Source of the DNA: Candidatus Obscuribacterales bacterium
Lineage (GTDB): Bacteria > Cyanobacteriota > Vampirovibrionia > Obscuribacterales > Obscuribacteraceae
Assembly: GCA_020050835.1 (NCBI GenBank)
Contig: JAGVKB010000097.1
Coordinates: forward strand, 1-64,000
DNA length: 64,000 nt
Direction of reading: 5' to 3'
Positions 1 through 64,000 of this stretch are shown piece by piece; positions within the stretch are counted from its first letter, which is position 1; every line of letters begins with the position of its first letter. A program made the position numbers and the translations under genes. The notes below the pieces were generated by a model, which worked only from the letters and a program-made list of their open reading frames with translations, ran no database searches and was not told where the DNA came from.

Positions 1-1269
1 ACCGCCGCCGCCGCCACCGCCGCTGACCGGAACCGGCGTCGGCGATGCTGATGGACCACCACCGCTGCCGCCGAAAGCAATCGGCGAGGGCGCGCTCGGC
101 GCAAAACTTGATGAAGATGAGCTCGATCCACCTGCTCTCGGTACCGGTGCATAAGAAGAGCCGCCGCCATGAGAGAAAGCCATCGGAGACGGAGACGGCG
201 ATGGTGCTCCGGCTCCGAAAGAGCCGGAAGTAGAGCGAGCAGTCGGAGTGGGGGAAGGCGCTCCCGGTCGAGGCATCGCCGTCGGGCTTGGCGAGGGCGA
301 CGGACTTGGACGCGGAGAAGGAGACGGTGAAGGCGACGGTGAAGGCGAGGGCGACGGGCTCGGGCTCGGCGACGGGCTCGGCCGCGGCGACGGACTCGGT
401 GAGGGAGATGGAGACGGACTTGGATGAGGTGAAGGCGACGGCGACGGGCTCGGCCGCGGCGACGGCGATGGACTCGGATGCGGCGAAGGCGACGGACTCG
501 GTCTAGGAGAAGGAGACGGCGTCGGATGTGGCGAAGGAGACGGCGTCGGATGCGGCGAAGGCGTCGGCGACGGATGCGGAGCCGGAGTCTGGCTCGGTTT
601 TGATTGAGATGGCGTGCTCACCTTACCGGGCGAAGGCGACGGCGCAACGACCGGCTTGTTTTCGTGCCGGCCGGAACTTTCAGAGGCGTGTTCGGCTCTC
701 CTGTGTGACACTACTTTCTTTTGTGTCGGCGGTTGATTCTGGATAAACTCGATATCGGTCACCTGTGACGGCGGCGGCGGCGGCACGATGAAGAAGAAAG
801 CCAGAATGAAGCAGGCGACCATCAAAGAAACATGGAATATGTAAGATCCGCTGGCCGCTTCCGGCATCTCGATCACATATTCAGGATAGATATGCTTGCG
901 CTGAATCATCGCCGCGTGGTCGTAGGCATCGCGAATGGCAAAAGCAACGAAGGTCAAAACGAGCCCGAGGTAGATGATCGATACCGGTGAGCCGATATGG
1001 GCCGATTGAATCGTTTTGACCAGAACCACGTTCGGCTTCATATGGTTGGAGATGCCGAATTCCCAGAGAGTCTTGAGAATCGGATCGGTCATCACCACCA
1101 GCAGAAGCAATAGAAAGTTGACTCCGGTGACGCTTAAAAAGAGCATCCCTTTGCGCGTTTCGCCGTTATAGAGCTGTCCCCAGCCGGGAATGATCGACAA
1201 AATAGCAGCCATGTTGGGATCTCTTGGCGGCTGCTGTTGACTGCTGGGTCTAAATGATGTGGACGTCAT
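1..1269 (-). CDS. TonB-like membrane protein with long Pro-Ser spacer (partial, 3' end missing)
   Basis: The gene runs off the left edge; 423 codons are visible and open throughout. The start is the ATG at 1269, with the ATG at 1212 as an alternative; neither has a strong ribosome site. Residues 27-36 ([10 protein letters not shown]) form a TM2-like motif. Hydrophobic segments lie near residues 42-60, 96-112 and 143-162, followed by VTDIEFI and about 125 residues of PSPSP repeats with R or H inserted, then a Ser/Gly-rich tail. A membrane anchor, a DIEFI-type segment and a stiff Pro-rich spacer are the layout of TonB-type energy transducers, which normally end in a C-terminal TonB domain. That domain would lie outside the window, so the TonB call is inference; a generic envelope-spanning scaffold is the alternative. 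Confidence 0.7.
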
Positions 1270-1819
1270 TGCTAGGCGGGTATGTTCAAGAGGGTAAGAA
1301 TGCTTAGTGCTTTAGTCGAAATGCCGGTCAATCGCGCGATTTATTGTTACGCACAATTCTTGACCGGTTGATTGGCTTTCGGCATTCCAGCTCGATTCTA
1401 GTAAGGACCGCTTTGGGTGTAACTCTAGCTGCATAAGCGCGTGTCGAGTATAACACAATGCGTTCTTTCCGCTTCGCCTGAAAGGCCCAAGGCCATTCAC
1501 GTGTAGAACTTGCTCCCTCCTCTTGCTTGGTTGCAGATACAACGGATTGCGACCAGATATCCTTTGATACCGAAAGTGCAATTAGTCGAGTACTTCCCGC
1601 CTTGCTAAGTTCAACTTCGATTCTAGCAAGGACCTCCTACCGGTGGCATATGTGTTGTACCCACGGGCGGGGCACTTAATGCGTCGGTTGCAACGAAGGT
1701 GATCGAAGCCGGCAGACAGATGTCACCCAGGTTAAATTTAACCGACCGGCGTGAAAAGGCGGCTGGTGTAATCCAGGTTTCTTTACTAGGGTTTTGGATA
1801 GAAAATTGCCGGTGGCCGG
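1270..1819. other. Gene-poor stretch with a short direct repeat
   Basis: No convincing gene is seen. One small minus-strand reading frame (1312-1581) has no ribosome site and no recognisable composition. The motif TCGATTCTAGTAAGGACC near 1392 recurs with one mismatch (TCGATTCTAGCAAGGACC) near 1617, about 225 bases apart. The purpose is unknown. Confidence 0.4.
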
Positions 1820-2767
1820 TTACATCGGCATACGCAAGTCTTCGGCCAACTCTATCTTCAATTCATCGCCTGGTCGAACGTCCACACGCTTGCCTTTCTT
1901 GGACATCAAAACGATCGTTCCGACCGCCACCCCGATGCCGGCGCCGATCAGGGCGCCTCCGGCTGAGCCGACACTGCCTGACGAGTTGCTGGCGTTGCCA
2001 GCCAAAAAGCCGATGCCAAGACCGGCTGCAGCCGGCAGTGTAAACATGCCTGTTTCAATCAAGACATCTTTCATTCCGCGCTTGGCATGCACGACGCCGC
2101 CCCGGGCGACAATATTGGCCACGAGCGGAATCTGCCTGTTATCCGGAGTCGTGACGGTATCAAACTTGAGAGCGACGGAGCCGGAGCGATCGAAACGCTT
2201 GGGTGCATTGAGCTGAGCAATTCTTCCCTTTATGACTGAACCGGCCGGCACAACTACTCCACCATCGATGGTGAGATCCTCAGAGGTTCTGGCTGAAAAT
2301 TCGTCGCCTTCCTGACTGGTGTCGCTGTCGACCGAAGTATCCATAATGATTGGAATTTTGGTACCGGAAGGCACCACCCGAATATAGCCTTGCAGCACTT
2401 TGCTGGCCACCTTCTGAGGCTCGCCACCGGCCGGCTCAGCTGCAGCGGGAGCAGCAGCGGTGCTTGTGTCGGCAGCCGCTTCCGGACTGGGGGCAGACGC
2501 TGCATTATCGGCAGCTGGCGGGACGCTGTCACCGACTGGCACCTCACCTTGGGCAAAATCAGGTTGACCCTGGGCTGCTGGCTCTGGGACAGCGGGCGCA
2601 ACCGGTGTCTCGGCAGAAGCGCCTGCCGCATTATTTTCTTTGGCCGGCTCAGTTGGGCTATAAATCTTAAAGTTAACGTCTGGTTGAGACCCGGCAGCCA
2701 ATGCCGCAGGTACCGCCTGTCCCGCCATCAATATGCTCAAAAGGACAGGAATAATGCGCTGCTTCAT
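1820..2767 (-). CDS. Secreted protein with VirB10/TrbI-like domain
   Basis: The ATG at 2767 is preferred over a start 18 codons upstream because GGAG lies seven bases before it and the protein then begins with a signal peptide (MKQRIIPVLLSILMAG, cleavage after ALA). A Pro/Ala-rich linker covers about residues 30-110. The following domain reads PSGTKIPIIMDT, then DSDTSQEGDEFSA and VVPAGSVIKGRI. This spacing resembles the C-terminal beta-barrel of VirB10/TrbI proteins (GTxI..., SD...G...A, LIPxGSxxxG). A Gly-rich hydrophobic stretch and a PGDELKIEL ending follow. No type IV secretion genes are nearby, so the fold may be used in another envelope role. A related protein is encoded at 45869-46963. 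Confidence 0.75.
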   Translation of the reverse strand: MKQRIIPVLLSILMAGQAVPAALAAGSQPDVNFKIYSPTEPAKENNAAGASAETPVAPAVPEPAAQGQPDFAQGEVPVGDSVPPAADNAASAPSPEAAADTSTAAAPAAAEPAGGEPQKVASKVLQGYIRVVPSGTKIPIIMDTSVDSDTSQEGDEFSARTSEDLTIDGGVVVPAGSVIKGRIAQLNAPKRFDRSGSVALKFDTVTTPDNRQIPLVANIVARGGVVHAKRGMKDVLIETGMFTLPAAAGLGIGFLAGNASNSSGSVGSAGGALIGAGIGVAVGTIVLMSKKGKRVDVRPGDELKIELAEDLRMPM

Positions 2768-3011
2768 GGCGGAACTCCGTTTCTGTGTGTTGGCTCTCTG
2801 TCCGCATTTTTTCGCTCGCAAGACAGATCACATGGCAACTGGTCAGTCTAGCATGGCAACTTGGTTCAAATAAACTAGGCATATTTAAGAAATAATCGGG
2901 ACAGGCGAATAGCTTTGCGGAATAATCAGATTAGGAAGCGCCTGTGACTCCAAGTTCCAACCAAATTCAAGTGCGGGTACATTACTCGAATCAGTCAGTG
3001 AGGAAGAAACG

Positions 3012-4925
3012 GTGATCGACTGTCCTATCTGCCACGTAATGAACGAAGACATGGCGCGCTTTTGCGCCGAGTGTGGACAACGACTTAACCGCCAGAGCCA
3101 ACCGGCAGCGGCAGACAGCGAACCGGCCCCGCCGCAGGTCTTGCCCGAGCCAGCCAAACCGGCGGACCCGCAACCGAAAGCACCGAAACTCCACTCACCG
3201 TTACTGGGGGCTGACCAGGCAGACTATCCTTCCCACTCAAGCAAACCAGATGTCAGCAGACTGAGAGGCACATCTAGCCCGGCCAGCGGTTCGGCCGATA
3301 CCGGCTCGGGCGGTCATATGGGATTGCGTTCGCCTTTGCTAGGCGGAGTCGATCCCGGCATGCATGAAGATTCACCTTCTCACTCGGCTTCCGGCGGTCA
3401 CCTCGGGCTTAGATCGCCGCTTTTGGGAGGAGTAGATCCCGGTCAATCTCGAGAGCCAGAGCCGCCGGCGCCCAGGTCCGGCAAGAAAGCGCATCTTCAT
3501 TCGCCCTTGCTGGAAGGTGACGACGAAGATGTATATGAGGATGCACCTACTTCCCGCCCGGCAGGCAGAGGAAAGCTCAAATCTCCACTCTTGGCCGGCG
3601 ACGATGATGATTACCCGCAACCGCAAAGGCAGTCCGGCTCCGGAGGATTGCGCTCACCGCTACTAGGTGGTGGTGACACCGACAACGAACAGCACTCCGG
3701 ACGCTCCGCAAGCGGTAAACACCATTTGCGATCACCGCTGCTCGGCGGTCAAGACGATGATTTTGAAGAGCCGCCTCGTCCGGTCGGTCGCTCCGCCGGA
3801 TTGCGGTCTCCCATACTCGGCAGCGCAGAAACGGTGCCGATGGGAAGAGGTTCAGCTTTCGTCGAAATCGACGACGAAGAGGAAGGCGGAGATCACCACT
3901 TGCGCTCGCCGCTGCTCGCCTCCAAAGTCCCGATGCACGACAAGCCAGCCGCACCGAAGAGCCCGAAATCAGAAGCTCTGCCTGCCCGCTCTTCACCAGT
4001 CGAACCTTTCGCCGGAGCGGAGCTGCTTTCTGGCAACCAAGCAGGCAGCGAGCAGTCCTGGGGCGGCCAGGCAGCGCCGGCCATGCCATCGTTTGGTGGT
4101 CCGTCACCGGCGGCGCCACCACCATTTCCTCAATCAACGGCAACCGATCTCGGTTCACCGTCGCAGAGGCCGCTGGCTGTACCACCACAGGCGGTGAATC
4201 CAGCCGAGAACGCTTTGCGTTCGACGCACTCGCCAAACGCTCCATCCTCTCAGGTTGAAGGTCCGGCGGCTCGCCATTTCGGCTCCGAACCGCCCGGCCC
4301 GGGACCGGCAAGACCGGAAAGTTCGGCTTCAAGCGGACTGGCAGGTGGATTGGCCGGGTCCTCGATCACTGCCAGCGTACCGGCCCAGAACAAACCGATG
4401 GCCGGACCCGGTGCATTGCTCGGACCAGCCATGGCTCCCAATTTCGATGAGCCGATCGGCAGCAATGCCGACAGCACAACAGCGTATTCCGGGCTATCCG
4501 GACTCGGTCAGCCGGCACCATCGGCTCCCTCGCAGACACCAGTCAATCTATCGGGATTGCGCGGCATGGGCACCAACACTGCGCACGATGAAGCTGATGC
4601 AGGCAGTAAGAAACGCCGGTTTAAGGGGCTGGAGGAGACAGAACCCGTGGTGCAAGAAACACATGAAAGACATACTCCAGGTGGTCCGAATCGTTTCGGC
4701 GGACAATCGCATGCACCGGCGCCGCCGGCAGCGGCCCTTCCGGGATTTGTCAAGATTTTGGCGCTGCCGCTTCTCTTTGCCGCAATCATGAAGGCGCTCG
4801 TGTTAATGGATTGGTTGAAAACTCCGCAAACTCCGTTCACGGTGATAGGCGATCAGATCGGACAATTGCTAGTTTGCATATCTCTAATCATCATCTGCGT
4901 CAGCGCCGGGAACTCACGATCTTGA
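3012..4925 (+). CDS. Zinc-ribbon protein with nine LRSPLL repeats and C-terminal membrane segments
   Basis: The GTG start at 3012 is supported by GAGGA seven bases upstream. Residues 4-21 form a zinc ribbon (CPIC and CAEC separated by ten residues). Between about residues 60 and 305 the motif L(R/H/K)SP(L/I)L occurs nine times, usually followed by G(G/A) and an acidic patch (GVDPG, GDDED, GQDDD), at intervals of roughly 25-40 residues in disordered Pro/Ser/Gly-rich sequence. A Pro/Ala-rich middle follows. The C-terminus has two hydrophobic segments near residues 575-600 and 615-632, so the bulk of the protein is probably a tethered tail. The regular SP motifs look like docking or phosphorylation sites, but no partner can be named. 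The family is not recognised. Confidence 0.85.
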   Translation: MIDCPICHVMNEDMARFCAECGQRLNRQSQPAAADSEPAPPQVLPEPAKPADPQPKAPKLHSPLLGADQADYPSHSSKPDVSRLRGTSSPASGSADTGSGGHMGLRSPLLGGVDPGMHEDSPSHSASGGHLGLRSPLLGGVDPGQSREPEPPAPRSGKKAHLHSPLLEGDDEDVYEDAPTSRPAGRGKLKSPLLAGDDDDYPQPQRQSGSGGLRSPLLGGGDTDNEQHSGRSASGKHHLRSPLLGGQDDDFEEPPRPVGRSAGLRSPILGSAETVPMGRGSAFVEIDDEEEGGDHHLRSPLLASKVPMHDKPAAPKSPKSEALPARSSPVEPFAGAELLSGNQAGSEQSWGGQAAPAMPSFGGPSPAAPPPFPQSTATDLGSPSQRPLAVPPQAVNPAENALRSTHSPNAPSSQVEGPAARHFGSEPPGPGPARPESSASSGLAGGLAGSSITASVPAQNKPMAGPGALLGPAMAPNFDEPIGSNADSTTAYSGLSGLGQPAPSAPSQTPVNLSGLRGMGTNTAHDEADAGSKKRRFKGLEETEPVVQETHERHTPGGPNRFGGQSHAPAPPAAALPGFVKILALPLLFAAIMKALVLMDWLKTPQTPFTVIGDQIGQLLVCISLIIICVSAGNSRS

Positions 4926-5107
4926 TGGTCGTCGACTGAACTTACGCACAGAGCAGGAAGCACTTCGAGATTGACAAAAGGTAACTTCTCAAGAGATCCG
5001 GCTGTGCTATATTGACCTTGCCTTAAGCAATAATGTGTTGGCGTGTTTTAACTATTGTCAAGATACACCGGACTACCAATTCACCAAACTGGAAAGGCCC
5101 GAATTTG

Positions 5108-6307
5108 ATGGACCGCACAAACTCAGCTCAGACCGGCGGAATCATAAAGAAGTCAGTCCTATTAGCGGTAGGGACAGCGGTGCTGGCCCTGCAGGCGGGA
5201 ACGGCTCCGGCATTTGCCAAACGCCCGGGCTTCAATGTGCCCTCTTACAACAAATTGACCGATGGTGCCGGTCCTGAGACTAATGATGTAAGCAAATCGG
5301 CACCGGCCAGAACCACCGGTGGTACCAATAACTCAATTGCGCCGGTTAAGTTGGACGACGGAACTGCCTCGGCACTGCCTGACGATTCCGGCAACGGTCC
5401 GATGCTAAAAGCAACAGTCAACGCCACCGGCTTCGTGCCGAAAGGACCGGTCGATCCCAACAGCAAGAGCTTGTTCGTCGCTCCGACAGGCATTGCCGAC
5501 AAGTTGGGCGACAATTTGAAGAATGCCAAGCAAGTCAACGTGATGCCGTTGCCTCTACTCATGAGCGATGACGAAGCAGGCAAGAAGGTCGAAACCATCC
5601 TCGACTCCGAGAAGTCCGAGCTTGCCGAACTCTGGGAATCGGCATTGGGAAGATCGCCTGATATTCAGTTCGTCATTCAGAAGTTAATGCCAACTTCCAA
5701 TCCCGGTCACGGTTCGACCATTTTGATGAGAATGCTATCCACTGCGGTGTTCGCAGGAATGGGCGCGGGTCAGATGATGATGCCGAATGCCGGCGGATAT
5801 GCCATTACCAGCACCACCGGTAATGCCTTGATGAACATGATCGGCGCGCAAGAAAGCAAAGCAGCAAAGAATGCCAGGCTATCCCAAACTGAGCAGATCA
5901 TGCTCTACAATATGGTGCGCACTACCGCTGACAAATTGGTGGACAATTTCCGCAACTACAAGAAAACGATGGCCGCGATGCAAAAAGCCAACACGGACTT
6001 GCAAGATCTGCAATCAATGGTGAGCGAAGCTCGTTCCGGTCAGGATGCCTCCAAGCAGCTGGAAATGGAGTACACGTTGCGCCGGCAGCAGCGCGACGTC
6101 GACGGCGTGGTCGAGGACCTGCGCCGGTTCAGGCAGGGTCTGGTCGACCTTTCAGGACCGGAAGCAGTAGCCAAACTTGATCAGCAGATTCAGGACGAGC
6201 AAAACAAGATCGAGCAAGCCACACCAGCCGGCACTCCGAATCCAAGTCCGCAAGGGGAGGCCTCGCCGAGCCCTCAGACAGCAGAAAATCCGCCCGCGCG
6301 CGGTTAG
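5108..6307 (+). CDS. Secreted protein of unknown function with coiled-coil C-terminus
   Basis: An upstream in-frame ATG exists at 5033, but the ATG at 5108 gives a good signal peptide (IIKKSVLLAVGTAVLALQ, cleavage after AFA) and has a GGAAAGG element before it. The mature protein has a disordered region to about residue 120, then LAELWESALGRSPDIQF, a Met/Gly-rich hydrophobic patch (GMGAGQMMMPNAGGYA) and about 110 residues of charged, helix-prone sequence consistent with a coiled coil. It ends in a Pro/Ser tail. It lies 42 bases upstream of sppA on the same strand and may be cotranscribed. The ALGRSPDIQ segment faintly recalls TolC-family helices, but the match is too short to assign. Confidence 0.8.
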   Translation: MDRTNSAQTGGIIKKSVLLAVGTAVLALQAGTAPAFAKRPGFNVPSYNKLTDGAGPETNDVSKSAPARTTGGTNNSIAPVKLDDGTASALPDDSGNGPMLKATVNATGFVPKGPVDPNSKSLFVAPTGIADKLGDNLKNAKQVNVMPLPLLMSDDEAGKKVETILDSEKSELAELWESALGRSPDIQFVIQKLMPTSNPGHGSTILMRMLSTAVFAGMGAGQMMMPNAGGYAITSTTGNALMNMIGAQESKAAKNARLSQTEQIMLYNMVRTTADKLVDNFRNYKKTMAAMQKANTDLQDLQSMVSEARSGQDASKQLEMEYTLRRQQRDVDGVVEDLRRFRQGLVDLSGPEAVAKLDQQIQDEQNKIEQATPAGTPNPSPQGEASPSPQTAENPPARG

Positions 6308-6349
6308 AATAAGTAACTTCACAACCGGTTATCTAAGGGAGGAGTTACC

Positions 6350-7342
6350 TTGGTGATTTCCGCCAACCAACGCATCGCTGTCTGGTTGATTCTTGCTCTC
6401 TGTTTGCTATCAGTTCCGGTCACGATGTTCGTGCATCGTGAGGAAGGGAAGAAAGACGATGAGAGCTCGGACAGCACGCGCTTGAAATCGTTCATGTCAT
6501 TACGAGATCGCATTGCGGTGATTCGATTGACCGGAATGATCATTGACAAGGAGCAAAGCGCGCTCTTGTCTCAAGTCGGATCGTGCACTCAGGCCAAAAA
6601 GGCTTTGCGCAAAGCGCTCAAAGACAAACATATTAGAGCAGTGCTTCTGAGAATAAATTCGCCTGGTGGAACCGTCGCCACCAGCCAGGAGATTCAAGAA
6701 GCGGTGCTGGCCGTTAGAGAGGCTGGCAAGCCGGTTGTGGCATCGATGGGTGACGTGGCAGCCTCAGGCGGATACTATGTTGCATCCGCTGCCGACAAGA
6801 TAGTCGCAGAGCCTGGTACCATTACCGGCTCAATTGGTGTAATTATGAACCTGGTAAACCTGCAAGGCGTAGAAGAGAAGCTCGGAATCAAACCTTCGGT
6901 CGTGAAGTCCGGGCAGTTCAAAGATGTCGGTTCGCCGAACAGACCGATGACCACGGAAGAAGAAAACTTGCTCAAAGGCATCATCATGGATTCATACGAT
7001 CAATTTATCAACGCCGTTGCAATCGGCAGAAAGATGAATCTCGAATCCGTCCGAAAGCTTGCCGACGGGCGAATCTATTCCGGCAGGCAAGCGTTGAAGG
7101 TCGGACTGATAGACGAGCTTGGCGGGTACGAAGCTGCGCTCAAAAAAACCCAAACTCTCGCTCGCGAACGCTTTAACTTGAAAGATGATCTGGCAGTTGA
7201 CGAGGGTGAAGGGTTGAGTTTTTTCAGCGCATTGCTGGAATCTACTTCGGACAAACTCTCCGCACCGGCAATCCTGGGCGGACTGGTGCCGGAATCGATG
7301 AAGGGAGAGTTCCGAAAGTTGCCATTGTGGATGTTGCAGTAG
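6350..7342 (+). CDS. sppA: Signal peptide peptidase SppA-type serine protease (S49)
   Basis: This is a membrane-anchored protease that degrades cleaved signal peptides and other membrane fragments. The start is TTG 6350 or GTG 6353; both sit behind the strong AGGGAGGAG at 6336-6344. One transmembrane helix lies near residues 8-26. The protease core shows VLLRINSPGGTV, then GDVAASGGYY with the nucleophile Ser139 and SGQFKDVGSP with Lys191. That Ser-Lys spacing of 52 is the one seen in the short Bacillus-type SppA dyad (Ser147/Lys199). At 330 residues it belongs to the short, single-domain SppA class. It is followed after 16 bases by a Yip1 protein and then miaA, all likely in one operon. Confidence 0.92.
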   Translation: MVISANQRIAVWLILALCLLSVPVTMFVHREEGKKDDESSDSTRLKSFMSLRDRIAVIRLTGMIIDKEQSALLSQVGSCTQAKKALRKALKDKHIRAVLLRINSPGGTVATSQEIQEAVLAVREAGKPVVASMGDVAASGGYYVASAADKIVAEPGTITGSIGVIMNLVNLQGVEEKLGIKPSVVKSGQFKDVGSPNRPMTTEEENLLKGIIMDSYDQFINAVAIGRKMNLESVRKLADGRIYSGRQALKVGLIDELGGYEAALKKTQTLARERFNLKDDLAVDEGEGLSFFSALLESTSDKLSAPAILGGLVPESMKGEFRKLPLWMLQ

Positions 7343-7358
7343 GCTGAGATCAAAAAAG

Positions 7359-7943
7359 ATGAACTCAGACACCGCCAACTCATTTGCAGAAAACTTTCTC
7401 GGCACGCTTATCAGTCCGCGCTCCACCTTCAAGCAGATTGCCAGTCGAGCTGAATCCGGCTGGACCGGAATCGAAGCAGCATTGATAGTAGTTGTTCTTG
7501 TTTCGCTAGTCGATGGCTTGGTCTCTTGCGGTCAACAGTTTCAATGGTGGGTACCGTTCTTATCGCTGCTAGCCGTTGTCGGTGGACTGGTAAGCTGGCT
7601 CGTGCTGGCAGGCACAGCAGCGCTTGCAGCAGTTGTCTTTAACACAGAGCCGGCCAGAATTCGAGCATCATTTATCTGCTCGGCCTGGGCGTTCTTGCCC
7701 TGGCTTTTCATGGCTCCTGCCACCGCTTATCATTCAGCCTTCGGGCCGATCATGCTACCGTTAGCCTTGCTGCCCTGCGTTTGGGTTTTGTATCTTCAAT
7801 GGTTGGCGTTCCAGGAGACATATCAATTAAAAGGCTGGCAAACACTTTTTTTGCTCGTGTTCTTGCCACAGCTCGGGCTATCTCTGTGCATCTGGTGGTC
7901 GTTGCAGATCCTCGGCACCGGCTTGAGCTTGCTAGTGCGATAG
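7359..7943 (+). CDS. Yip1-family integral membrane protein
   Basis: The protein is almost entirely hydrophobic, with about five predicted membrane helices. An N-terminal amphipathic stretch (NFLGTLISPRSTFKQIA) matches the usual start of bacterial YIP1-domain proteins, where FxxxPxxTFxxI is typical. A Pro/Trp-rich loop (WAFLPWLF) sits mid-protein. The molecular role of bacterial Yip1 proteins is not established. It is sandwiched with 16-base gaps between sppA and miaA, which suggests cotranscription and perhaps a role in membrane homeostasis; that is inference. Confidence 0.75.
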   Translation: MNSDTANSFAENFLGTLISPRSTFKQIASRAESGWTGIEAALIVVVLVSLVDGLVSCGQQFQWWVPFLSLLAVVGGLVSWLVLAGTAALAAVVFNTEPARIRASFICSAWAFLPWLFMAPATAYHSAFGPIMLPLALLPCVWVLYLQWLAFQETYQLKGWQTLFLLVFLPQLGLSLCIWWSLQILGTGLSLLVR

Positions 7944-7959
7944 GAAACGGGGAAGGGCG

Positions 7960-8904
7960 ATGCCGCAAACCAAGTTGCAGCCGCTAGTAGTGGCTCTGGT
8001 TGGACCGACTTGCTCCGGCAAGACCGCGCTCGCTCTGGCGCTTTCTCGCAAGCTGGAGGCAGAGATTGTCGCTTGCGACTCTCGAACTGTCTATCGCCAG
8101 ATGAACATCGGCACGGCCAAGCCGTCGTCCTCAGAGCTGTCGCAGACACCTCACCACATGATTGACATCGTTGATCCCAGTCAAACTTATACAGTCGCTC
8201 AATATAAGGAAGAGGCCTCGGCTGTACTGGACGAAGTTCTCGCCCGCCGGCGCTTGCCAATTGTTTGTGGAGGCACTGGATTCTACGCTCGCGCCCTGCT
8301 GGAGGGTCTCACTCTGCCAGCCGTTGCTCCGCAGTCCGAACTTAGAAAGGAGTTGCAAGAGCTGGCCGACCAACAAGGAAATGAAAGCTTGCACAGCCGA
8401 CTCAAGGAGCTGGACCCGACTTCGGCAGCGCGAATCAATCTAAACGATCGCTTTCGTTTAGTAAGAGCGTTGGAAGTCTGCCTGGTCTTCGGCAAACCAT
8501 TTTCCGAGCTGGCCAAACGAAGCGAGCCAGCCTACCGTACGCTCTGGCTCGGATTGACTACAAGCGATCGCAAAAGACTTTATCAGGCGATCGAAAGGCG
8601 GATGGCCGAGCAGATGCAGTCCGGTTTGGTCGCAGAAGTAACAGACCTCTTTAAGCTGTACGGTCCATGTCGAACCTTGTTGAACACTGTTAACTACAAA
8701 GAGATCATTCAATATCTCCAGGGTGAATGCAGCCTGAAGGAGGCACAGGACCTTTGTATCAGACACAACTGCCAGCTTGCGAGGAAGCAGCTGATCTGGT
8801 TTAGAGCTAATCCGAAAATACTCTGGCTGGAAGTCGACAGGCTTGATTCCGACCAACTAATTTCTAAGGCTCTTGAATCAATCGGGAAAACCATTGGTAA
8901 TTGA
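7960..8904 (+). CDS. miaA: tRNA dimethylallyltransferase
   Basis: MiaA transfers a dimethylallyl group to the N6 of A37 in tRNAs reading UNN codons, acting in the cytoplasm. The P-loop GPTCSGKTALALALS is at residues 14-28, followed by the family signatures EIVACDSRTVYRQMNIGTAKP, here seen up to residue 54, then HHMIDIVDP and CGGTGFYARALLEG. Length (314) is normal. The ATG start is preceded by GGGGAAGGG. It is the third gene of the sppA-yip1-miaA run. The tRNA-Ser(UGA) at 30254-30339 carries A36-A37 and is a plausible substrate. Confidence 0.97.
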   Translation: MPQTKLQPLVVALVGPTCSGKTALALALSRKLEAEIVACDSRTVYRQMNIGTAKPSSSELSQTPHHMIDIVDPSQTYTVAQYKEEASAVLDEVLARRRLPIVCGGTGFYARALLEGLTLPAVAPQSELRKELQELADQQGNESLHSRLKELDPTSAARINLNDRFRLVRALEVCLVFGKPFSELAKRSEPAYRTLWLGLTTSDRKRLYQAIERRMAEQMQSGLVAEVTDLFKLYGPCRTLLNTVNYKEIIQYLQGECSLKEAQDLCIRHNCQLARKQLIWFRANPKILWLEVDRLDSDQLISKALESIGKTIGN

Positions 8905-9118
8905 GGGTTTACGGATGCAGGAATGGCGTAAAATGCAAATTATAGGTGACCAGCTTGAGAGCCGTTGCATTGGTACACCTGGACGCGAACCGATCGGATT
9001 GCGTAATTTATTTATTTACTTGATGTAATATCTCAACCGTTCGACTCCACTTTCATTCGGCACATCGGCAGCTAGGTCAGTCACTTCCAAGAATCTCCTG
9101 AAAGGAGCGCTCGACGAG

Positions 9119-9874
9119 ATGGTGCTTCATCTGGATGGAATTTCCACTGTGCAAGAACTACTAATGAGCAGGGAAGATATCTCCTCGCTTTCCACCGCTA
9201 TTCGAGATATGGATAGAGATGCCGGATCCATGGAAGAGATCGCTCAGCGGGTAACCGGTCATCTCTACGAAAACATCTTGATCAAATCCACCGGTGAGAG
9301 AGCGCTGGCGCTGGTGAGATTTTTCAAAACACAACCTTACGGAGACCTTCCCCCCTCGCTTCAACGTTATGTCCTCGACCGATTCCCCGAAACTGCCGTT
9401 CAACCGAACATGCAATGTTTGACCTTGATGGCCAGCACCGGCGCGCAACCGGAATGGAACTCTCGGTTTACTTCGCAAGAGCACCAGGCCGTACCACTTA
9501 AGAGCCCGGAGATTGTCGAGCGATCGCCGATGATCTGTCAATTGTTTTTGCAATTCGGCATCGACCTCAAACAAGTGATCGAACCAGATCCATCGGTCTT
9601 AGTCAGTCTCGATGAGAAGACATATAACGTCTTCTATTTGGAGAATGCATTGGGAAGCCCCTATGTCATCCAACAAGAACAATTCGTAAATCGATATGGA
9701 ATCAGATCGGTTCTAGGATTTGGAGGGATGTTACCGCTGGGCAGCGTTTTTGCAGTCGTACTTTTTTCGACTGCCTCAGTTAAGAAGGAGATCGCTCAAC
9801 TCTTTATACCGCTTGCATTGAGTGCCAAAATCGCTCTGCTGCCCTTTGCCGGAAAACAAATTTTCAGTCGATAA
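9119..9874 (+). CDS. Stand-alone sensory-type domain protein
   Basis: The start ATG has AAGGAG about twelve bases upstream. The C-terminal half contains GSPYVIQQEQFVNRYGIRSV, FGGMLPLGSVFAVVLFS and LFIPLALSAKIALLPF. These segments resemble an input domain usually found in front of histidine kinase or cyclase modules in cyanobacteria and proteobacteria; that link is from memory of the family. Here no output domain follows: the gene stops at 251 residues. It could bind a ligand and act through a partner, or be a remnant of a larger sensor. It is flanked by 214 and 240 bases of non-coding DNA and appears to be monocistronic. Confidence 0.65.
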   Translation: MVLHLDGISTVQELLMSREDISSLSTAIRDMDRDAGSMEEIAQRVTGHLYENILIKSTGERALALVRFFKTQPYGDLPPSLQRYVLDRFPETAVQPNMQCLTLMASTGAQPEWNSRFTSQEHQAVPLKSPEIVERSPMICQLFLQFGIDLKQVIEPDPSVLVSLDEKTYNVFYLENALGSPYVIQQEQFVNRYGIRSVLGFGGMLPLGSVFAVVLFSTASVKKEIAQLFIPLALSAKIALLPFAGKQIFSR

Positions 9875-10036
9875 CGGAAAAATGCTAGATTGCATGCAAG
9901 TTTCATACATGTGATTCGTGATTTTTCATTAGACAGAAGACAATTAAGAGCTATACTGAATGAGGGTTTTGATTGAAACGCAATCAAATTGTTGTGCAGA
10001 TTACCTATTCAGTGTGGCGCTCCAGAAGGATCTTCA

Positions 10037-10057
10037 TCAACCGAACACATCGGTTGA
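10037..10057 (+). other. Perfect inverted repeat upstream of small HicB-like gene
   Basis: TCAACCGA at 10037-10044 is exactly complementary to TCGGTTGA at 10050-10057, with a five-base loop. It ends 57 bases before the start at 10115. It could be an operator or a small RNA hairpin in the leader; no other promoter element is clear. Confidence 0.4.
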
Positions 10058-10114
10058 GTCGATTGAGCTGCTCCAAAATGCTTAGACCATCGAAGAAAAC
10101 GTTAGAGGAGCGCC

Positions 10115-10447
10115 ATGAAACGCACTAAACAACGCAACGTTCGCGAAGTGGATCTGCCCTGGAGCGAAGGCTTGCTTTCGGCGCGCATGTGGCAAGCCGG
10201 TAAGCGTTGCGTCGCCGGTGTCCCGGAGCTGGGCTTGCATTGCTACGGTTCTTCGCAGGCAGAAGCGGTCTTCCGCTTGTTCACGTCACTGCTTAAGTAC
10301 TACCGGCAGCTCAATATGTATAAGCACAAGATTTCCGATCGCGGTTTGGAACATTTGAAGCTCCTGAAAGTATGGGTTCAATCAGTCGAGCGGCGCATGA
10401 TGATCTCGGAATCTACCAGCTCCGTAGTACCGCTCAGACGAAAGTAG
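10115..10447 (+). CDS. Small basic protein with HicB-like segment
   Basis: The ATG has an excellent ribosome site (AGAGGAG, four to five bases upstream of the start). The protein has 110 residues. The segment CVAGVPELGLHCYGSSQAEA followed by VFRLFTSLLKYYRQL has the beta-beta-alpha rhythm of HicB-type antitoxin folds (VPELPGC..G.T.eEAl..l). No HicA-like toxin gene is adjacent, so a functional toxin-antitoxin pair is not supported. It may be a regulator using the same fold, or unrelated. The upstream inverted repeat at 10037-10057 might be its operator. Confidence 0.6.
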   Translation: MKRTKQRNVREVDLPWSEGLLSARMWQAGKRCVAGVPELGLHCYGSSQAEAVFRLFTSLLKYYRQLNMYKHKISDRGLEHLKLLKVWVQSVERRMMISESTSSVVPLRRK

Positions 10448-10455
10448 AATCTTCT

Positions 10456-10477
10456 CCGGCAAAACAATGTTTTACCG
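10456..10477 (+). terminator. Weak terminator-like hairpin
   Basis: CGGCAAAAC and GTTTTACCG pair with one C-A mismatch across a three-base loop, directly after the stop of the HicB-like gene. There is no U tract, so termination is uncertain. Confidence 0.35.
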
Positions 10478-10540
10478 AATTGAACTAATCCGGTCGGAAG
10501 GACGTCTTAACGAGCAGCTACAGATTTGGTCTCCAGTAAG

Positions 10541-11014
10541 ATGCCTGCTGTCCGTACAATCGGATCTTTAGTAATTGCAATCTTGCTTGCAAGCAATTTT
10601 CTTGCAAACAAGCCGGCTCTCGGACAGGAAGGCACAAGCGAGACTTTCGACTGTGCTTCAAACCCAGGAGACACCTGCCTAGGCCAGCGCTCTAGTCAAA
10701 ATGAAGACCTGAGTCAATTACCTTACAAGTATCTCGGCAACAGCTTTTCGGGAAAGTTTCATCGCCCTTCCTGCAAATTTGCAAAAGTGATGAGTGTCAA
10801 CCATGTTTGCCTCTTTCATTTTCGCCGGCAAGCAATTGCAGCCGGACAAGTTCCCTGTCGCTACTGTCTGCCCCCCAATTGGAAAACAGTTGAAGCCAAG
10901 TTGTTGCCGAGCAGTCAATCGAGATCGCAGAGCCAGTCCCAGCCAGGACCCATCCGGTCAAAGGACGAAGCGCAGCACCGCCTGGAACCTCTTGGCACCA
11001 GCAATAACTTATAG
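10541..11014 (+). CDS. Secreted protein with Ada-like zinc-binding domain
   Basis: ATG 10541 is chosen (a TTG lies five codons upstream) because it starts a signal peptide (MPAVRTIGSLVIAILLASNF). After a short Cys-containing linker, residues about 65-115 read FHRPSC, then F..RRQAIAAGQVPCRYCLPP. This is the pattern of the Ada N-terminal metal-binding domain (H-R-P-x-C ... G-x-x-PCxxC-P), also found attached to secreted nucleases. The DNA-methyltransferase parts of Ada are absent. A Ser/Gln-rich tail ends the 158-residue protein. A periplasmic or surface zinc or methyl-acceptor role is inference. Confidence 0.65.
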   Translation: MPAVRTIGSLVIAILLASNFLANKPALGQEGTSETFDCASNPGDTCLGQRSSQNEDLSQLPYKYLGNSFSGKFHRPSCKFAKVMSVNHVCLFHFRRQAIAAGQVPCRYCLPPNWKTVEAKLLPSSQSRSQSQSQPGPIRSKDEAQHRLEPLGTSNNL

Positions 11015-11088
11015 TTTGTGGTTATTGAGAGCCGGTCAGTGGTATAAGGTTTCGAGATAGTAGTCGTCCCCGAAACTGGCTGATAAAA

Positions 11089-13725
11089 ATGGCTGTAAAC
11101 GAAGCAGTGTTGACCCTTTCAAACTCTGTGGGTCTCATTGTAGATCGCACCATCACGCCCGAGCAGGTAGTCGGGCAAGCATGCTTGATCTCCAAGAGCC
11201 GCGTAGCGGCCTGCGCCAGCAGCGTCTTCAACTACGTCGAAGCCCCATGGGCGCTGATCGTCAAATTTCCCAATCCGGACCTCTGGTATGCGGTCAAGTC
11301 CATTACACTGCATCCGGACTTCAATAAACGCGAGGCACGCACCCGCTATCTAACCCAAACCGGACTGGCCACCGATTCCGTAGCCAGCTTCGAGAACGAC
11401 ATAGCAAGCGTTTCGATGGACCCGACCGTGCCGGAGCTTCGAGCCGACCAGATAACCGAGCTCAACAGCCTGCTGTCGATCGGACCACAAGCCACCGGAC
11501 AAGACCTCTCCGGGCCGGTCGAAGGAACCGACATTCCAAGCCTGATTCAAAGGTTAGTAAGCTCCGGGCGCGAGGGGCTTCTGACGTTTTTTGACGAGCG
11601 CGGACGTCCAATCGCGCGACTGCTCGTTCGGCAGGGCGTGCAGGGCTACGTCCAAAGGGCGATCTACAAATCTTTGACAGGCGAGCTGGCACTCTTCGAG
11701 ATGATCTTACGGCGCCCGCGCGGCATATACATATTTCAGCCATCGGCTCAATTTACCTGGCCAAATGTCAGAGACATTGAAACTCCGATCGACAAGATTA
11801 TGGCCGAATCTACCAAGCGTGCCGGAGAGCTGCAACAGTTCTTGGGCTCACTGGGCGGTCCTGATGCTAGATATGTGCGCGCGGTGCCGCAATTTGATCC
11901 CAACGCCGTCCACCCTAACGCCCGCTGGATTGTGGAGCGTCTCTGGACCGTGCTAGACGGCTATCTAACCTTGGACAAGCTCTGGGAGCGAATCGGAGCT
12001 GACACCTACACGGCCTTGCGAGCGATTCAAGAGATGCTGCGTTTGCAGATTGTCCTGCTCGAAAGAGGCAGCCCATTTTCCTGCAGCGGCTCGCTCGGTG
12101 TGCCGATCGCTCCGATTCCTCCGCAAGAGGTCAGCCCCGGCGACCAGTTGACCGGATTCTTCCTGGATCCGCTGACAGGCAGACCGGTGCTTCTGCAGGG
12201 CGGCTTCCAGGGACGGTCGACCACCAATCCCAACACTCTTTTGCACAATATCCAGTTTCCACCGAGCTTCCAGGGTGCGATGGTCCTTAAGAACAATCAA
12301 CTGGTCGGGCTGACGAGCGGGCCGTTCGTACCGGCGGCAGGGCAACCTGCCCCGGCCTCCAGACTTTATCAAATGACGCCGATTCAAGCCTTGAGCGAAA
12401 GCGCGCGCAAGCTCAAGAGCACCGGCTCCTTCGATATTACCGCGCCGGAAGCGCCACCCGAACCGGTTAATCAGGACTCCAACCTGCCACCAATCGATTA
12501 CCAACCGGCGCCCGGAGCAAAGATTGGACGATTTATCTGCCCGGCCTGTCAGGCCCTCAATCTGGAGTCAGGGTTCTGCCAGAAATGTGGGGCAGACCTC
12601 GAAACCGGTCAAATGCCACCAAATGCCGGCGGTAAATCATTACGCGGCATGCAGCAGGCCGGCGGACTCTCCAAAAAGCATTTGGTGATGGGAGGAGCGG
12701 CGCTGTTGGTAATCGGCGCCCTGGTGATGATGTTCGGCGGGCAACCCGGCGGCTCGCCGCCGGCCAAAACCAGTTCAACTGCCGCAACCGGCACCGAGAA
12801 TGGCGACGTGCAAAAGGCTGTTCTGGTCGCTACCCAGTATGCCGGTCTGAAAGACACCGCTCCGCCCGGATACGTCTTCCAAGATGCGTCCAAGCTCACT
12901 AATGGAGCGCTGGCCTTCGAGCTGACTTCAGAGCTGAAAGATCAAAAGATACTTTTCGTCGTCCTGGACAACACTCAGCCCTACGATCACCTGGAGTTAG
13001 TCGCTGTGAAAGTGCCCTATTCGGACCTTCCGCAGAACGACTCGATGAAAGTCCTTAAGAATGCTCCGCTCTTAGATAAGGGGCCGAGCCTCTGGAAAGG
13101 CTTGACTTTCAACTGGGTGCTGGCTCGTTATAAGAAAAAGGACGACCAAACATCTCAGATGGTGCTGATTGGATCCTATCTGTCGCCGGTTGCTGGCAAG
13201 GCTATGCTCGTGATCGCCCGACCGATCAAGCAGGACAACCTGGACTACAAAACAGCGCTTTGGCTGATTGAGACGATGGCCCAACCGCTAATCGACAAGT
13301 CGGCAGGCGCTGAACCGGCGGCCGGCACCGCCACTACTACCGGCGCCGACACTGCCACCACCACCGGTGCCGACCAAGCCGGCAAGCCGGACGAGCAGCC
13401 TAAATCAAGCGAAGCGAAAGAAGCTACCGCCGAGGAGCTTGCGGCCTACGCCAAGAAGATTGAGGATCTGCTCAAGGCAAAATATGTCGCTCCAAAAGAT
13501 AAGGATGCCGCCAAGGAATCAGTCACGATTGTCGTCGGGGTCACAGAGGAAGGCAGTCTAAATAAGATCGAGATCGAAAAGCCATCGGCAGTGGAGTCCT
13601 TCGACAAATCCGTCGAGAAGCTCGTAACCGGAGAGAAGTTGCCGCCTGCCCCGCACACCAAGACTGGCTCGGTTTTAATCTCAGTCACTGCCGCCGGTGC
13701 AAAATTGACAGTTTCACTCAAGTAG
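11089..13725 (+). CDS. Multidomain membrane protein: protease-like fold, DUF4388, zinc ribbon, TonB-like C-terminus
   Basis: The protein has 878 residues. Residues 1-110 resemble the first half of a trypsin-like barrel (GQACLISKSRVAACASSV, later FENDIASVSMD), but the His of the catalytic triad is not visible. Residues about 147-215 fit the PatA/DUF4388 domain (DIPSLIQRLVSSGREGLLTF). A second protease-like stretch (FQGAMVLKNNQLVGLTSG) lies near residue 405. A zinc ribbon (CPAC...CQKC) is at about 484-504, one transmembrane helix at about 527-547, and the C-terminal 100 residues resemble a TonB C-terminal domain (VTEEGSLNKIEIEKPS). It probably sits in the inner membrane with the TonB-like end in the periplasm. 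The domain calls are by motif and moderate in certainty; the combination is unusual. Confidence 0.75.
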   Translation: MAVNEAVLTLSNSVGLIVDRTITPEQVVGQACLISKSRVAACASSVFNYVEAPWALIVKFPNPDLWYAVKSITLHPDFNKREARTRYLTQTGLATDSVASFENDIASVSMDPTVPELRADQITELNSLLSIGPQATGQDLSGPVEGTDIPSLIQRLVSSGREGLLTFFDERGRPIARLLVRQGVQGYVQRAIYKSLTGELALFEMILRRPRGIYIFQPSAQFTWPNVRDIETPIDKIMAESTKRAGELQQFLGSLGGPDARYVRAVPQFDPNAVHPNARWIVERLWTVLDGYLTLDKLWERIGADTYTALRAIQEMLRLQIVLLERGSPFSCSGSLGVPIAPIPPQEVSPGDQLTGFFLDPLTGRPVLLQGGFQGRSTTNPNTLLHNIQFPPSFQGAMVLKNNQLVGLTSGPFVPAAGQPAPASRLYQMTPIQALSESARKLKSTGSFDITAPEAPPEPVNQDSNLPPIDYQPAPGAKIGRFICPACQALNLESGFCQKCGADLETGQMPPNAGGKSLRGMQQAGGLSKKHLVMGGAALLVIGALVMMFGGQPGGSPPAKTSSTAATGTENGDVQKAVLVATQYAGLKDTAPPGYVFQDASKLTNGALAFELTSELKDQKILFVVLDNTQPYDHLELVAVKVPYSDLPQNDSMKVLKNAPLLDKGPSLWKGLTFNWVLARYKKKDDQTSQMVLIGSYLSPVAGKAMLVIARPIKQDNLDYKTALWLIETMAQPLIDKSAGAEPAAGTATTTGADTATTTGADQAGKPDEQPKSSEAKEATAEELAAYAKKIEDLLKAKYVAPKDKDAAKESVTIVVGVTEEGSLNKIEIEKPSAVESFDKSVEKLVTGEKLPPAPHTKTGSVLISVTAAGAKLTVSLK

Positions 13726-13744
13726 CCATTACCGCCGTGCTGAA

Positions 13745-14440
13745 ATGTTAACCCGGTGCCCGAGTCCGAAATGCCGACACGAGTTCGATCTGCCTTGCTC
13801 GACTGACAGAGCGAACAGCGCTTGTCCGGCTTGTGGTCAGACAGCTACCTTTCGGTCGCTGGAGCTTGCGGTTCATGTCGACAAAGTTTACGGGCACAAG
13901 CTTGCCTCCGGCGATACGATTGAGAGTCTAGCCGCGGCAGAAGTTGAACAAGCCACGCTCTCAGTTCTGGTGGAGGACGTTCGCAGCCTCTGGAATGTCG
14001 GGTCGATCTTTCGCACCGCCGATGGGTCTGGCTTTTCGCAACTGTTTCTGAGCGGAATTACCGGCTGTCCCCCGCGCAAGGAGATCGCCAAGACCAGTCT
14101 GGGAGCGGAGGAATCCGTCGCCTGGAGTTACTGCCGCAACGCCCTTGAGGTGCTTCCGGCTCTAAGGACAGCCGGAGTCATGATAGTCGGGTTAGAATGC
14201 AGCGCCGGCAGCATCTCACTTACCGCTGCGCTCGCTGAGAATCGCTTGACCGCGCCGCTCTGCCTGGTGGTCGGCAATGAGGTAAATGGACTGTCAGCCG
14301 AGTCAATTTCGCTCTGCGACCTGATCTGCCATCTCCCGATGCGCGGCAAGAAGGAGTCGCTCAACGTGGCTGTAGCATTTGGAATCGCTGCGTACACAAT
14401 AGCCGAACACCTGCTGTCCCGAAACGATAGATCAAGCTAG
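13745..14440 (+). CDS. SpoU/TrmH-family RNA 2'-O-methyltransferase with N-terminal zinc ribbon
   Basis: This is a SAM-dependent methyltransferase of the SPOUT class acting on tRNA or rRNA. The three SpoU motifs are visible: DVRSLWNVGSIFRTADGSGF (motif 1), LVVGNEVNGLSAE (motif 2) and LPMRGKKESLNVAVAFGIAA (motif 3). The first 32 residues add a Cys-rich ribbon (CPSPKC, CPAC) that most TrmH proteins lack and that could bind RNA or zinc. It starts 19 bases after the preceding gene, suggesting cotranscription. The exact target nucleotide cannot be told from sequence alone. Confidence 0.9.
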   Translation: MLTRCPSPKCRHEFDLPCSTDRANSACPACGQTATFRSLELAVHVDKVYGHKLASGDTIESLAAAEVEQATLSVLVEDVRSLWNVGSIFRTADGSGFSQLFLSGITGCPPRKEIAKTSLGAEESVAWSYCRNALEVLPALRTAGVMIVGLECSAGSISLTAALAENRLTAPLCLVVGNEVNGLSAESISLCDLICHLPMRGKKESLNVAVAFGIAAYTIAEHLLSRNDRSS

Positions 14441-14611
14441 CCGGCTGTGCCGCGCACCGATCAGCGATGCTGGTCTTGCCAGCTGAACTTCCAGCCACAA
14501 AGTGCAGGCTGCTTAATAAATAGCTCCGCTCTCATGCATGATGACAATTCGGTCGATATACTGCCAGGACTGAACGAACCGTCCTCCTTGTAATACTTAT
14601 AGGTGGCGACA

Positions 14612-14935
14612 ATGCCAAGAAATTCTCTGGTCCAGCTTGCTAGAACGGCTCTGGGAGCCGGCCGTTCCCATCTTGGCGCAGGACTTACGGGTGCCTGCCG
14701 GAGCAATCCTGCCAGGCTTGCGCTCCTGAGCTCGGCTCCGCTGCTGTCGACCGCACAACCGTGTGTTCTCGCCCAGTCGGCCCCGGAGGCTACGCGCGAC
14801 CTTTCTGATATTCAAAGCAACGATCCCCAGGGATTCACCTGGATGCTGATCTGCATCGGCATTATAATGACCGCCGCCATTACACTGATCACCGTCACCA
14901 CCGTTCTGGCGATGAAAGGCAAGAAGAGCGCTTGA
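14612..14935 (+). CDS. Small secreted/membrane protein
   Basis: ATG 14612 is preferred over GTG 14603 because AGGTGG lies five bases before it. The 107-residue protein has a hydrophobic N-terminal region ending near AQS, a short soluble segment and a transmembrane helix (WMLICIGIIMTAAITLITV) followed by MKGKKSA. Its stop overlaps the TTG start of the OmpA gene by three bases, so the two are translationally coupled and probably work together at the envelope. No family is recognised. Confidence 0.7.
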   Translation: MPRNSLVQLARTALGAGRSHLGAGLTGACRSNPARLALLSSAPLLSTAQPCVLAQSAPEATRDLSDIQSNDPQGFTWMLICIGIIMTAAITLITVTTVLAMKGKKSA

Positions 14936-16035
14936 GGACTCGATCAGCTCGACTATCTGTCCTGTTCGCCCTCCTCTTCGTCTGGTTGGGAATTCTGCCG
15001 GTCTGGAGCGAAGTCGGTCAATCGTCCGTGCAAGACACCCAGTTTACCCGCGGTCTCAAGGACTATACGGATAAGCTCTCGTTGAGAGAGGGGCTCTCAA
15101 TCTCATTTCCGATTTATCGCGGCATCGATACTCAATGGAAACAGATCGGAGACTATGAGTTTCACGTTCAAGTAGTTAAATACGGAGCAGAAGGGCTGAC
15201 CTTTGATTGGACGATGTCGTACCCGGCCGATGCGGCCGGCAGCAGGGCAGTCAATGCCGAGGACTTGAAGGAGTCGACCAAAGTAAGTCTGTTCTATCCA
15301 AAACGCGAATCCTGCACACTGGGCGGATTTACTAATGCCGTACGCGTCTCAGATGCCATGTACAAAGCGCTCAAGCAAGGCCGCAAAATCGGTTTCGAAC
15401 TAGACGGGCCGGAAGCGCCGGCCGGGCACACGCGCGATCCTCGCTTCACACCGCACTCGCTTGAGTCGGTCGGACATGAGTTTGTGCCGATTCGCGTCAA
15501 CGACAAGCGGATGAAAGTAAAAGCGATCAAAGCAACAGCGGACAACGGTTGGCTTTACTGGATAATGGACAATCCGGATTTCCCAATGTTGATTCAAGGC
15601 AATGGGCCCTTCGGCTGGGGAGAGCCACGCTTCGACACGGCAGCGCTGGATGCCGCTGATGCCAGTCAAAGGATTATCAAACAGCTTGAGGAGCAGGGCG
15701 TAGCAACAACTCATGCTATTTTGTTCGACTTCAACAAGGACACCTTAAAACCACGCTCCAAACCAATCATCGATCAGATCGGCAGCTATTTGAACAAACA
15801 CGCTGAGATTAGCCTGGAAGTCGAGGGACACACCGACAGCGTCGGTTCGCTCGAATACAATCTGAAGCTTTCCCAGCGTCGAGCCCAGGCAGTCAAAGAC
15901 TATCTCGTCAATCAATGCGGGATAGCAGCCAGCCGACTTACTCCAAACGGCTTGGGATTCACCAAACCGGTAGCGACAAATTCGACCGCCCAAGGACGTG
16001 CTCAAAATCGGCGGGTAGTCTTTCGAAAGATCTAG
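14932..16035 (+). CDS. OmpA-family peptidoglycan-associated outer membrane protein
   Basis: The TTG start at 14932 overlaps the previous stop codon and gives a signal peptide (LSVLFALLFVWLGILPVWS). The N-terminal domain (residues 30-245) is not recognised. Residues about 255-367 form a clear OmpA C-terminal domain: ILFDFNKDTLKPRSKPIID, EVEGHTDSVGS, NLKLSQRRAQAVKDYL, and the closing GRAQNRRVVF. The TD and NxxLSxxRA...V motifs contain the residues that bind diaminopimelate in peptidoglycan. The protein should link the outer membrane to the cell wall, supporting a diderm envelope. Confidence 0.92.
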   Translation: MRTRSARLSVLFALLFVWLGILPVWSEVGQSSVQDTQFTRGLKDYTDKLSLREGLSISFPIYRGIDTQWKQIGDYEFHVQVVKYGAEGLTFDWTMSYPADAAGSRAVNAEDLKESTKVSLFYPKRESCTLGGFTNAVRVSDAMYKALKQGRKIGFELDGPEAPAGHTRDPRFTPHSLESVGHEFVPIRVNDKRMKVKAIKATADNGWLYWIMDNPDFPMLIQGNGPFGWGEPRFDTAALDAADASQRIIKQLEEQGVATTHAILFDFNKDTLKPRSKPIIDQIGSYLNKHAEISLEVEGHTDSVGSLEYNLKLSQRRAQAVKDYLVNQCGIAASRLTPNGLGFTKPVATNSTAQGRAQNRRVVFRKI

Positions 16036-16193
16036 CTGCAATCTTGGTCTGATCTTAAGGACTGGCAACACAATGTTTGCCTCCGATGAACAAGAGGAAT
16101 AATCGCCCTTGGGAGTCGCCTGAAAGTTCACTCCCTGCGGTTGTCCATTCCAACCTGAATCACGGTCTAGTCTAACCGGCGAGGATTTTGCAA

Positions 16194-19100
16194 ATGTCCA
16201 AAGACCACACTGATCAGACCGGCGAATCGAAAGCCATTCAAGCTGATGACTCGGCGACCAAGGCAAACCAGGAAGCTTCTGCCGGTAAGGTCGAACTGGT
16301 CAGCCGGCAAAGGCAAGCAACGGCCGAACATGAGTCGGGCAAAAGCGCTCCCGGAGTGGCGACAAGGAATTTCGGCAAGAGCAACGCGCTGCTCGCTGCG
16401 CTCAAAGAGGCTCAAGAATCTAAGTCCAAACCAAGCGTGCTCGCAAGCAAAACAGCCGACTCCCAGTTGACCGAATCGCATAAGACTCTGCAGAGATCGA
16501 AAGGCGAGTCGAGCCTGCCCGGTGAAGTAATCAAACGAGCGGTCGAGCCGGCGATGCACATTGTCAGTTCGACGGACAATCTCACCAAGATCGCCCGAGA
16601 ACATCTTGGTGCTGGCGCTACTAACGAGGAGATTCAAAAGCACGTCAAAGAGATCGCCAAGCTGAACCAGATCGACAATCCAAATATCATTCGAGATGGT
16701 CGCGCCTTGATCTTGCCGGGACACACCGCCGATGGTGGTTATATCACCGCCTCTTTTGACGGCAACCAGTTAATTACTTATCCCGACGGACGGATTCGCC
16801 AGGAAAATGCTGACGGAACCGGCAGCGAAACATCTTCGCGGCCGGACGGCAGCTCAACCATCAAGCGCTGGGGACCGAGACCGGAAGACCGACACGAGCT
16901 TACGCGAGAGGCCGATGGCACGCTTAAAACAGTGGATTCGCACGGCACAACCATCATACGGCCAAACGGTGATCTCCGGCGAGAATCCGTCGATGGCGAC
17001 TCGTTCGAGCGCACCAAGCAACCCGGTGGAGGCTATAAGGAGCATCATTGGGGACCGTCACCAGCGAGCAATTACGATGTCGCGGTTGAGGCCGACGGCC
17101 GGTACATTCAAGTCGACGCTCAGGGCAACAAGGTAACGGTCAGCCCCAACGGCGACCGCAAGGTAGAGAATAAGGACGGCAGCGGCTGCGAGCAAACGCG
17201 CCTTCCCGATGGTGGCTATCACGAGAAACATTGGGGGCCTAAGCCCAATCAGAATTACGAAGCGACCAGCCGTGCTGGTACGTTCGAGTATGTTGATGCC
17301 AATCATAACAAGCGCGTTGAAAAGCCAAACGGTGACGTCAGGCAGGAGAATTCGGACGGCACCGGATACGAGCGAGTGACAGCGGCAGACGGCCAGGTCT
17401 CCGAGAAGCACTGGGGTCCTAAGGCTCACCAGAACTACGAGCTCAAACCCAACGGGCATGGAGCGTTGAGCGGACGAGATGGTCTCGGTAGTCTCCACAC
17501 ACAGTTATCGCCCGGCAATGAAAGCATCTCCTACCCCGACGGGAGGATGTGCATCCTCCGCTCCGAGGCAGACGGCACTTCTCGCCAGAGCTACGGCGGC
17601 TGGAGACCACAAGACAGATTTCAAATAACCAGAACCCCGGATGGCAAGGTCAGCATTACCGACCAGGCGGCAGACAGGCCATATCAATCGCTGGCGGACG
17701 CTCAAGTAAGGACAGAACGCGAGCGGCTCGCCAGACTCGCTGAAGCAAAGATTACCAATCCGGCAGACCTGGCTAAGTTTCAGGCAGATATGGCGCGCTT
17801 CGAGGAGCGCTCGAAAGAGATGACGGAAAACTTCAAGAAAGAAGGTTTGAGCGAAGTCGACGCAAAGAAGAAAGCAGCCGAAGAGGTAGCCAAAACATAT
17901 GGTCATATCTCGCGCCTGCTGGAAGCTGGTGATCATGCCAGCGTACCATTAGACGGCGGCAAACGGGTGCAAATCGCCGAGCAGATCATGAACAATGCGG
18001 CTCGTCCAACCACAATCGATCAGGGCTATCACAACACTTGCAACGTAACCTCGGTGGAGATGCGCCTGTACAGTAAGAATCCATCGGAGGCGGCACGGCT
18101 GGTGTCAGATGTAGCCACATCCGGTGAATATGTTTCGACCGCGGGCACAAGAGTAAAACTCGTCGCCGGCGATCTCGCTCCGCACGACGAAGCCAAGACC
18201 AATCCACCGCCGGACGGCGGTCGCGGCTTAGCCGGTCAGCTTTTCGAAGTAACCGCCGTCAATATTCATTACCAGAAGGTCAGCCCGCATTTAGCCTACA
18301 GACAGCGTGAGCGCGATCCCAGTAAGGTTCCGCCCGATACCGGTGAGTCTCTGGTGGATTACAGCAAGAAGCCTCCGGAAGAGACCGGCAAGGCTCCCGG
18401 CTTATCGACCAACTCTATCGTTGATATAGGTAATGAAATCACCGGACGCAACGAGACTGGTTGGCTGCTGGAAAGCGGTGCCTTCGAGTACGCCGGCAGC
18501 AAAACCGGGGCTGTGCGATCGCCGCAAGATTTGAATGACAAACTGGCCTCTGCCAAAGCTCATGGCCAGTTGCCGCTCGTAGTGATGGTCCATACCGCCC
18601 ACGAACCTTTCAATACCGACTCCGGAGGCGGCTCGGCCGGTGGATCAGGCGGCTGGCATGTGGTGAACATAACGGACTATCAGCCAGGTCCGCCGGCAAA
18701 AGTCGCAATCGACAATCAGTGGGGTTCCCGGGTCGATCACAGCGGCGACAGGATGGTATCGGTGCGGGACATTTATCATAGTTTGTCTGATCCTGCATAC
18801 TCCAACTACCCAAGCGAGCGCAAAAGAGAGCTCGAAGAAGATCGCCGAAACGGACGCATAGATGATTATGGCGAGTTGGAATACCTGCGCGTACTGAGGA
18901 TGATCGGTAAGCACACGGAGGAAACTAATCAAGCGCTGGTCGCCTCCGGTCAGAAAGACCAGACGAAAGCAGTCGAGCTGACCGAGCCGGATTATCAAAA
19001 GCAGCTGGTGGCTAAACTCCAGGAGATCGAGGCGAAATGGAAAGAAGCAAAGGCAGCCGGCCGGTTCGACCCGGTTCAAGCCAGCCGAACAGCAGAGAAG

Positions 19101-19391
19101 ATCGACCAGTTGACAGCCAACCTGCCGGCTCAGGCTAAAGTTGCCGTACTGCAGTCAATAGCTGAGCTTGAATTATCTTCAGGTAGGTTCGATTTCACTC
19201 TTGCGAACTCATTCAGCGCCATTCGGAAGCAGCAGCAGGCCGACGTCAAGAACGGTGTTTTCGACGAAAGCAAGAGGTTGGAGTACGAGCAGGCGATCGC
19301 CAACTTTCAAGCAATTATGGACAAACTGAGTCCAGCTCGGCGCGAAGCAGTCAGACAGATGGTGAGGCACGCGCTCAGACCTGTACCATAA
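16194..19391 (+). CDS. LysM protein with 60-residue HWGP repeats and cysteine-peptidase-like C-terminus
   Basis: ATG 16194 is chosen (TTG 16188 is alternative); GAGG lies nine bases upstream. The protein has 1065 residues and no signal peptide. Residues 1-115 are disordered. Residues about 122-178 form a LysM (STDNLTKIAREHLG...NQIDNPNIIRDGRALILPG). Residues about 180-440 carry at least four repeats of 60-61 residues, each with PDG/PNG turns, E(N/S).DG and (K/R)xWGP. After a helical region, the C-terminal domain has DQGYHNTCNVTS (Cys616), GGWHVVNITDY (His822) and VAIDNQWGS (Asp840/Asn841), in papain-like C-H-N/D order. A helical tail follows. The layout suggests a cell-wall-targeted toxin or protease; export without a signal peptide would need a special route. 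Catalysis is inference. Confidence 0.8.
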   Translation: MSKDHTDQTGESKAIQADDSATKANQEASAGKVELVSRQRQATAEHESGKSAPGVATRNFGKSNALLAALKEAQESKSKPSVLASKTADSQLTESHKTLQRSKGESSLPGEVIKRAVEPAMHIVSSTDNLTKIAREHLGAGATNEEIQKHVKEIAKLNQIDNPNIIRDGRALILPGHTADGGYITASFDGNQLITYPDGRIRQENADGTGSETSSRPDGSSTIKRWGPRPEDRHELTREADGTLKTVDSHGTTIIRPNGDLRRESVDGDSFERTKQPGGGYKEHHWGPSPASNYDVAVEADGRYIQVDAQGNKVTVSPNGDRKVENKDGSGCEQTRLPDGGYHEKHWGPKPNQNYEATSRAGTFEYVDANHNKRVEKPNGDVRQENSDGTGYERVTAADGQVSEKHWGPKAHQNYELKPNGHGALSGRDGLGSLHTQLSPGNESISYPDGRMCILRSEADGTSRQSYGGWRPQDRFQITRTPDGKVSITDQAADRPYQSLADAQVRTERERLARLAEAKITNPADLAKFQADMARFEERSKEMTENFKKEGLSEVDAKKKAAEEVAKTYGHISRLLEAGDHASVPLDGGKRVQIAEQIMNNAARPTTIDQGYHNTCNVTSVEMRLYSKNPSEAARLVSDVATSGEYVSTAGTRVKLVAGDLAPHDEAKTNPPPDGGRGLAGQLFEVTAVNIHYQKVSPHLAYRQRERDPSKVPPDTGESLVDYSKKPPEETGKAPGLSTNSIVDIGNEITGRNETGWLLESGAFEYAGSKTGAVRSPQDLNDKLASAKAHGQLPLVVMVHTAHEPFNTDSGGGSAGGSGGWHVVNITDYQPGPPAKVAIDNQWGSRVDHSGDRMVSVRDIYHSLSDPAYSNYPSERKRELEEDRRNGRIDDYGELEYLRVLRMIGKHTEETNQALVASGQKDQTKAVELTEPDYQKQLVAKLQEIEAKWKEAKAAGRFDPVQASRTAEKIDQLTANLPAQAKVAVLQSIAELELSSGRFDFTLANSFSAIRKQQQADVKNGVFDESKRLEYEQAIANFQAIMDKLSPARREAVRQMVRHALRPVP

Positions 19392-19432
19392 ATCGGCTCG
19401 GCGGCGAGCACCAATTTTAAAGTGAGGACCTT

Positions 19433-20077
19433 ATGCATTCGGAAAAAACATCAAAGGCAGCCGGAAGCTCAAATCAGGACTATGCAACCAGCATTGCAAT
19501 GGCTGCGGCACAGCTAGCCTTTCTCGATGAAATGCGTGACATTACTGCGCAGGCTTCCGGCAATTACAACTTGATTTCGGATCTCGGGCAGATTCAACAG
19601 ATTACGCTTCCACCCGACTGGTCGGCAGGCCAGACCGAATTCAATCGAGTCGGCAGCAGCGCCTTTCGGGAGTATCATCCGCCCGGTCAAGACGCGGTGC
19701 ATTTCTGCTTTTACTATCGCGGGCTGCGCACCGGCGCATCGGCTGGCAATGCCTTTCGTGAAACTCTGGACAAGCCGGACCAAACCTTGAGCACGGCAGA
19801 CCTTGCCGCACTCAGCCAGACGCTCCGCAATAAAGATCCCGAAACCTTCACGGTCTTTCAGGCCTGCACAAGGGAGATCAACGGCAAGAAAGTGCTTTTG
19901 GTGGAAGGCAGCTTTTTCAAGGGACAGCCCAATCAGGTCGATACTCTGGCGGTCTACATCGATTCAGACGGCACCGGCACAGCCGTTCAAGAGCTTCAAT
20001 ATCAAGCCACGCCCGAAGAGTATCCGCAATACCGCCAGCAAGTCGAAGCGGCTTTGCAATCAATTCACTGGAAATAG
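19433..20077 (+). CDS. Hypothetical protein next to the LysM/peptidase-like gene
   Basis: ATG 19433 has GAGGA upstream. The protein of 214 residues is soluble with no signal peptide or membrane helix. It contains ISDLGQIQQITLPPDWSAG, YHPPGQDAVHFCFYYRG and a late VDTLAVYIDSDGTGTAV; no family is recognised. It starts 41 bases after the 1065-residue LysM protein on the same strand, so the two are probably cotranscribed. A cognate chaperone or immunity partner would fit that position, but this is only inference from location. Confidence 0.7.
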   Translation: MHSEKTSKAAGSSNQDYATSIAMAAAQLAFLDEMRDITAQASGNYNLISDLGQIQQITLPPDWSAGQTEFNRVGSSAFREYHPPGQDAVHFCFYYRGLRTGASAGNAFRETLDKPDQTLSTADLAALSQTLRNKDPETFTVFQACTREINGKKVLLVEGSFFKGQPNQVDTLAVYIDSDGTGTAVQELQYQATPEEYPQYRQQVEAALQSIHWK

Positions 20078-20090
20078 CCAGCATCGCTCC

Positions 20091-20147
20091 AGTTCAAAGC
20101 GTTCGACAGAATTAATCAAATTCAATCTCTGCCTTTGAACTTTTTTT
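20091..20147 (+). terminator. Likely Rho-independent terminator
   Basis: AGTTCAAAG at 20091-20099 is exactly complementary to CTTTGAACT at 20133-20141, and the stem runs directly into a T tract (20141-20147). The 33-base loop is long, so efficiency is uncertain. It would end the LysM transcript ahead of the thioredoxin-like gene. Confidence 0.5.
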
Positions 20148-20230
20148 CTTTCTTGAGCGTCCTTCATAATAGAGGTAACCGAAGGTAATCTCTACGTATG
20201 GTCATCGGTGCCGCCGGGGAGCCACTTACT

Positions 20231-21295
20231 ATGAAGAACTTTCTCCTTTCTGTATTACTTGCCAGCAGCATTCTGGCTGGTCCGCCGGCCGAATCCCGCC
20301 CGCGCATTCTGACCGGCGAAGTATCACAAGAGCGTGTGTTCGACCTGACCAACAAGATTCACTGGTACAGCTCGCTCAATCAGGCCGAGTCGGTGGCGCG
20401 CCAGCAAGGTAAGCTCGTGTTCTGGATCCATATGCTCGGCAGTTTAGACGGCGCAACATGAAGCGCCGGCAATAGCCTGAGAGCCGTGTCGCTCTCGACG
20501 GATCCCGCCTTTTCAGCGCTGAAGAACAACTTTGTCTGCGGCTACCGCGATATCTCAGATCAATCCTATGCCGGTGTCTCCGGGCTTCACAAGCCGACCG
20601 GTCAGGCGATCAACACTACCAATGGTGCCGGACCGCATAACCTGCAACTTTTTATTCTCTCGCCCGAAGGAGTAGTCCTTACCTGCCTGCCTGGCTATTG
20701 GAACTCTTCGGATCTCGTACGCGAGATGCAACTGGCCGTTAAGCTTAACGAGGTTTGGCACAATCAGACTTTGACGCGCTCGCAAAAGGATGCCATGTTC
20801 CGTCAGATGCACTTGTCCCATGTCGAACAACATCCGGGCGACATGGTCTTTCGCAGCAAGATGCAGGGCTTCGATCAAAAGTATGAGGCCAAAAACCGTC
20901 TTTACGCCTCCGACTGCATTCGCAACCCATCGTTAATCACCGACCCGAGTGCCAAGAAGCTGCCCCAGGAAGCATTTAAGACTACCGACGAGATCATGCA
21001 CCAGCGTATGGCATCACGCCCGTTTCAACCGTATGACCGGTTTGACGTCGCCGCTTATGTCGATTACGGGCGACCGATTTATGACAAGCATGAAGACTAT
21101 CGTAACGCCAACGGCGAATTGATGGCCGATCGAGATCCCAAGTCAGAGCCGCGCATCGGCAATCTGCAGGCGATCAAGCGCAACCGCCGCCAGACCGCCA
21201 ATCGAACCGGTGGTTGGAACGGAGTCAGGTACTACGGCGGCAATTCAGGCCGAGCCGCGTATCGCAACGCCATGCACGCTGCCTACGGTCAGTAG
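20231..21295 (+). CDS. Thioredoxin-like secreted protein with one in-frame TGA (candidate selenoprotein)
   Basis: Two open stretches (20231-20458 and 20462-21295) share one reading frame and are separated only by TGA at 20459-20461. ATG 20231 starts a signal peptide (MKNFLLSVLLASSILAGPP). The segment before the TGA (IHWYSSLNQAESVARQQGK, LVFWIHML) is the beta-alpha-beta start of a thioredoxin-like fold. The TGA, codon 77, falls where the first redox Cys of such proteins normally sits, followed by SAGNSLRA and later ALKNNFVCGYRDI. Read through, the protein has 354 residues and ends 0 bases from the convergent P450 gene. A hairpin with SECIS-like geometry lies at 20479-20496. Selenocysteine is the attractive reading; a nonsense mutation or a base error (for example TGC to TGA) are the alternatives. 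Confidence 0.7.
20476..20501 (+). promoter_or_regulatory. SECIS-like hairpin downstream of in-frame TGA
   Basis: GAGAGC (20479-20484) pairs perfectly with GCTCTC (20491-20496) around the six-base loop CGTGTC. T20478-G20497 adds a wobble pair, and CC-GG can pair beyond a two-base bulge. The apical stem begins 18 bases after the TGA and has a G among the first two loop bases. Both properties match the known description of bacterial SECIS elements (apical stem-loop about 16-37 bases downstream). Confidence 0.5.
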
Positions 21296-22519
21296 CTAGA
21301 ACTCTACCGGCAACACCTTCATCCCGCGCAAAGCGAAGGGCAGGCGATGCTCGAGCTTGGCTCCGGTCAACTTGAGATTGGGCAGGCGATTAATGAGAGT
21401 GCTGACTGCAATCTGACCTTCGGCCTCCGCCAGCGATGAACCCAAACAATGATGAATGCCCAAGCCGAACGAAATATGCTTGTTTTCAATGCGAGTGATA
21501 TCGAACACATCCGGGTTTTCGAATTGAGCCGGATCACGATTGGCCGAGCCGATTAAGATGATCAGCATATCTCCTTTCTTGATCTGCTGTCCGTTTACTT
21601 CAAGATCGGCCGAAGCCAACCTCCGCATCATTTGGACCGGACTTTCATAGCGCAAGAATTCGTTGACGGCGCTGTCGATTAGATCGGGCTTCTGCCTTAA
21701 GAGCAAAAGCGACTCGGGATGAGTGAGCAAGAGATAGATCGAGTTGCCGATCAAGTTGACCGTCGTCTCGTGGCCGGCAACCAGCAATAAGACGCAATTG
21801 CCTAAGAGTTCTTCTTCGGTCAGCTTGCTGCCTTCTTCCTCGGCGCGCACCAGAGCGCTGATCAGATCATCTTGTGGACTCCTACGGCGTTGCTCCACAA
21901 GCGGTTTCAAGTATTCAATCAGTTCATCATTGGCTTTGTTGGAGGCTCCCATGTGAGCGATATTGAAGGAGGGCTCCAGCGCCTCAGTCATTGCATGCGA
22001 CCAAGCTTTGAATCTTTCTCGGTCAGCGGCGGGAATACCGAGCATTTCAGCGATTACCGTCACCGGCAGCTGAAATGCGTAATCAGCCACCAGATCGCAG
22101 CTCCCTTGAGCAGCGAAACCGTCGATCAAAGAGTCGGCGATTTTCTGAATGTGCGGGCGCAACCTGGCTACCATCGCCGGTGTAAATGCTCTATTTACCA
22201 GCGATCTCAGCCGCGTATGATCCGGCGGATCTTGATTGAGCATCCAGCCCATTTTGGATTTGATCGCCGGAATCATCTCCATTCCCAAGCGCAAGAGCGG
22301 ATTGAACTGGCGCCAATGCTGCAGCTCTTTGCCATAACCAAGATTGCGCAAAATAGCGTTGGCTTCTTCATAGCGGCTGATCAACCAGTACTTTCCCTTC
22401 TCGCTCCAAAAAACAGGAGCCTCCTTGCGCAGACGATCGAAAGTCGGATACGGGTTCTCGAGAAAGTCCGCATTTAATGGGCGCAACGGATCAACGATTG
22501 AAGCGACCGGCTTGGCCAT
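21296..22519 (-). CDS. Cytochrome P450
   Basis: This is a soluble bacterial P450 monooxygenase of 407 residues, the usual size. ATG 22519 has AGGGGG eight bases upstream and gives MAKPVASIVDPL; longer in-frame starts exist. Diagnostic motifs are the I-helix oxygen-activation motif VAGHETT, the K-helix EFLRYESP (ExxR), and the haem loop FGLGIHHCLGSSLAE with ligand Cys358. The sequence resembles CYP107-like hydroxylases of secondary metabolism, but the substrate cannot be read from it. No ferredoxin or reductase gene is adjacent. It is convergent with the candidate selenoprotein, with no spacer. Confidence 0.95.
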   Translation of the reverse strand: MAKPVASIVDPLRPLNADFLENPYPTFDRLRKEAPVFWSEKGKYWLISRYEEANAILRNLGYGKELQHWRQFNPLLRLGMEMIPAIKSKMGWMLNQDPPDHTRLRSLVNRAFTPAMVARLRPHIQKIADSLIDGFAAQGSCDLVADYAFQLPVTVIAEMLGIPAADRERFKAWSHAMTEALEPSFNIAHMGASNKANDELIEYLKPLVEQRRRSPQDDLISALVRAEEEGSKLTEEELLGNCVLLLVAGHETTVNLIGNSIYLLLTHPESLLLLRQKPDLIDSAVNEFLRYESPVQMMRRLASADLEVNGQQIKKGDMLIILIGSANRDPAQFENPDVFDITRIENKHISFGLGIHHCLGSSLAEAEGQIAVSTLINRLPNLKLTGAKLEHRLPFALRGMKVLPVEF

Positions 22520-22862
22520 GGCATCCCCCTGATTTGAGTAATCTGTCATTGTACTAAGGTCGAATCGGATTACATTAAAGCCCAACTTCATATCTTGCAA
22601 TTCGCCTAATCTGCTAACGGTTCCAGTCGATCGAAAGGAATCAAAAGTGACGCACCACGCGCTTCCCTCGGCGGCACCAACATAACAGCTAGGGAGGCCC
22701 GGGCGTGTACCTTTGAAAAAAGGCAATGCCGACAGCAGCTAAGTAGTTCGCTTAGCAGTCAGCAGCAAAGTAAAAGTCAGATAGACGGTCCGAGCATCTT
22801 TGCTTGGACCGTCTCAATCTGTTTTGGTGCCCGTACAGCCTGCACGGGTAAGCTGGGCTTTA
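22520..22862. other. Intergenic region between P450 and a small Ser/Gly-rich gene
   Basis: About 340 bases with no convincing gene. It holds the P450 ribosome site at its left end, an in-frame open extension upstream of P450 that I regard as leader, and a long hairpin at 22783-22814. A weaker hairpin (CCCGT...ACGGG) lies near 22831-22853. Confidence 0.5.
22783..22814 (-). terminator. Hairpin terminator for the small Ser/Gly-rich gene
   Basis: AGACGGTCCGAGCA at 22783-22796 pairs with TGCTTGGACCGTCT at 22801-22814 with one G-T pair and a four-base loop. Read on the minus strand it follows the stop at 22863 and is succeeded by a short T-rich stretch. Confidence 0.55.
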
Positions 22863-23135
22863 TCAATTGGGGCAGCTGCCGCTTCCCTTACCCGACGAAT
22901 CCCCGCCGGAATAGGCCGTATCTCCGCCTCCGCCTGAGTAAGAGAGCATGCTGCTGGAATCTCCCAACATCTTCCCGACCTCGGAGCTGGAGCTGGGGCT
23001 GGAAGCAGACTTGGCGGCATTGACGTCTGAAGCGCTGACCGCTGCATCAAAATTGCCTGCCCCGCCTTCGCCCGCCTGGCCGGTCTGGCTATCACTTCCA
23101 TATTTATTGAAATCCGATCCGTCACCATATGGCAT
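22863..23135 (-). CDS. Small Ser/Gly/Ala-rich protein
   Basis: The ATG at 23135 has GAAGG ten bases upstream. The 90-residue product is very low in complexity: many Ser, Gly and Asp, with GEGGAGNFDAA, SASSPSSSSEVG and YSGGGGDTAYSGG, ending GSCPN. It has no signal peptide or membrane helix and is probably disordered. No family is recognised. The hairpin at 22783-22814 would terminate it, which supports a real transcript. It is 91 bases downstream of ovoA on the same strand. Confidence 0.5.
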   Translation of the reverse strand: MPYGDGSDFNKYGSDSQTGQAGEGGAGNFDAAVSASDVNAAKSASSPSSSSEVGKMLGDSSSMLSYSGGGGDTAYSGGDSSGKGSGSCPN

Positions 23136-23226
23136 GGTTTCAAAACCTTCAATTTAAATCTAGTAAGACGCACACCCGAATGAACACACAATAGTGGTCA
23201 TTCGTGTCAAAAGTGTGACTTCGAAT

Positions 23227-25641
23227 CTAGTCGCTAATTCTGCGCCAGACAGTGGCTAGCGCCACAATGTACTGGTACTTTCGACTATGCTCTTTGATCA
23301 CAAGCGGCATGTCCTTCTTTTCCAGTAACTCGAAATCAGCTCCCAGCACCGCAAGCAGCCTATCTTCCGAATGCACCGGCTGTCCGTTGGGAGTGAAAAA
23401 TCCGCCCAACCAGACATCGCGCGGTGTAAATCGCTCCATCCAGGTAAAAGGTGTGGTGACAACCAGCAATCCACCCTTTCTGACTATACCTCGCATGCCG
23501 CCCAGGCGTGAAAGACAAGCCATCGGACTGGGCAGGCGGCAGAGCAGATTTCCCAGCAGCACTGCGTCAAAGTCGTGATACTCGGCAGGCAATGAACATG
23601 CATCAGCTCGACGGAAGTTGACCGCTTTTCTTGCTGCGGGCGGCACAAAGACCGAATGACTGGAAAAAAGTTCGCCTTCTTCCTTGCATCGAAAGCTAAT
23701 TTCACCCAGGCGCTGAATTCTCTTGGCGGTCTCGATAAACTGCTCGCTCAAATCGACCGCTTCAACTTGATTGAAGACTTCGCCAAGAGCAAAGGATGCA
23801 CCGCCAACCGAACAACCCAGATCGAGCGCGCGTTCGGTTGGGATATCCAACCGCCTGCACCAATCGATAGCAAGCTCGGCGCAACGAACCGGAAAGCGGG
23901 TCGCATCGACCGGTCCGAACGCAAACGGCATCTGAGAGTCAGCCGCACAAAAATGTAGCGTGAGATACTCAGCAAGCGATTGTTCCGTTTCGTACGGGTT
24001 AACGGTATCAGCAGTATCGCCGATTTTGACTGCCCCACCGTCGCCGCCATGCACGCAGTAAGCCACTCTAAAACCTGCTTGTTGGAAAAAATGCGGACGG
24101 AAGTGGAATCTCGCCCAGGATGATGCTTCGTCACCGGTGCTGGCAAACGAGCCGCCCAAAATCATTTGATGCTGACCGTCATAACACGGCGTGCTGAAAT
24201 CATCGTAATAGCGATGAACACGGAAATTGGGCAGCGGGTTGAAATGGTCCTCGCACCATTGCCAGGCGTTGCCGAAAACGTCGCATATTGGTTGGTCTTC
24301 CTGTGAATCGACCGGACTCTCCGACCCCCAGCGCAGATTCAGATTGCCTACAGGCGACTGCGAAGCCGGCTCGTCCTGAGCGGAATAACCGACTGCCTGG
24401 CGCATCCGGCTATGCTCGGATTCAGTAATCAGACGGTAAGCAACAGCGCTACCGTCCCTTTCGGCGCGCCAGCGACAATAAGCTTGAGCCTCGTGATAAT
24501 TGACGAGCACCGGCCATGACCAAGGCATAGCAATAAGCTCGAAGCAAGTACGCAGTTCAAAGCGATTCGATCCAGAAGGACCAATGGGATACCAGAAGGT
24601 CGGCCATTTGACATTCCGGAAACTGCGCCACCGCCAACCGGCGTCGGACCAGTATCGCTCATCGAGATAGCCACCGTCGGCGACGAACTGCCAGAACTCG
24701 CCGTTGCTTGTCAATTGACGACTGACTTCAAACGCGCTGACTAAATCCTGACGCAAACCGTACTCATTGTCCCAGCCAAAAGTAGGCCATTCCGCCGGCT
24801 TGCCCAAAACGACCTGCCCGGCCGGTACCGATACAAACTCATTGGCCGGATACTCCTGCCCTTTGCGCGGATGCTTCACCTCGGTAGGCACAGCCTTAAC
24901 CGAGGGGTGAAGCACCGGCCAGGCATTTGGGCGCCGGACAAGGTCCAGAGGCAGTTCACGAATCAAGACTGATGACGTCTCAATATGGATACGCTCATGC
25001 TCGAAGCTCATGAACAAAGCCCAAAGCTGATCGGTAGGCCCAATCGCTCGATGACCATCGGCAAGCCCTGGATGGCTGTTGATCAGGGTCGAAACGAGCT
25101 CATAGACCTGGCGGCGATAGCTCTTCAGGTCATCGATCGCCGGCCACTCGAATTCGTTTTTAGTCATGTCGTCCCAAGACATTTCATCGACGCCGGTCTC
25201 GAATAAGCGCTCGTAATCAGGATGGATGCCAACTTCTATCAATTCTGCCACTCGCAATTTATTAACATAGAGAGCGGCGGGGTGCGTGTAGTAAAAGGCC
25301 ATCGGATGGCGTAAACCGTGGTAAGGCGGACGATAGAACGCCTCCTCCCCAATCAGTGATGAGAAGAGCGTCTCGGTCAAAGTCCAACCATTGTCAAAAT
25401 AATCCAACACTTCCTGGCGAGTGCAAGTTTTCAAATTCGGGGTCGGCAACGCTGAGATCTTGTTATCTTCTCCTACGCCCGGGCACTGCCCCGGCAGTGG
25501 CAGCTTTCCCGTCCACCAATCTTGATCTTTGGGAAAGTTCAAATTGAGGCGCGACCGGCCAAGATTGCGCAGCCATCCATCCGCGCTTGCCGGCGCTCGC
25601 GATGGTAAGAGACCGAGATTAGGATTTCTGCCGTCAGCCAT
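23227..25641 (-). CDS. ovoA: 5-histidylcysteine sulfoxide synthase / mercaptohistidine N1-methyltransferase (OvoA)
   Basis: OvoA joins cysteine to C5 of histidine as a sulfoxide using non-haem iron and O2, and methylates mercaptohistidine; the product pathway makes the antioxidant ovothiol. ATG 25641 is used (TTG 25647 is alternative), giving 804 residues. The order is a DinB-like domain with RHPMAFYYTH and the iron motif EHERIHIE (HxxxHxE, near residue 215), an FGE-sulfatase-like domain from VPAGQVVLGKP (about 270) to GFRVAYCVHGG (about 545), and a methyltransferase starting NPYETEQSLAEYL with motif I ALDLGCSVGGASF. The full fusion and the NPYET start fit OvoA rather than EgtB. A PLP-dependent sulfoxide lyase, needed to finish the pathway, is not in the window. 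Confidence 0.92.
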   Translation of the reverse strand: MADGRNPNLGLLPSRAPASADGWLRNLGRSRLNLNFPKDQDWWTGKLPLPGQCPGVGEDNKISALPTPNLKTCTRQEVLDYFDNGWTLTETLFSSLIGEEAFYRPPYHGLRHPMAFYYTHPAALYVNKLRVAELIEVGIHPDYERLFETGVDEMSWDDMTKNEFEWPAIDDLKSYRRQVYELVSTLINSHPGLADGHRAIGPTDQLWALFMSFEHERIHIETSSVLIRELPLDLVRRPNAWPVLHPSVKAVPTEVKHPRKGQEYPANEFVSVPAGQVVLGKPAEWPTFGWDNEYGLRQDLVSAFEVSRQLTSNGEFWQFVADGGYLDERYWSDAGWRWRSFRNVKWPTFWYPIGPSGSNRFELRTCFELIAMPWSWPVLVNYHEAQAYCRWRAERDGSAVAYRLITESEHSRMRQAVGYSAQDEPASQSPVGNLNLRWGSESPVDSQEDQPICDVFGNAWQWCEDHFNPLPNFRVHRYYDDFSTPCYDGQHQMILGGSFASTGDEASSWARFHFRPHFFQQAGFRVAYCVHGGDGGAVKIGDTADTVNPYETEQSLAEYLTLHFCAADSQMPFAFGPVDATRFPVRCAELAIDWCRRLDIPTERALDLGCSVGGASFALGEVFNQVEAVDLSEQFIETAKRIQRLGEISFRCKEEGELFSSHSVFVPPAARKAVNFRRADACSLPAEYHDFDAVLLGNLLCRLPSPMACLSRLGGMRGIVRKGGLLVVTTPFTWMERFTPRDVWLGGFFTPNGQPVHSEDRLLAVLGADFELLEKKDMPLVIKEHSRKYQYIVALATVWRRISD

Positions 25642-25778
25642 TTCCAACTACTCTGGAGACCCCAACTCAAAGAATGCAAAATGGGCAAATTGATCTAAAG
25701 CATAGCAAGCATACATATTAGCGATGAACATTCCATTAAGAAACTGCTCGCACTCCCAGCTCTTCGTCAAAGTCAGGA

Positions 25779-26351
25779 TCAAGTAAGCGCGTCGCCATTC
25801 AGCTGCATCAAGTGAAAGGCCACAATCACCAGAGCATGCGTAATTACCCCCGCCTTCAACAGCTCGGGAATGCGCTCGATCGGCACCAGTCTCAAAGCGA
25901 TCATTTCAGTGCCGCTGCCGTCGAAGGACGGCTGCTCGATCTGGCGTGCATTGCGCGCCAGATAAGTGTCGCAAACATTGCTCTGGATTGCTGGATTGGG
26001 GTGAATCCGCCCGAGCGAAACCCAGTCATCCGAAACGTAACCGGTCTCTTCCAAAAGCTCTCTAACAGCAGCATCGACTGGAGAAGAATCAGTCGGATCG
26101 ACCATGCCTCCCGGTATTTCCAAGGTAACATGACCGACACCGTGACGGTACTGCTCGACCATCACAACTTCTCCGGCGGCCGTAACTGGAATAACATTGA
26201 TCCAGTTGTGCGGATGAAGAACGTAAAAGCTATGCAACTTTTCGCCTTCGTCTTGAGCGCGGCGAGAATTGTTACGGCTGACCGAAAAGACTTTGCAATC
26301 AGCTACAAGCTCTGTGGAGACAGTTCTCCACATCAAAGCAGAGTTATCCAT
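25779..26351 (-). CDS. Nudix hydrolase, ADP-ribose pyrophosphatase-like
   Basis: ATG 26351 gives 190 residues; an upstream TTG at 26387 is also in frame. The Nudix box is visible as GGMVDP followed by AAVRELLEETGYV (REUxEExGU), with a slightly longer spacer than the textbook G(x5)E. The preceding VMVEQYRHGVGHVTLEIPGG is typical of ADP-ribose pyrophosphatases (EQYR...LE.PAG). It probably hydrolyses ADP-ribose or a related nucleoside diphosphate sugar. It is separated from ovoA by about 140 bases. Confidence 0.88.
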   Translation of the reverse strand: MDNSALMWRTVSTELVADCKVFSVSRNNSRRAQDEGEKLHSFYVLHPHNWINVIPVTAAGEVVMVEQYRHGVGHVTLEIPGGMVDPTDSSPVDAAVRELLEETGYVSDDWVSLGRIHPNPAIQSNVCDTYLARNARQIEQPSFDGSGTEMIALRLVPIERIPELLKAGVITHALVIVAFHLMQLNGDALT

Positions 26352-26552
26352 GGCAATACCAGATGTCGGTTTCGACAAAAGTCGCAACGAGTTAAGCGAT
26401 CATAACAGATGTCAGGCAGAGCAACCAGTTGAAATTGCTAACCGACGCGTTGCCAAGTGGCGCTGTTCAGGCGACAGATGGTCTTGCGCAAAGGTCGCAA
26501 ACCACCGACTCCGCACCATATACGGTGCCCAAAGACTGGTGCCGGCCCGGAC

Positions 26553-26723
26553 TTAACCGTCATCGCCATTGGTAAGACTTTGAGCGAGCGAGCCGTCAGA
26601 ATCGTCAAGCCAATACCGCTTATAGATATTCCATTCGCTTTTGTCGGTGGTGAAATCAGCATAGGGCGCAATTCCGGCGAAAACAGACAATTGCGCCCGC
26701 TTATCCTCGAGCCCGCGTTTCAC
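26553..26723 (-). other. Out-of-frame C-terminal continuation of the GH18-like gene
   Basis: Shifting frame by one base at the C6/G6 run (26723-26728) opens 56 more codons beginning VKRGLEDKRAQLSVFAGI and continuing PYADFTTDKSEWNIYKRYWL. This reads like the last strand and helix of a GH18-type barrel (GxAxYAxxTTDxxEWxxYxxxWL). The in-frame ending (GGETRARG) looks unlike any barrel end. The stop of the continuation is TAA at 26555-26553. An inverted repeat of ten base pairs (26664-26673 with 26689-26698) lies inside it. Confidence 0.65.
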
Positions 26724-27744
26724 CCCCCACCAGCGCCATCAACAGATTCTCGGCATGCTTTTGATGGGCTCTGGTCAGATCTTTATACGTCGGCACTCCA
26801 AGAATCACTTTGCACTGCCGATTGACCTTGGCGACCGCAGCAGTCACTCTGAATGCTTCCTGGGATACAAGACAAACATAACTTCTCGGAAAGATGGAAA
26901 CGGTGTCATAGCACATGACGGCGATTTGATCGCAAACACGAGCGAGCGGAGCGTAATACTTCGAGCTCCAGAGCACCGGCGCGGCGATCGACAAAATCTT
27001 CCCCGGTTGAATTGAGTTGCGCGTAAGCGACAGCAGCTGCAAAAAATAGGGATCGCCGTCCTTACAGATCTCATAGTCCCATTGCACGCCGTCGAACCCG
27101 CAAACATCCGTCAACCAGCGCGCTTCTTCCGCCATCGTCTTTCTGACGTTAAGCAGGCGTAAATCGACTTCGCCACCGGCGCTCGGGCTGACCGCGCCGA
27201 CCCAAGCGACAGCCTTTACTTGCGGCGCCCGCTCTTTCAAGTAGCTAAGCATCTGCGCTGCTTGCTCAGGATTATGATGTCTGAGCTTCCCGCTTTTGTT
27301 GATGTCTCTGACATGAAAGTACGCGTACTTAACCTGGGCGGCAGTAAGGCGATCGACCATCAGCTGGCGGTCTTTGTCGTCGGACTTTCCCAGGTACCAG
27401 CGAGACCCCAGCCAGAGTCCATTTTCGCCCCGATTGAAGACCTTGGTCGCCGGTTTGACCAGAACCGGATAAAAGAAGAAATCGGCGAGAGCGGCCACTG
27501 CCACCGAAAAGATGATGAGCGGGATTGTCACTGAGACAGTGCGAACGATTTGAGATCGGTTTCTGCCTTTACGTGTCAATTTCCAAGCCCCACTTGAGAT
27601 CTGCTCAATTTTAAGCAGGTTCTCCTGCACAGTCAGTCTTACCAAATTTTTCAGTTTACCGCACCCTCGACCGCGCTTGGAAGCGCCGAAAGAGCTCCAC
27701 CTTGATGGTAATCTGGCAACAGTCGAGCCGGTGGAGCCATGCAC
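26701..27744 (-). CDS. GH18-like TIM-barrel protein, membrane-anchored, frameshifted near its C-terminus
   Basis: A single transmembrane helix (IPLIIFSVAVAALADFFFY, about residues 74-92) precedes a barrel domain outside the membrane. AYFHVRDINKSG, VKAVAWVGAVSP and CGFDGVQWDYEICKDGDPY follow. The last has the D/E pattern of GH18-type active-site strands (FDGVxWDYE), so a glycan-hydrolysing or binding role is likely. The first about 50 codons overlap the divergent channel gene start and are doubtful; the true start may be a GTG or TTG downstream. The frame appears broken at a run of six G (26723-26728): one base fewer would add 56 residues that complete the barrel. This could be a sequencing error, a phase-variable homopolymer or a recent lesion. 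Confidence 0.75.
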   Translation of the reverse strand: MHGSTGSTVARLPSRWSSFGASKRGRGCGKLKNLVRLTVQENLLKIEQISSGAWKLTRKGRNRSQIVRTVSVTIPLIIFSVAVAALADFFFYPVLVKPATKVFNRGENGLWLGSRWYLGKSDDKDRQLMVDRLTAAQVKYAYFHVRDINKSGKLRHHNPEQAAQMLSYLKERAPQVKAVAWVGAVSPSAGGEVDLRLLNVRKTMAEEARWLTDVCGFDGVQWDYEICKDGDPYFLQLLSLTRNSIQPGKILSIAAPVLWSSKYYAPLARVCDQIAVMCYDTVSIFPRSYVCLVSQEAFRVTAAVAKVNRQCKVILGVPTYKDLTRAHQKHAENLLMALVGGETRARG

Positions 27745-28776
27745 GAACTAATTCCTGGATTATTTATTGTTTCATTTGTCCTGTTCGACATCTTTCAGAC
27801 TGTTGTTGTGCCTAGATGGAAACCGGCGCATTTGCGAATCATGCAATCGTTGCTCGATCACTTGTTGTGGCCCATCTGGAAGTTTGCCGCCGCCAGGAGG
27901 TCATCAATTAAAGAGAGCGAGGAGATCCTCGGCTCTTTCGCACCACTTTCTTTGATTCTGCTCTTTCTTGCCCGGCTCTTCCTGTTGGTAATCGGCTATG
28001 CATTGATGATGTACGGCTTCCGGCAAGAGATGCAGCCGACGCTGCACAATTTCAGCAACGCCGTCTATCTGGCCGGCTCTTCCCTATGCAATATGGGGTT
28101 GGGGGACTACTTGCCGATCTCCAATGTTGCCAGAGGAATCGTACTGATGACCGGCTTTTCTGGGCTGCTGGTATTCGCCCTGGTAATCTCCTTGCTCTTT
28201 GCCCTGCATAGCTTTGTTCATCAACGCGAAGTCTTGATCAACCTGCTAGTAGCGCGCACGGATGGATTGACGTCGGGGCTGTCCTTTCTGGCTAATCATG
28301 CCAGGCGCGGTTTAACTAATGAGCTAAACAAACACTTCGAGGACTGGGAAATCTGGGCCGCCGAGGTGCTCGAAAGCCATTCGACTTATCCGGTCCTGGG
28401 CTACTTTCGCTCTTCCATCCGGGGCATCTCCTGGGTTGGTGCAATCGGAGCAGTCCTGGATGCTGCAACGCTCTTCTTGTCGTGCATCGAGGGGCTTCCC
28501 ACCGGTGCCGCTCAACTGTTCTATAGCGTCGGCTGTCGCACCACCAGAGAGCTGGCCAGGATTTATGGATTAAGCCCGGCAGAGACCGATTGTGTCAGTC
28601 GGCAAGATTTTGACAGCGCATTATCCGAACTGGCCAGAGTCGGTTACAAAGTAAAGGAGAGCGATCCTTCTTGGAACGTCTTTCTCGAGCTTCGCTCCGG
28701 CTATGCCATGAACTTGAGAGCCTTGGCTCATTACTTTTCAATCCCGGCAACGGACTGGGTTTACGAACAGCGCTGA
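27739..28776 (+). CDS. Two-pore-helix ion channel-like membrane protein
   Basis: The 345-residue protein has an N-terminal helix (GLFIVSFVLFDIFQTVVVP), then two transmembrane helices near residues 70-92 and 132-156 flanking a pore loop SSLCNMGLGDYLP. This matches the Ion_trans_2 potassium-channel layout (TxGYGD filter), with MGLGD in place of GYGD. The C-terminal half is soluble and helical and ends in a conserved-looking ALSELARVGY...W. Selectivity cannot be predicted with an altered filter. It is divergent from the GH18-like gene, and the two annotated starts overlap by six bases. Confidence 0.75.
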   Translation: MHELIPGLFIVSFVLFDIFQTVVVPRWKPAHLRIMQSLLDHLLWPIWKFAAARRSSIKESEEILGSFAPLSLILLFLARLFLLVIGYALMMYGFRQEMQPTLHNFSNAVYLAGSSLCNMGLGDYLPISNVARGIVLMTGFSGLLVFALVISLLFALHSFVHQREVLINLLVARTDGLTSGLSFLANHARRGLTNELNKHFEDWEIWAAEVLESHSTYPVLGYFRSSIRGISWVGAIGAVLDAATLFLSCIEGLPTGAAQLFYSVGCRTTRELARIYGLSPAETDCVSRQDFDSALSELARVGYKVKESDPSWNVFLELRSGYAMNLRALAHYFSIPATDWVYEQR

Positions 28777-28800
28777 TGACATCCGGCCGGCTCCAGCGAT

Positions 28801-30114
28801 TTAAATCTGCTGCAGGCTGGTGCCAGCAAAGTAATGTGAAAGGATTTGACTGTAGAGTTGACCGGCTTGTGCCAGTCCTTGCGCACCGGTTTGCTGCAAT
28901 CCGACTCCATGGCCCCAACCCATACCGAACACGGTCAAACTGGACAATAGCCCGAGCGAGTCGGATTGATGCTCGAAAAACACGCGAGCGCTTTTCAGTC
29001 TTCCCAGTTTCGCTTCGGGATTCTTAAAGACACTTCTGATTACGAGCTCCTTTTCGACAACCCAGACCCCACTTGATGTGTGGATAGCCAGTGCGACAGC
29101 CGTACCGGAGACTCCGCGCCTGACGATTTTGAAATGCTCGATCTGCCCGAACTTTCTTGATGCTGGCGGTTTTATGAACGACGATTGCTCCTTATCCTCA
29201 AGCATTTGAGCGACGACATGGTGCATGTGAGATTCAAGCGCATCGGCGGAGATTGTGACTTTCCACTTAAAGTGCGGCGACCAGGCATCACAGGTATTCG
29301 GCTTGACTAAGTGCCAGAACTGCTTGAGCCCGGTTTGATCTGCCAAGTCGTAAGGAACACTACCTTCGGCGACGCCCTGCAAGTATGGAATCGGCTCGGA
29401 TGGAAACTGCCTGGTTTTGAGATCGGAAAAACAATTTTCATAATTCTCGGTGTGACCGCCCGCACACGAGCTGAACAATGCCAGGATTGGTTTGTCGTGA
29501 TAAGTAAGAACTTGATTGTGCGTAGCTTCAATCGCAGCGGTGTAGCGCGCATTGATCTGCTCAACGTTGCCAACAAAATTCTGGCAGCAGAGGTAAGAGT
29601 CGCACACGTCAAAATCCTGAGCGCTGTGATCTATCCGAGGCCGAAGACCATAAGTTCTGGCCGTAACCGCTTGAGCCTTGACAGCTTCCAGATGGTAGCT
29701 GGCTGGCATTTCGGAGCCAAGCACTCCGCGCAGGTAAGAATCAGGCTCCACGAGCAAGCAGGCAGTCAATCTGTTACCGGTGGCCGCTAGCTTCAATTCT
29801 CCGCTGTAAACTGGCGGTTTACGCCCGCCCGCTTGATCGCGCATTAAGCTGGTAATTGAGAAAGGCGATTCGGACTTTGCTGGCTTGACGATTACGGCGC
29901 TAAGCTGGTTTGCCTCGGCCGGGGCGTAACCGCCAATAATCAAGCGCCCAGCCAGAGCCTTGACTGAAAGTTCAATATCGGCCGGCAGCCCAGATTTAAA
30001 TACTGCCGTTCCATTTTCAGTTTCAACGCGCAGCGGTCCGAAACTCTTGAGTCGCAACATTGAATGATTCAAAGTCGTCAGATCGTTAGCGCTAAGCCCG
30101 ATTCGAATCTTCAT
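28801..30114 (-). CDS. SpoIID/LytB-domain protein
   Basis: SpoIID-type proteins are lytic transglycosylases acting on stem-peptide-free glycan; outside spore formers they occur as LytB-like proteins. The domain starts around residue 120: YLRGVLGSEMPASYHLEAVK holds the catalytic Glu region, followed by AQAVTARTYGL, FSSCAGGHTENYE and, at the end, GWGHGVGLQQTGAQGLAQAG. These are the family hallmarks in order. The protein has 437 residues. No signal peptide is visible from ATG 30114, so either the true start is different or export is unusual. It lies beside tRNA-Ser. Confidence 0.9.
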   Translation of the reverse strand: MKIRIGLSANDLTTLNHSMLRLKSFGPLRVETENGTAVFKSGLPADIELSVKALAGRLIIGGYAPAEANQLSAVIVKPAKSESPFSITSLMRDQAGGRKPPVYSGELKLAATGNRLTACLLVEPDSYLRGVLGSEMPASYHLEAVKAQAVTARTYGLRPRIDHSAQDFDVCDSYLCCQNFVGNVEQINARYTAAIEATHNQVLTYHDKPILALFSSCAGGHTENYENCFSDLKTRQFPSEPIPYLQGVAEGSVPYDLADQTGLKQFWHLVKPNTCDAWSPHFKWKVTISADALESHMHHVVAQMLEDKEQSSFIKPPASRKFGQIEHFKIVRRGVSGTAVALAIHTSSGVWVVEKELVIRSVFKNPEAKLGRLKSARVFFEHQSDSLGLLSSLTVFGMGWGHGVGLQQTGAQGLAQAGQLYSQILSHYFAGTSLQQI

Positions 30115-30253
30115 TTTCGTGACAGCACGGCCGGTTCGTGATCTCTGGCAAAGTCTGACTTCTTAGAAATTCCGCTGCTTTCCCAGCCGGTTGCAACGAA
30201 AGATCAAAGAGGCGAGAGACTCGCCCAGTTGTCATCAGTCCGCTCAGGTAAAG

Positions 30254-30339
30254 TGGCGGAGCAGGAGGGACTCGAACCCCCAACCCGTTTCCAGGCAGCC
30301 GCTTTCAAGGCGGTTTCTTCATCCAGCCAGGTCTGCTCC
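30254..30339 (-). tRNA. tRNA-Ser(UGA)
   Basis: On the minus strand the 7-bp acceptor stem GGAGCAG/CTGCTCC, anticodon loop CTTGAAA (anticodon TGA), long variable arm CCTG-GAAA-CGGG and T-loop TTCGAGT are all visible; CCA is encoded (30254-30256). The class II shape and anticodon fit serine codons UCA/UCG. The D-arm is odd: position 8 reads A rather than U and no consensus A14 is evident. It may therefore be a divergent or damaged copy. Confidence 0.85.
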
Positions 30340-30399
30340 ACTGGTTGATATCATTCAATTTTACCCCAAGGTCAATGCCAATTATAAAATCGATTTATT

Positions 30400-31266
30400 A
30401 TGAAAAAAACACGGCTGGATCTCTTATTACTTGAGCGCGGTCTGTTCGACAATCGTGAAGTCGCGCAGGCTGCCATTATGGATGGTGGCATATCGATCGA
30501 TGGCAAGAAAGTAACCAAGCCAGGAATGCCGGTTTCACTCGATGCCAACGTTACACTTGCCAGCAGCTGGGGCAAACCAAGATTCGTCAGCCGCGGCGGT
30601 CTGAAGTTAGAGAAGGCTCTTCTGGAATTCAAGCTCAATCCCAACGAGCGCATCTGCCTGGACATCGGAGCGTCGACCGGCGGCTTCACTGACTGTCTGT
30701 TGCAACAGGGAGCCCGCTGCGTCTATGCCGTCGATGTTGGCTACGGACAGTTAGACTGGTCTTTGAGAAACAATCCCAAAGTAGTCGTAAGAGAACGGGT
30801 CAATGCCAGACACCTTACTGCCGAGACGCTCTATGAGTTCGGCTCTCCGAGAGCGACTCTGGCAGTGATGGATGTCTCCTTCATCTCTTTGTTGAAAGTC
30901 GTCCCGGCTGTTGTCGGCTTACTTTCTGCCGACTCTTTTGAGATAGTAGCCTTAATCAAACCGCAATTCGAAGCCGGTCGAGAAGCAGTTGGAAAAGGTG
31001 GAGTAGTGCGCTCACCTGAGATTCATGTCCAGGTAATCACTCGCTTGTTGCAGAAGGCGGGCGAATTAGACCTAAGGGCCAGCGGGCTGACATTTTCACC
31101 GCTCAAGGGTCCGGCCGGCAACATTGAATATCTGGTGTACTGGAAAGCAGCGACAGGAAAGGATTTCACAAATGGACAAGCAGCCACCGGAACAATTTCA
31201 GTGGAAGAAACTGTTGCGACCGCGTTTCAAGCGCTCAATTCATCCAGCTCGCCAGAGGCGGACTAA
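30400..31266 (+). CDS. tlyA: TlyA-family rRNA 2'-O-methyltransferase
   Basis: TlyA proteins methylate ribose positions in 16S and, in some species, 23S rRNA. An S4-like RNA-binding domain covers residues 1-60 (TRLDLLLLERGLFDNREVAQ). Next come SRGGLKLEKAL and the SAM-binding LDIGASTGGFTDCLLQQGA, then VDVGYGQLDWSLR, MDVSFISLLKV and ALIKPQFEAGRE. These are the characteristic FtsJ-like motifs of the family. Length is normal for TlyA plus a short extra tail. Its stop overlaps the convergent gene 31263-31703 by four bases. Confidence 0.95.
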   Translation: MKKTRLDLLLLERGLFDNREVAQAAIMDGGISIDGKKVTKPGMPVSLDANVTLASSWGKPRFVSRGGLKLEKALLEFKLNPNERICLDIGASTGGFTDCLLQQGARCVYAVDVGYGQLDWSLRNNPKVVVRERVNARHLTAETLYEFGSPRATLAVMDVSFISLLKVVPAVVGLLSADSFEIVALIKPQFEAGREAVGKGGVVRSPEIHVQVITRLLQKAGELDLRASGLTFSPLKGPAGNIEYLVYWKAATGKDFTNGQAATGTISVEETVATAFQALNSSSSPEAD

Positions 31267-31703
31267 CGCTGACCGGACTTTTGATCGTAAAGCACCAATG
31301 ACTGATCGGTGACACCAAGCTTCAAGACGGTATTTGTGATCGCTTCTCTCGCCTGATTCATCATCGAACTGTCGGGTGGAACGAAATCTCTGCCGGCTCC
31401 AGCCGCATCGAACCATTTCTTGGGGTCCATCCAGGTGCGCTCTGGCACTTTAGAGACTTCACTGTTCGACTGATTGGTAGAGTCGTTATTGTCGAACTTA
31501 ATACTTACATCCGGCACGCCAGCTACGGCCCCGCTGTCCGAATTGCTCAGCTGTCCCATCGCCCGCATTGCGGCTCGGACGTCCTGGGGTTTGAAATTGT
31601 CTACCGTATTGCGCAATGAACTGGGCTCGGCAGGTTTGTTCTCAACTTCCGGAGTGGGCTCCGGAGCAGCTGCCTTTCTTTGGATCTCTTCACCCTCAAC
31701 CAT
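31263..31703 (-). CDS. Hypothetical protein, disordered N-terminus
   Basis: ATG 31703 is supported by GGAGG nine bases upstream. The product of 146 residues has a Pro/Glu/Ala-rich first third, then FKPQDVRAAMRAMGQLSNSD, a Asn/Ser-rich linker and a C-terminal helical segment (MMNQAREAITNTVLKLGV). No signal peptide, membrane helix or known motif is seen. It converges on tlyA with a four-base overlap. Function is unknown. Confidence 0.6.
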   Translation of the reverse strand: MVEGEEIQRKAAAPEPTPEVENKPAEPSSLRNTVDNFKPQDVRAAMRAMGQLSNSDSGAVAGVPDVSIKFDNNDSTNQSNSEVSKVPERTWMDPKKWFDAAGAGRDFVPPDSSMMNQAREAITNTVLKLGVTDQSLVLYDQKSGQR

Positions 31704-31855
31704 CAGTCCTAGCCTCCGGAACCGAACCTCTTGAAATCTAGATTCATTATGCCCCTAATTAACGCAAGATCAACGAAATTGTCGCTCACAATTGACCGGG
31801 GGTCTATCTCACAGCGGGTTAAACTTTCTCCGCTTACGGGCTGTTGCGCTCCCTT

Positions 31856-32449
31856 TCAAGACTGCTGCCGTGCAGCCTCTCGCAACTCTTGCAACGAAAG
31901 AACAAGCGCGTCTTTGAGAATCGCCTGCCGGATCTCGCCGGTTTGCAGAACCACCGGCATCACGGCAGGGCTGAACGTCATCGAAGCTATGCCAAACCCC
32001 AACTCTCCGCAAAGTCGGCAACAGGCCTCCATACAGAGGGCAACCATGTCGGTGCATCGCCCGTAGGCGTGCATCACTTCCCAGGCCGTCGGCTTGGCAA
32101 TCATGTAGTCGGCCGCACCGAAGGCTACGCGGAAGAAGTTTCGAAGCCAGTCAGGAAGCCACTCCCCACCTTGATCAACCGCCTCTTGATGGATCCAGAT
32201 ACAGATAGTCTCCTTGACAGCGGCCGCGAACTCTTCCTCCTTGAATTGTTTGAGGGCCAGGTTACCTAACTCTGGTGGCTGCAGACGATCGGCAGTGCCG
32301 CGCAGACTGGTGAGCGCCTGTGATAACTGCTCGGAAGCTGTAATCGCCAACCGGCAGGTGTAGTAATCCAACCGAAAGTTGAGCTCTTCTTCGGAGCCCG
32401 GCTCATGCTCGGGACCAGGATGGAATAAATCGCTGAAAACACCTTCCAA
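31856..32449 (-). CDS. Uncharacterised 200-residue family, copy 3 of a tandem trio
   Basis: The TTG start at 32449 has GGGAG seven bases upstream; the product is 197 residues. It aligns along its length with the next two genes: G.EH.P...EE...RL.(F/Y)Y, then (A/E)F.EEEFAAAVKETICIWIH.EAVDQGG, a FFRVAFGAADY segment and a C-terminal QAILKDAL.L. It is the most divergent copy, with extra Cys (CRLCGELG). It is mostly alpha-helical by composition and has no signal peptide. No known family is recognised. It lies at the distal end of a minus-strand run that begins with the peptide-modification genes at 33991-36156. Confidence 0.75.
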   Translation of the reverse strand: MEGVFSDLFHPGPEHEPGSEEELNFRLDYYTCRLAITASEQLSQALTSLRGTADRLQPPELGNLALKQFKEEEFAAAVKETICIWIHQEAVDQGGEWLPDWLRNFFRVAFGAADYMIAKPTAWEVMHAYGRCTDMVALCMEACCRLCGELGFGIASMTFSPAVMPVVLQTGEIRQAILKDALVLSLQELREAARQQS

Positions 32450-32573
32450 GCACTTTCTCCCAATTCGAAAATGGCCGGCGAGCCGGAGCCCAGAACACGG
32501 CTAAGCACGACTGCAATTATAGCCGTGCCGATGCCAGGCAATCTTTACTAGTAAAAGTTCGGCCGCCCGGGGA

Positions 32574-33176
32574 TCACGGCAGCGGTCTTGTTCGCATGGT
32601 CTCAAGTGGCAATGTCAGCGCCTCCTGAAGGATCTGCTGTCGTTGCGGAGAGGTCTTGAGAAATACCCTTTCGACGGCAGCCGAAAAACCCGGTGAGAAA
32701 TCGCCGAACCCGAGCGCTCTGCAGGTGCGAGCAGCGGCAGCGCGACTGAGCGAAACAACGTCTCCAAAATCTTCGTAAGAATGCATCACTGTCAACGCTT
32801 CAGGCTCTGGTATCAAATGATCGCTGGCACTAAAAGCCAGTCTCAGAAATGTCAAAAGCCATTGGTCGGTCTTGTCTCCACCTTGATCCATCGCTTCCAG
32901 ATGCAACCATATGCACAAGACTTCCTTCACCGCAGACGCATACTCCTCGTCACTATAAGCCTTGAGCGCTAAATTACGCACAATGTCATTGGGGAGATTC
33001 GGCGCCGCCTGCCTGAGCGCCATCAAGCACTCATAAAGCGCGTCGGAGACAGCCACACTCATCCAGCAGGCATAAAAGTTCAGCCGTTCGTTCCATTCTT
33101 CATTTGTTGCCGGTCGATGTTCTGGTCGCGCCTGAAAGAGACCGGGCGGCAGCTCCTCGCCTCTGGTCTCGTGCAT
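32574..33176 (-). CDS. Uncharacterised 200-residue family, copy 2 of a tandem trio
   Basis: A longer open frame extends to 33536, but ATG 33176 has GGAGGAG six bases upstream and aligns with the starts of the paralogues, giving 200 residues. Shared motifs: PPGLFQARPEHRPATNEEW, DEEYASAVKEVLCIWLHLEA, then MDQGG and FLRLAFSASDHLIPEP. The invariant core (C-I/L-W-I/L-H-x-E-A-x-DQGG) has His, Glu and Asp that could form a metal or catalytic site; this is speculation. The gap to copy 1 is 71 bases. Confidence 0.8.
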   Translation of the reverse strand: MHETRGEELPPGLFQARPEHRPATNEEWNERLNFYACWMSVAVSDALYECLMALRQAAPNLPNDIVRNLALKAYSDEEYASAVKEVLCIWLHLEAMDQGGDKTDQWLLTFLRLAFSASDHLIPEPEALTVMHSYEDFGDVVSLSRAAAARTCRALGFGDFSPGFSAAVERVFLKTSPQRQQILQEALTLPLETMRTRPLP

Positions 33177-33247
33177 GCCGACTCCTCCTTCTGCCTCTTT
33201 GGGCTTCTTACGTAGATAGTACCTTACGCAATTCAGTCCTAACTGAT

Positions 33248-33850
33248 TCAACTCAACGGATAGGAGATAATTTGCTCGAGCGGCATCACTAGTGATTCCT
33301 GCAGAATGGCCTGTCTGGTCTGGCTGGTTTGAACGAGCAACGGTGCCAATTGCGGAGCAAAATTCAAGGCAGCATCGCCAAATCCTAGTGCTCGACACGC
33401 TTTGAAAGCGGCCTCTTTCACCAGCGCCTCTTCGTTCGTACAGCTGCCATAAGCGTTTAGCACTGTCATCGCTCGTGGGTGCGGGATCAAGATATCGGTG
33501 GCGCCGAATGCGAGTCGCAAGAATGCCAGCAACCAATCAGGCATGGAGTCGCCACCTTGATCCATCGCCTCCATATGCAACCAGATGCATAACAGCTCCT
33601 TGACCGCATTGGTATATTCTTCGTCATTGAAAGCTTTGAGCGCGGTTTGTTGCATAGTGGGATCCTGGTATTGATACGCGGTTCGTCGCAGATCAAGCAG
33701 AGTCTCCATCAGCAGATCCGAAACCGAGACGCCCAGCCGGGAAACATAGAAGTGAAGCCGCTTGTATTTCTCCTGCTTAGTTTTCGGGCAATGTTCGGGC
33801 CGCACACGAAAGAGACCGCCTGGAATTTGATCAGTCTTGACTTTGGACAT
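33248..33850 (-). CDS. Uncharacterised 200-residue family, copy 1 of a tandem trio
   Basis: ATG 33850 has AGGGG six to seven bases upstream and gives 200 residues; the open frame reaches 33934. Motifs: PGGLFRVRPEHCPKTKQEKY, FNDEEYTNAVKELLCIWLHM, EAMDQGG and FLRLAFGATDILIPHP. It is the closest copy to the DUF2063/DUF692 pair, 140 bases downstream of the former. Each copy keeps its own ribosome site, so all three are probably expressed. The function is unknown. Confidence 0.8.
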   Translation of the reverse strand: MSKVKTDQIPGGLFRVRPEHCPKTKQEKYKRLHFYVSRLGVSVSDLLMETLLDLRRTAYQYQDPTMQQTALKAFNDEEYTNAVKELLCIWLHMEAMDQGGDSMPDWLLAFLRLAFGATDILIPHPRAMTVLNAYGSCTNEEALVKEAAFKACRALGFGDAALNFAPQLAPLLVQTSQTRQAILQESLVMPLEQIISYPLS

Positions 33851-33990
33851 AGCAGGCCCCTGACTAAAGAGAGCCGGAACGAACGTGCACCGGCGATGAT
33901 TACATTGTATCTGACCGATAGAAAGCCACAACATGTCCGGCCGCCTGCCTGCTGGTTCTCAATCTGAGGGCAGCAGCGACAATCAGACTA

Positions 33991-34848
33991 TCAAAGCGGA
34001 GCCGAGCCGACCAGAAGCTTGACCTCTTGCAATTTTTCGATCATCTCCAGACACTGGAGGACGCATTGCTGCGGATCCATCCCACCGGAAGTCGATACGG
34101 CCAGAGCGATTAGATCTTTATACGCAGTCGGTTTTTCCTGAGCTGCTTCAATTACTCTGGCCGCCATCTGACCAAGTTCGAAAAATCGGCAATCATGCGT
34201 CTCTGGTTCGCGGTAGACCGCCACTTGAGTAATTTTTGGCTCGACATCTTTAGGCAGACAACAATCGTCTTCGAGATGTTCGACTATCTCTGTAATTGGA
34301 TACTTGTATCGGCGAACAGCAAGCACCGGATTGACCACCGGTCTTTGTTGCTCGAACTGCGCTGCATCGGTAAGCGGTTGATAAGGGAAGGTCTTTACCT
34401 GGCCAGGATGCTCGAGCAGCTCCAGCTCCAACCATTCGTAATCAGCTAATTCGGCGATGAACGGATACTTTCGCAAATAGCGATCGCCGAATTTGAGTAA
34501 GTATTCCGGAAACTTCTCCGCAGCCCGATTCAAGTTGTAGTGAGTCGGTGGAAACCTCTCCAGATAATTGTTCACTTCATCAGACCATCTGTCTCCGATT
34601 AGCTTTGCACAGCCTGGGAAGACGTTTTCCATCAAGTCTTGCTGGCCGAGATTGAGCAATTCCGCGTAAAGCCGCACGCCATCTTTGTCTATCTCAGCCA
34701 AGAGAGAAGCCGGCAGCTGCTCTCCCGGCTTGGAGCGATCGCGCCTTTTGCCGGTGCTTTCACTGAAGATCAGCTGCTCGCGGGCCTGCCGATTCATCCA
34801 GACCGTCGCCAGAGTTATCTCAATATCACGCAGACAATGAGCGGGCAT
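33991..34848 (-). CDS. DUF2063 (BufC/HvfC-type) partner of a DUF692 enzyme
   Basis: The first half matches the DUF2063 pattern that accompanies MNIO enzymes: LYAELLNLGQQDLMENVFPG, then NNYLERFPPTHYNLNRAAEK, FPEYLL and YPFIAELADYEWLELELLEH. In characterised systems such partners bring the precursor peptide to the iron enzyme. The C-terminal half (residues 150-285) has a PVLAVRRYKYPITEIVEHL strand and a helix-rich end. ATG 34848 has GGGGAGG six bases upstream and overlaps the end of the DUF692 gene by 23 bases, showing translational coupling. Confidence 0.85.
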   Translation of the reverse strand: MPAHCLRDIEITLATVWMNRQAREQLIFSESTGKRRDRSKPGEQLPASLLAEIDKDGVRLYAELLNLGQQDLMENVFPGCAKLIGDRWSDEVNNYLERFPPTHYNLNRAAEKFPEYLLKFGDRYLRKYPFIAELADYEWLELELLEHPGQVKTFPYQPLTDAAQFEQQRPVVNPVLAVRRYKYPITEIVEHLEDDCCLPKDVEPKITQVAVYREPETHDCRFFELGQMAARVIEAAQEKPTAYKDLIALAVSTSGGMDPQQCVLQCLEMIEKLQEVKLLVGSAPL

Positions 34849-35731
34849 AAGCAGCCTCCCCTCCCAACTTGCCTTTTGTCAGCGCCGGCTGAGTGCGTCC
34901 GGCAATCGTTCGCAGTTGCTCCAATTCAAGAAGAAGCTCGTCAAACTCTGGAAAGTTCTGATCGCGCTCGAGCATCACACCCTTCACTTCGGTGCGCTCC
35001 AACACGTACGCTAACAGCTCGAAAACCGGCTCAATCACCGGCGCGCCGTGCGTATCGATAATAAATTCTCGAATCTGTTTGTGCCCAGCGACGTGAATCT
35101 GCACGGTTCTATCAAGCGGAATCTCATCAATGAACTTGTACGGGTCGTATTTGTGATTGATAGCGTTTACATAGACGTTGTTTACATCGAGCAGAAATCC
35201 GCAATCTGCCGCCTCGGCAACCTCTGACAGGAATTGCGCCTCGCTCAGTTCACAACCGGGGGCATGCATATAGAAGGAGATATTCTCGAGCAAGAACGGC
35301 CGAGCAACATAATCTTGCACGCGCTTAATTCTTTCGGCCACATGGCTAACCGCCTCTTTGCTGAAAGGCATCGGCAAAAGATCGTGCATATAGACGCCGC
35401 CTGCACTGCTGAAACAGAGATGATCGCTCCACCAGGGAGCATTGGCTGCATCGAGCAGAGCTTTCAGCTCTTTAAGGTAATCTAAATTGAGATCATCAGT
35501 GCTACCGATCGAAAGATTCAATCCATGAGAGATGAGGGGAAAGCGCTCGCAAGCCTGGTCGAGCAAGTCACGAGCCCTTCCCCCTATTCCCATGTAGTTT
35601 TCAGGAGCAATTTCAACAAAATCAATGCGGTCCGAATGATTGAAGGTGTCGTCGGACAGATCTCTTCTCAGACCCAACCCGATGCCTAGTACGGGCAGCT
35701 CTTTCTTGATGTTCAAGAACTGTTTCGACAT
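34826..35731 (-). CDS. DUF692 multinuclear non-haem iron enzyme (MNIO, BufB/HvfB-like)
   Basis: MNIO enzymes use two or three iron ions and O2 to rework cysteine in ribosomal peptides (methanobactin MbnB, TglH, bufferin BufB). The TIM-barrel metal-site motifs are all visible: GLGLRRDL, DFVEIAPENYMG, LISHGLNLSIGS, WWSDHLCFS, LLENISFY, LLDVNNVYVNAINH, VQIHVAGH, DTHGAPV and VMLERDQNFPEF. Length (301) is normal. It lies between the Cys-repeat precursor (47 bases upstream) and its DUF2063 partner (23-base overlap). This is the bufferin/HvfABC gene order. Confidence 0.95.
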   Translation of the reverse strand: MSKQFLNIKKELPVLGIGLGLRRDLSDDTFNHSDRIDFVEIAPENYMGIGGRARDLLDQACERFPLISHGLNLSIGSTDDLNLDYLKELKALLDAANAPWWSDHLCFSSAGGVYMHDLLPMPFSKEAVSHVAERIKRVQDYVARPFLLENISFYMHAPGCELSEAQFLSEVAEAADCGFLLDVNNVYVNAINHKYDPYKFIDEIPLDRTVQIHVAGHKQIREFIIDTHGAPVIEPVFELLAYVLERTEVKGVMLERDQNFPEFDELLLELEQLRTIAGRTQPALTKGKLGGEAAYARSLSA

Positions 35732-35778
35732 ATAGATCTTCTACTCGAGCAACACTGACCGGTTGAAACTATTGGTCC

Positions 35779-36156
35779 TTACTTGCTTTCTTCTTTGCTC
35801 TTGCAGGAGCCTTCTTTGCCTTTGCAGGAGCCTTCTTTACCTTTGCAGGAGCCTTCTTTACCCTTGCAGGAGCCTTCTTTGCCCTTGCAAGACTTTTCTT
35901 TGCCCTTGCAGGATTTTTCTTTGGACTTTTTCTCTTTCTTCTCTTTCTTCTCTTTCTTTTCTACCTTCTTCTCGTCTTTCTTCTCTTCTTTCTTCTCTTC
36001 GGTCTTTGTCTCGTCAGCCAACTTGATTTGCGAAGGAGAGTTCTTCTCGGAGACGCCGAACTGTCCTGGATCTGCAGCCTTGGCTGCGCCAGTCATGCCA
36101 AGTCCGAAAGCCGCCACGAGAGCAGCAGCGAGTTGAATCTTGGAAATTGATTGCAT
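35779..36156 (-). CDS. Secreted Cys-heptad precursor peptide for the MNIO system
   Basis: ATG 36156 has AGGAG seven bases upstream. The 125-residue product has a signal peptide (ISKIQLAAALVAAFGLGM, cleavage after AKA), a short acidic/neutral linker, a Lys/Glu block and then six copies of a SCKGKEG heptad, ending CKSKEESK. The only Cys residues are the six in the heptads. Known HvfA-type substrates carry repeated EGKCG motifs and bufferins carry Cys in a secreted peptide; the EGSCKGK unit here is related but distinct. It is the first gene upstream of the DUF692 enzyme, so I infer it is the modified substrate, probably a periplasmic copper or metal-binding peptide. Confidence 0.85.
   Translation of the reverse strand: MQSISKIQLAAALVAAFGLGMTGAAKAADPGQFGVSEKNSPSQIKLADETKTEEKKEEKKDEKKVEKKEKKEKKEKKSKEKSCKGKEKSCKGKEGSCKGKEGSCKGKEGSCKGKEGSCKSKEESK
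35801..35926. repeat. Six 21-bp tandem repeats encoding the Cys heptads
   Basis: Units begin at 35801, 35822, 35843, 35864, 35885 and 35906, each starting TTGCA. The period is exactly 21 bases, so copy number can change without breaking the frame. The repeats are coding (minus strand), not a CRISPR array. Confidence 0.9.
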
Positions 36157-36543
36157 ATGTTAACTCCTAGCTTGTTCAGGACTTTCCAATTTAGCCCCCC
36201 GGCAGACCGACAGCAAATGTCATCCCACCTGAGCTAATCAAAGGAACATGCTAGAGGACATTTATTAAAAGCGAGGACTGGCGAGGTAATTAGTTTGTAA
36301 AATCTAAATGATCTGCTTGGACCGCAGCTTAGCGGCTGCAACATCGCTTTACTTACACGCCAATTGCCAAGATAATCGAGCCCGAGCCGAACATTATCGG
36401 TCACTTCCTCCCGCTACCGCCGTATAATAATGATGCTACTTGGCTACATCGCTATCATTTATCCCGTCAGATCGCTGTTGTTGCCTTTTTCCACCATCCC
36501 GTTTGTGACTTAACTGGTCTTTCTCACTTACAAGGAACTGTCA
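36157..36543. other. Divergent intergenic region
   Basis: About 390 bases between the minus-strand precursor gene and the plus-strand esterase gene. It should hold two divergent promoters, including the one for the MNIO operon, but I can point to no consensus promoter pair, operator palindrome or gene. Confidence 0.5.
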
Positions 36544-37230
36544 GTGCCGAAGTTTCTTTATCTGCATGGTTTCGCATCTGGTCCTTCGTCAACCAAAGCC
36601 AAGTACTTTAGATCCCAGTTCAAAGAGATTGGAATAGAAGTTCTGCTCCCGGACTTAAACGGCGATCACTTTGAAAATCTCACTTTAACGAGTCAGTTAG
36701 ATGTAATCGCTCATTTACTCAATGATGGCAACAACCGCCCGTCAGCAATTATCGGGTCTAGCATGGGTGGATTGTTAGCCACTCTTTGCGCGCAGCAATA
36801 TAGTTTTGTCGAGGCGCTCGTGTTGCTTGCACCAGGTTTTGGGCTGCCACGGCGCTGGCTAGAGCTGCTCGGCGACGGCGGGGTTAGAGCCTGGCAAGAG
36901 CGAGGCTATACTGAAATTTTCCACTACGGACTCAATCAAAACTCGACACTCAAATACAGCTTCATTACAGATGCTCAAAGTTACTCGACCGACAATTTGA
37001 CCGTGCCTGTGCCTACTCTTGTCTTTCACGGACAAAACGATGATACAGTGCCGGTTTCGGAAAGCATTGCCTTCTTAGAGGCCAATCCGGAAAAGGTCAA
37101 ACTACAGATACTCGATTCGGATCATTCATTGATTGATCAACTGGACAAAATCTGGCAAGAGACTCTTAGCTTCCTGTACTCCTACACCCTGTTACCGCAA
37201 ACGCCCGCAGCAGGCGCTCCGGGGCTTTAG
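36544..37230 (+). CDS. YqiA-like alpha/beta hydrolase (esterase)
   Basis: GTG 36544 has AAGGA seven bases upstream. The start FLYLHGFASGPSSTKAKYF is the signature of the YqiA/UPF0227 esterase group. The nucleophile elbow is GSSMGG; the acid is in FHGQNDDTVP and the base in DSDHSLID. At 228 residues it is a minimal, lidless hydrolase. It probably cleaves short-chain or thioester substrates; the true substrate is unknown. Confidence 0.88.
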   Translation: MPKFLYLHGFASGPSSTKAKYFRSQFKEIGIEVLLPDLNGDHFENLTLTSQLDVIAHLLNDGNNRPSAIIGSSMGGLLATLCAQQYSFVEALVLLAPGFGLPRRWLELLGDGGVRAWQERGYTEIFHYGLNQNSTLKYSFITDAQSYSTDNLTVPVPTLVFHGQNDDTVPVSESIAFLEANPEKVKLQILDSDHSLIDQLDKIWQETLSFLYSYTLLPQTPAAGAPGL

Positions 37231-37389
37231 AAACATGGGCTACCCCAGACAAGAATATACGGACGCTTAACACCTGATCACCATTTGCAGGCGCAAGATG
37301 GTAGCAGGCAAAGGGCGCTGCTAATTACGACTCGAAAGTCGAGCCGCACACTTGCCTGTGGAAACCCCTTCCTGGCGAGATTGAAAATA

Positions 37390-37773
37390 ATGAGACTCGG
37401 ACGAATTACGGAAGAAACCATCAGAGACGCGAAGTGGGCCGACCGACAATATGAACTTGCATATGACTATTATTTTGGTGGCGATTGGCTGTCGGCTGAA
37501 CAGCTGCTCAGAGAAGCGATTGAAGTTAGCCCGTTCGACAGCCGCTATCGTCTCCTCTTAGCCCAGGTGTATTGTGCACGTGGTTGGCTCAGCATGTCCT
37601 TTTCGGAACTAGAAAGTTTGAAAAACCTCGATCCAGACAACAGTGGCGCGAAATCGCTCGAACAACATCTCAGAAACAAAATGCGCGAGCGCAATGCCGC
37701 TCCCCGCAAGCGAAGTAACCGAGCGAGAGGCTGGCGATCCTTTTTGAACTTTCAACTGTCTTGGTTCCACTAA
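37390..37773 (+). CDS. Small TPR-repeat protein
   Basis: ATG 37390 begins MRLGRITEETIRDAKWADRQ; a longer frame opens at 37285 but its first 35 residues have no coding character. Two TPR-like units are visible (YELAYDYYFGGDWLSAEQLL and SRYRLLLAQVYCARGWLSMS, then LDPDNSGAKSLEQHLR), followed by a very basic tail. It is probably a protein-protein adaptor. The ribosome site is weak, so the exact start is uncertain. Confidence 0.65.
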   Translation: MRLGRITEETIRDAKWADRQYELAYDYYFGGDWLSAEQLLREAIEVSPFDSRYRLLLAQVYCARGWLSMSFSELESLKNLDPDNSGAKSLEQHLRNKMRERNAAPRKRSNRARGWRSFLNFQLSWFH

Positions 37774-37846
37774 ACCCGCATGATATCGAGCTTCGCAATT
37801 AATAGCTGATACCATCGGTGATACCGCTCCCACCCGCCCATCCCGC

Positions 37847-37882
37847 GCAGGAGGGACGCAGTTCGTTGCGTCCCTCCTGCGT
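37847..37882 (+). terminator. Strong 15-bp hairpin
   Basis: CGCAGGAGGGACGCA at 37847-37861 pairs perfectly with TGCGTCCCTCCTGCG at 37868-37882 around a six-base loop. It follows the TPR gene. There is no long T tract, so it may stop transcription on either strand or protect an RNA end. Confidence 0.5.
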
Positions 37883-37982
37883 GCACTTCTCCCCGCAATT
37901 CATTTTCGTTCAGTCGAAGTGCAATCGGTCCTAACGGCATCTGATCGCCTCGGCAGGATCGGACCATTGTTCGCCATTAGTC

Positions 37983-38019
37983 AAAAAAAAGAGACCCCGA
38001 ACCGAAGTTCGGGGTCTCT
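37983..38019 (-). terminator. Rho-independent terminator of the histone-like gene
   Basis: On the minus strand, a perfect 13-bp stem (AGAGACCCCGAAC with GTTCGGGGTCTCT, 37990-38019) with a four-base loop is followed by eight T (the A run at 37983-37990). It lies 32 bases after the stop at 38052. This is the clearest intrinsic terminator in the window. Confidence 0.92.
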
Positions 38020-38051
38020 GGTTGGATCGACAGGAGGACAGTGCGAGGGGA

Positions 38052-38669
38052 TTACATCCCTTCGCCGCCACCGGCTGGGGCTACAGCTGCTTTTTTAGTA
38101 GCTGTTTTCCGCTTCGCCGCGGGACGCTTTTTACCGGCAGCCTTCTTAGGAGCTACCTTCTTAGCTGTACGCTTTGCTGTTGTCTTTTTGGCAGCAGCTT
38201 TTTTCGGTGCAGCTTTGCGTTTCGGTTTTGCTGTTGTCTTTTTGGCAGCAGCGCGCTTAGGAGCAGCCTTCTTTGTAGTACGCTTGGCAGCAGCTTTCTT
38301 AGGAGCAGCTTTCTTTACCGTACGTTTCGCTGTTGTTTTCTTGGCAGCAGCTTTCTTCGGAGCGGCTTTGCGCTTTGTTGTCTTTTTGGCAGCAGCTTTT
38401 TTCGGAGCAGCTTTCTTCGGAGCAGCCTTTTTAGCAGTTGCCTTTTTAGCAGTTGCTTTCTTGGCCGGTGCCTTCTTGGCGGTTGCTTTCTTAGCAGCCG
38501 GCTTTTTGGCAGTTTTCTTCTTGGCGGCTCCCGCTTTGCGGGTCGTCTTCTTCGCGGCCTTCTTCGGCTTGGCGGCCGATTCGGCTCCCGTTACCTCATC
38601 TGCTCCGGCCGGCGCTGGCGAAACCTTCGAGCGCTTAGCCGTAGTTTTTTTTCGTTTTTTCAGTGCCAT
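38052..38669 (-). CDS. Histone H1-like Lys/Ala/Pro-rich nucleoid protein
   Basis: ATG 38669 is preferred over 38699 because GGAGG lies seven bases upstream. The 205-residue product is built from degenerate AAKK, APKKAA and KKTTAKR units and has almost no hydrophobic core. This composition is that of eukaryotic H1 tails and bacterial HctA/AlgP-like nucleoid proteins that bind DNA non-specifically. The Gly-rich end (APAGGGEGM) is unlike the rest. It is monocistronic with its own strong terminator, consistent with high expression. An opposite-strand open frame across it is a composition artefact. Confidence 0.85.
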
Positions 38670-39368
38670 TTCATTTCCTCCAGTAAGCATTGGTTGCACA
38701 GGAACAAAACTCCGGAAAACTGTTCGAGTATCCCTGGAGATTGCGAACTCACTCTTCTTTTCGAACGAGACCTATGCCACCATTTCTAGTGAGAGACCTT
38801 TTTAGTTACTCTCGTTGAACACACCACACACAACATACGATACTTGTAAACGGAATAAATTGCAAGAGATGCCCAGGTCGATCTCCACGAGCGTATCTTC
38901 TTCCAACTCTCAATTCGCAGTGGAAGCGTGTTTCCAAAAGTGGCTTTGCAGGCTGATTTCACGCACGCGAATCGTTAGAATTTTTAGTCGTATATACACC
39001 TTGCTACGTGAACAACAATCAAGAAAGTTTTTTTTGCACGTGCTCTGAAAATGTTGCTCGACATTCCGGCCGACACAATTATCGAACGCTCGGTTCCGGT
39101 GGTGAAACCAAATTGGAAGTTTCATTCAAAAGCCTTACACCATCAGCATTTCAGCAGACACTTGCCGACTATACTTCCGTTCGAGACAGTCTTCAGTCTA
39201 CCCTCGAACCGAACTGTTTCTAGTTTGTCTGAATTGGAGTTCAAGAATCCGCTTCAATCGAATTCGCAAACCTGATCGTGAAACTAAATGAATATATCCA
39301 AGCTGCCCTGAATACTATTACTAACTCAACTGTTCATGCGGTTTTCAGCAGAACAAAACGACTTCCAT
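38670..39368. other. Long gene-poor region
   Basis: About 700 bases, clearly more AT-rich than the surroundings. Several short frames exist on both strands (for example 39051-39275 plus and 38910-39125 minus), but none has a ribosome site, plausible composition or motif. It contains the promoter of the histone-like gene at its left end. Nothing else is recognised. Confidence 0.5.
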
Positions 39369-40355
39369 CTAAAGCCGAGTACCGGCAAAACCGAAAGCGG
39401 ACCGGAACGACTCATTCTGGATTTCTTTCAGCTCATGAAAGTCGATGACATCGTGATCGATCAACCGTTCATACTCACCCGGCAAAGTGCACGGAGCAGG
39501 ATTCCGACCGGGATTGTCCGTACAGATGGCGATCGCAACACCGGCTTCGCGGCAACGAGTAAAAACGGTTCGCAGCTCGCCTATATCTTTTAGCACCCCA
39601 GTCTGTCGATAACTTGTCGGACAAACCTCCAGGGTGATCTGCCGCTTGGCCAATTCCTTCAGCCATTCCGGCTTGATCAATGGAATATGTATGCCATGCC
39701 CAATCCGGTCCAATACTGGAAAGTAGTCGTAGTGAACATTATCGATTCCGGTCTCGCCGAGGTGAGCGGTGGTCTTCAAACCAGAAGATCTAGCCTTGGC
39801 AAAGAGCTTGACCCATGTCTGATAGTTCTCCGGATCGATCTCCGGCCCGGCTATATCCAATCCGACTACCGGGCCGAGACTCTCTCTGGCTACTCTCAAG
39901 ATTGCTTCGTTAATATTCTTGGGCAGACGTCGATCCAGACAGATGATCTGTTTGACCGTGATTGGATAGTCGGCCGGTCGGAGGTTGGCGGAGATCATCT
40001 CGACGATTTTCTCCATCTGCTCAATGCGCTGATTGACGGCTAGCCTGTGATCGGTCCGGAAATACGGATTGTACCTGAGTTCCATGTACTGCAAGTTCTC
40101 GAACGTATACGCTCCGCGACACAGACGCAAAATGAAATATGGAAGGTGCTCCAAACTCTGCAATTCCTCAACGAGCGTGTGAATCTTGACGAACTCCTCA
40201 AGTGTTCTACAGGGACGGGTGAACCAATTGTAGAAACCCTCATAGTCCGGGAAGTAATTGAGCACTGAATGCTCATGCCTCTGCAAGAACTTGTAGATGA
40301 TGCGAGGATGAATTGCTCCACCGAGGTGCCTGTGTAGATCTGCGTATAAGGCCAT
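39369..40355 (-). CDS. Adenosine-deaminase-family metallohydrolase
   Basis: The zinc amidohydrolase motifs appear in order: DLHRHLGG (HxH ligands), TTAHLGETG (HxGE, catalytic Glu), IGHGIHIP, LEVCPTS and ICTDNPG. The overall layout matches adenosine/AMP deaminase-type enzymes. The last motif reads TDN rather than the TDD of adenosine deaminase, where the second Asp contacts the purine; the substrate may therefore differ. The protein has 328 residues and is cytoplasmic. An AAGGG element lies about ten bases upstream of the ATG. Confidence 0.85.
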   Translation of the reverse strand: MALYADLHRHLGGAIHPRIIYKFLQRHEHSVLNYFPDYEGFYNWFTRPCRTLEEFVKIHTLVEELQSLEHLPYFILRLCRGAYTFENLQYMELRYNPYFRTDHRLAVNQRIEQMEKIVEMISANLRPADYPITVKQIICLDRRLPKNINEAILRVARESLGPVVGLDIAGPEIDPENYQTWVKLFAKARSSGLKTTAHLGETGIDNVHYDYFPVLDRIGHGIHIPLIKPEWLKELAKRQITLEVCPTSYRQTGVLKDIGELRTVFTRCREAGVAIAICTDNPGRNPAPCTLPGEYERLIDHDVIDFHELKEIQNESFRSAFGFAGTRL

Positions 40356-40873
40356 CTATGAGTTTCCCTTCTTGAACGCTTACCGCCGGGTTGAGGCGAT
40401 AGCGATAGAGTACGACTAGAGACAGCTTCTGAAGCCTAATTTATTGATACCAAAAGGCTTCTGACCAGCCATCATCGAGCAACTAATTATCGCGTCGATT
40501 CGAATTGGATCCGGTCGATTGGAACTCTTTCTTCGATTGCATTCAACAAAACTTCCCATCGCCAACCTGAATTTCCGAACTGGCTGTCAACCAACTTAGT
40601 TTTACCCGCTCGATTACAATTATCCAGTTCGGAGGAAAGGCAGCGGCAACTTTTGACCGCCGACGTCCGATAATAACGAAAGTACAGTCGAGCCGATGTT
40701 TATCAGCACTTCCATGACAAGTGCAGGCTCTACGGTTACTATATATAAGGAAGCTGCTTGAAAACCGGCAGGGTAGCGAGATAGTGAGATTTCAATTCAT
40801 TTTAGTGACATTTCAAAAGTTCAGAGCCAGGATGTCTCCTTTTGAAACTGAGCCAGGCATTCGACTATTTCAA
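40356..40873. other. Divergent intergenic region
   Basis: About 500 bases between the deaminase-like gene and the cyclophilin. The last 150 bases are open in frame with the cyclophilin (GTG 40721, ATG 40832), but that stretch does not look like a signal peptide. No RNA gene or palindrome is evident. Confidence 0.4.
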
Positions 40874-41479
40874 ATGATTCGTCGTCCGCTCTTGCTGCTG
40901 CTGATACTGGCGCTCATTTTTACAGGCAAAGTAAATGCGCAGTCGCAAGATCCTTATGTTGTATTGAATACATCTAAAGGAACGATTGTAATGCGCATCT
41001 ACACCGGCATTGCTCCGCGCACAGCCAACAATTTCCTGGATCTTGTCAGCCGCGGGTTCTACAACGGACTATCATTCCATCGCGTAGAAAACTGGGTGAT
41101 TCAGGGTGGTGATCCCAATGGAAACGGCACCGGGCTTTTTGTCGATCCTGAAACCGGCCAAGTACGATATCTTCCGCTGGAAGCGTCCCCATACTTGCAT
41201 CACAATGCACCGGGCGTGGTCGCAATGGCGCACAGCAGAAGTCCGAATTCCGGTAGTTGCCAGTTTTATATAACCAAGAAAGCGTCTCCAGCCCTCGATG
41301 GCAGCTACTCCATCTTTGGTGGAGTAGTCAGAGGGATGGATGTGGTTTACAACATCCAGATCGGAGACAGGATAGTCTCTGCCGAAATAGTAAATAGAAG
41401 CGCTAACAGAAGTGGTCAACCACAAGGATCTGCTAGCGCTCCTAGACAACCTCCGCCAACCGGCGAAAGCGGATTCTGA
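40874..41479 (+). CDS. Secreted cyclophilin-type peptidyl-prolyl isomerase
   Basis: The enzyme catalyses proline isomerisation during folding of exported proteins. ATG 40874 begins a clear signal peptide (RRPLLLLLILALIFTG, cleavage after NAQ), so earlier in-frame starts are less likely even though the ribosome site is weak. Cyclophilin motifs: YVVLNTSKGTIVMRIY, APRTANNFLDLVSRGFYNGL, FHRVENWVIQGGDPNGNGTG, MAHSRSPNSGSCQFYI and FGGVVRGMDVV. The catalytic Arg in FHRV and the QGGD and FYI segments are all present. Confidence 0.92.
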   Translation: MIRRPLLLLLILALIFTGKVNAQSQDPYVVLNTSKGTIVMRIYTGIAPRTANNFLDLVSRGFYNGLSFHRVENWVIQGGDPNGNGTGLFVDPETGQVRYLPLEASPYLHHNAPGVVAMAHSRSPNSGSCQFYITKKASPALDGSYSIFGGVVRGMDVVYNIQIGDRIVSAEIVNRSANRSGQPQGSASAPRQPPPTGESGF

Positions 41480-41498
41480 TTCTAATATGACTTAGAAT

Positions 41499-41780
41499 CT
41501 ACCAGCGCTTACCGCCGCCGCCGCCACCCTTCTCTTTGGGTTTCGACGGATTGACAACAATCTGTCTATCTTGAACAGTCTGGCCGTTGAAGAGCCTAAC
41601 TGCATTTTCCGCCTCTGCTTGAGAAGACATTTCTACAAACGCAAAACCACGCTTGCGTCCAGTTTCCCGGTCAGTAGGAATAGATACGGAAACAACCTGC
41701 CCAGCTTGAGAGAAAAGCGTTTCCAAATCACCTTCAGTTAACTTGAAACTAAGGTTGCCAACAAACAATTTCGTATTCAT
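41499..41780 (-). CDS. RRM-type RNA-binding protein (cyanobacterial Rbp-like)
   Basis: A single RNA-recognition motif fills the protein: RNP2 is KLFVGNLSF and RNP1 is KRGFAFVEM, with the aromatic residues that stack on RNA. A short Gly-rich tail (KEKGGGGGGKRW) follows. This is the layout of the cold-induced Rbp proteins of cyanobacteria, which influence mRNA fate. The protein has 93 residues. About 200 bases of non-coding DNA upstream could hold a regulated leader. Confidence 0.93.
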   Translation of the reverse strand: MNTKLFVGNLSFKLTEGDLETLFSQAGQVVSVSIPTDRETGRKRGFAFVEMSSQAEAENAVRLFNGQTVQDRQIVVNPSKPKEKGGGGGGKRW

Positions 41781-41978
41781 CGATTCAGTACACCCATGGG
41801 ACTAACAATCCGTTTGACATTCGAACCGGCCTTACAACTTCAAGCGAGCAGGAATTCGCCAAACATTATCCACTAGATTACCATATCCGACTGGAATCGG
41901 AATGAAAGGCCCGGCCTCACGTAAAGACGGCTTCAGCCGAAGAGTTGATACCACCGGCGGTGACAGAAGCACCGCCGC

Positions 41979-44900
41979 CTACAACCACTTCAAACTACTC
42001 TGACAGCGCTTGATGCCTTCGACGTCTTCACAAAGACTGTACATCTCAATTGCATCGCTCCAGTCTTTCGCTTTCTCGAAACACTGCCCGGCTCGCTGCC
42101 ACTGTCGCACCTGTTTGTAGCACTGACCGGCCTTCTGCAACTGACCGTCGAGCTGGTACAACTCGGCCGCCAGCGCAAGTTTATGATCCTTTTCAAAACA
42201 ATCGGCTGCCTTACCCATGATCATCGCTTGCTTAAATCGATGGCCCGCCAGCATGAAATGCCCCATCTGTTCGTACACGGCGGCAGCGAGGTCCGGTCTT
42301 TCCTTTTGTTCGGCCCAGAGCGCGAGATCGAGCCTCAAGTCTCCCTGTTTGCCGCCAGAAGATGGATCCGATTTGAGCACGCTTCGAACCAGCTCAAGCG
42401 CTGGTGCGGTTTGATTGTCGAGCAGGTACAGTCGCGCGGCATCAACCTTTCGGTTCAACTTGGCCAGCATTGCAGCAGCAGCCGAGTAGTTACCAGCCTT
42501 GAGATAGTAGTCGGCCGCCTGATTCCATTGCTCGCCCTTTTCAAAACAGTAAGCCGCTTCGCTCAGTCCATTTACTCTTAAATAGTACTCAACCGCGCGC
42601 GGCAGATCGCCCAATCGTTCGCAGCAACGCCCTAGTCTTCCCCAGTCCTCCAGTTCCAGCAAAAGTGGCAGCGCTTTGATCCAATCTTGAGCATTCTCGA
42701 AACAATCGGCAGCCTTCTGCTTGTTTTCCAGCTTTAGATAGATCTCTCCGGCCTTGGGCCAGCTCTTCATTCGTTCATAAGCAGCGGCAGCCGTTTGCAA
42801 GTCTCCAGACCTTTCGGCGCACTGGGCGACCTCTTTTAGCCGTCCGGCTTTGGCATAGAGCGCTCGGGCTTTCTCAAATGATTCCGCTTGCTCGTAACAC
42901 TCAGCGGCCTCCGACCATCTATTAAGCGACTCTAAAAGTTTGGCCGCTTTCGCCGGCTGTCGAGCAGACATGAAACAGCGCGCAGCATCCAGCTTGTCCT
43001 TTACTTTCAAGTACATCTCCGCAGCTTGATCGAACTGGGAGCAGTGGCGATATAGCTCGGCAGCCTTTAACCATTGCCCTTTAAGCTTGAACAGGTCGGC
43101 TGCAAGCGACCAACTCTCAGCCCGTTCGTAACAAGCAGCGGCTTGAGCGGTATCACCGCACTTGGCAAAGTTTTCAGCAGCCGAACGCCAGTCTTGAACG
43201 ACTGCGTACAGCTCAGCAGCGCGCAGGTTTTGACCGGCCAATTCGAAACAACGCGCCGCCTCTGCCAGGGCATGATTCTCCTCATAATATTGGGCGGCCT
43301 CCGCGTATCTGCCAACCTGCTCGAGACAAAATGCCACCTCCCCGGCAAGATTGGCCAGTTTGAGATAAGGAACCGCATCTGAATACTGCTTGAGCGACTT
43401 GAAGGCCTGGCCCAAGCTTACCCAATCGCGACACTTCTTCCACAAACGAAGCGCTTGTTCCTTGAGTGCAATCCTGTCTTGGTCAGAGAGTTCGAATTCC
43501 TTGTCGTCTGAGGTTCTTTGCCATTCACCCCATGATTCCTGAGCCTTAACCCGTTCCAAAAAAATCACATTGTAATTTGGAACGTACTTCTCGCTTGCTT
43601 CATAGAACTCGTTCAATGCTTTTGGCGCCTGATCACGACGAAGATCGATCAGCTCTAGCAGCGCTTGAATCTTACTGCCCAAAAACAGTTGCAGTCGGCT
43701 CCAATCCTCGTCGGTCAGATAGATCAACAGATTCTTTCTGGCCCTGGTCACTCCCATATACCAGAGATCGAACATCCTGGCGATCAAATCCTCACCGCTC
43801 GTGTCATCAAGTTCCGAAAGCGAGCTAAACAAGCGATAAAGTATACAATCCTCGAATTCCATGCCTTTGCTCCTTCGCAAAGGCATGAGAAACAGTCCGT
43901 CGTCCAGCGGCAACTGCCTTCTGACCGATTTCAAATCGCTTTCGCTCTCGAATAGGACGACAAGCGGAGCCGGCAAAGCAACATCTCCTCTTCCGCCAAC
44001 CTCGTTCAAGAATTGCAGAAAGTTAGATTCGCTGCCGATTACAATCGTCGGTTTACGCAAAGAAAATTGCGGGGGCAACCCGAGATCGACTGTACCTTCC
44101 GGCGCACATTCGCGAATGAATTTGCTGATATTGAAAATTTCAAGAGTGTTCCTGAAATTGTTATGCAATTGCACTTTCATCATCGCTTTCGGGCGGTGCA
44201 TGGTCTTGAGAATCTCTTCGATATATGAATCCACCTCCTGCCAGCGGAAGCCAGAACGACTGATGTTCTGATGGCGATCTCCTGATAAGAACGGAAAGCT
44301 CAAGCGCTCCTTGTTCGACTTGCATTTGTTCTCCCAGAACAACAATATGGATTTCCACTCGAGCTCGGTGAAGTCCTGAATCTCGTCGATCACAATCCAG
44401 GTTGCCCGCCTTTCACCTGACAGGAATGCCGTATCTTTCATGTTCTGGTAGCAGTAACGAATCAGGTCGGCTTCGTCTCTTTGATTGGCGCGAGCAAGTC
44501 TACTTTCGTAAAGCTGAAAGATCTCCATTATTTCGTCAAGATTTTTCGGGCTTGTGCCGTAGCCCTTGAAAATTCGTCTGTAATCATCATCCGATTGAGG
44601 AAACTTATCCGAGCCAGGTATGAATCTTCCCTTTAAAATCGAATAAATATAGCTATAGGTGTCTTCAGCGTCGACAGTGCGGGTCCAACGTGACTTGGAC
44701 TGAACAATCTCCTCAATCAGCTTTAGACTTGCTTCTCTGTCGATCCACTGCCAGCTTGGCGATCTCTTGTCCAAATTTCGTCGCAGGTAATCACGACAAA
44801 ACTGCAAGTAAGAAAAAACTCTCAGCCCGCCAGAGTCTTCCTTCTCCAGCTCTTGTGAGTCGCCAACGAGATTGACTTTATAGCAGCGGCAAACACAGGC

Positions 44901-45581
44901 CAATTCGTCCTGATAAGTAAAGAAGAAGATATCGTCATCGGGATTGTGCTCGTACAAGTTGAGCGCATGAAAGAGAGCCAGCGTGGTCTTACCGGTACCG
45001 GCAGAACCCCGAACGACGAATGCTTTGTCGGTTTTGCTGATCAAGCGCTCCTGCTCCTCCGTCAACCGAAGATAGCGATCGATGTTCTTTTCAAAGGAGG
45101 AAAATTTTGCCGGCTCGACCAGCACGAAATGCGGCACTTCGAACAGCAGAAGACCATCAGTCAGACTCTCGTTGTCGACCACCCGCGTCTCGCTGTCAAG
45201 CTCGCCCAGCGGCTTGGCTCCGGCACCCCATGCTTCGACCGGCTCAAGCGTCTCGTCGCCACCAGAAAGATGCGCCGGAATGCTTATTCTGTCGACGCGA
45301 CAGTATGCGTCATCGTGATGATTGGCGTCCCAGATTACGAGCGAGCGCTTGTCACCGCGGCAGAACATTGAAAAGATAACGCGTATCTCCACATTGACAC
45401 GCGCTGAATAGACTTTGCCTTTACGTGTGTGGAGCTTCTCGACTCTCAGTCCCTTTAAGTCAAAGCGGCCAGAACGCAGCTTTTCAACCAGCTCCCAGAA
45501 CTTTCGCACATAAGGCTGCGGCAGTATGGAGTTTAGGGCAACTCTCACGCGCGGAGCCATGTATACGGTGTCGAAATGCAC
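41979..45581 (-). CDS. RelE-like domain fused to UvrD-like helicase and long TPR-like array
   Basis: GTG 45581 has GAGG six bases upstream; the product has 1200 residues. Residues 1-105 read like a RelE/ParE toxin fold (VRKFWELVEKLRSGRFDLKG, YSARVNVEIRVIFSM, VIWDANHHDDAY). A superfamily 1 helicase follows: Walker A GSAGTGKTT (about 194), Walker B VIDEIQDF (about 397), KGMEFEDC (about 575) and motif VI GVTRARKN (about 612). From about residue 700 to 1195 there is an array of CFE.AGDW..AA.LY-type repeats, about 20 residues each, as in TPR solenoids. It acts in the cytoplasm on nucleic acid. The fusion suggests a regulated RNA/DNA effector, possibly anti-phage; that role is inference. Confidence 0.85.
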   Translation of the reverse strand: MHFDTVYMAPRVRVALNSILPQPYVRKFWELVEKLRSGRFDLKGLRVEKLHTRKGKVYSARVNVEIRVIFSMFCRGDKRSLVIWDANHHDDAYCRVDRISIPAHLSGGDETLEPVEAWGAGAKPLGELDSETRVVDNESLTDGLLLFEVPHFVLVEPAKFSSFEKNIDRYLRLTEEQERLISKTDKAFVVRGSAGTGKTTLALFHALNLYEHNPDDDIFFFTYQDELACVCRCYKVNLVGDSQELEKEDSGGLRVFSYLQFCRDYLRRNLDKRSPSWQWIDREASLKLIEEIVQSKSRWTRTVDAEDTYSYIYSILKGRFIPGSDKFPQSDDDYRRIFKGYGTSPKNLDEIMEIFQLYESRLARANQRDEADLIRYCYQNMKDTAFLSGERRATWIVIDEIQDFTELEWKSILLFWENKCKSNKERLSFPFLSGDRHQNISRSGFRWQEVDSYIEEILKTMHRPKAMMKVQLHNNFRNTLEIFNISKFIRECAPEGTVDLGLPPQFSLRKPTIVIGSESNFLQFLNEVGGRGDVALPAPLVVLFESESDLKSVRRQLPLDDGLFLMPLRRSKGMEFEDCILYRLFSSLSELDDTSGEDLIARMFDLWYMGVTRARKNLLIYLTDEDWSRLQLFLGSKIQALLELIDLRRDQAPKALNEFYEASEKYVPNYNVIFLERVKAQESWGEWQRTSDDKEFELSDQDRIALKEQALRLWKKCRDWVSLGQAFKSLKQYSDAVPYLKLANLAGEVAFCLEQVGRYAEAAQYYEENHALAEAARCFELAGQNLRAAELYAVVQDWRSAAENFAKCGDTAQAAACYERAESWSLAADLFKLKGQWLKAAELYRHCSQFDQAAEMYLKVKDKLDAARCFMSARQPAKAAKLLESLNRWSEAAECYEQAESFEKARALYAKAGRLKEVAQCAERSGDLQTAAAAYERMKSWPKAGEIYLKLENKQKAADCFENAQDWIKALPLLLELEDWGRLGRCCERLGDLPRAVEYYLRVNGLSEAAYCFEKGEQWNQAADYYLKAGNYSAAAAMLAKLNRKVDAARLYLLDNQTAPALELVRSVLKSDPSSGGKQGDLRLDLALWAEQKERPDLAAAVYEQMGHFMLAGHRFKQAMIMGKAADCFEKDHKLALAAELYQLDGQLQKAGQCYKQVRQWQRAGQCFEKAKDWSDAIEMYSLCEDVEGIKRCQSSLKWL

Positions 45582-45617
45582 CTTGCGCCTCTTTTTTAGC
45601 TGGGCTCTTTCAAGCTA

Positions 45618-45635
45618 ATTCTAGAAAAATTCTAG
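45618..45635. repeat. 11-bp-spaced direct repeat upstream of the helicase gene
   Basis: ATTCTAG occurs at 45618-45624 and 45629-45635, one helical turn apart, 37-54 bases upstream of the minus-strand start. TTCTAGAA within it is a palindrome. It could be an operator. Confidence 0.3.
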
Positions 45636-45868
45636 TACACGAATCTGCCGGGCAAGAGTAATCGTCCCTCGTTCTGTCATCAAGTTTAGAGGCCATCCGG
45701 TTATCAAGGGTTTCGAGGTCAAAAAAGCCGTGTATATAGCAATCGGATGGGACTGTTACCAATAAGCAACGGCAGCTCGATTACGCTGATCGAATGACCG
45801 TTTGAACCGCTGTGCCAGAACTGGCTCATCGGTTGAGTTTGAGCTGCCTGCAAACGGAGGATCCTATC

Positions 45869-46963
45869 ATGAAATTACGCTTGAGAGCCATCGCTACCGC
45901 TTCGATACTGGCTCTGGTCGGACCGGCAAGCGGTGGAGCTTGGGCCGGTGAGCCGGCGGCTGCCACAGCGCAAAACGACCTCCAATTCATGCTGCCTCTA
46001 AACGGCTTCCTCGAGCATGGCAGGAGCGACACGCTCGCGCTCAAGGCACTGCCGGCGACACCACTGACGTTAGTTGACGGCAAGCAGGCAGCCGACGGAC
46101 CGATTATCATCGACAACGACGAGCAGGCCGTGCTTGAAACCATCGAACCGGCTCAATGGCAAGAGATTCCCGACGCCGAAGGAAAGACTCAAATTAACAC
46201 CGGCGCACGCTTTCCAGTCAGCATTTTAAATGAATATACGAGCAAAACCGCCAAGTGCGGAGACCCGATTCAAGCTCGCTTAAAAGTCGATCTCAAAATT
46301 GGAGGCAAGCTGATCGCCAGCAAGGGGACGATCGTCAACGGTCATATCTCCAGCGCCGAACGCGCTCGTGCAATTCTGCATTCCGAATTGTCCGCCAAAC
46401 GCTGGATGCGAGCCAACGGTGCTCTTGGCATTCAGTTTGACGAAATCGTCACTGAATCAGGAGATCACCTGCCTTTGGTAGCGGCACCAGCCCGACAATC
46501 TCGGATCGTGAATAACAGCGGTGAAGGACGAGTGCTTGGCATCAACGATCGCGGTGAGATAGTAACACCGCTGTCGATCCAACTCAAGCATCAGGCTTTA
46601 CACCTGGCAATTCGCGGCGCCGCATCGGCCGGCGGCGTGTTTAGCATGGGTGCCGTCCCGCTCGCCTACGGACTGGTCGGCGCGATCAATCCATCGTTTG
46701 CATTTTTGCATCCGGTCGGCAAGAACGTGCCGCACCGGAGGTTGAAAGGTTTTGCGATGGGCGTGGTCAGCGGATTGCCCGGAGGATTCCTGATTGCCGA
46801 CTCGATGATTCACGGGCAGGAGGCGGTGATTAAACCGGGAGATGAATTCCTGGCCGAGTTCAAGCAGAACTTTACTGGTGAAGCCGGCACGAGCGCAGAG
46901 CTTGTTCCCGGTGCCAGCAAGAAAGTACACGGCGAAGTGGTCAAAGAGAAGTCAGCCAAGTAA
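45869..46963 (+). CDS. Secreted protein with VirB10-like domain, paralogue of 1820-2767
   Basis: ATG 45869 has GGAGG eight to nine bases upstream and starts a signal peptide (MKLRLRAIATASILALVG, cleavage after AWA). The mature protein contains INTGARFPVSILNEYTSKTA, GDPIQARLKVDLKIGGKLIA and SKGTIVNGHISSA. This is the same order of GT-P-I, S.T...GD...AR..., and G(T/S)...G.I elements as in the secreted protein at the left end of the window. A Gly-rich segment and KPGDEFLAEFKQ close the domain. It probably sits in the periplasm; its job is unknown. It is not part of a recognisable secretion cluster. Confidence 0.75.
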   Translation: MKLRLRAIATASILALVGPASGGAWAGEPAAATAQNDLQFMLPLNGFLEHGRSDTLALKALPATPLTLVDGKQAADGPIIIDNDEQAVLETIEPAQWQEIPDAEGKTQINTGARFPVSILNEYTSKTAKCGDPIQARLKVDLKIGGKLIASKGTIVNGHISSAERARAILHSELSAKRWMRANGALGIQFDEIVTESGDHLPLVAAPARQSRIVNNSGEGRVLGINDRGEIVTPLSIQLKHQALHLAIRGAASAGGVFSMGAVPLAYGLVGAINPSFAFLHPVGKNVPHRRLKGFAMGVVSGLPGGFLIADSMIHGQEAVIKPGDEFLAEFKQNFTGEAGTSAELVPGASKKVHGEVVKEKSAK

Positions 46964-46993
46964 GAGGCAATGTCCCCGGCAACATCAGCCTTC

Positions 46994-49900
46994 TTAACGC
47001 GGCAAGACAATCTCGACCGTGATCTCTCGTTCCTCACAAGCCGTCTTAACTTGTCCGCAATGGGCTTCGATTACCTTTAAGGCCACCAGCCAACGCATCC
47101 GGCTGCTGGCTGGTTCTTCCGTCTCAGCATTCAGTTTGGCGGTTCTGGCGACGAATGAATTGAGCATGTTACCGTCAACCTTACATTGATGCGCCAGCAA
47201 GCCAAAGCAGATGGAATCACCAGCGAAGCACTTAACCTCGATCTCCTTCGGCTGGCAAGCGAGCAATTCCCTCAGCACTCCGGACAGCGCCTGGCTCAGC
47301 CGTTCGACGTCAACATTTAGCTGGAGTTTGGCGCTAACACCGGTTATATTTACTAGCTCGGTTTCCTGCCTCAACCGGCTTAAGGCCTCGGTAAACAGGC
47401 AAGCAGCGTCGGTCGCCTCTAATTGCAACTCCAGTTTGCCGGATTCCAGCTTCTCGAGATCCAGTATGTCGTTGACCAGGTCCACTATCCGTTCTGACTC
47501 TTGATTGATCGCCAGAAAGGCCGGGCGCAATCGGTCAGACAGCGCACCATAAACTCCATTTACAGCCAGCAACGACATACCCGATATGCTTGTAATCGGA
47601 GAGCGCAGGTCATGAGTGATGACGGCGATGAACTCCCGTTTCAGACGCTCCAAGTTCTTACGCGTGGTGACATCGTGCGCAACGCAAAAGTAAGTTTTTT
47701 CAGTCGGCGACCAAGAAACAGACCAGAGCAGATCAATCCGCCGGCCATCGACAAAAACGCCTGTTTCAAGCTGGCTGGGTTGGCCAGTCGTTCTGGCTTG
47801 TTCGAGTCCCCGGCGCGCCGCCGAAGCCTCCGGCTCCTCGAGAATATCAAACAACGTCCAGCTGAAAGGCTGCCCGCCCGCCAACCCGAACAACTGGATC
47901 GTAGCCGGATTGTAAGCCACGAGTTGACCGGTCTGGCTTAAAGAGCAGATTACATTGCGAGCATTGTCTAAAAATGCTCTCTCCCTGGTCCGTTGCTCAA
48001 CAATCCTCAAGGCAGTTGCGTGAAAGTCTTGGTCCAGCTGCGCTATCTCGTCCGTTCCGGCCTGTGGGGGCGACACCGGCTTATGCTCGGCAAACTTTCT
48101 ACTGTTTCCGGACAGCGTTTTCAGGCGGCGCACAACATCCCAACTGAAGATAGCTGCCAATCCAAGAGCGGTAGCACAATTGATCACCAGCCCACTCAGC
48201 AGAATCATAGAGAGCTCCGAGCGCATCCGCGCTTGTCGGCTGAGCGCGTCCCGATGCCTCTTTTCCAACAAGGTAAGCAACCGCTCGACCTTTTGCGCCA
48301 TCTTGTCGCTCAAGTCCAGTATCTCACCGGCCGAAGCCCAGCATTCCTTAATCGTCAAGCGTCCCTGCTCAGATAATCCGATAACTCTCCGCACTCCGCC
48401 CACCAGCGGCTTGATGGCTGGCAACGCAGCTTGCGCAACCGATGCAGCCGGTGCATCGCGGCCGGCAACCCGACAAAAATCCTGGGCGGCTTCGCTGACC
48501 ATCGGCAAATGTTGCTCGCATCTTTGAATGGCGCCGGGATCACGCGATATGTAACTGACTGCATAGGCTACGGCAGCCAGATTTAGGACTAATTTCATGG
48601 CCGGCGCTGTCAACTCGCGATCATGTATCTGCCTTCGGACATCGCCTTCCCCCTGCATCAGCAACCCGAGCATCAGCGCGATGAAAGGAAGCTCAAACGC
48701 AAGCGGCACGCCGATCAAGAGTAGCCCCTTCTTACGCATCGACCAGTTCGCCCCAAACGAGACTCTTGTTTCCTTGCGAGCTCTTTCGTTCGGCTCCGGC
48801 GGTGGCTCGGGCACACTTGCAGCCAGCTGACTGCGAGCATCAAGGCCTTCTGACCTGGACTGCAGCGGTACCGATTTGGCGATCGGTAAGCGCAACCAGA
48901 ATGTGCTACCACGCTCCAGCTGTGAATCAACCCCGACTGCACCACCATGTTGCTCAACTATTCGCTTGCAGATAACCAAACCCAATCCAGAGCCAGATCC
49001 TCTGCGGCCATCCTCCCTTTCCACTTGCTGAAAGGGCTGAAACAAGGCGGACAACTTCTCGGCAGGAACGCCCCGTCCTTGATCGACCACCTGAATCAGC
49101 ACCATCGCACCTTCACGTTTGCCGATTAGCTCTACAGTGCTACCCTCCGGCGAGAATTTGATGGCATTCGACAGGAGATTGACCAGCACCCTCGTCAACT
49201 TATGCTGGTCCGCCTGCAATTGGCAATCATCGCCCTGACGCAAAATCGAAATACGTTTCAATTGCGCTGCGGACTCCACATCCCGACAACTTTCCTCAAA
49301 AATTTTGCTCAAACCGCACAGGGAATGCTCCAGCGCCAGATCGGTGCTTTGAAGATGCTCGATCTGCAGAAGATCTCCCACCAACTTGACCAGCCTGAGC
49401 ACAGTGCTTGCAGCGCCAGAGACTCTAACTCTTAAGGCGTCCGAAAGCTCCCCCAATCCGCCCTGGCTGATTGACTCTATTTGTATGGACATTCTCAACA
49501 GCGGCTGTTCGAACTCAGAAACAATCAGCCTGACGAGGTTGCGCTGCGCGTTCTCCAGGGCTTTCTGAGCACTAATGTCGTGCAGAACGCAATACCAGCA
49601 CTTTTGACTCGGCGTCCAGATCGCTGACCATAAGAGGCTTTTATCCAACTGCCGCCGCGTCAGACTATCGGACTCGAAGGAAGCAGCAATGCCGGTTAGA
49701 CGTGCTCTCTCCAGCTCTTCGATCGCCCGTTTTAGTCCTTCTCCGGTTAAAATCGCGGCGATCGGCTCGCCGCTTAGCTCTTCGACTGAAAAGCCGAGCG
49801 TGGTTTGAATCGCCTGATTGATTCTTGCAATCCTCATCTGCTCATTAAGAACACAGATGATGTCGCTGCTATTGTCGAAAAGCGCCTGCTCCCTTTCTGA

Positions 49901-50668
49901 CGCCAGAATGAGCTGGTAATTCATCGCATGAAAAGATCGATCCAGATCGCAGATTTCATCAGCACCCGATAGTGGATTGTTCAGATGTGTCCTCTGCTCG
50001 ATCCGTGAAACATTGTCTCGTACAACTGCTAACGGCGAGAGAAAGTTACGCCGGAAGTACCCAGCAAGCACGAGCGCTGCAGCGAGATTGAGCCCGACTC
50101 CGAGCAATACAACGGCAGCGCTCAATCGATAGACGTTGCTGAGGTAGATCTGTCCGTCTCGAGCCGCCCCGTTGACACTTTCGTAGAATTGAGAGACTAA
50201 CTGTTGAGCTTCGCTAAGCCGCCGGCAGGCGCGGTCCTCAACGGACTGAAGGCGATAGAGATTGGGTAGGGACAGTCCTTGCCGGGTAATCTCGGCGATC
50301 TTATCCAGAGTCGACAAAACAAATCGCTCGGCTTCAATCAATTGTTCGGACAAGAGCAAAGAGTCCTGACCAAGCTCGGGCTGCAAGGACGAGAGGACAT
50401 TTAAGTAGCTGCTCGTGCGAAGCGTCTGCAAATTATAGTGATCGAACTTCTTCTCGTCATACATAGCCCCGTTCAAGCTGTTTACAGCATGCATATTGCT
50501 AAAGAGCAGCCGAGCGCTCAAGATTGCCAGTTGGCGATCGACTGCTCCCTGTGTTTGTTGTCTGTCGGTGAGCATGACAAGAAAGGCCAGCGAGCCGATC
50601 AAGAGAAGCTCGATCGAAAGCGGAGTGAGGACGATGATCAGTCCCTTGTGAAACACCTTGAGCTTCAT
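46994..50668 (-). CDS. Double histidine kinase with complementary degenerate halves
   Basis: ATG 50668 aligns with the start of the neighbouring kinase (TTG 50686 is alternative); the protein has 1224 residues. Half 1: two membrane helices around a sensor, HAMP-like region, PAS domain, then a dimerisation helix where the phospho-acceptor His is replaced (VSEFEQPL for SHELRTPL), and an intact ATPase ([30 protein letters not shown]). Half 2 starts [17 protein letters not shown] and repeats sensor, HAMP and PAS. It keeps a normal acceptor motif [15 protein letters not shown] (His1019), but its ATPase has lost the N, G1 and G2 boxes. ATP bound by half 1 may phosphorylate the His of half 2; that is inference. 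It lies 27 bases after the next kinase. Confidence 0.9.
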
Positions 50669-50695
50669 ACGCCTGTCTTGTTTCAATTCCTCGTC

Positions 50696-52198
50696 TTACT
50701 TGGGATTCAAATCAGCACTGCCGCTGACGATCGGACTGCCCGCAAGCGGAACCGAAAACCAGAAAGTACTCCCTTTTCCCAGCTCGCTTTCAATGCCAAT
50801 TGACCCACCGTGTCCCTCGACTATCGCTTTACAGATTGCCAAACCGAGTCCGCTTCCTCCCCGCTCGCGAGCATCGGCTTCTTCGACTTGCTGAAAACGA
50901 TCGAAAATTGACTTAAGATGGCTGGCTGGAATTCCTCTGCCGCGATCGGTCACACGCAACTCCACGTATCTTTCCAGCTCTCTGACCGTAATGCTGACCG
51001 AACTGCCTTTCGGCGAAAACTTTATGGCATTAGACAAGATATTGACCAGAACCTGCACGAGTCGTTCGGCATCGGCGCTGATTCTTGCCTCAGTTTGAGC
51101 AGTCTCGACGCTGATACCGGAGCTATCAGCGAGGCTCTCGATTGCTTCTACCGAACGCTCAACGACCGAAGCGACTTCGACGTCCACAAATTGCATCTCG
51201 AGTTTGCCCGCCTCCATTTTTTCGAGATCGAGCAAGGTGTTAATCAGACAAATCAGACGTTCAGCGCTGCTTTCGGCCGCCCTGGTCTTAGCCAGTCCTG
51301 GGTCTGACAGTAAACCGTACGAGCCTTTGGCAATCATGGCCAGAACGAATTGAATGGCTGTCAGCGGCGATCTCAGATCGTGACTGATCATAGCCACGTA
51401 CTCTTGCTTGGCGCGCTCCGCCCGGTCCAGGTCATTTGCCATTTCATGAAAGACTTGATCGAGGCGAGCTATTTCATCTCCACCGCCCACCTGGGGATTT
51501 AGTTGTTGATGTTTCGACAGCCGGGAAGTATTGTCCATCACAACGTTCAAGCGGCTCGTCGTTCCCCGATTGAAGTAGACCGCTAGCCCGACGGCTAACA
51601 TCAAGTTGAGGAAGACACCGGCCAGCAATAGAAATTGAATCTTCTTGCGCATCTCCTCTGCCGTCTCGGGAGCGGAAGCGGCAACTTTCCTGACTCCGTC
51701 GGTAGCCTGGTCGAGCAGAGACTGGGCTTCATGCAAAATCTCCTTCATTTCGGACAGCCCCTTCAACGCTTCGATCATCCTTTTCTGTTCGAACGCCGAA
51801 TTGACTGCTTGATACTTAATCAAGCCTCTTTCAATCTTCCGCTCAAGTCGATAAATCAACTGTTCTTCGCTCGAGTGCCCCTTAACAAGAGCACGAAGCG
51901 TTCTAAACTCTTCTGAGAACTTCTCTTTGACAGCTGTCAGTCTTTCCTCGAACTCTTCTTCCGGCAAGAAAGAGCCCGGCAGTCCAATCTGATTGACCAA
52001 GTCCGCAATCGTGGAGACCAAAAGAACCAGAGAGTTGCTGGCGTGGGCGATTACTTCTCTCGCCCTCGTTTCGCGGACTCGTTCTTGTTCGGACTGCAAG
52101 AGCAGCATCGAGAGTACGGCGACAAAAATCAACTCGAACAGAAGCGGGATGCCGACCAGTATCAAACCTTTTTGGGATAGCGTTAATTTTAGTCGCAT
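50696..52198 (-). CDS. Membrane sensor histidine kinase, intact
   Basis: The 500-residue protein starts [20 protein letters not shown] with a membrane helix, a helical periplasmic sensor of about 150 residues, a second helix ([19 protein letters not shown]) and a HAMP-like linker. The kinase core is complete: [16 protein letters not shown] holds the acceptor His, then [15 protein letters not shown] (N box), VTDRGRGIP (G1) and [20 protein letters not shown] (G2). Its N-terminus and core are clearly homologous to both halves of the downstream double kinase, so the cluster arose by duplication. The response regulator/kinase fusion at 52576-53838 is divergently transcribed and is the obvious partner. 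Confidence 0.95.
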
Positions 52199-52575
52199 GA
52201 TCCACGCCGGAGGCAGACATTAGCTAATTACCCAGCAATAGACAGCCGTTATCCGATTGCAGCTTAACCACACAAAAGATGCCTGCCCTCAAAGTTATCG
52301 CCCCGCTCACACTCTCGACTTTATTATGCGACGCCCGGGAAGGGTCTCTAGCGTCGAACAGCGACTTAATCGAAGCTATCATTCAGAATCCGAACTAACT
52401 ACCGACAATGTTCGCTCAAGAACCGGCTCCCGACAGCCGGGTATGCTGCGTTGCAACTCCGAAGCAAGCGGGTAAGAAAGGACTATTGTTGACCTTGCAT
52501 CAGCCTGGTCGGCAGTGCTTTCATCACAACCAGATCGTCTTCAACATTGGAAGCCGGGAGGTCAAGCTACAAGAA
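52199..52575. other. Divergent intergenic region of the signalling cluster
   Basis: About 375 bases between two divergent signalling genes. An open stretch from ATG 52408 is in frame with the response regulator but lacks coding character. No clear palindrome or promoter pair is seen. Confidence 0.4.
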
Positions 52576-53838
52576 ATGGCAAGAATCCTTACGGCCGATG
52601 ACGATTCGCTTCTGCTTAGCGTGATCGAGGAATGGCTGAGCAGCGAAGGGCACGCCGTTGATGCTGTTTGCAACGGTAACGACTGTCGTGGCAGGCTTCA
52701 GTCAGAGTCTTACGACCTGATAATTCTAGATTGGGATCTGCCGGACGTCACCGGTATCGACTTGCTCAAGAGCTTTCGAGACTCAGGCGGCACCACCCCG
52801 ATCTTAATGTTAACCGGGCGCAGAGATATAGACGACAAGACGCTTGGATTTGACCTGGGAGCTGATGACTATCTGACCAAGCCGTTTCAACCCAAGGAGT
52901 TGTCTTCCCGTGTGAAGGCGCTGCTGAGACGCACGGCAGCGAAAGGTCCCAAAGCGCTGGGCGTAGGCAATGAGCAGCTTTTGAGCGATGGCGGATTGTT
53001 AGGAACCGCCCTTGCTGCCAAGTACGAATTTGTAAGCGTCCTGGGAGAAGGCGCGGCCGGTCTGGTTTACAAAGCCAGGCATCCTCAATTGGAAAAGCTC
53101 CTAGCAATAAAAATGCTGCACTATTACGGGATGAATCCGGAGATATATGCACGATTCGAGCGCGAAGCAGTTTTAGTGAGCCGTTTGAACCATCCGCACA
53201 TCGCAGCAATCTACGACTATGGCGTTACAGAACGCAACCGACCTTTCATGGTAATGGAATATGTCGAAGGCAACGGTCTCGATCAGATTATTCGTCAACG
53301 AGATCATGTGCCATTCAAGGAAGCGCTGAACATGTTCTCGCAGGTATGCGATGCCATGTCTCATGCGCACGAAAGGGGCATTGTCCACCGCGATCTCAAG
53401 CCGAGCAATATCATGATCAACCAGAAAAATTCCCTGGCCAAGGTGCTTGATTTCGGCTGCGGTAAGCTGCGAGATCTCTACGGTGATCAATCCTCCGCCC
53501 TTACTAAGGACGGGCACAGCCTGGGAACACCTTCCTACATGAGCCCGGAGCAAGTGCGCGGAATAGCTGTGGACGAACGTTCCGACATCTATTCATTGGG
53601 TTGTGTGCTCTATGAGGCGATCACCGGATATGTGCTTCATCTCGGTGAGAACCCGGCTCAAACAATGCTGAAACATCTCGAGGAGAGTGTACCGAAACTA
53701 GCCGACATGAATCCAGCGCTGACTATCCCTGTCGAGTTGGAAGAACTGGTAGCAAAAGCGCTCCACAAGGAAGTCGATCAACGATATCAATCGATGTTGG
53801 AATTAAGTAAGGCGATCGACCAGGTCTTGCTCACCTGA
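52576..53838 (+). CDS. Response regulator receiver fused to Ser/Thr protein kinase
   Basis: ATG 52576 begins ARILTADDDSLLLSVIEEWL, a normal receiver start; an extension to 52408 is possible. The receiver (1-120) has the acidic pair DDD, the phosphorylation site in IILDWDLPDVTG and the Lys in YLTKPFQP. The kinase (about 150-420) has GEGAAGLVYKARH (P-loop), LAIKML (Lys), IVHRDLKPSN (catalytic loop), VLDFGCGK (DFG) and YMSPEQVRG. Both modules look active, so a phosphorelay from the histidine kinases could switch a Ser/Thr kinase. It is divergent from the two sensor kinases, which supports a common pathway. No transmembrane helix is present. Confidence 0.95.
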   Translation: MARILTADDDSLLLSVIEEWLSSEGHAVDAVCNGNDCRGRLQSESYDLIILDWDLPDVTGIDLLKSFRDSGGTTPILMLTGRRDIDDKTLGFDLGADDYLTKPFQPKELSSRVKALLRRTAAKGPKALGVGNEQLLSDGGLLGTALAAKYEFVSVLGEGAAGLVYKARHPQLEKLLAIKMLHYYGMNPEIYARFEREAVLVSRLNHPHIAAIYDYGVTERNRPFMVMEYVEGNGLDQIIRQRDHVPFKEALNMFSQVCDAMSHAHERGIVHRDLKPSNIMINQKNSLAKVLDFGCGKLRDLYGDQSSALTKDGHSLGTPSYMSPEQVRGIAVDERSDIYSLGCVLYEAITGYVLHLGENPAQTMLKHLEESVPKLADMNPALTIPVELEELVAKALHKEVDQRYQSMLELSKAIDQVLLT

Positions 53839-53998
53839 GCAATCTTTCCTATTCTGTCATCCTCCAGACGGCACGTGATGGCGAATTCGGGATTAGGCAT
53901 GGCAGATTTGCTCCACGGGTATAACTGAAATGAAGTGAAGCATTGATTGCTCAAGCGGTGATGCAGAACAGTTTTGTGTCAATCAAAGAAGGCGGACC

Positions 53999-54021
53999 GT
54001 GAGACAGTGAGACAGTGAGAC
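53999..54021. repeat. Short 8-bp tandem repeat
   Basis: The unit GTGAGACA is repeated nearly three times (53999-54021), just beyond the stop of the TetR gene. It is a possible slippage site without known function. Confidence 0.6.
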
Positions 54022-54043
54022 TCTCGTCAGTCTAGAAACTGCC

Positions 54044-54652
54044 CTAGCGAGATCTTGTTTGGAGCACGACAGAGAAGATCAACTTACGGAAACTCAATAG
54101 CGGTTCGGTATCCTTTCTGACTTTCGAGCGCATAATGGCTCCTTCGAAAGCCGACAGAAAGAACTCCGCCGCTTCGCGCGGATCGATATCGGTGCAAATT
54201 TCCTCTTTGTCCTTTGCCTCTTGTATCACCAGCGCAAAGGTGCTGCGCCTTCTTTCAATTACTTCTTTCAGGCGGGTCCGAAAGATTTCATTTTGATCGG
54301 CCATCTCCTGACTAAGATTCGCGATCAAACATCCCCGGCTGCATTTACGCTGCTCGGCATTGACAATGGCGTCATCAATATATTTTTTGAGCCGATCGAC
54401 TGCTGTCAATTGTCGATTACCCAATACCTTGTCCAATTGTTCGGCGTACTCTTCGTCGAACGAATTGATAATCTGCAGGCCGAAGTCTTCTTTGCTTTGA
54501 AAGTAATAATAGAAGGATCCTTTCGGAACACCGCACGCGCTAAGGACGTCACTTAATCCGGTGTTGTTGAAACCCTTCTCCATCATTATGTTTATGCCGG
54601 TCTCAATCAGAACGGCTTTGGTGTTTTCTTTTGAAGATGATCTTGGAGACAT
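54044..54652 (-). CDS. TetR-family transcriptional repressor
   Basis: The N-terminal helix-turn-helix is typical: NTKAVLIETGINIMMEKGFN, then TGLSDVLSACGVPKGSFYYY and FQSKEDFGLQII. The C-terminal ligand domain contains KCSRGCLIANLSQE, with the Cys pair seen in NemR/AcuR-like TetR proteins that sense electrophiles. The gene is divergent from the small gene at 54991. TAGAC-N5-GTCTA operators lie in that gene's promoter and a weaker copy lies 10-25 bases upstream of its own start, implying autoregulation. An effector such as an aldehyde or quinone is inference from family resemblance. Confidence 0.93.
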   Translation of the reverse strand: MSPRSSSKENTKAVLIETGINIMMEKGFNNTGLSDVLSACGVPKGSFYYYFQSKEDFGLQIINSFDEEYAEQLDKVLGNRQLTAVDRLKKYIDDAIVNAEQRKCSRGCLIANLSQEMADQNEIFRTRLKEVIERRRSTFALVIQEAKDKEEICTDIDPREAAEFFLSAFEGAIMRSKVRKDTEPLLSFRKLIFSVVLQTRSR

Positions 54653-54662
54653 AAAAAAATAT

Positions 54663-54677
54663 TAGACCAGTCATCTA
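54663..54677. promoter_or_regulatory. Weak TetR operator at the repressor's own start
   Basis: TAGACCAGTCATCTA has the TAGAC-N5-xTCTA form of the two operators at 54930 and 54961, with one half-site mismatch. Its position immediately upstream of the minus-strand ATG suits autorepression. Confidence 0.6.
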
Positions 54678-54745
54678 CAAAAGTCAACAATATGCCATTT
54701 CAGCTTTCCGAATCATTCCTCCCATTAGATAAGGAAGGATTGATT

Positions 54746-54777
54746 CAAAACCTCAACCGATATCGCTTGAGGTTTTG
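54746..54777. other. Perfect 11-bp hairpin between TetR and its target
   Basis: CAAAACCTCAA at 54746-54756 pairs with TTGAGGTTTTG at 54767-54777. It sits in the shared intergenic region (54653-54990), away from both stop codons, so it is not an ordinary gene-end terminator. A short RNA or insulator between divergent promoters is possible. Confidence 0.5.
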
Positions 54778-54919
54778 GAACGGAAACCTGAGGGGACCAA
54801 CCCCGAATCATCTAGCTTCGTAATGGCTAAGCTTTTCAAGCTCAAGAGAGCAAATTGAGAGAGCGCAGAACTTGTCGGAATGATCGCAAAAGATTAGACG
54901 CCTCTAACCGAGAAGCTGG

Positions 54920-54948
54920 TTGACATTACTAGACGGGCGGTCTACTAT
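54920..54948 (+). promoter_or_regulatory. Consensus sigma-70 promoter with operator in the spacer
   Basis: TTGACA at 54920-54925 and TACTAT at 54943-54948 are separated by exactly 17 bases. The first TetR operator overlaps spacer and -10 box, so bound repressor would block RNA polymerase. It drives the gene at 54991. Confidence 0.85.
54930..54944. promoter_or_regulatory. TetR-type operator 1
   Basis: TAGACGGGCGGTCTA, a TAGAC-N5-GTCTA palindrome covering the promoter spacer. Its centre is 31 bases (three helical turns) from operator 2. Confidence 0.85.
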
Positions 54949-54960
54949 TTACCCATCCAC

Positions 54961-54975
54961 TAGACGACCGGTCTA
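54961..54975. promoter_or_regulatory. TetR-type operator 2
   Basis: TAGACGACCGGTCTA, the second and most symmetric copy, lying just after the expected transcription start and before the ribosome site AAAGGA at 54978-54983. Confidence 0.85.
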
Positions 54976-54990
54976 CTAAAGGAAAACGAA

Positions 54991-55347
54991 ATGAGCAGTT
55001 TCCCAATCGCTGTCAAAAGCCCCGAAATGAATGAGTCAGTGCAATTCGAGGTTGATCTCGTCGCTGAGCTAGCCGAATCGGTGATCGACTTTACGTCGAG
55101 ATTATTTTCCAGAACTCAAGACAAACCGCCAGTAGAGCTGACCGAAGCCCATAAACTGGCGCTGGCAAGGAATCCGGAAACACCAGCATCGATGTTGCTG
55201 GATTTGAGCAATGACACAAACAGCGCCGTGCGCAACGAGCTGGTGTTCAATCCACTGGTTCCAGCCACGGTGCTTTTCAAGCTAGCCAGCGACAACGATC
55301 AGTTCATCAGGGCTCAGGCAAGAACACGCATCTCGATGGCTGCCTAA
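54991..55347 (+). CDS. Small leucine-rich-variant (LRV) repeat protein under TetR control
   Basis: The 118-residue protein has an AAAGGA ribosome site. Its second half contains two LRV-type repeats: LARNPETPASMLLDLSND and then VFNPLVPATVLFKLASD, each followed by a VR or IRAQ helix (NP.TP...L..LA.D....VR). Such short helical solenoids bind proteins. The N-terminal 45 residues are acidic and not recognised. It is the only gene behind the two-operator promoter, so it is probably the main target of the TetR repressor, which is unusual since such repressors mostly control enzymes or pumps. Confidence 0.8.
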   Translation: MSSFPIAVKSPEMNESVQFEVDLVAELAESVIDFTSRLFSRTQDKPPVELTEAHKLALARNPETPASMLLDLSNDTNSAVRNELVFNPLVPATVLFKLASDNDQFIRAQARTRISMAA

Positions 55348-55415
55348 CCCAGTCGGGCTGGTGTCGCTGAAAACGGCTTGCTTTGTGTGGTTGTCACGTC
55401 TGCTGAATTGAAATA

Positions 55416-56798
55416 TTAGAGGCGCGCTCGTTTCAATCCAACCACAAAGGTCGGATCACCGGCACAGTCAGTCAGTTTGCCGGCACGCATCAGCCCGCAT
55501 GCTTCCAACCAGCGCTCGAATTCCGGAGCAGGGCGGCAACCTGTAAGCTCTCGCAGACTAGCAACATCATGAAAGCTGGTGGACTGATAAGAGAGCATCA
55601 CGTCGTCTCCCATCGGAACACCCATAAAATAATTGACACCGGCAGCAACCAGGAGAACGGTCAAGTTTTCCAGATCGTTTTGGTCGGCTTCCATATGATT
55701 GGTGTAACAAGCATCTACCCCCATCGGTAGACCGAGCAGCTTTCCCATGAAGTGATCTTCAAGTCCGGCCCGAATCATTTGCCGTCCGTCGGCGAGGTAC
55801 TCTGGTCCGATGAAACCAACCACATCATTGACCAGAAATGGATTGAAGTACCTGGCCAGAGCATAGCATCGCGCTTCCAGGGTGAGCTGATCCGCTCCAT
55901 GATGCGAGCGAGAGGAGAGCTCCGAACCTTGTCCAGTCTCGAAGTACATCACCTGGCCGCCTTTGTTCTTGCACTTTTGCATGCCCAGTTGATGCGCCTG
56001 CCTCAGCGTTTCCAGATTGATACCAAAAGCGGTATTACCAAGCTCCGACCCGGCTATGCTCTGGAAGATTAACCCAGCCGGTGCTCCGCGCTCAATCGCT
56101 TTCATCTGAGTTGTAACGTGGCTGAGGACGCAGTTCTGAGTCGGCAAAGCCAGCTGATCGATCAGATCATCGGTCGCCTCGAGCAAGCGAGCTACGGTTT
56201 CGGCAGTATCGTAGACCGGATTGATTCCAATCACCGCGTCGCCGATACCGTAGGAGACACCTTCGTAAATGGAAGCCATTACACCTTCGACCGAATCGGA
56301 CGGATGATTAGGCTGTAGACGTCCTCCCAGTACCTGCGGCAGACCAAGTGTGGTGTTCGCCCGCGATACCACTCGACACTTCTCGGCGGCTCTAATCAGA
56401 TCCAAATTAGACATCAACTTGGCTACGGCAGCAGCCATCTCACCGTTTAGCGCTGACCTAATTGCTTCGACGTCGGACAAGGTAGTTTGTGAGGAGAGAA
56501 GAAACTCACGCAACTCGGCAACCGTCCAGGAAGCGATCCTGGCAGAGATAGCCTGATCCAGCTGACTGTCCACAAATCGTGTCACTTCGCAAGAATCGTA
56601 AGGCGCGACCGGATGCTCCCTCAAATCTTTCAAAGTAACGCTACTTAATACATGCTTGGCTGCGATTCGTTCCAACTCCGAATCAGCAGCAATGCCTGCC
56701 AACTGGTCTCCCGACTTCTCCTCGTTGGCTTTGGCCAATACTTCTTTCAGCGACTGAAAGACATACTTTTGTCCGCCTACAGTGTGGGAAAGAGTCAT
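55416..56798 (-). CDS. eutB: Ethanolamine ammonia-lyase large subunit
   Basis: EutB holds the active site of the B12-dependent enzyme that splits ethanolamine into acetaldehyde and ammonia. At 460 residues it has normal length. Family segments include YEGVSYGIGDAVIGINPVYD, GAPAGLIFQSIAGSE, GQGSELSSRSHHGADQLTLE and LGLPMGVDACYTNHMEADQN. It stands alone on the minus strand, divergent from eutC-eutA with 115 bases between starts; in most bacteria eutB and eutC are adjacent and codirectional. The ribosome site is weak. Adenosylcobalamin is needed, but no B12 gene or riboswitch is seen nearby. Confidence 0.96.
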   Translation of the reverse strand: MTLSHTVGGQKYVFQSLKEVLAKANEEKSGDQLAGIAADSELERIAAKHVLSSVTLKDLREHPVAPYDSCEVTRFVDSQLDQAISARIASWTVAELREFLLSSQTTLSDVEAIRSALNGEMAAAVAKLMSNLDLIRAAEKCRVVSRANTTLGLPQVLGGRLQPNHPSDSVEGVMASIYEGVSYGIGDAVIGINPVYDTAETVARLLEATDDLIDQLALPTQNCVLSHVTTQMKAIERGAPAGLIFQSIAGSELGNTAFGINLETLRQAHQLGMQKCKNKGGQVMYFETGQGSELSSRSHHGADQLTLEARCYALARYFNPFLVNDVVGFIGPEYLADGRQMIRAGLEDHFMGKLLGLPMGVDACYTNHMEADQNDLENLTVLLVAAGVNYFMGVPMGDDVMLSYQSTSFHDVASLRELTGCRPAPEFERWLEACGLMRAGKLTDCAGDPTFVVGLKRARL

Positions 56799-56913
56799 GA
56801 TTTGCGACTTTTTACTTCTTTGAAAGAGAACGCCACATAGTGTAACCTATCTTTCCGAGTAAGCTTTCATAGAAGCACTGCATTGGCCGGTCGTCCGAAT
56901 TGAGCGATCGAAA

Positions 56914-57663
56914 ATGAGCATGGACCACAACATTCCAGCACCGAGTCATCCGGAGCATCTCCGTCATCTCTTAGACAGCACACCAGCCAGGCTCGGAGTT
57001 TGGCGGGCCGGCTCCAGACCGCTCACCGCAACTTGGCTCAAATTTCGGCAGGACCATGCCCAGGCTCGCGATGCGGTTCACAGTGAGTTAACGCAAGACT
57101 TTCTGGACAATTTTGCCGCCAAGCGTAGCTTGCCGATTGTGCAGAGCACCGCCATCAATCGGCGAGATTTCGTACTGAACCCACCCAAAGGCAAGCAAGT
57201 CTCTGCAGCTGATTTGGAGGAATTAAAGGAGAATTGTCCGTCTGGCTGCGATGTACAAATTGTAATCAGCGACGGTCTTTCCGCTCAAGCAGTCGAGAGC
57301 AACATAGCCGACTTGCTTCCGATGTTGGAGCACGGGTTCGCCTTAGAAGGAATTACATATGGACGGCCAATCATCACTCGCTTCGGCCGGGTAGCTGTTG
57401 CCGATCAGATCGGCTTTGCACTTTCGGCAAAGTTAGCAATCAACCTGATTGGAGAACGACCCGGACTATCGTCAGCGCAAGCGCTTTCTGCCTATCTGAC
57501 GTTCAATCCCGGACCGCAGACAATTAGCTCTGACCGAACGGTTGTCTCCAACATTCACAGCGGCGGCACTCCGGCCGCCGAAGCGGGAGCATACATCGTT
57601 CAGCTTTCCAAGCGGATTCTAGAGACCGGAGTCTCCGGCGTGCGCCTGCAACAACTCGGATAG
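56914..57663 (+). CDS. eutC: Ethanolamine ammonia-lyase small subunit
   Basis: EutC completes the B12-binding interface with EutB. Conserved parts are RLGVWRAGSRPLTATWLKFR, DHAQARDAVHSEL, VQIVISDGLSAQAV and the Cys/Gly-rich end NIHSGGTPAAEAG. At 249 residues it is about 45 shorter than the enterobacterial subunit, mainly at the N-terminus, which is variable in the family. ATG 56914 and ATG 56920 are both possible. Its stop is two bases from the eutA start, so they are one operon. Confidence 0.95.
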   Translation: MSMDHNIPAPSHPEHLRHLLDSTPARLGVWRAGSRPLTATWLKFRQDHAQARDAVHSELTQDFLDNFAAKRSLPIVQSTAINRRDFVLNPPKGKQVSAADLEELKENCPSGCDVQIVISDGLSAQAVESNIADLLPMLEHGFALEGITYGRPIITRFGRVAVADQIGFALSAKLAINLIGERPGLSSAQALSAYLTFNPGPQTISSDRTVVSNIHSGGTPAAEAGAYIVQLSKRILETGVSGVRLQQLG

Positions 57664-57665
57664 GC

Positions 57666-59099
57666 ATGCCGAACCGCGTGGACGATGGCAAGCTCGTGAG
57701 CGTCGGCATCGATGTCGGAACTACTTCTACTCACCTGACAGTCAGTCATCTCTTCCTTTCCAATTGCTCGCGGCCCAATCAAGCACCGCGACTGGCAATT
57801 TCGGAGCGACGAATCGTTTACCGCAGCGCGATTCATTTCACCCCCGTGACGCAGGGAGCGATTGACGCCCAAGCCGTCCGCGAGATTGTCGAGAGCGAAT
57901 ATCATGCAGCCGGAATCAATCCGGAAAACATCGAGACAGGCGCTGTCATCATTACCGGTGAAACCGCCAAGCTGCGCAATGCTCCCTCGGTCACACATGC
58001 CCTGGCAGAGATGGCGGGCAGCTTCGTGGTGGCAAGCGCCGGTCCTAATCTCGAAGGCATCCTGGCTGGACGTGGCTCAGGGGCCGCCGATGCGTCAGCC
58101 GCTACCGGACGCACTATCTGCAATATTGATGTCGGTGGAGGAACAGCCAACATCGCCGTCTTCGCGGACGGCGAGCCGGTCGATGTGGCCTGCCTGGCTG
58201 TCGGTGGCAGGCTGATGACACTGGCCCCCGATGGGCTTTTGACCGGATTGTCAGATTCGGGCGAGCTTCTGCTCGATGCAACCAACAAGAACATTCCAAT
58301 TGGCTCGGTGGTATCACAAGAGATGCTCGAGCTGATCGGAAATCTCATTGCCGAAGCACTGATTCAATACATCGTAAAAAGGCGCCCGCCACAGATTGCC
58401 GAGCGACTGTTAGTCTCGGACTCCTTGCGGCGAAGTCACAAGATCGATCAATTCTGGCTGTCTGGCGGTGTCGCCGAGTTGATCAAAAGACCACCGGCCG
58501 ATCCCTTGCTATATGGCGATATCGGCTCTTATATCGCTCAAGGAATCAAAGGATCGCTCGACGAGCGTTCTCTGCCCTTTCATATCCCGGACGAGCCGAT
58601 CCGTGCCACTGTCATTGGTGCAGCAATGCACAGCGCCCAGTTGAGCGGCTCGACAATCGCCGTCCAAAGCAGCAACCTGCCCTTAAGAAACGTGCCGATT
58701 GTAAGACCGTTTCAGAGTATCGACTCAATGGATGCCGGTGTGGATGTAAACTCACTCCTGCGCAACTGTTTCGACCGGCTTGATTTGGACTGGTCGACCA
58801 ATGCCGTGGCAATCGTCATGGGAAAGCTGCCTGAGACCGACTTCGCGTCCCTCCAGCGCTGGGCCGGCGCACTGTCTGAGGCGTTTATCGCGCTCAAGGG
58901 ATCCCCTCCGCTCATCTTATTGACCAGAGACGACATTGCAATGGCATTCGGACAGTTATTGAGAACGCATCTGCCGGACCAACAGCTGGTTATCCTGGAC
59001 GGCATCGATTCGACCAATGGCGATTACATCGACATTGGAAAGCCAATTTCCAACGGTAACGCTTTGCCGGTTGTTGTGAAAAGTCTGATCTTCTCCTAG
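57666..59099 (+). CDS. eutA: Ethanolamine ammonia-lyase reactivating factor
   Basis: EutA is an actin-like ATPase that swaps damaged cobalamin out of the EutBC enzyme. The phosphate-1 motif LVSVGIDVGTTSTHLTVSHL opens the protein. The second motif ICNIDVGGGTANIAVF and a late SGGVAELI fit the ASKHA fold. Length (477) is normal. With eutB and eutC this gives a minimal catabolic set: no EutH transporter, acetaldehyde dehydrogenase or microcompartment shell genes appear in the window, so acetaldehyde would be handled by genes elsewhere. Confidence 0.95.
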   Translation: MPNRVDDGKLVSVGIDVGTTSTHLTVSHLFLSNCSRPNQAPRLAISERRIVYRSAIHFTPVTQGAIDAQAVREIVESEYHAAGINPENIETGAVIITGETAKLRNAPSVTHALAEMAGSFVVASAGPNLEGILAGRGSGAADASAATGRTICNIDVGGGTANIAVFADGEPVDVACLAVGGRLMTLAPDGLLTGLSDSGELLLDATNKNIPIGSVVSQEMLELIGNLIAEALIQYIVKRRPPQIAERLLVSDSLRRSHKIDQFWLSGGVAELIKRPPADPLLYGDIGSYIAQGIKGSLDERSLPFHIPDEPIRATVIGAAMHSAQLSGSTIAVQSSNLPLRNVPIVRPFQSIDSMDAGVDVNSLLRNCFDRLDLDWSTNAVAIVMGKLPETDFASLQRWAGALSEAFIALKGSPPLILLTRDDIAMAFGQLLRTHLPDQQLVILDGIDSTNGDYIDIGKPISNGNALPVVVKSLIFS

Positions 59100-59133
59100 T
59101 CGATCTCGGCTTAAGCTACCAATCGACAGTTGA

Positions 59134-59550
59134 TTACTCCAGCTCCAACTGCTCGTCGATCAAACTAATTACTTTATTGACCCGTGAAAGCTCTCCGAGC
59201 ATCAATTCAATCTCGTCGCGAATCGCCAGCAGATCGCGCTCCAATCTAATCACTGATGCCATGTCGCCAGCTCGCCCACACCGCCCTCGTTCTGCGTCGA
59301 CTTCCTTCTCCCAGTACCACAAATAGTTCAAGCGATTGGCGATGAACACTCGGCGCGTACTGTGCAGCCTGTAACTCGCAGTCAGACCTTTGGCCGTGGG
59401 CAACGTCGCCAGCGGAGCGGCTGTTAAAACAGCTGCTTTCGAAGCGCCTTCCTCTGCCTGAGAATCAGCATCAGACGCGCAGGCGGAGCCCACTGCCATT
59501 GAGAGCAACAATACGATGAACAGGATAGTAAGTTCGGATTTTTTCCGCAT
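59134..59550 (-). CDS. Secreted coiled-coil protein of unknown function
   Basis: A signal peptide (ILFIVLLLSMAVGSACA) begins the 138-residue product; the Cys near its end could be a lipoprotein site but the LxxC context is not strict. After an Ala/Leu linker, residues 60-138 are helical and charged (FIANRLNYLWYWEKEVDAER, LERDLLAIRDEIELMLGEL), consistent with a short coiled coil. No family is recognised. It is convergent with eutA. Confidence 0.7.
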   Translation of the reverse strand: MRKKSELTILFIVLLLSMAVGSACASDADSQAEEGASKAAVLTAAPLATLPTAKGLTASYRLHSTRRVFIANRLNYLWYWEKEVDAERGRCGRAGDMASVIRLERDLLAIRDEIELMLGELSRVNKVISLIDEQLELE

Positions 59551-59752
59551 ATCCTAAGTCGCCGCCAAGGATACCAACCCATAATGAGCCAAGTCTTATT
59601 GTAGATGGGGATTCCCGGTTGTCAAGCAGATTTAATCGGAGCGCATTCCCCAGGGAAGGTATGCCCAAACTTACCGCCTCCGTCACAAAAGACGTCAGCC
59701 GGCTGGAAATTTGTTCTCAGCTCAGCCCTAAACCACATGCAGCCAGAATCCG

Positions 59753-60763
59753 TCAGATCGACACAGTGGTTGCCTGAACGGCTCCGCCAACGAACTGATT
59801 CGATTCCCTCTCGACTGCAATATCGGCAAACAATGGTGTCGACAGATAGCGTTCGCCAGTGCTCGGTGCGATCGCCACGATGAGCTTTCCTTTATTCTCA
59901 GGAAGTTTTGCCAACTCGATTGCGGCGCACACTGCCGCACCACTGCTGATCCCGACAAAGAGTCCTTCTTGCATGTGCATCTTTCTGGCCCAAGAGAATG
60001 CTTGATCATTGCTTACCTTTTGCACCGCATCGATGATCGACAGGTCGAGCACCGCCGGGATGAATCCAGCTCCAATTCCTTGAATCTTGTGCGGGCCAGG
60101 GCTTGCAGCTTGACCGGTTAGCTCTTGCGTTAGGACAGGGCTGTCGACCGGCTCTACAGCTACTATCTTCACAGAAGGCTTGCGCATCTTCAGAACCTGT
60201 CCAACTCCAGTCAGAGTACCGCCGGTTCCCACTCCGGCCACGAAAATATCCACTCTGGCCGCCGAGTCACGCCAGATCTCTTCAGCCGTCGTCTCCCGGT
60301 GAATCTTAGGATTAGCGGGATTTTGAAATTGTTGCGGCATATAAGCGTTGGCGGTACTACTCAAGATCTGCTCAGCCTGCGCGATCGCTCCTTTCATGCC
60401 CTGACTTCCCGGCGTTAGAACTAATTGCGCACCAAGCGCCGATAGAGTCTTGCGCCTTTCAATCGACATTGTCTCTGGCATAGTTAAGATCAACTTGTAG
60501 CCACGCGCGGCAGCGACAAATGCTAGTGCAATTCCGGTATTGCCCGAGGTCGGCTCGATGATGGTCGTCTCTCCGGCGACGATCAATCGCTGCTTTTCAG
60601 CCTCATTGATCATCGAAACACCGATCCGATCCTTAACCGAGCCCAGCGGATTGAGCGACTCCAGCTTCACCGCCACAGTTGCATAAAGTCCATCCCCTAG
60701 CCGATTCAGTTTGACCAGCGGTGTATTGCCGACCAGCTCAGTTACATCTTTTGCAATTCGCAT
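59753..60763 (-). CDS. cysK: Cysteine synthase (O-acetylserine sulfhydrylase)
   Basis: This PLP enzyme makes cysteine from O-acetylserine and sulfide. [15 protein letters not shown] is followed by [15 protein letters not shown] with the PLP Lys. [13 protein letters not shown] and the phosphate loop [12 protein letters not shown] are intact, as is [12 protein letters not shown]. Length (336) is slightly above CysK, through a C-terminal extension ([15 protein letters not shown]). No SAT (cysE) gene is nearby. Cysteine supply links loosely to the Cys-based chemistry of ovoA elsewhere in the window. Confidence 0.95.
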
Positions 60764-61050
60764 CTACCGACACCTCGTCAATGACCGACTCTGTACAGCC
60801 CAATCGAGCAAAACTCAATGGATTAATGCAGTCTTCCAGCGGCTGCCGACCGCAACTTGATTAGCCTAAGGTCGAGCGCGTATTCTAACATCGACGATGT
60901 TGGTTGATCTGCATCGCACTTTACAAATGCAGGCGGTAAATCCCACGCCGGCCGACATGCTACCCACTCATCCGATAGGTAATCGAGATTAATGCCCATT
61001 CAGAGCTGAAACTTCAAACAAGTCGTCCCTTAAAACTGGATAGCCGATCC

Positions 61051-61452
61051 TCACCGAGCCCAATTTTCGACGGAAAGGCTCTTTACTTTACTGAATTCAC
61101 GTAGGTTGTTTGTCACGACAGTTGCTTCAAGGCTGCGCCCGTGTGCTGCAATCATCAAGTCGTTGGCTCCAATCATCTCTCCACGCTTATGCAAAACGGC
61201 TCGGATGTCCGCGTAATGTAAAGCTGCCTCACGGCTCCAGTCGAGCACACGCACATGCCTGATAAAGCCCTCGACTGCGGACTGCGCAAGCTTGGGCTTG
61301 CAGCTCAGTTTAACTCCGTATAAGAGCTCCGCCTCAGTGACAACCGAGATTGCAATACTTTCAATCTCAACGGACTTGAGCTTCTCCAAAAGCTGAGAAT
61401 GAGAACGTTTCATGATGTAAGAACAGATGTCCGTGTCGAGCATGTACAGCAT
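61051..61452 (-). CDS. vapC: VapC-type PIN-domain toxin
   Basis: PIN RNases of this family cleave tRNA or rRNA and are held inactive by VapB. The acidic metal residues are visible: LDTDICSYI (first Asp), VVTEAELLYGV (Glu), GANDLMIAAHG (Asp) and TNNLREF near the end. The 133-residue length is typical. Its start overlaps the vapB stop by one base (TGATG), the usual coupled arrangement. Confidence 0.93.
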   Translation of the reverse strand: MLYMLDTDICSYIMKRSHSQLLEKLKSVEIESIAISVVTEAELLYGVKLSCKPKLAQSAVEGFIRHVRVLDWSREAALHYADIRAVLHKRGEMIGANDLMIAAHGRSLEATVVTNNLREFSKVKSLSVENWAR

Positions 61453-61679
61453 CAGTAATCACGCTCTTGCAGCGGCAGGTCTTCTATCTCAGTCATGAAA
61501 TCATCCGGCGCCACCGGACCATGGGCGAGATACTCATCCCAACTCGATGGACGAGGGGACAGGATAACTCTCTCGCCATCCCGATAGATAAAGACCTCCG
61601 GCACTGCGAACTGAAATTCCTTGGGCAAGCGCACTGCCTGACTACGATTGCTGAAAAACACTTTAGCCGTACGTTCCAT
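61452..61679 (-). CDS. vapB: VapB-type AbrB-fold antitoxin
   Basis: ATG 61679 has GGGAG seven bases upstream and gives 75 residues; a longer frame opens at 61748. The sequence TAKVFFSNRSQAVRLPKEFQ is the swapped-hairpin DNA-binding domain, and the acidic tail (PDDFMTEIEDLPL) should wrap the toxin. It forms a two-gene operon with vapC and is expected to autorepress it. Confidence 0.9.
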   Translation of the reverse strand: MERTAKVFFSNRSQAVRLPKEFQFAVPEVFIYRDGERVILSPRPSSWDEYLAHGPVAPDDFMTEIEDLPLQERDY

Positions 61680-62027
61680 CCGCAATCTCCCTTGGCGCAT
61701 ATAGTCAAGTGTATACTTCGCATCGCCATATGTCAACGTATATGGCATTCACATCGGCTATTGGAGCCACAACTACAATCCCAGTTAAGGGATGAATGCC
61801 CTTACCGTACAGAGCACAAAGCACAAGCAAGCTTTCCAGTTCTCAGGAATCGCGCAAAAGTAGTGATACCACGAGCAGTATCAAAGAGCGCACGCATTCG
61901 TACAAACACTCTCTGATACTGCTTCGAATCGCCTACGGCTTACGCCTTCCGAGGCGCGCTGTAACTACGTTGTAACTACTTTGTCGCCTGACCACTTTTG
62001 GTCAAGCAGGAGTTTCGAGAACTGAAA
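61680..62027. other. Intergenic region with large inverted repeat and short direct repeat
   Basis: About 350 bases without a gene. AGCAGTATCA at 61874-61883 is exactly complementary to TGATACTGCT at 61914-61923, with further AGAG/CTCT pairing inside. TGTAACTAC is repeated at 61960-61968 and 61971-61979 (11-base period). The hairpin could end the Gly/Pro-rich transcript; the direct repeat may bind a regulator. Confidence 0.5.
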
Positions 62028-62402
62028 CTAGTAGCGGGGGAAGTAGGTACGACCTGGACCTGGTGGATTGTATATCCAACCGCGACCGGCACCGCCTGCC
62101 GGACCGGGCGGATTGTTGTGCCAGTATGGCCCCTTTCCGGGACCGCCAACCGGGCCGGGCGGATTGGCACGGCGAGGAGCTTTGTATGAAACACGTCCGG
62201 GACCAGGCGGATTGTAATTCCAGCCCCGGCCGGCGCCACCACGCGGTCCAGCCGGATTATGGTGCCAATTAGGTCCATGTCCGACACCACCTACCGGGCC
62301 AGGCGGATTGATGCGTTTTGCCATGGCGCCAGGGGTAGCCATTACTCCGACAGCTCCGAGCAACATGAGCATTTGACGCCAGTTGATCCTTGTTAAGTTC
62401 AT
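62028..62402 (-). CDS. Secreted Gly/Pro-rich protein with a duplicated 46-residue unit
   Basis: ATG 62402 (or 62405) has AGGA close upstream and starts a signal peptide (WRQMLMLLGAVGVMA, cleavage after AMA). The mature part is two near-identical units of about 46 residues. Each runs INPPGPVGGVGHGPNWHHNP or ANPPGPVGGPGKGPYWHNNP, then GP(R/A)GGAGRGW(N/I)YNPPGPGR. Such His/Trp/Gly/Pro repeats resemble structural or metal-binding surface proteins; no family is recognised. It is a stand-alone gene. Confidence 0.75.
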   Translation of the reverse strand: MNLTRINWRQMLMLLGAVGVMATPGAMAKRINPPGPVGGVGHGPNWHHNPAGPRGGAGRGWNYNPPGPGRVSYKAPRRANPPGPVGGPGKGPYWHNNPPGPAGGAGRGWIYNPPGPGRTYFPRY

Positions 62403-62677
62403 CATCTTATCCTTTCTCAATTAACGTTCGATCGGGCGGGTGGATCTGTTTTCTTCTCCAACCTCTAATGGTTAAGACGGCAGCATTTCCAAAAGAGTTC
62501 AAAGCGAAAAGCTTAAACCGCGTTAATCTCGCCTTGACGACATCGCCCCTTGGCAATCCCAAGCAATGCCCGCCGGTCCTTCGATCGAGCCAAATCTGTT
62601 AGAAAAACAACAGAAAATCTAACAGCCCTCACCGCAAGAGTTCGAGCTGATTCCCATTAGATCAAGTAACTAATTGC

Positions 62678-63253
62678 TCAGTCAAAACGGCAATTAAGCT
62701 TAAGCGCGCCCCTGAGCCGCAACAGATAATCTTGCCGCGAAATCAATTTGGCATTGAATCGGCGCAGGTGATCAGTCATGTACTGACAATCCAACAAGAC
62801 GAATCCGCGCTCCTTGAGCCGTTCAATCAAATAAACCAAAGATACCTTCGAAGCATCGGTCCGGCAGTGAAACATGGACTCTCCCATGAACGCCCCGCCG
62901 AGCGACACACCATAGAGCCCGCCCGCAAGCTCGCCATCTTGATAGGCTTCGACCGAATGCGCCAGCCCGATTCGATGCAACTTTGTGTACGCCTCGAAAA
63001 TTTCGTCCGTAATCCAAGTAGTCTCTCGACGAGCGCATTCTTTGAGAACATCATCCCAAGCTGAGTTAACGCGCATTTCGAAAACGTTCTGGCGATACTT
63101 TCTCATCAACCGGCCGGAGGCATGAAAGTCATCGAAATCGAGAATGCAGCGAGGATCAGGCGAGTACCAGCGGATGCCGTCATCGCCCCCCATCGGGAAG
63201 ACCCCCATGGTATAGGCTTTCACAATCAGATCCGGAGTAAACGCAGCTTCCAT
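62678..63253 (-). CDS. aat: Leucyl/phenylalanyl-tRNA-protein transferase
   Basis: Aat adds Leu or Phe to N-terminal Arg/Lys of proteins, marking them for ClpAP in the N-degron pathway. Signatures: YTMGVFPMG, IRWYSPDPRCILDFDDFH, TWITDEIFEAYTKLHRIGLA, HSVEAYQDGELAGGLYGVSL and GESMFH. These cover the aminoacyl-tRNA and peptide sites; the 191-residue length is normal. It is the last gene of the folA-cytochrome-aat operon, starting directly after the cytochrome stop. Confidence 0.96.
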   Translation of the reverse strand: MEAAFTPDLIVKAYTMGVFPMGGDDGIRWYSPDPRCILDFDDFHASGRLMRKYRQNVFEMRVNSAWDDVLKECARRETTWITDEIFEAYTKLHRIGLAHSVEAYQDGELAGGLYGVSLGGAFMGESMFHCRTDASKVSLVYLIERLKERGFVLLDCQYMTDHLRRFNAKLISRQDYLLRLRGALKLNCRFD

Positions 63254-63607
63254 CTACCGGCTGGTTTTCGGCGTCAAGGTCCGAATGTAAGCGATGATGT
63301 CTTTCAAGTCGCTGTCGCTTAGCTTGGCTTTAGAGAATGCCGGCATCGCTGTTCCTTTCACGCCCGAGCGCACCAGGCTTTCAATCTTCGCATCGTCCTT
63401 AAACGCTGAAGCAAACTTGCTTCCCTTCAGCGGATGTTGCGGATCGATCGCATTGCCGCCTCCGGGATGGCAACCGGCGCAATTAGCTTTTTCAAACAGC
63501 TTCGCGCCCTTCTTGGCATCACCGGTAGTTCCAGCCTCAGCGGCTTGCAATCCAACCGAGACAACGATACCAATGACGGTGGCGCAAGCTGCGGCGGTGC
63601 GATTCAT
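63254..63607 (-). CDS. Secreted class I c-type cytochrome
   Basis: A signal peptide (AAACATVIGIVVSVGLQ) precedes a single haem domain with CAGCH as the attachment site and GTAMPAF supplying the axial Met. The 117-residue size, KGAKLFEKANCAGCHPGGGN and LSDSDLKDIIAYIRTL resemble cytochrome c6/c-553 electron carriers. It should work in the periplasm. The start overlaps the folA stop by four bases (ATGA), and the next gene aat begins at its stop. Confidence 0.93.
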   Translation of the reverse strand: MNRTAAACATVIGIVVSVGLQAAEAGTTGDAKKGAKLFEKANCAGCHPGGGNAIDPQHPLKGSKFASAFKDDAKIESLVRSGVKGTAMPAFSKAKLSDSDLKDIIAYIRTLTPKTSR

Positions 63608-64000
63608 TCAGCCTCCTCGGGAAATATTCCTGACTCTTGCTCTCGTACATATTCCTTAAAAGCATATTCGATCCCATTGTCTTCTTGCAATGCGGACGGT
63701 GAAAGCAAGGAATAGCTCTGGTCGAATTGCGGAAAGAACACATCGCAATCAAACTCAGATTTCACTTCTGTCAGATAAAGCCTCCGGCACCCTGGATGAG
63801 CAACCGCCAATCGATAGATTTCGCCACCGCCAATCACAAAGCAGCGCTCCACCAAAGACTGCTCTAATGAACTAAGTGCCTCATCGAGAGAGGTTGCCTT
63901 GATCACGCCCGGCGGAACCGCAAAGGACGTATCCCTTGTAATTACTACATTGATCCGATCCGGCAGAGGACGTCGCTTCGATGGAATGGATTCCCAGGTC
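63604..64000 (-). CDS. folA: Dihydrofolate reductase (partial, 5' end missing)
   Basis: The N-terminal part lies beyond the right edge; about 131 codons are visible. TWESIPSKRRPLPDRINVVI is the NADPH and substrate region of DHFR, followed by VIGGGEIYRLAV and LYLTEVKSEFDCDVFFPQFD, the typical C-terminal half. The enzyme reduces dihydrofolate to tetrahydrofolate. It overlaps the cytochrome gene by four bases, so the three genes form one operon. Confidence 0.95.
   Translation of the reverse strand, partial: TWESIPSKRRPLPDRINVVITRDTSFAVPPGVIKATSLDEALSSLEQSLVERCFVIGGGEIYRLAVAHPGCRRLYLTEVKSEFDCDVFFPQFDQSYSLLSPSALQEDNGIEYAFKEYVREQESGIFPEEAE

Follow-up and report, generated by a model that had tools for sequence, protein, structure and literature searches.

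The three genes at positions 33991–36156 of the DNA analyzed here probably form an operon for a lineage-specific captophorin, namely a Sec-exported, metal-binding peptide whose repeat cysteines would, by analogy with characterized systems, be converted to 5-thiooxazoles by a dedicated MNIO enzyme. The DNA (the window) comprises 64,000 nucleotides of contig JAGVKB010000097.1 from a Candidatus Obscuribacterales bacterium, a member of an order of non-photosynthetic relatives of cyanobacteria. Captophorins are a recently described class of copper-buffering peptides, and those studied experimentally are, in the literature searched, from Pseudomonadota. An initial annotation of this DNA had already proposed a peptide-modification locus of the bufferin/HvfABC type with a novel repeat, and the gene order, the enzyme, its partner and the unmatched precursor described below support this proposal well.

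According to the ORF calls, the operon consists of three consecutive genes on the minus strand, encoding in this order a precursor peptide of 125 amino acids (35779–36156), an MNIO (DUF692) peptide-modifying enzyme of 301 amino acids (34826–35731) and a PME1/HvfC-like, RRE-bearing DUF2063 + NGO1945_C partner of 285 amino acids (33991–34848). The coupling of the genes claimed in the initial annotation corresponds to a gap of 47 bp between the precursor and MNIO genes and an overlap of 23 bp between the MNIO and partner genes. An AGGAG ribosome-binding site is located 8 bp upstream of the precursor ATG, while GGGAGGGGAGG is found upstream of the partner ATG, within the MNIO gene. No DoxX gene, copper gene or regulator was found within the operon and no YceI gene beside it, and a scan for promoters and terminators yielded no more sites than in shuffled sequences. 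Three tandem paralogues of a family without Pfam match lie directly downstream (31856–33934, minus strand), and homologues of these are also found near the MNIO loci L039, L045 and L049. Farther away, a Lys/Ala-rich, histone H1-like repeat protein of 215 amino acids is encoded at 38052–38699 on the minus strand.

The precursor is composed of a Sec-type signal peptide, judged by sequence and probably cleaved after AKA at residue 27, a K/E-rich linker and six Cys heptads. Its cysteines are residues 83, 90, 97, 104, 111 and 118, every gap being seven, so that the secreted peptide with a perfect seven-residue period was recovered as annotated. The repeat itself had been given as EGSCKGK; EGSC is indeed present in four of the six units, but the first two read EKSCKGK, and the three EGSCKGK units that follow precede a last one ending in CKSK (EGSCKSK). 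Equal spacing of six positions was not obtained in any of 200,000 random placements, a test that ignores that a 21-bp tandem duplication creates periodicity by itself. Since duplication alone gives periodicity, the codon pattern and the recurrence of the repeat in orthologous loci are the stronger evidence. Pairwise comparison of the repeat units revealed 20 synonymous and 13 nonsynonymous codon changes, and this excess of synonymous changes argues against a meaningless expansion.

With 33 Lys and 19 Glu among 98 residues, the precursor is of low complexity, and no Pfam or NCBIfam family matched it above cut-off. The HvfA models for EGKCG-type precursors (NF050137 and NF050188) were absent among the matches listed for the window precursor at E ≤ 10 and among those listed for 26 family members at E ≤ 0.1 (25 of 28 families). 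Likewise, the BufA2 model (NF050166) was absent among the matches listed for the window precursor and the 26 family members, and Pfam placed no DUF2282 domain in the window precursor. These searches agree with the earlier view that the repeat is neither the EGKCG unit of HvfA nor that of a classical bufferin. A candidate second precursor copy in the window genome (match C73) was rejected as a match of composition, being Lys-rich with few scattered cysteines and no repeat.

The MNIO, which is unique in the 7.0-Mb window genome, matches PF05114 with E = 4.5e-101, and its best NCBIfam models, HvfB (321 bits, cut-off 360) and BufB (297 bits, cut-off 310), both remain under cut-off. The nearest solved structure is PDB 3BWW (E = 2.8e-64). 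All metal-site residues conserved in the family are present (H69, D103, H104, E149, D182, N184/N185, H213, D226, H228, E255 and D257), confirming what had been read from the motifs. Based on the 3BWW alignment, the DTH motif probably corresponds to D242/H244 of HvfB, a pair reported to be essential (PMC13419390). Codons 255–263 (34943–34969, minus strand) encode ERDQNFPEF, comprising the proposed catalytic base Asp257, in agreement with the role reported for the Asp of ERD in FonB, and the proposed substrate-selectivity position Gln258, equivalent to Phe250 in FonB (PMC13097082).

The annotated DUF2063 partner was likewise recovered, with both PF09836 (DUF2063) and PF22106 (NGO1945_C) above cut-off, while the HvfC model reached 96 bits, under its cut-off of 142. 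Its AlphaFold model (pLDDT 87.7) had TglI (8HI7/8HCI) as the only significant fold in the PDB (E = 5.8e-7, TM 0.68–0.71). TglI is the partner of the MNIO TglH.

MNIO relatives were detected in 46 of 60 relative genomes, and 60 MNIO loci were compared with their flanks. About 28 of these loci have, immediately before the MNIO gene, a gene for a precursor that combines a K-[TV]-QLAAALVA signal peptide with SCKG repeats. A profile search for this precursor family, defined by the signal peptide K-x-QLAAALVA and 2 to 14 units of the repeat KGKEGSCKGKEGSCK, was positive in 45 of 53 Obscuribacterales genomes (21 of the 22 high-quality ones); a few of the 45 positives are weak, and the Lys-rich, Cys-less or Cys-poor proteins concerned (L141, L145–L149) were rejected as family members. 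The family was absent from all 385 genomes sampled in the rest of the phylum, which leaves a phylum-wide spread unsupported. The repeat is not unique to the window genome either; it recurs throughout the order, in about 20 genera, with differing unit counts and intact reading frames. Homologous loci surveyed thus use the same repeat, and DUF692 operons consistently using another substrate were not what we found.

Among the 39 genomes of the order searched for both components, 29 carry a precursor and a close MNIO, two only the MNIO, none only the precursor and eight neither (p = 7e-7, a value that is optimistic since the genomes are related). A close MNIO was defined by E < 1e-100, and only precursors with Cys repeats were counted, by hand. 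In an alignment of 26 precursors, the signal-peptide residues L9, L13, A15 and G18 are invariant, as are positions of the repeat, in which the cysteines are the most conserved part, while the number of units, the spacers and the Lys/Glu linkers vary. Such unusual conservation of a signal peptide is expected if it is also a recognition sequence. The same housekeeping-type neighbours are kept in 16 to 19 loci, and the locus therefore looks vertically inherited. In the MNIO tree, the enzymes linked to the SCKG repeat fall into one broad clade, whose inner order is uncertain.

Gadgil et al. (2026; PMC13097082) distinguish three groups of precursors in MNIO-PME1 systems: DUF2282, Lys-Cys (EGKCG) and Cys-Lys (BufA2). 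The window operon displays the captophorin architecture, with an MNIO bearing the metal site and the Asp, an adjacent PME1/RRE partner and an upstream Cys-rich precursor with a Sec signal. It shares with the Lys-Cys captophorins (fontiphorin FonABC, oxazolin HvfABC, gonophorin NgoABC) the order precursor-MNIO-DUF2063, the Sec signal peptide, the many short Cys repeats and a Glu three residues ahead of Cys; the MNIO also keeps both arginines of the FonB Arg15/Arg16 pair, and HvfB is its best NCBIfam model. In contrast to these systems, however, Lys instead of Gly follows the Cys, the unit has seven residues instead of five, the MNIO carries Gln where FonB has Phe250, the HvfA model is unmatched and the operon lacks DoxX. 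With bufferin-2 (BufA2, Buf_6/12Cys) it has in common the Cys-Lys dyads, the small residue before Cys and the MNIO-PME1 architecture, and SCKG also occurs in BufA2-type precursors; yet the window repeat consists of simple tandem heptads that do not follow the BufA2 pattern or match its model, and in relatives of the same family the BufA2-like locus is a separate one, with an MNIO that reads EWD[ASN] and has a single Arg and with precursors that score up to 50 bits of the 60 required by the BufA2 model. The resemblance to bufferin-1 (DUF2282) comprises the MNIO-PME1 pair, the exported Cys peptide and ECF sigma factors in the wider system, whereas the DUF2282 domain is missing and both the Cys pattern and the enzyme pocket differ. 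Judged by its sequence, EGSCKGK is a hybrid, its EGxC half being as in EGKCG substrates and its C-K half as in BufA2.

The novelty suggested for the peptide therefore applies to the repeat, for which no description of the EGSCKGK type was found in the literature searched, but not to the class, which is already recognized as captophorins: with its six C-K dyads, the window precursor could be filed under the Cys-Lys group by the published criterion (PMC13097082). It also fits the description, in the main text of Antoine et al. (2025; PMC12452194), of unsorted precursors with a signal peptide and 1–18 cysteines that precede mega-cluster MNIOs; that main text mentions neither the repeat, nor Obscuribacterales, nor a family name, and its supplementary tables may list members. 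A captophorin-type system would thus be used order-wide in non-photosynthetic Obscuribacterales. Its substrate motif is of the type that the best-studied enzyme reportedly rejects, making the choice of cysteines by MNIOs directly testable, and its very regular substrates, with up to 14 identical repeats, suit the study of stepwise modification and metal loading.

Regarding the chemistry, the initial annotation had listed oxazolone, thioamide and thiooxazole groups for known relatives. Of these, 5-thiooxazole stands, but for the HvfA family the former oxazolone-thioamide structure has since been replaced by 5-thiooxazole (PMC13097082, PMC13419390), and one chemistry rather than three is therefore the default expectation. 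It cannot simply be carried over to the window, however, because FonBC, the best-studied thiooxazole MNIO, does not process a Cys with a charged residue after it (PMC13097082). Substrate choice has been assigned to Arg15 and Arg16 of FonB, proposed to hold the Glu of the substrate, and to the FonB-250 site, with Phe for Lys-Cys and Asp for Cys-Lys substrates (PMC13097082). MNIOs linked to the SCKG repeat have two arginines (with one Arg-Lys exception) and Gln at this site, within ERDQN[FY]P; in the window enzyme, Arg22/Arg23 are kept and Gln258 replaces the Phe. Independent plasmid loci differ: with an AKCGADKK repeat precursor, the MNIO reads GLRRDF...ERDFNI (Phe), with BufA2-type precursors ERD[GD] (Gly/Asp), and with DUF2282 precursors there are EWD or ERD variants with Gln, Gly or Asp at the selectivity site. 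Gln258 is also found in 16 MNIO loci not classed as carrying an SCKG precursor and is therefore not specific for this substrate. It is thus a clade marker rather than a proven substrate match, and a match between the pocket and the C-K repeat is, for the same reason, only a hypothesis.

In the proposed pathway, the DUF2063/RRE partner would hold the conserved signal-peptide region of the precursor in the cytoplasm. As in the closest characterized enzymes, the mixed-valent di-iron center of the MNIO would then, with O2, oxidize each repeat Cys by four electrons to yield 5-thiooxazole, with Arg22/Arg23 possibly engaging the repeat Glu and Gln258 accommodating the Lys after Cys. The product would be lighter by 4 Da per Cys, or 24 Da in total, and should absorb at about 305 nm. 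For a peptide cleaved after residue 27, the calculated monoisotopic mass is 10811.52, which would fall to 10787.33 on full modification. After export by Sec, the peptide would bind soft metals, most likely copper, in the periplasm and act as a stress buffer. Copper would be the default metal by analogy only.

Precursors without a linked enzyme provide further information on the physiological context. Nine relatives harbor a second precursor, of SCKGKEG type, that reaches 14 perfect repeats and has no MNIO within 4 kb. In eight of these nine, belonging to two genera, its gene adjoins ECF sigma factor and zf-HC2 anti-sigma factor genes, accompanied by msrB-msrA in seven of the eight. This neighbourhood suggests a role in stress and links the system genetically to the repair of methionine sulfoxide. 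Because such precursors have no adjacent MNIO, the peptide may function unmodified or may be modified in trans. At L138 (4007–4735, genome G030), an SCKGKDA repeat domain with five cysteines is fused to a fasciclin domain, a second fasciclin gene lies just upstream, and there is no MNIO nearby. In addition, a second precursor type (ACGKGSCGTDEKGA), which is absent from the window genome, occurs upstream, and downstream of the partner there is a YceI-family gene, the two being found together in 11 of 12 such loci (L039, L044, L045, L049, L051, L052, L053, L055, L056, L063 and L079); YceI was found at only one other MNIO locus, the contig of which is truncated upstream. Together, the msrBA/ECF, fasciclin and YceI contexts point to periplasmic stress.

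A more far-reaching proposal, possible but doubtful, is that we are dealing with a new precursor family and enzyme subclass, in which an MNIO with Arg-Arg and Gln would accept a charged residue after Cys and modify up to 14 identical heptads both in cis and in trans, the latter on unlinked and fasciclin-fused precursors, under ECF control together with methionine sulfoxide reductase and in response to oxidative or mixed redox-metal stress, not for simple copper buffering. It is unlikely, moreover, that the MNIO modifies the repeat cysteines to another product or for a purpose other than copper buffering, for example to make a peptide for redox stress that an ECF sigma factor would control together with periplasmic methionine sulfoxide reductase. 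The unlinked paralogous precursors, with ECF and zf-HC2 genes at all eight loci and msrBA at seven of them, are consistent with such a peptide, as are the hybrid motif and the Gln pocket, which are unlike those of characterized enzymes. However, copper-responsive bufferin operons, too, commonly contain ECF sigma genes (PMC12452194), an ECF and zf-HC2 pair lies next to an Acinetobacter MNIO locus of the KCG-repeat type, and the window operon itself has no msrBA, ECF or zf-HC2 neighbours.

We consider it quite improbable that the peptide is an unmodified thiol chelator or a Lys/Glu-rich periplasmic protein, similar to metallothioneins or to the acid-shock protein Asr, with the MNIO acting elsewhere. 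The adjacency of precursor and MNIO is held in about 28 loci, every genome with a precursor also has a close MNIO among the 39 searched for both, and the cysteines are conserved while spacers and length vary, although the low-complexity K/E-rich composition, a weak match to Asr (26 bits, cut-off 50) and the unlinked precursors would suit such a protein. Finally, that the heptads are a functionless by-product of tandem duplication in a degenerate or unexpressed repeat is hardly credible: the near-identity of the 21-bp units in DNA makes a recent expansion likely, but the same repeat persists with different unit counts and intact frames across some 20 genera, with a conserved signal peptide, ribosome-binding sites and prevailing synonymous differences between units. 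The captophorin reading given at the outset thus remains the probable one.

Other types of MNIO loci were noticed during the survey. At L085 (3950–6502) and L089 (3977–6400), and also at L083, L087, L065, L066, L071 and L092, the MNIO and a DUF2063-type partner are fused into proteins of about 600–850 amino acids, with an additional methyltransferase domain in those of L085 and L089. Upstream of the fusions of L087 and L089 lie long precursors that lack a signal peptide and have 16–19 cysteines in CVAMLPHxE or CVAYAPRPGDPP repeats, and loci of this type may represent a RiPP system more novel than the window operon. MNIO loci with different short Cys repeats, including HKCGSDKCGKDK, CSGDKK and EGSCGEKK, were found in other families of the class (L082, L084, L094 and L086) and in Myxococcota-type bins (L005, L006 and L008); this variety suggests that simple Cys repeats originated repeatedly next to MNIO enzymes.

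Follow-up and report, generated by a model that had tools for sequence, protein, structure and literature searches.

A fused double histidine kinase of Obscuribacterales with reciprocally degenerate halves is very probably a single-chain obligate heterodimer

Histidine kinases normally act as homodimers, and in a trans-acting dimer each CA domain phosphorylates the acceptor histidine of its partner. How duplicated kinases avoid or exploit the formation of heterodimers is an open question, and it is raised by a gene in the 64,000-nucleotide stretch of DNA analyzed here (the window), which comes from contig JAGVKB010000097.1 of a Candidatus Obscuribacterales bacterium. The gene (positions 46994 to 50668, reverse strand) encodes a fused double histidine kinase of 1224 amino acids, and a preliminary description made from the sequence proposed that each half of the protein has lost what the other half retains. 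How, then, might such a protein carry out a phosphorylation reaction, and do its halves have any function apart from each other?

The open reading frame begins with ATG and has no internal stop codons, and its product consists of two similar membrane sensor-PAS-DHp-CA modules in tandem. Hydropathy analysis reveals two transmembrane pairs, at about residues 10-28 and 184-202 in half 1 and 649-667 and 822-840 in half 2; as annotated features, the four helices span about residues 11-33 (50570-50638), 184-208 (50045-50119), 648-668 (48665-48727), and 823-843 (48140-48202), on the reverse strand like all parts of this gene. A helical periplasmic sensor is predicted in each half, and a weak HAMP match (E 7e-4, below the Pfam cut-off) follows the second helix of half 1. 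Pfam also detects one PAS stretch per half, at residues 261-366 (49571-49888; PAS/PAS_4/PAS_9) and at about 897-1003 (47660-47980), the latter with predicted PAS secondary structure. Thus, the proposal that each half has its own membrane sensor and PAS domain is borne out. The halves are joined by a disordered cytoplasmic linker at about residues 601-640 (48749-48868; pLDDT below 40). No clear ribosome-binding site was found upstream of the internal ATG at residue 644, from which half 2 could be translated separately. In many of the approximately 85 kinase modules of this genome, the first transmembrane helix carries the same MxxKGLILVxVPLxFEL-like motif.

The catalytic boxes were aligned against an intact kinase encoded next to the double kinase, at 50696-52198. 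In half 1, the residues I-V-S-E-F-E-Q-P align to I-S-H-D-L-R-S-P, which puts Ser384 at the histidine position (SEFEQP, 49502-49519). The surrounding DHp domain (374-443; 49340-49549) is recognized by our own HMM with 88 bits and by the family alignment, and its Pfam HisKA score of 16.2 bits falls under the cut-off of 26.9. The N, G1, F, and G2 boxes of half 1 are all intact (15 residues not shown, plus SGSGLGL), and the only HATPase_c match in the protein covers its CA domain (487-597, E 8e-28; 48878-49210). Half 2 presents the opposite picture. Its DHp domain (1010-1077; 47438-47641) gives the only HisKA match (E 1.8e-16) and has an intact H box, ITHDLRSP, with His1019 as the acceptor (codon 47612-47614), and its pseudo-CA domain (about 1117-1224; 46997-47320) has lost the N, G1, F, and G2 boxes (27 residues not shown, plus ASSRMRW). 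The earlier account of both halves therefore holds, including the residue number of the acceptor. Taken as a whole, the chain has what a HisKA kinase needs, with the acceptor histidine coming from half 2 and the ATP boxes from half 1, and neither half combines an acceptor histidine with an ATP site in one module.

Predicted structures indicate that the degenerate half is still folded as a kinase. The DHp-CA model of half 1 matches HK853 with a Z score of 24.8, and that of half 2 keeps the kinase fold (AF2 pLDDT 85.7, pTM 0.77) and matches the kinase regions of GacS, DivL, and RetS over its full length (Z about 17-18). The AF2 model of the full chain, computed as a single chain, has a pTM of 0.47. 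An intact CA2 fold is what would be expected if this domain bound ATP in an unusual manner and phosphorylated His1019 in cis, with half 1 serving as a pseudo-kinase sensor. This arrangement is highly improbable, given that the window protein has none of the N-box Asn, the G1 Asp and Gly, and the G2 Gly, that its relatives have lost them in different ways, and that CA1 is conserved.

The presence of two kinase modules in one chain also recalls TodS (PMC4321377), in which case half 1 would autophosphorylate and hand the phosphate to half 2 by an intramolecular relay. TodS likewise has two PAS-kinase modules in a single chain, but a receiver domain lies at its center, its N-terminal module is an active autokinase, and it is not described as reciprocally degenerate (PMC4321377). 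The window protein gives no Response_reg match at E values up to 1, and half 1 cannot carry phosphate because it lacks an acceptor histidine. The probability of such a relay is close to nil, and for the 1224-aa protein the sequence rules it out.

Among 50 genomes of the same family, together with named Candidatus Obscuribacterales and Melainabacteria genomes, 35 distinct complete double kinases from Obscuribacterales were found, and each half was scored for six key ATP-site residues and for the acceptor histidine. Loss of the half 1 histidine together with a degenerate ATP site in half 2 is seen in 29 of the 35, and in 28 of these at least two of the six key residues of the second ATP site are gone. 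Five doubles are intact in both halves, one (contig 56 of the same genome as the window) has lost the half 1 histidine and kept the second ATP site, and no other combination, including the opposite polarity, occurs among the 35 fused proteins. In other words, the histidine of half 1 is missing from 30 doubles, and both the half 2 histidine and the ATP boxes of half 1 are kept in all 35. The residue that replaces the first histidine varies (S, F, Y, Q, N, R, D, or E), which indicates that the loss is real and that no alternative acceptor is conserved at this position. Columns without any variation in an alignment of 18 reciprocal doubles include, in half 1, N497, N501, D529, G531, G533, F543, G559, G561, and G563 and, in half 2, H1019, D1020, L1021, R1022, and P1024.

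These proteins are of three types. Doubles of the window type, with PAS domains, are about 1220-1350 aa long and occur in four genera, and PAS-less doubles of two types (about 1025-1080 and 975-1036 aa) occur in two genera. A double kinase beside a Rieske-domain gene has been kept in two genera (L034 and L037), and these loci are probably orthologous. Six PAS-less double kinases are clustered within about 25 kb on a single contig (L217/L218; G054:C66:15067-40381).

The extreme divergence of the half 2 CA domain, with its long branch, could be taken as a sign that the gene has been degenerating since its duplication, in one or both halves and without any coordinated function. Such decay would not be expected to follow a rule, and yet the losses are never random: the histidine disappears from half 1 and the ATP boxes from half 2. 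Furthermore, a frame of some 1200 codons has been kept in several genera despite saturated silent sites. Because dS is mostly saturated even between close relatives, dN/dS could be obtained for few segments. Between such relatives, conservation is highest in DHp1, CA1, and DHp2, and CA2 is the least constrained catalytic part, varying about as much as the sensors with its frame kept. Pseudogene decay was rejected on the basis of the fixed polarity of loss and this conservation, and uncoordinated degeneration in any form is very unlikely. The persistence of DHp1 without its histidine fits a role as a dimer scaffold. The conserved and recurrent reciprocal loss lends strong support to the suggestion that the halves may function only jointly, as does the combination of saturated silent sites with conserved DHp1, CA1, and DHp2. 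Judged from sequence patterns, the catalytic interdependence of the halves is strongly supported, and it is very probable that neither works without the other.

A partner outside the chain must also be considered. The intact kinase used as the alignment reference (50696-52198, reverse strand) belongs to the same family as the double kinase and is a complete single kinase; its gene is co-directional, ends 27 nt upstream, and probably shares an operon with the double kinase. It might supply the phosphate, for example as part of a heterodimer, with half 2 as the acceptor and half 1 reduced to an ATP-binding regulator, and there is precedent for kinase heterodimers and pseudokinase cross-talk in ChrS/HrrS (PMC9491836). 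On the other hand, the flanks of the doubles at L034-L038, L041-L043, and L046 have no intact kinase gene directly upstream, and CA1 keeps its catalytic residues unchanged throughout the 35 doubles, which would be needless for a mere regulator. Phosphate donation by another kinase is thus unlikely, albeit the least unlikely of the alternatives. Beyond this neighbor, a divergent gene (52408-53838, forward strand) encodes a receiver-Ser/Thr-kinase protein (Pfam Response_reg and Pkinase) that is a candidate response regulator.

The genome that carries the window provides a further measure of how exceptional the arrangement is. It has about 85 HisKA-type modules in 7.0 Mb, a large lineage-specific expansion of sensors. 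In a census based on the kinase loci collected from this genome, 74 of 85 modules are intact. Five have lost the histidine alone, namely half 1 of the window protein, half 1 of the contig 56 double, and one gene each on contigs C114, C141, and C12, and all five adjoin a histidine-bearing module in the same chain or in the next gene. Because most modules are intact and every histidine-less one lies beside a histidine-bearing one, the arrangement in the window exceeds what chance would produce. One kinase-like protein in the same genome (L189:886-3234; G000:C73) has an altered H box (LSDSIRAP), altered ATP boxes (QLLEKMIVI, SSGAVV), and no obvious partner, and it is possibly a full pseudokinase.

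Fusion is not the only form in which this split occurs. The same division is found between adjacent, co-directional, and often overlapping genes at L048, L066, L076, and L084, more weakly at L088, and in the unfused pairs of C114, C141, and C12. In two-gene pairs such as those at L048, L084, and C114, the two functions lie on separate proteins, as they do in the CheA3/CheA4 split kinase but not in the 1224-aa chain. The C114 pair (G000:C114:109355-113737; L143:5356-9737) is a tandem duplicate in which the first gene has Tyr in place of His and the second has weakened G1 and G2 boxes, and it is followed by one OmpR-type response regulator. At L048, L084, and C114, a lone regulator of this type stands beside the pair of genes; if two half-kinases form a joint unit, a single shared regulator would be expected. 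A receiver-HTH-Ser/Thr-kinase gene lies divergent from the L076 pair, and the divergent gene at 52408-53838 in the window resembles it. The C12 pair (G000:C12, about 105500-110000; L151:2325-6524), which is on the same contig as the window but outside it, also shows reciprocal loss, but its gene order is reversed relative to the other pairs, and an in-frame TAA interrupts its histidine-less, ATP-intact gene immediately behind the N box. Both the reversed order and the stop in the ATP-intact gene count against a heterodimer model.

Relationships among the modules point to more than one origin for the histidine loss. The fusion is old and its halves have moved as one unit, since the nearest relatives of half 1 of the window protein are other half 1 modules and those of half 2 are other half 2 modules. 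For C114 and C141, the best match of the histidine-bearing gene is its own neighbor, which indicates independent tandem duplications. A single origin of all histidine-less modules is rejected by the AU test (p-AU 0.0015), and parsimony calls for 7-8 changes. The test is compatible with a single origin for all fused half 1 modules (p-AU 0.67) and with a group that joins PAS-bearing half 1 modules to the genes of L048, L084, L066, and L076 (p 0.17). Consequently, there were at least two origins, with 7-8 by parsimony, and the exact number is uncertain. The order of the losses can be read from the surviving forms: since one form shows loss of the first histidine alone and none shows loss of the second ATP site alone, the half 1 histidine was probably the first to go. 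It is likely that Obscuribacterales have repeatedly made obligate division-of-labor heterodimers from tandem-duplicated membrane histidine kinases, often fused, with the histidine lost first and the ATP site afterwards.

For the window protein, these observations lead to a reading that we consider very probable, namely that it is a histidine kinase whose single chain contains both members of an obligate heterodimer and that CA1 acts across the dimer to phosphorylate His1019. Without a histidine in half 1, a trans-acting CA2 is left with nothing to phosphorylate and is free to decay, and CA1 and the second histidine must stay. A cis mechanism would keep CA2 and lose CA1, and the reverse is seen. 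The retained ATPase is always opposite the retained histidine, a pattern that argues for phosphorylation between unlike halves. DHp1 and DHp2 might pack as one dimeric bundle, either within a chain or between two chains, with DHp1 remaining as a scaffold. CA1 would be the sole ATP-binding engine, and CA2, still folded, might have a structural or regulatory role without binding nucleotide. From His1019 the phosphate would pass to a response regulator, and the two different membrane/PAS sensors would feed one phosphorylation event. The inputs of the two sensors could be combined by the AND logic of the preliminary description, or additively, or antagonistically. The HisKA phosphatase motif HE/DxxN/T includes the H+4 residue (PMC3591291), which in half 2 is Thr or Asn in 30 of 35 doubles and Ser in four, including the window protein. 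His1019 with its H+4 Ser/Thr could double as a phosphatase site, and half 2 may therefore carry phosphatase activity as well. Such a protein could have arisen by fusion of tandem duplicates, followed by loss of the half 1 histidine and later decay of CA2.

Several characterized systems resemble parts of this scheme. In CheA3/CheA4 of Rhodobacter sphaeroides, ATP-using and phosphate-accepting functions likewise reside on separate partners, neither partner is active alone, and the phosphoacceptor partner is also a phosphatase (PMC3591291). Those proteins are CheA-type, lack whole domains, and are separate (PMC3591291), whereas the window kinase keeps all its domains, has lost only catalytic residues, and joins HisKA membrane sensors in one chain. 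EnvZ H243A and G2-box mutants have the same complementary defects and complement each other in vitro by trans phosphorylation in a heterodimer (PMC4734776); these are laboratory mutants, whereas the window arrangement is natural, fused, and conserved. ArcB and EvgS act in cis and do not complement. DivL (PMC4211667), RetS, and ChrS-fs (PMC9491836) have kinase folds with catalytic loss and act by pairing, and the half 2 fold resembles DivL and RetS. They modulate a separate active kinase, however, whereas in the window protein the function missing from one half is retained by the other.

Double kinases that lack a receiver domain are very rare: two transmitter domains were found in only two of 15,704 surveyed non-hybrid kinases (PMC3018481), which makes the Obscuribacterales lineage exceptional. 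The principle of a split kinase is already known from CheA3/CheA4; in the open-access literature, we found no paper on fused or double histidine kinases, none on heterodimeric histidine kinases under that name, an incidental one on Obscuribacter and histidine kinases, and no description of a fused, recurrent, reciprocally degenerate HisKA form. If the proposed reading is correct, these proteins would form a class of single-chain kinases with two inputs that occurs naturally throughout the lineage, and their evolution would preserve a record of trans autophosphorylation. The surviving series comprises intact doubles, loss of the first histidine only, fully reciprocal forms, and unfused two-gene forms. 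Natural proteins of this kind make it possible to test the passage from homodimer to obligate heterodimer, the sharing of one phosphorylation by two sensors, and the choice between cis and trans mechanisms. Elsewhere in the window, a 1200-aa protein (41979-45581, reverse strand), whose first 110 residues look like a RelE/ParE-type fold, without support from Pfam, carries a UvrD-like helicase domain and, after it, a large number of TPR repeats.
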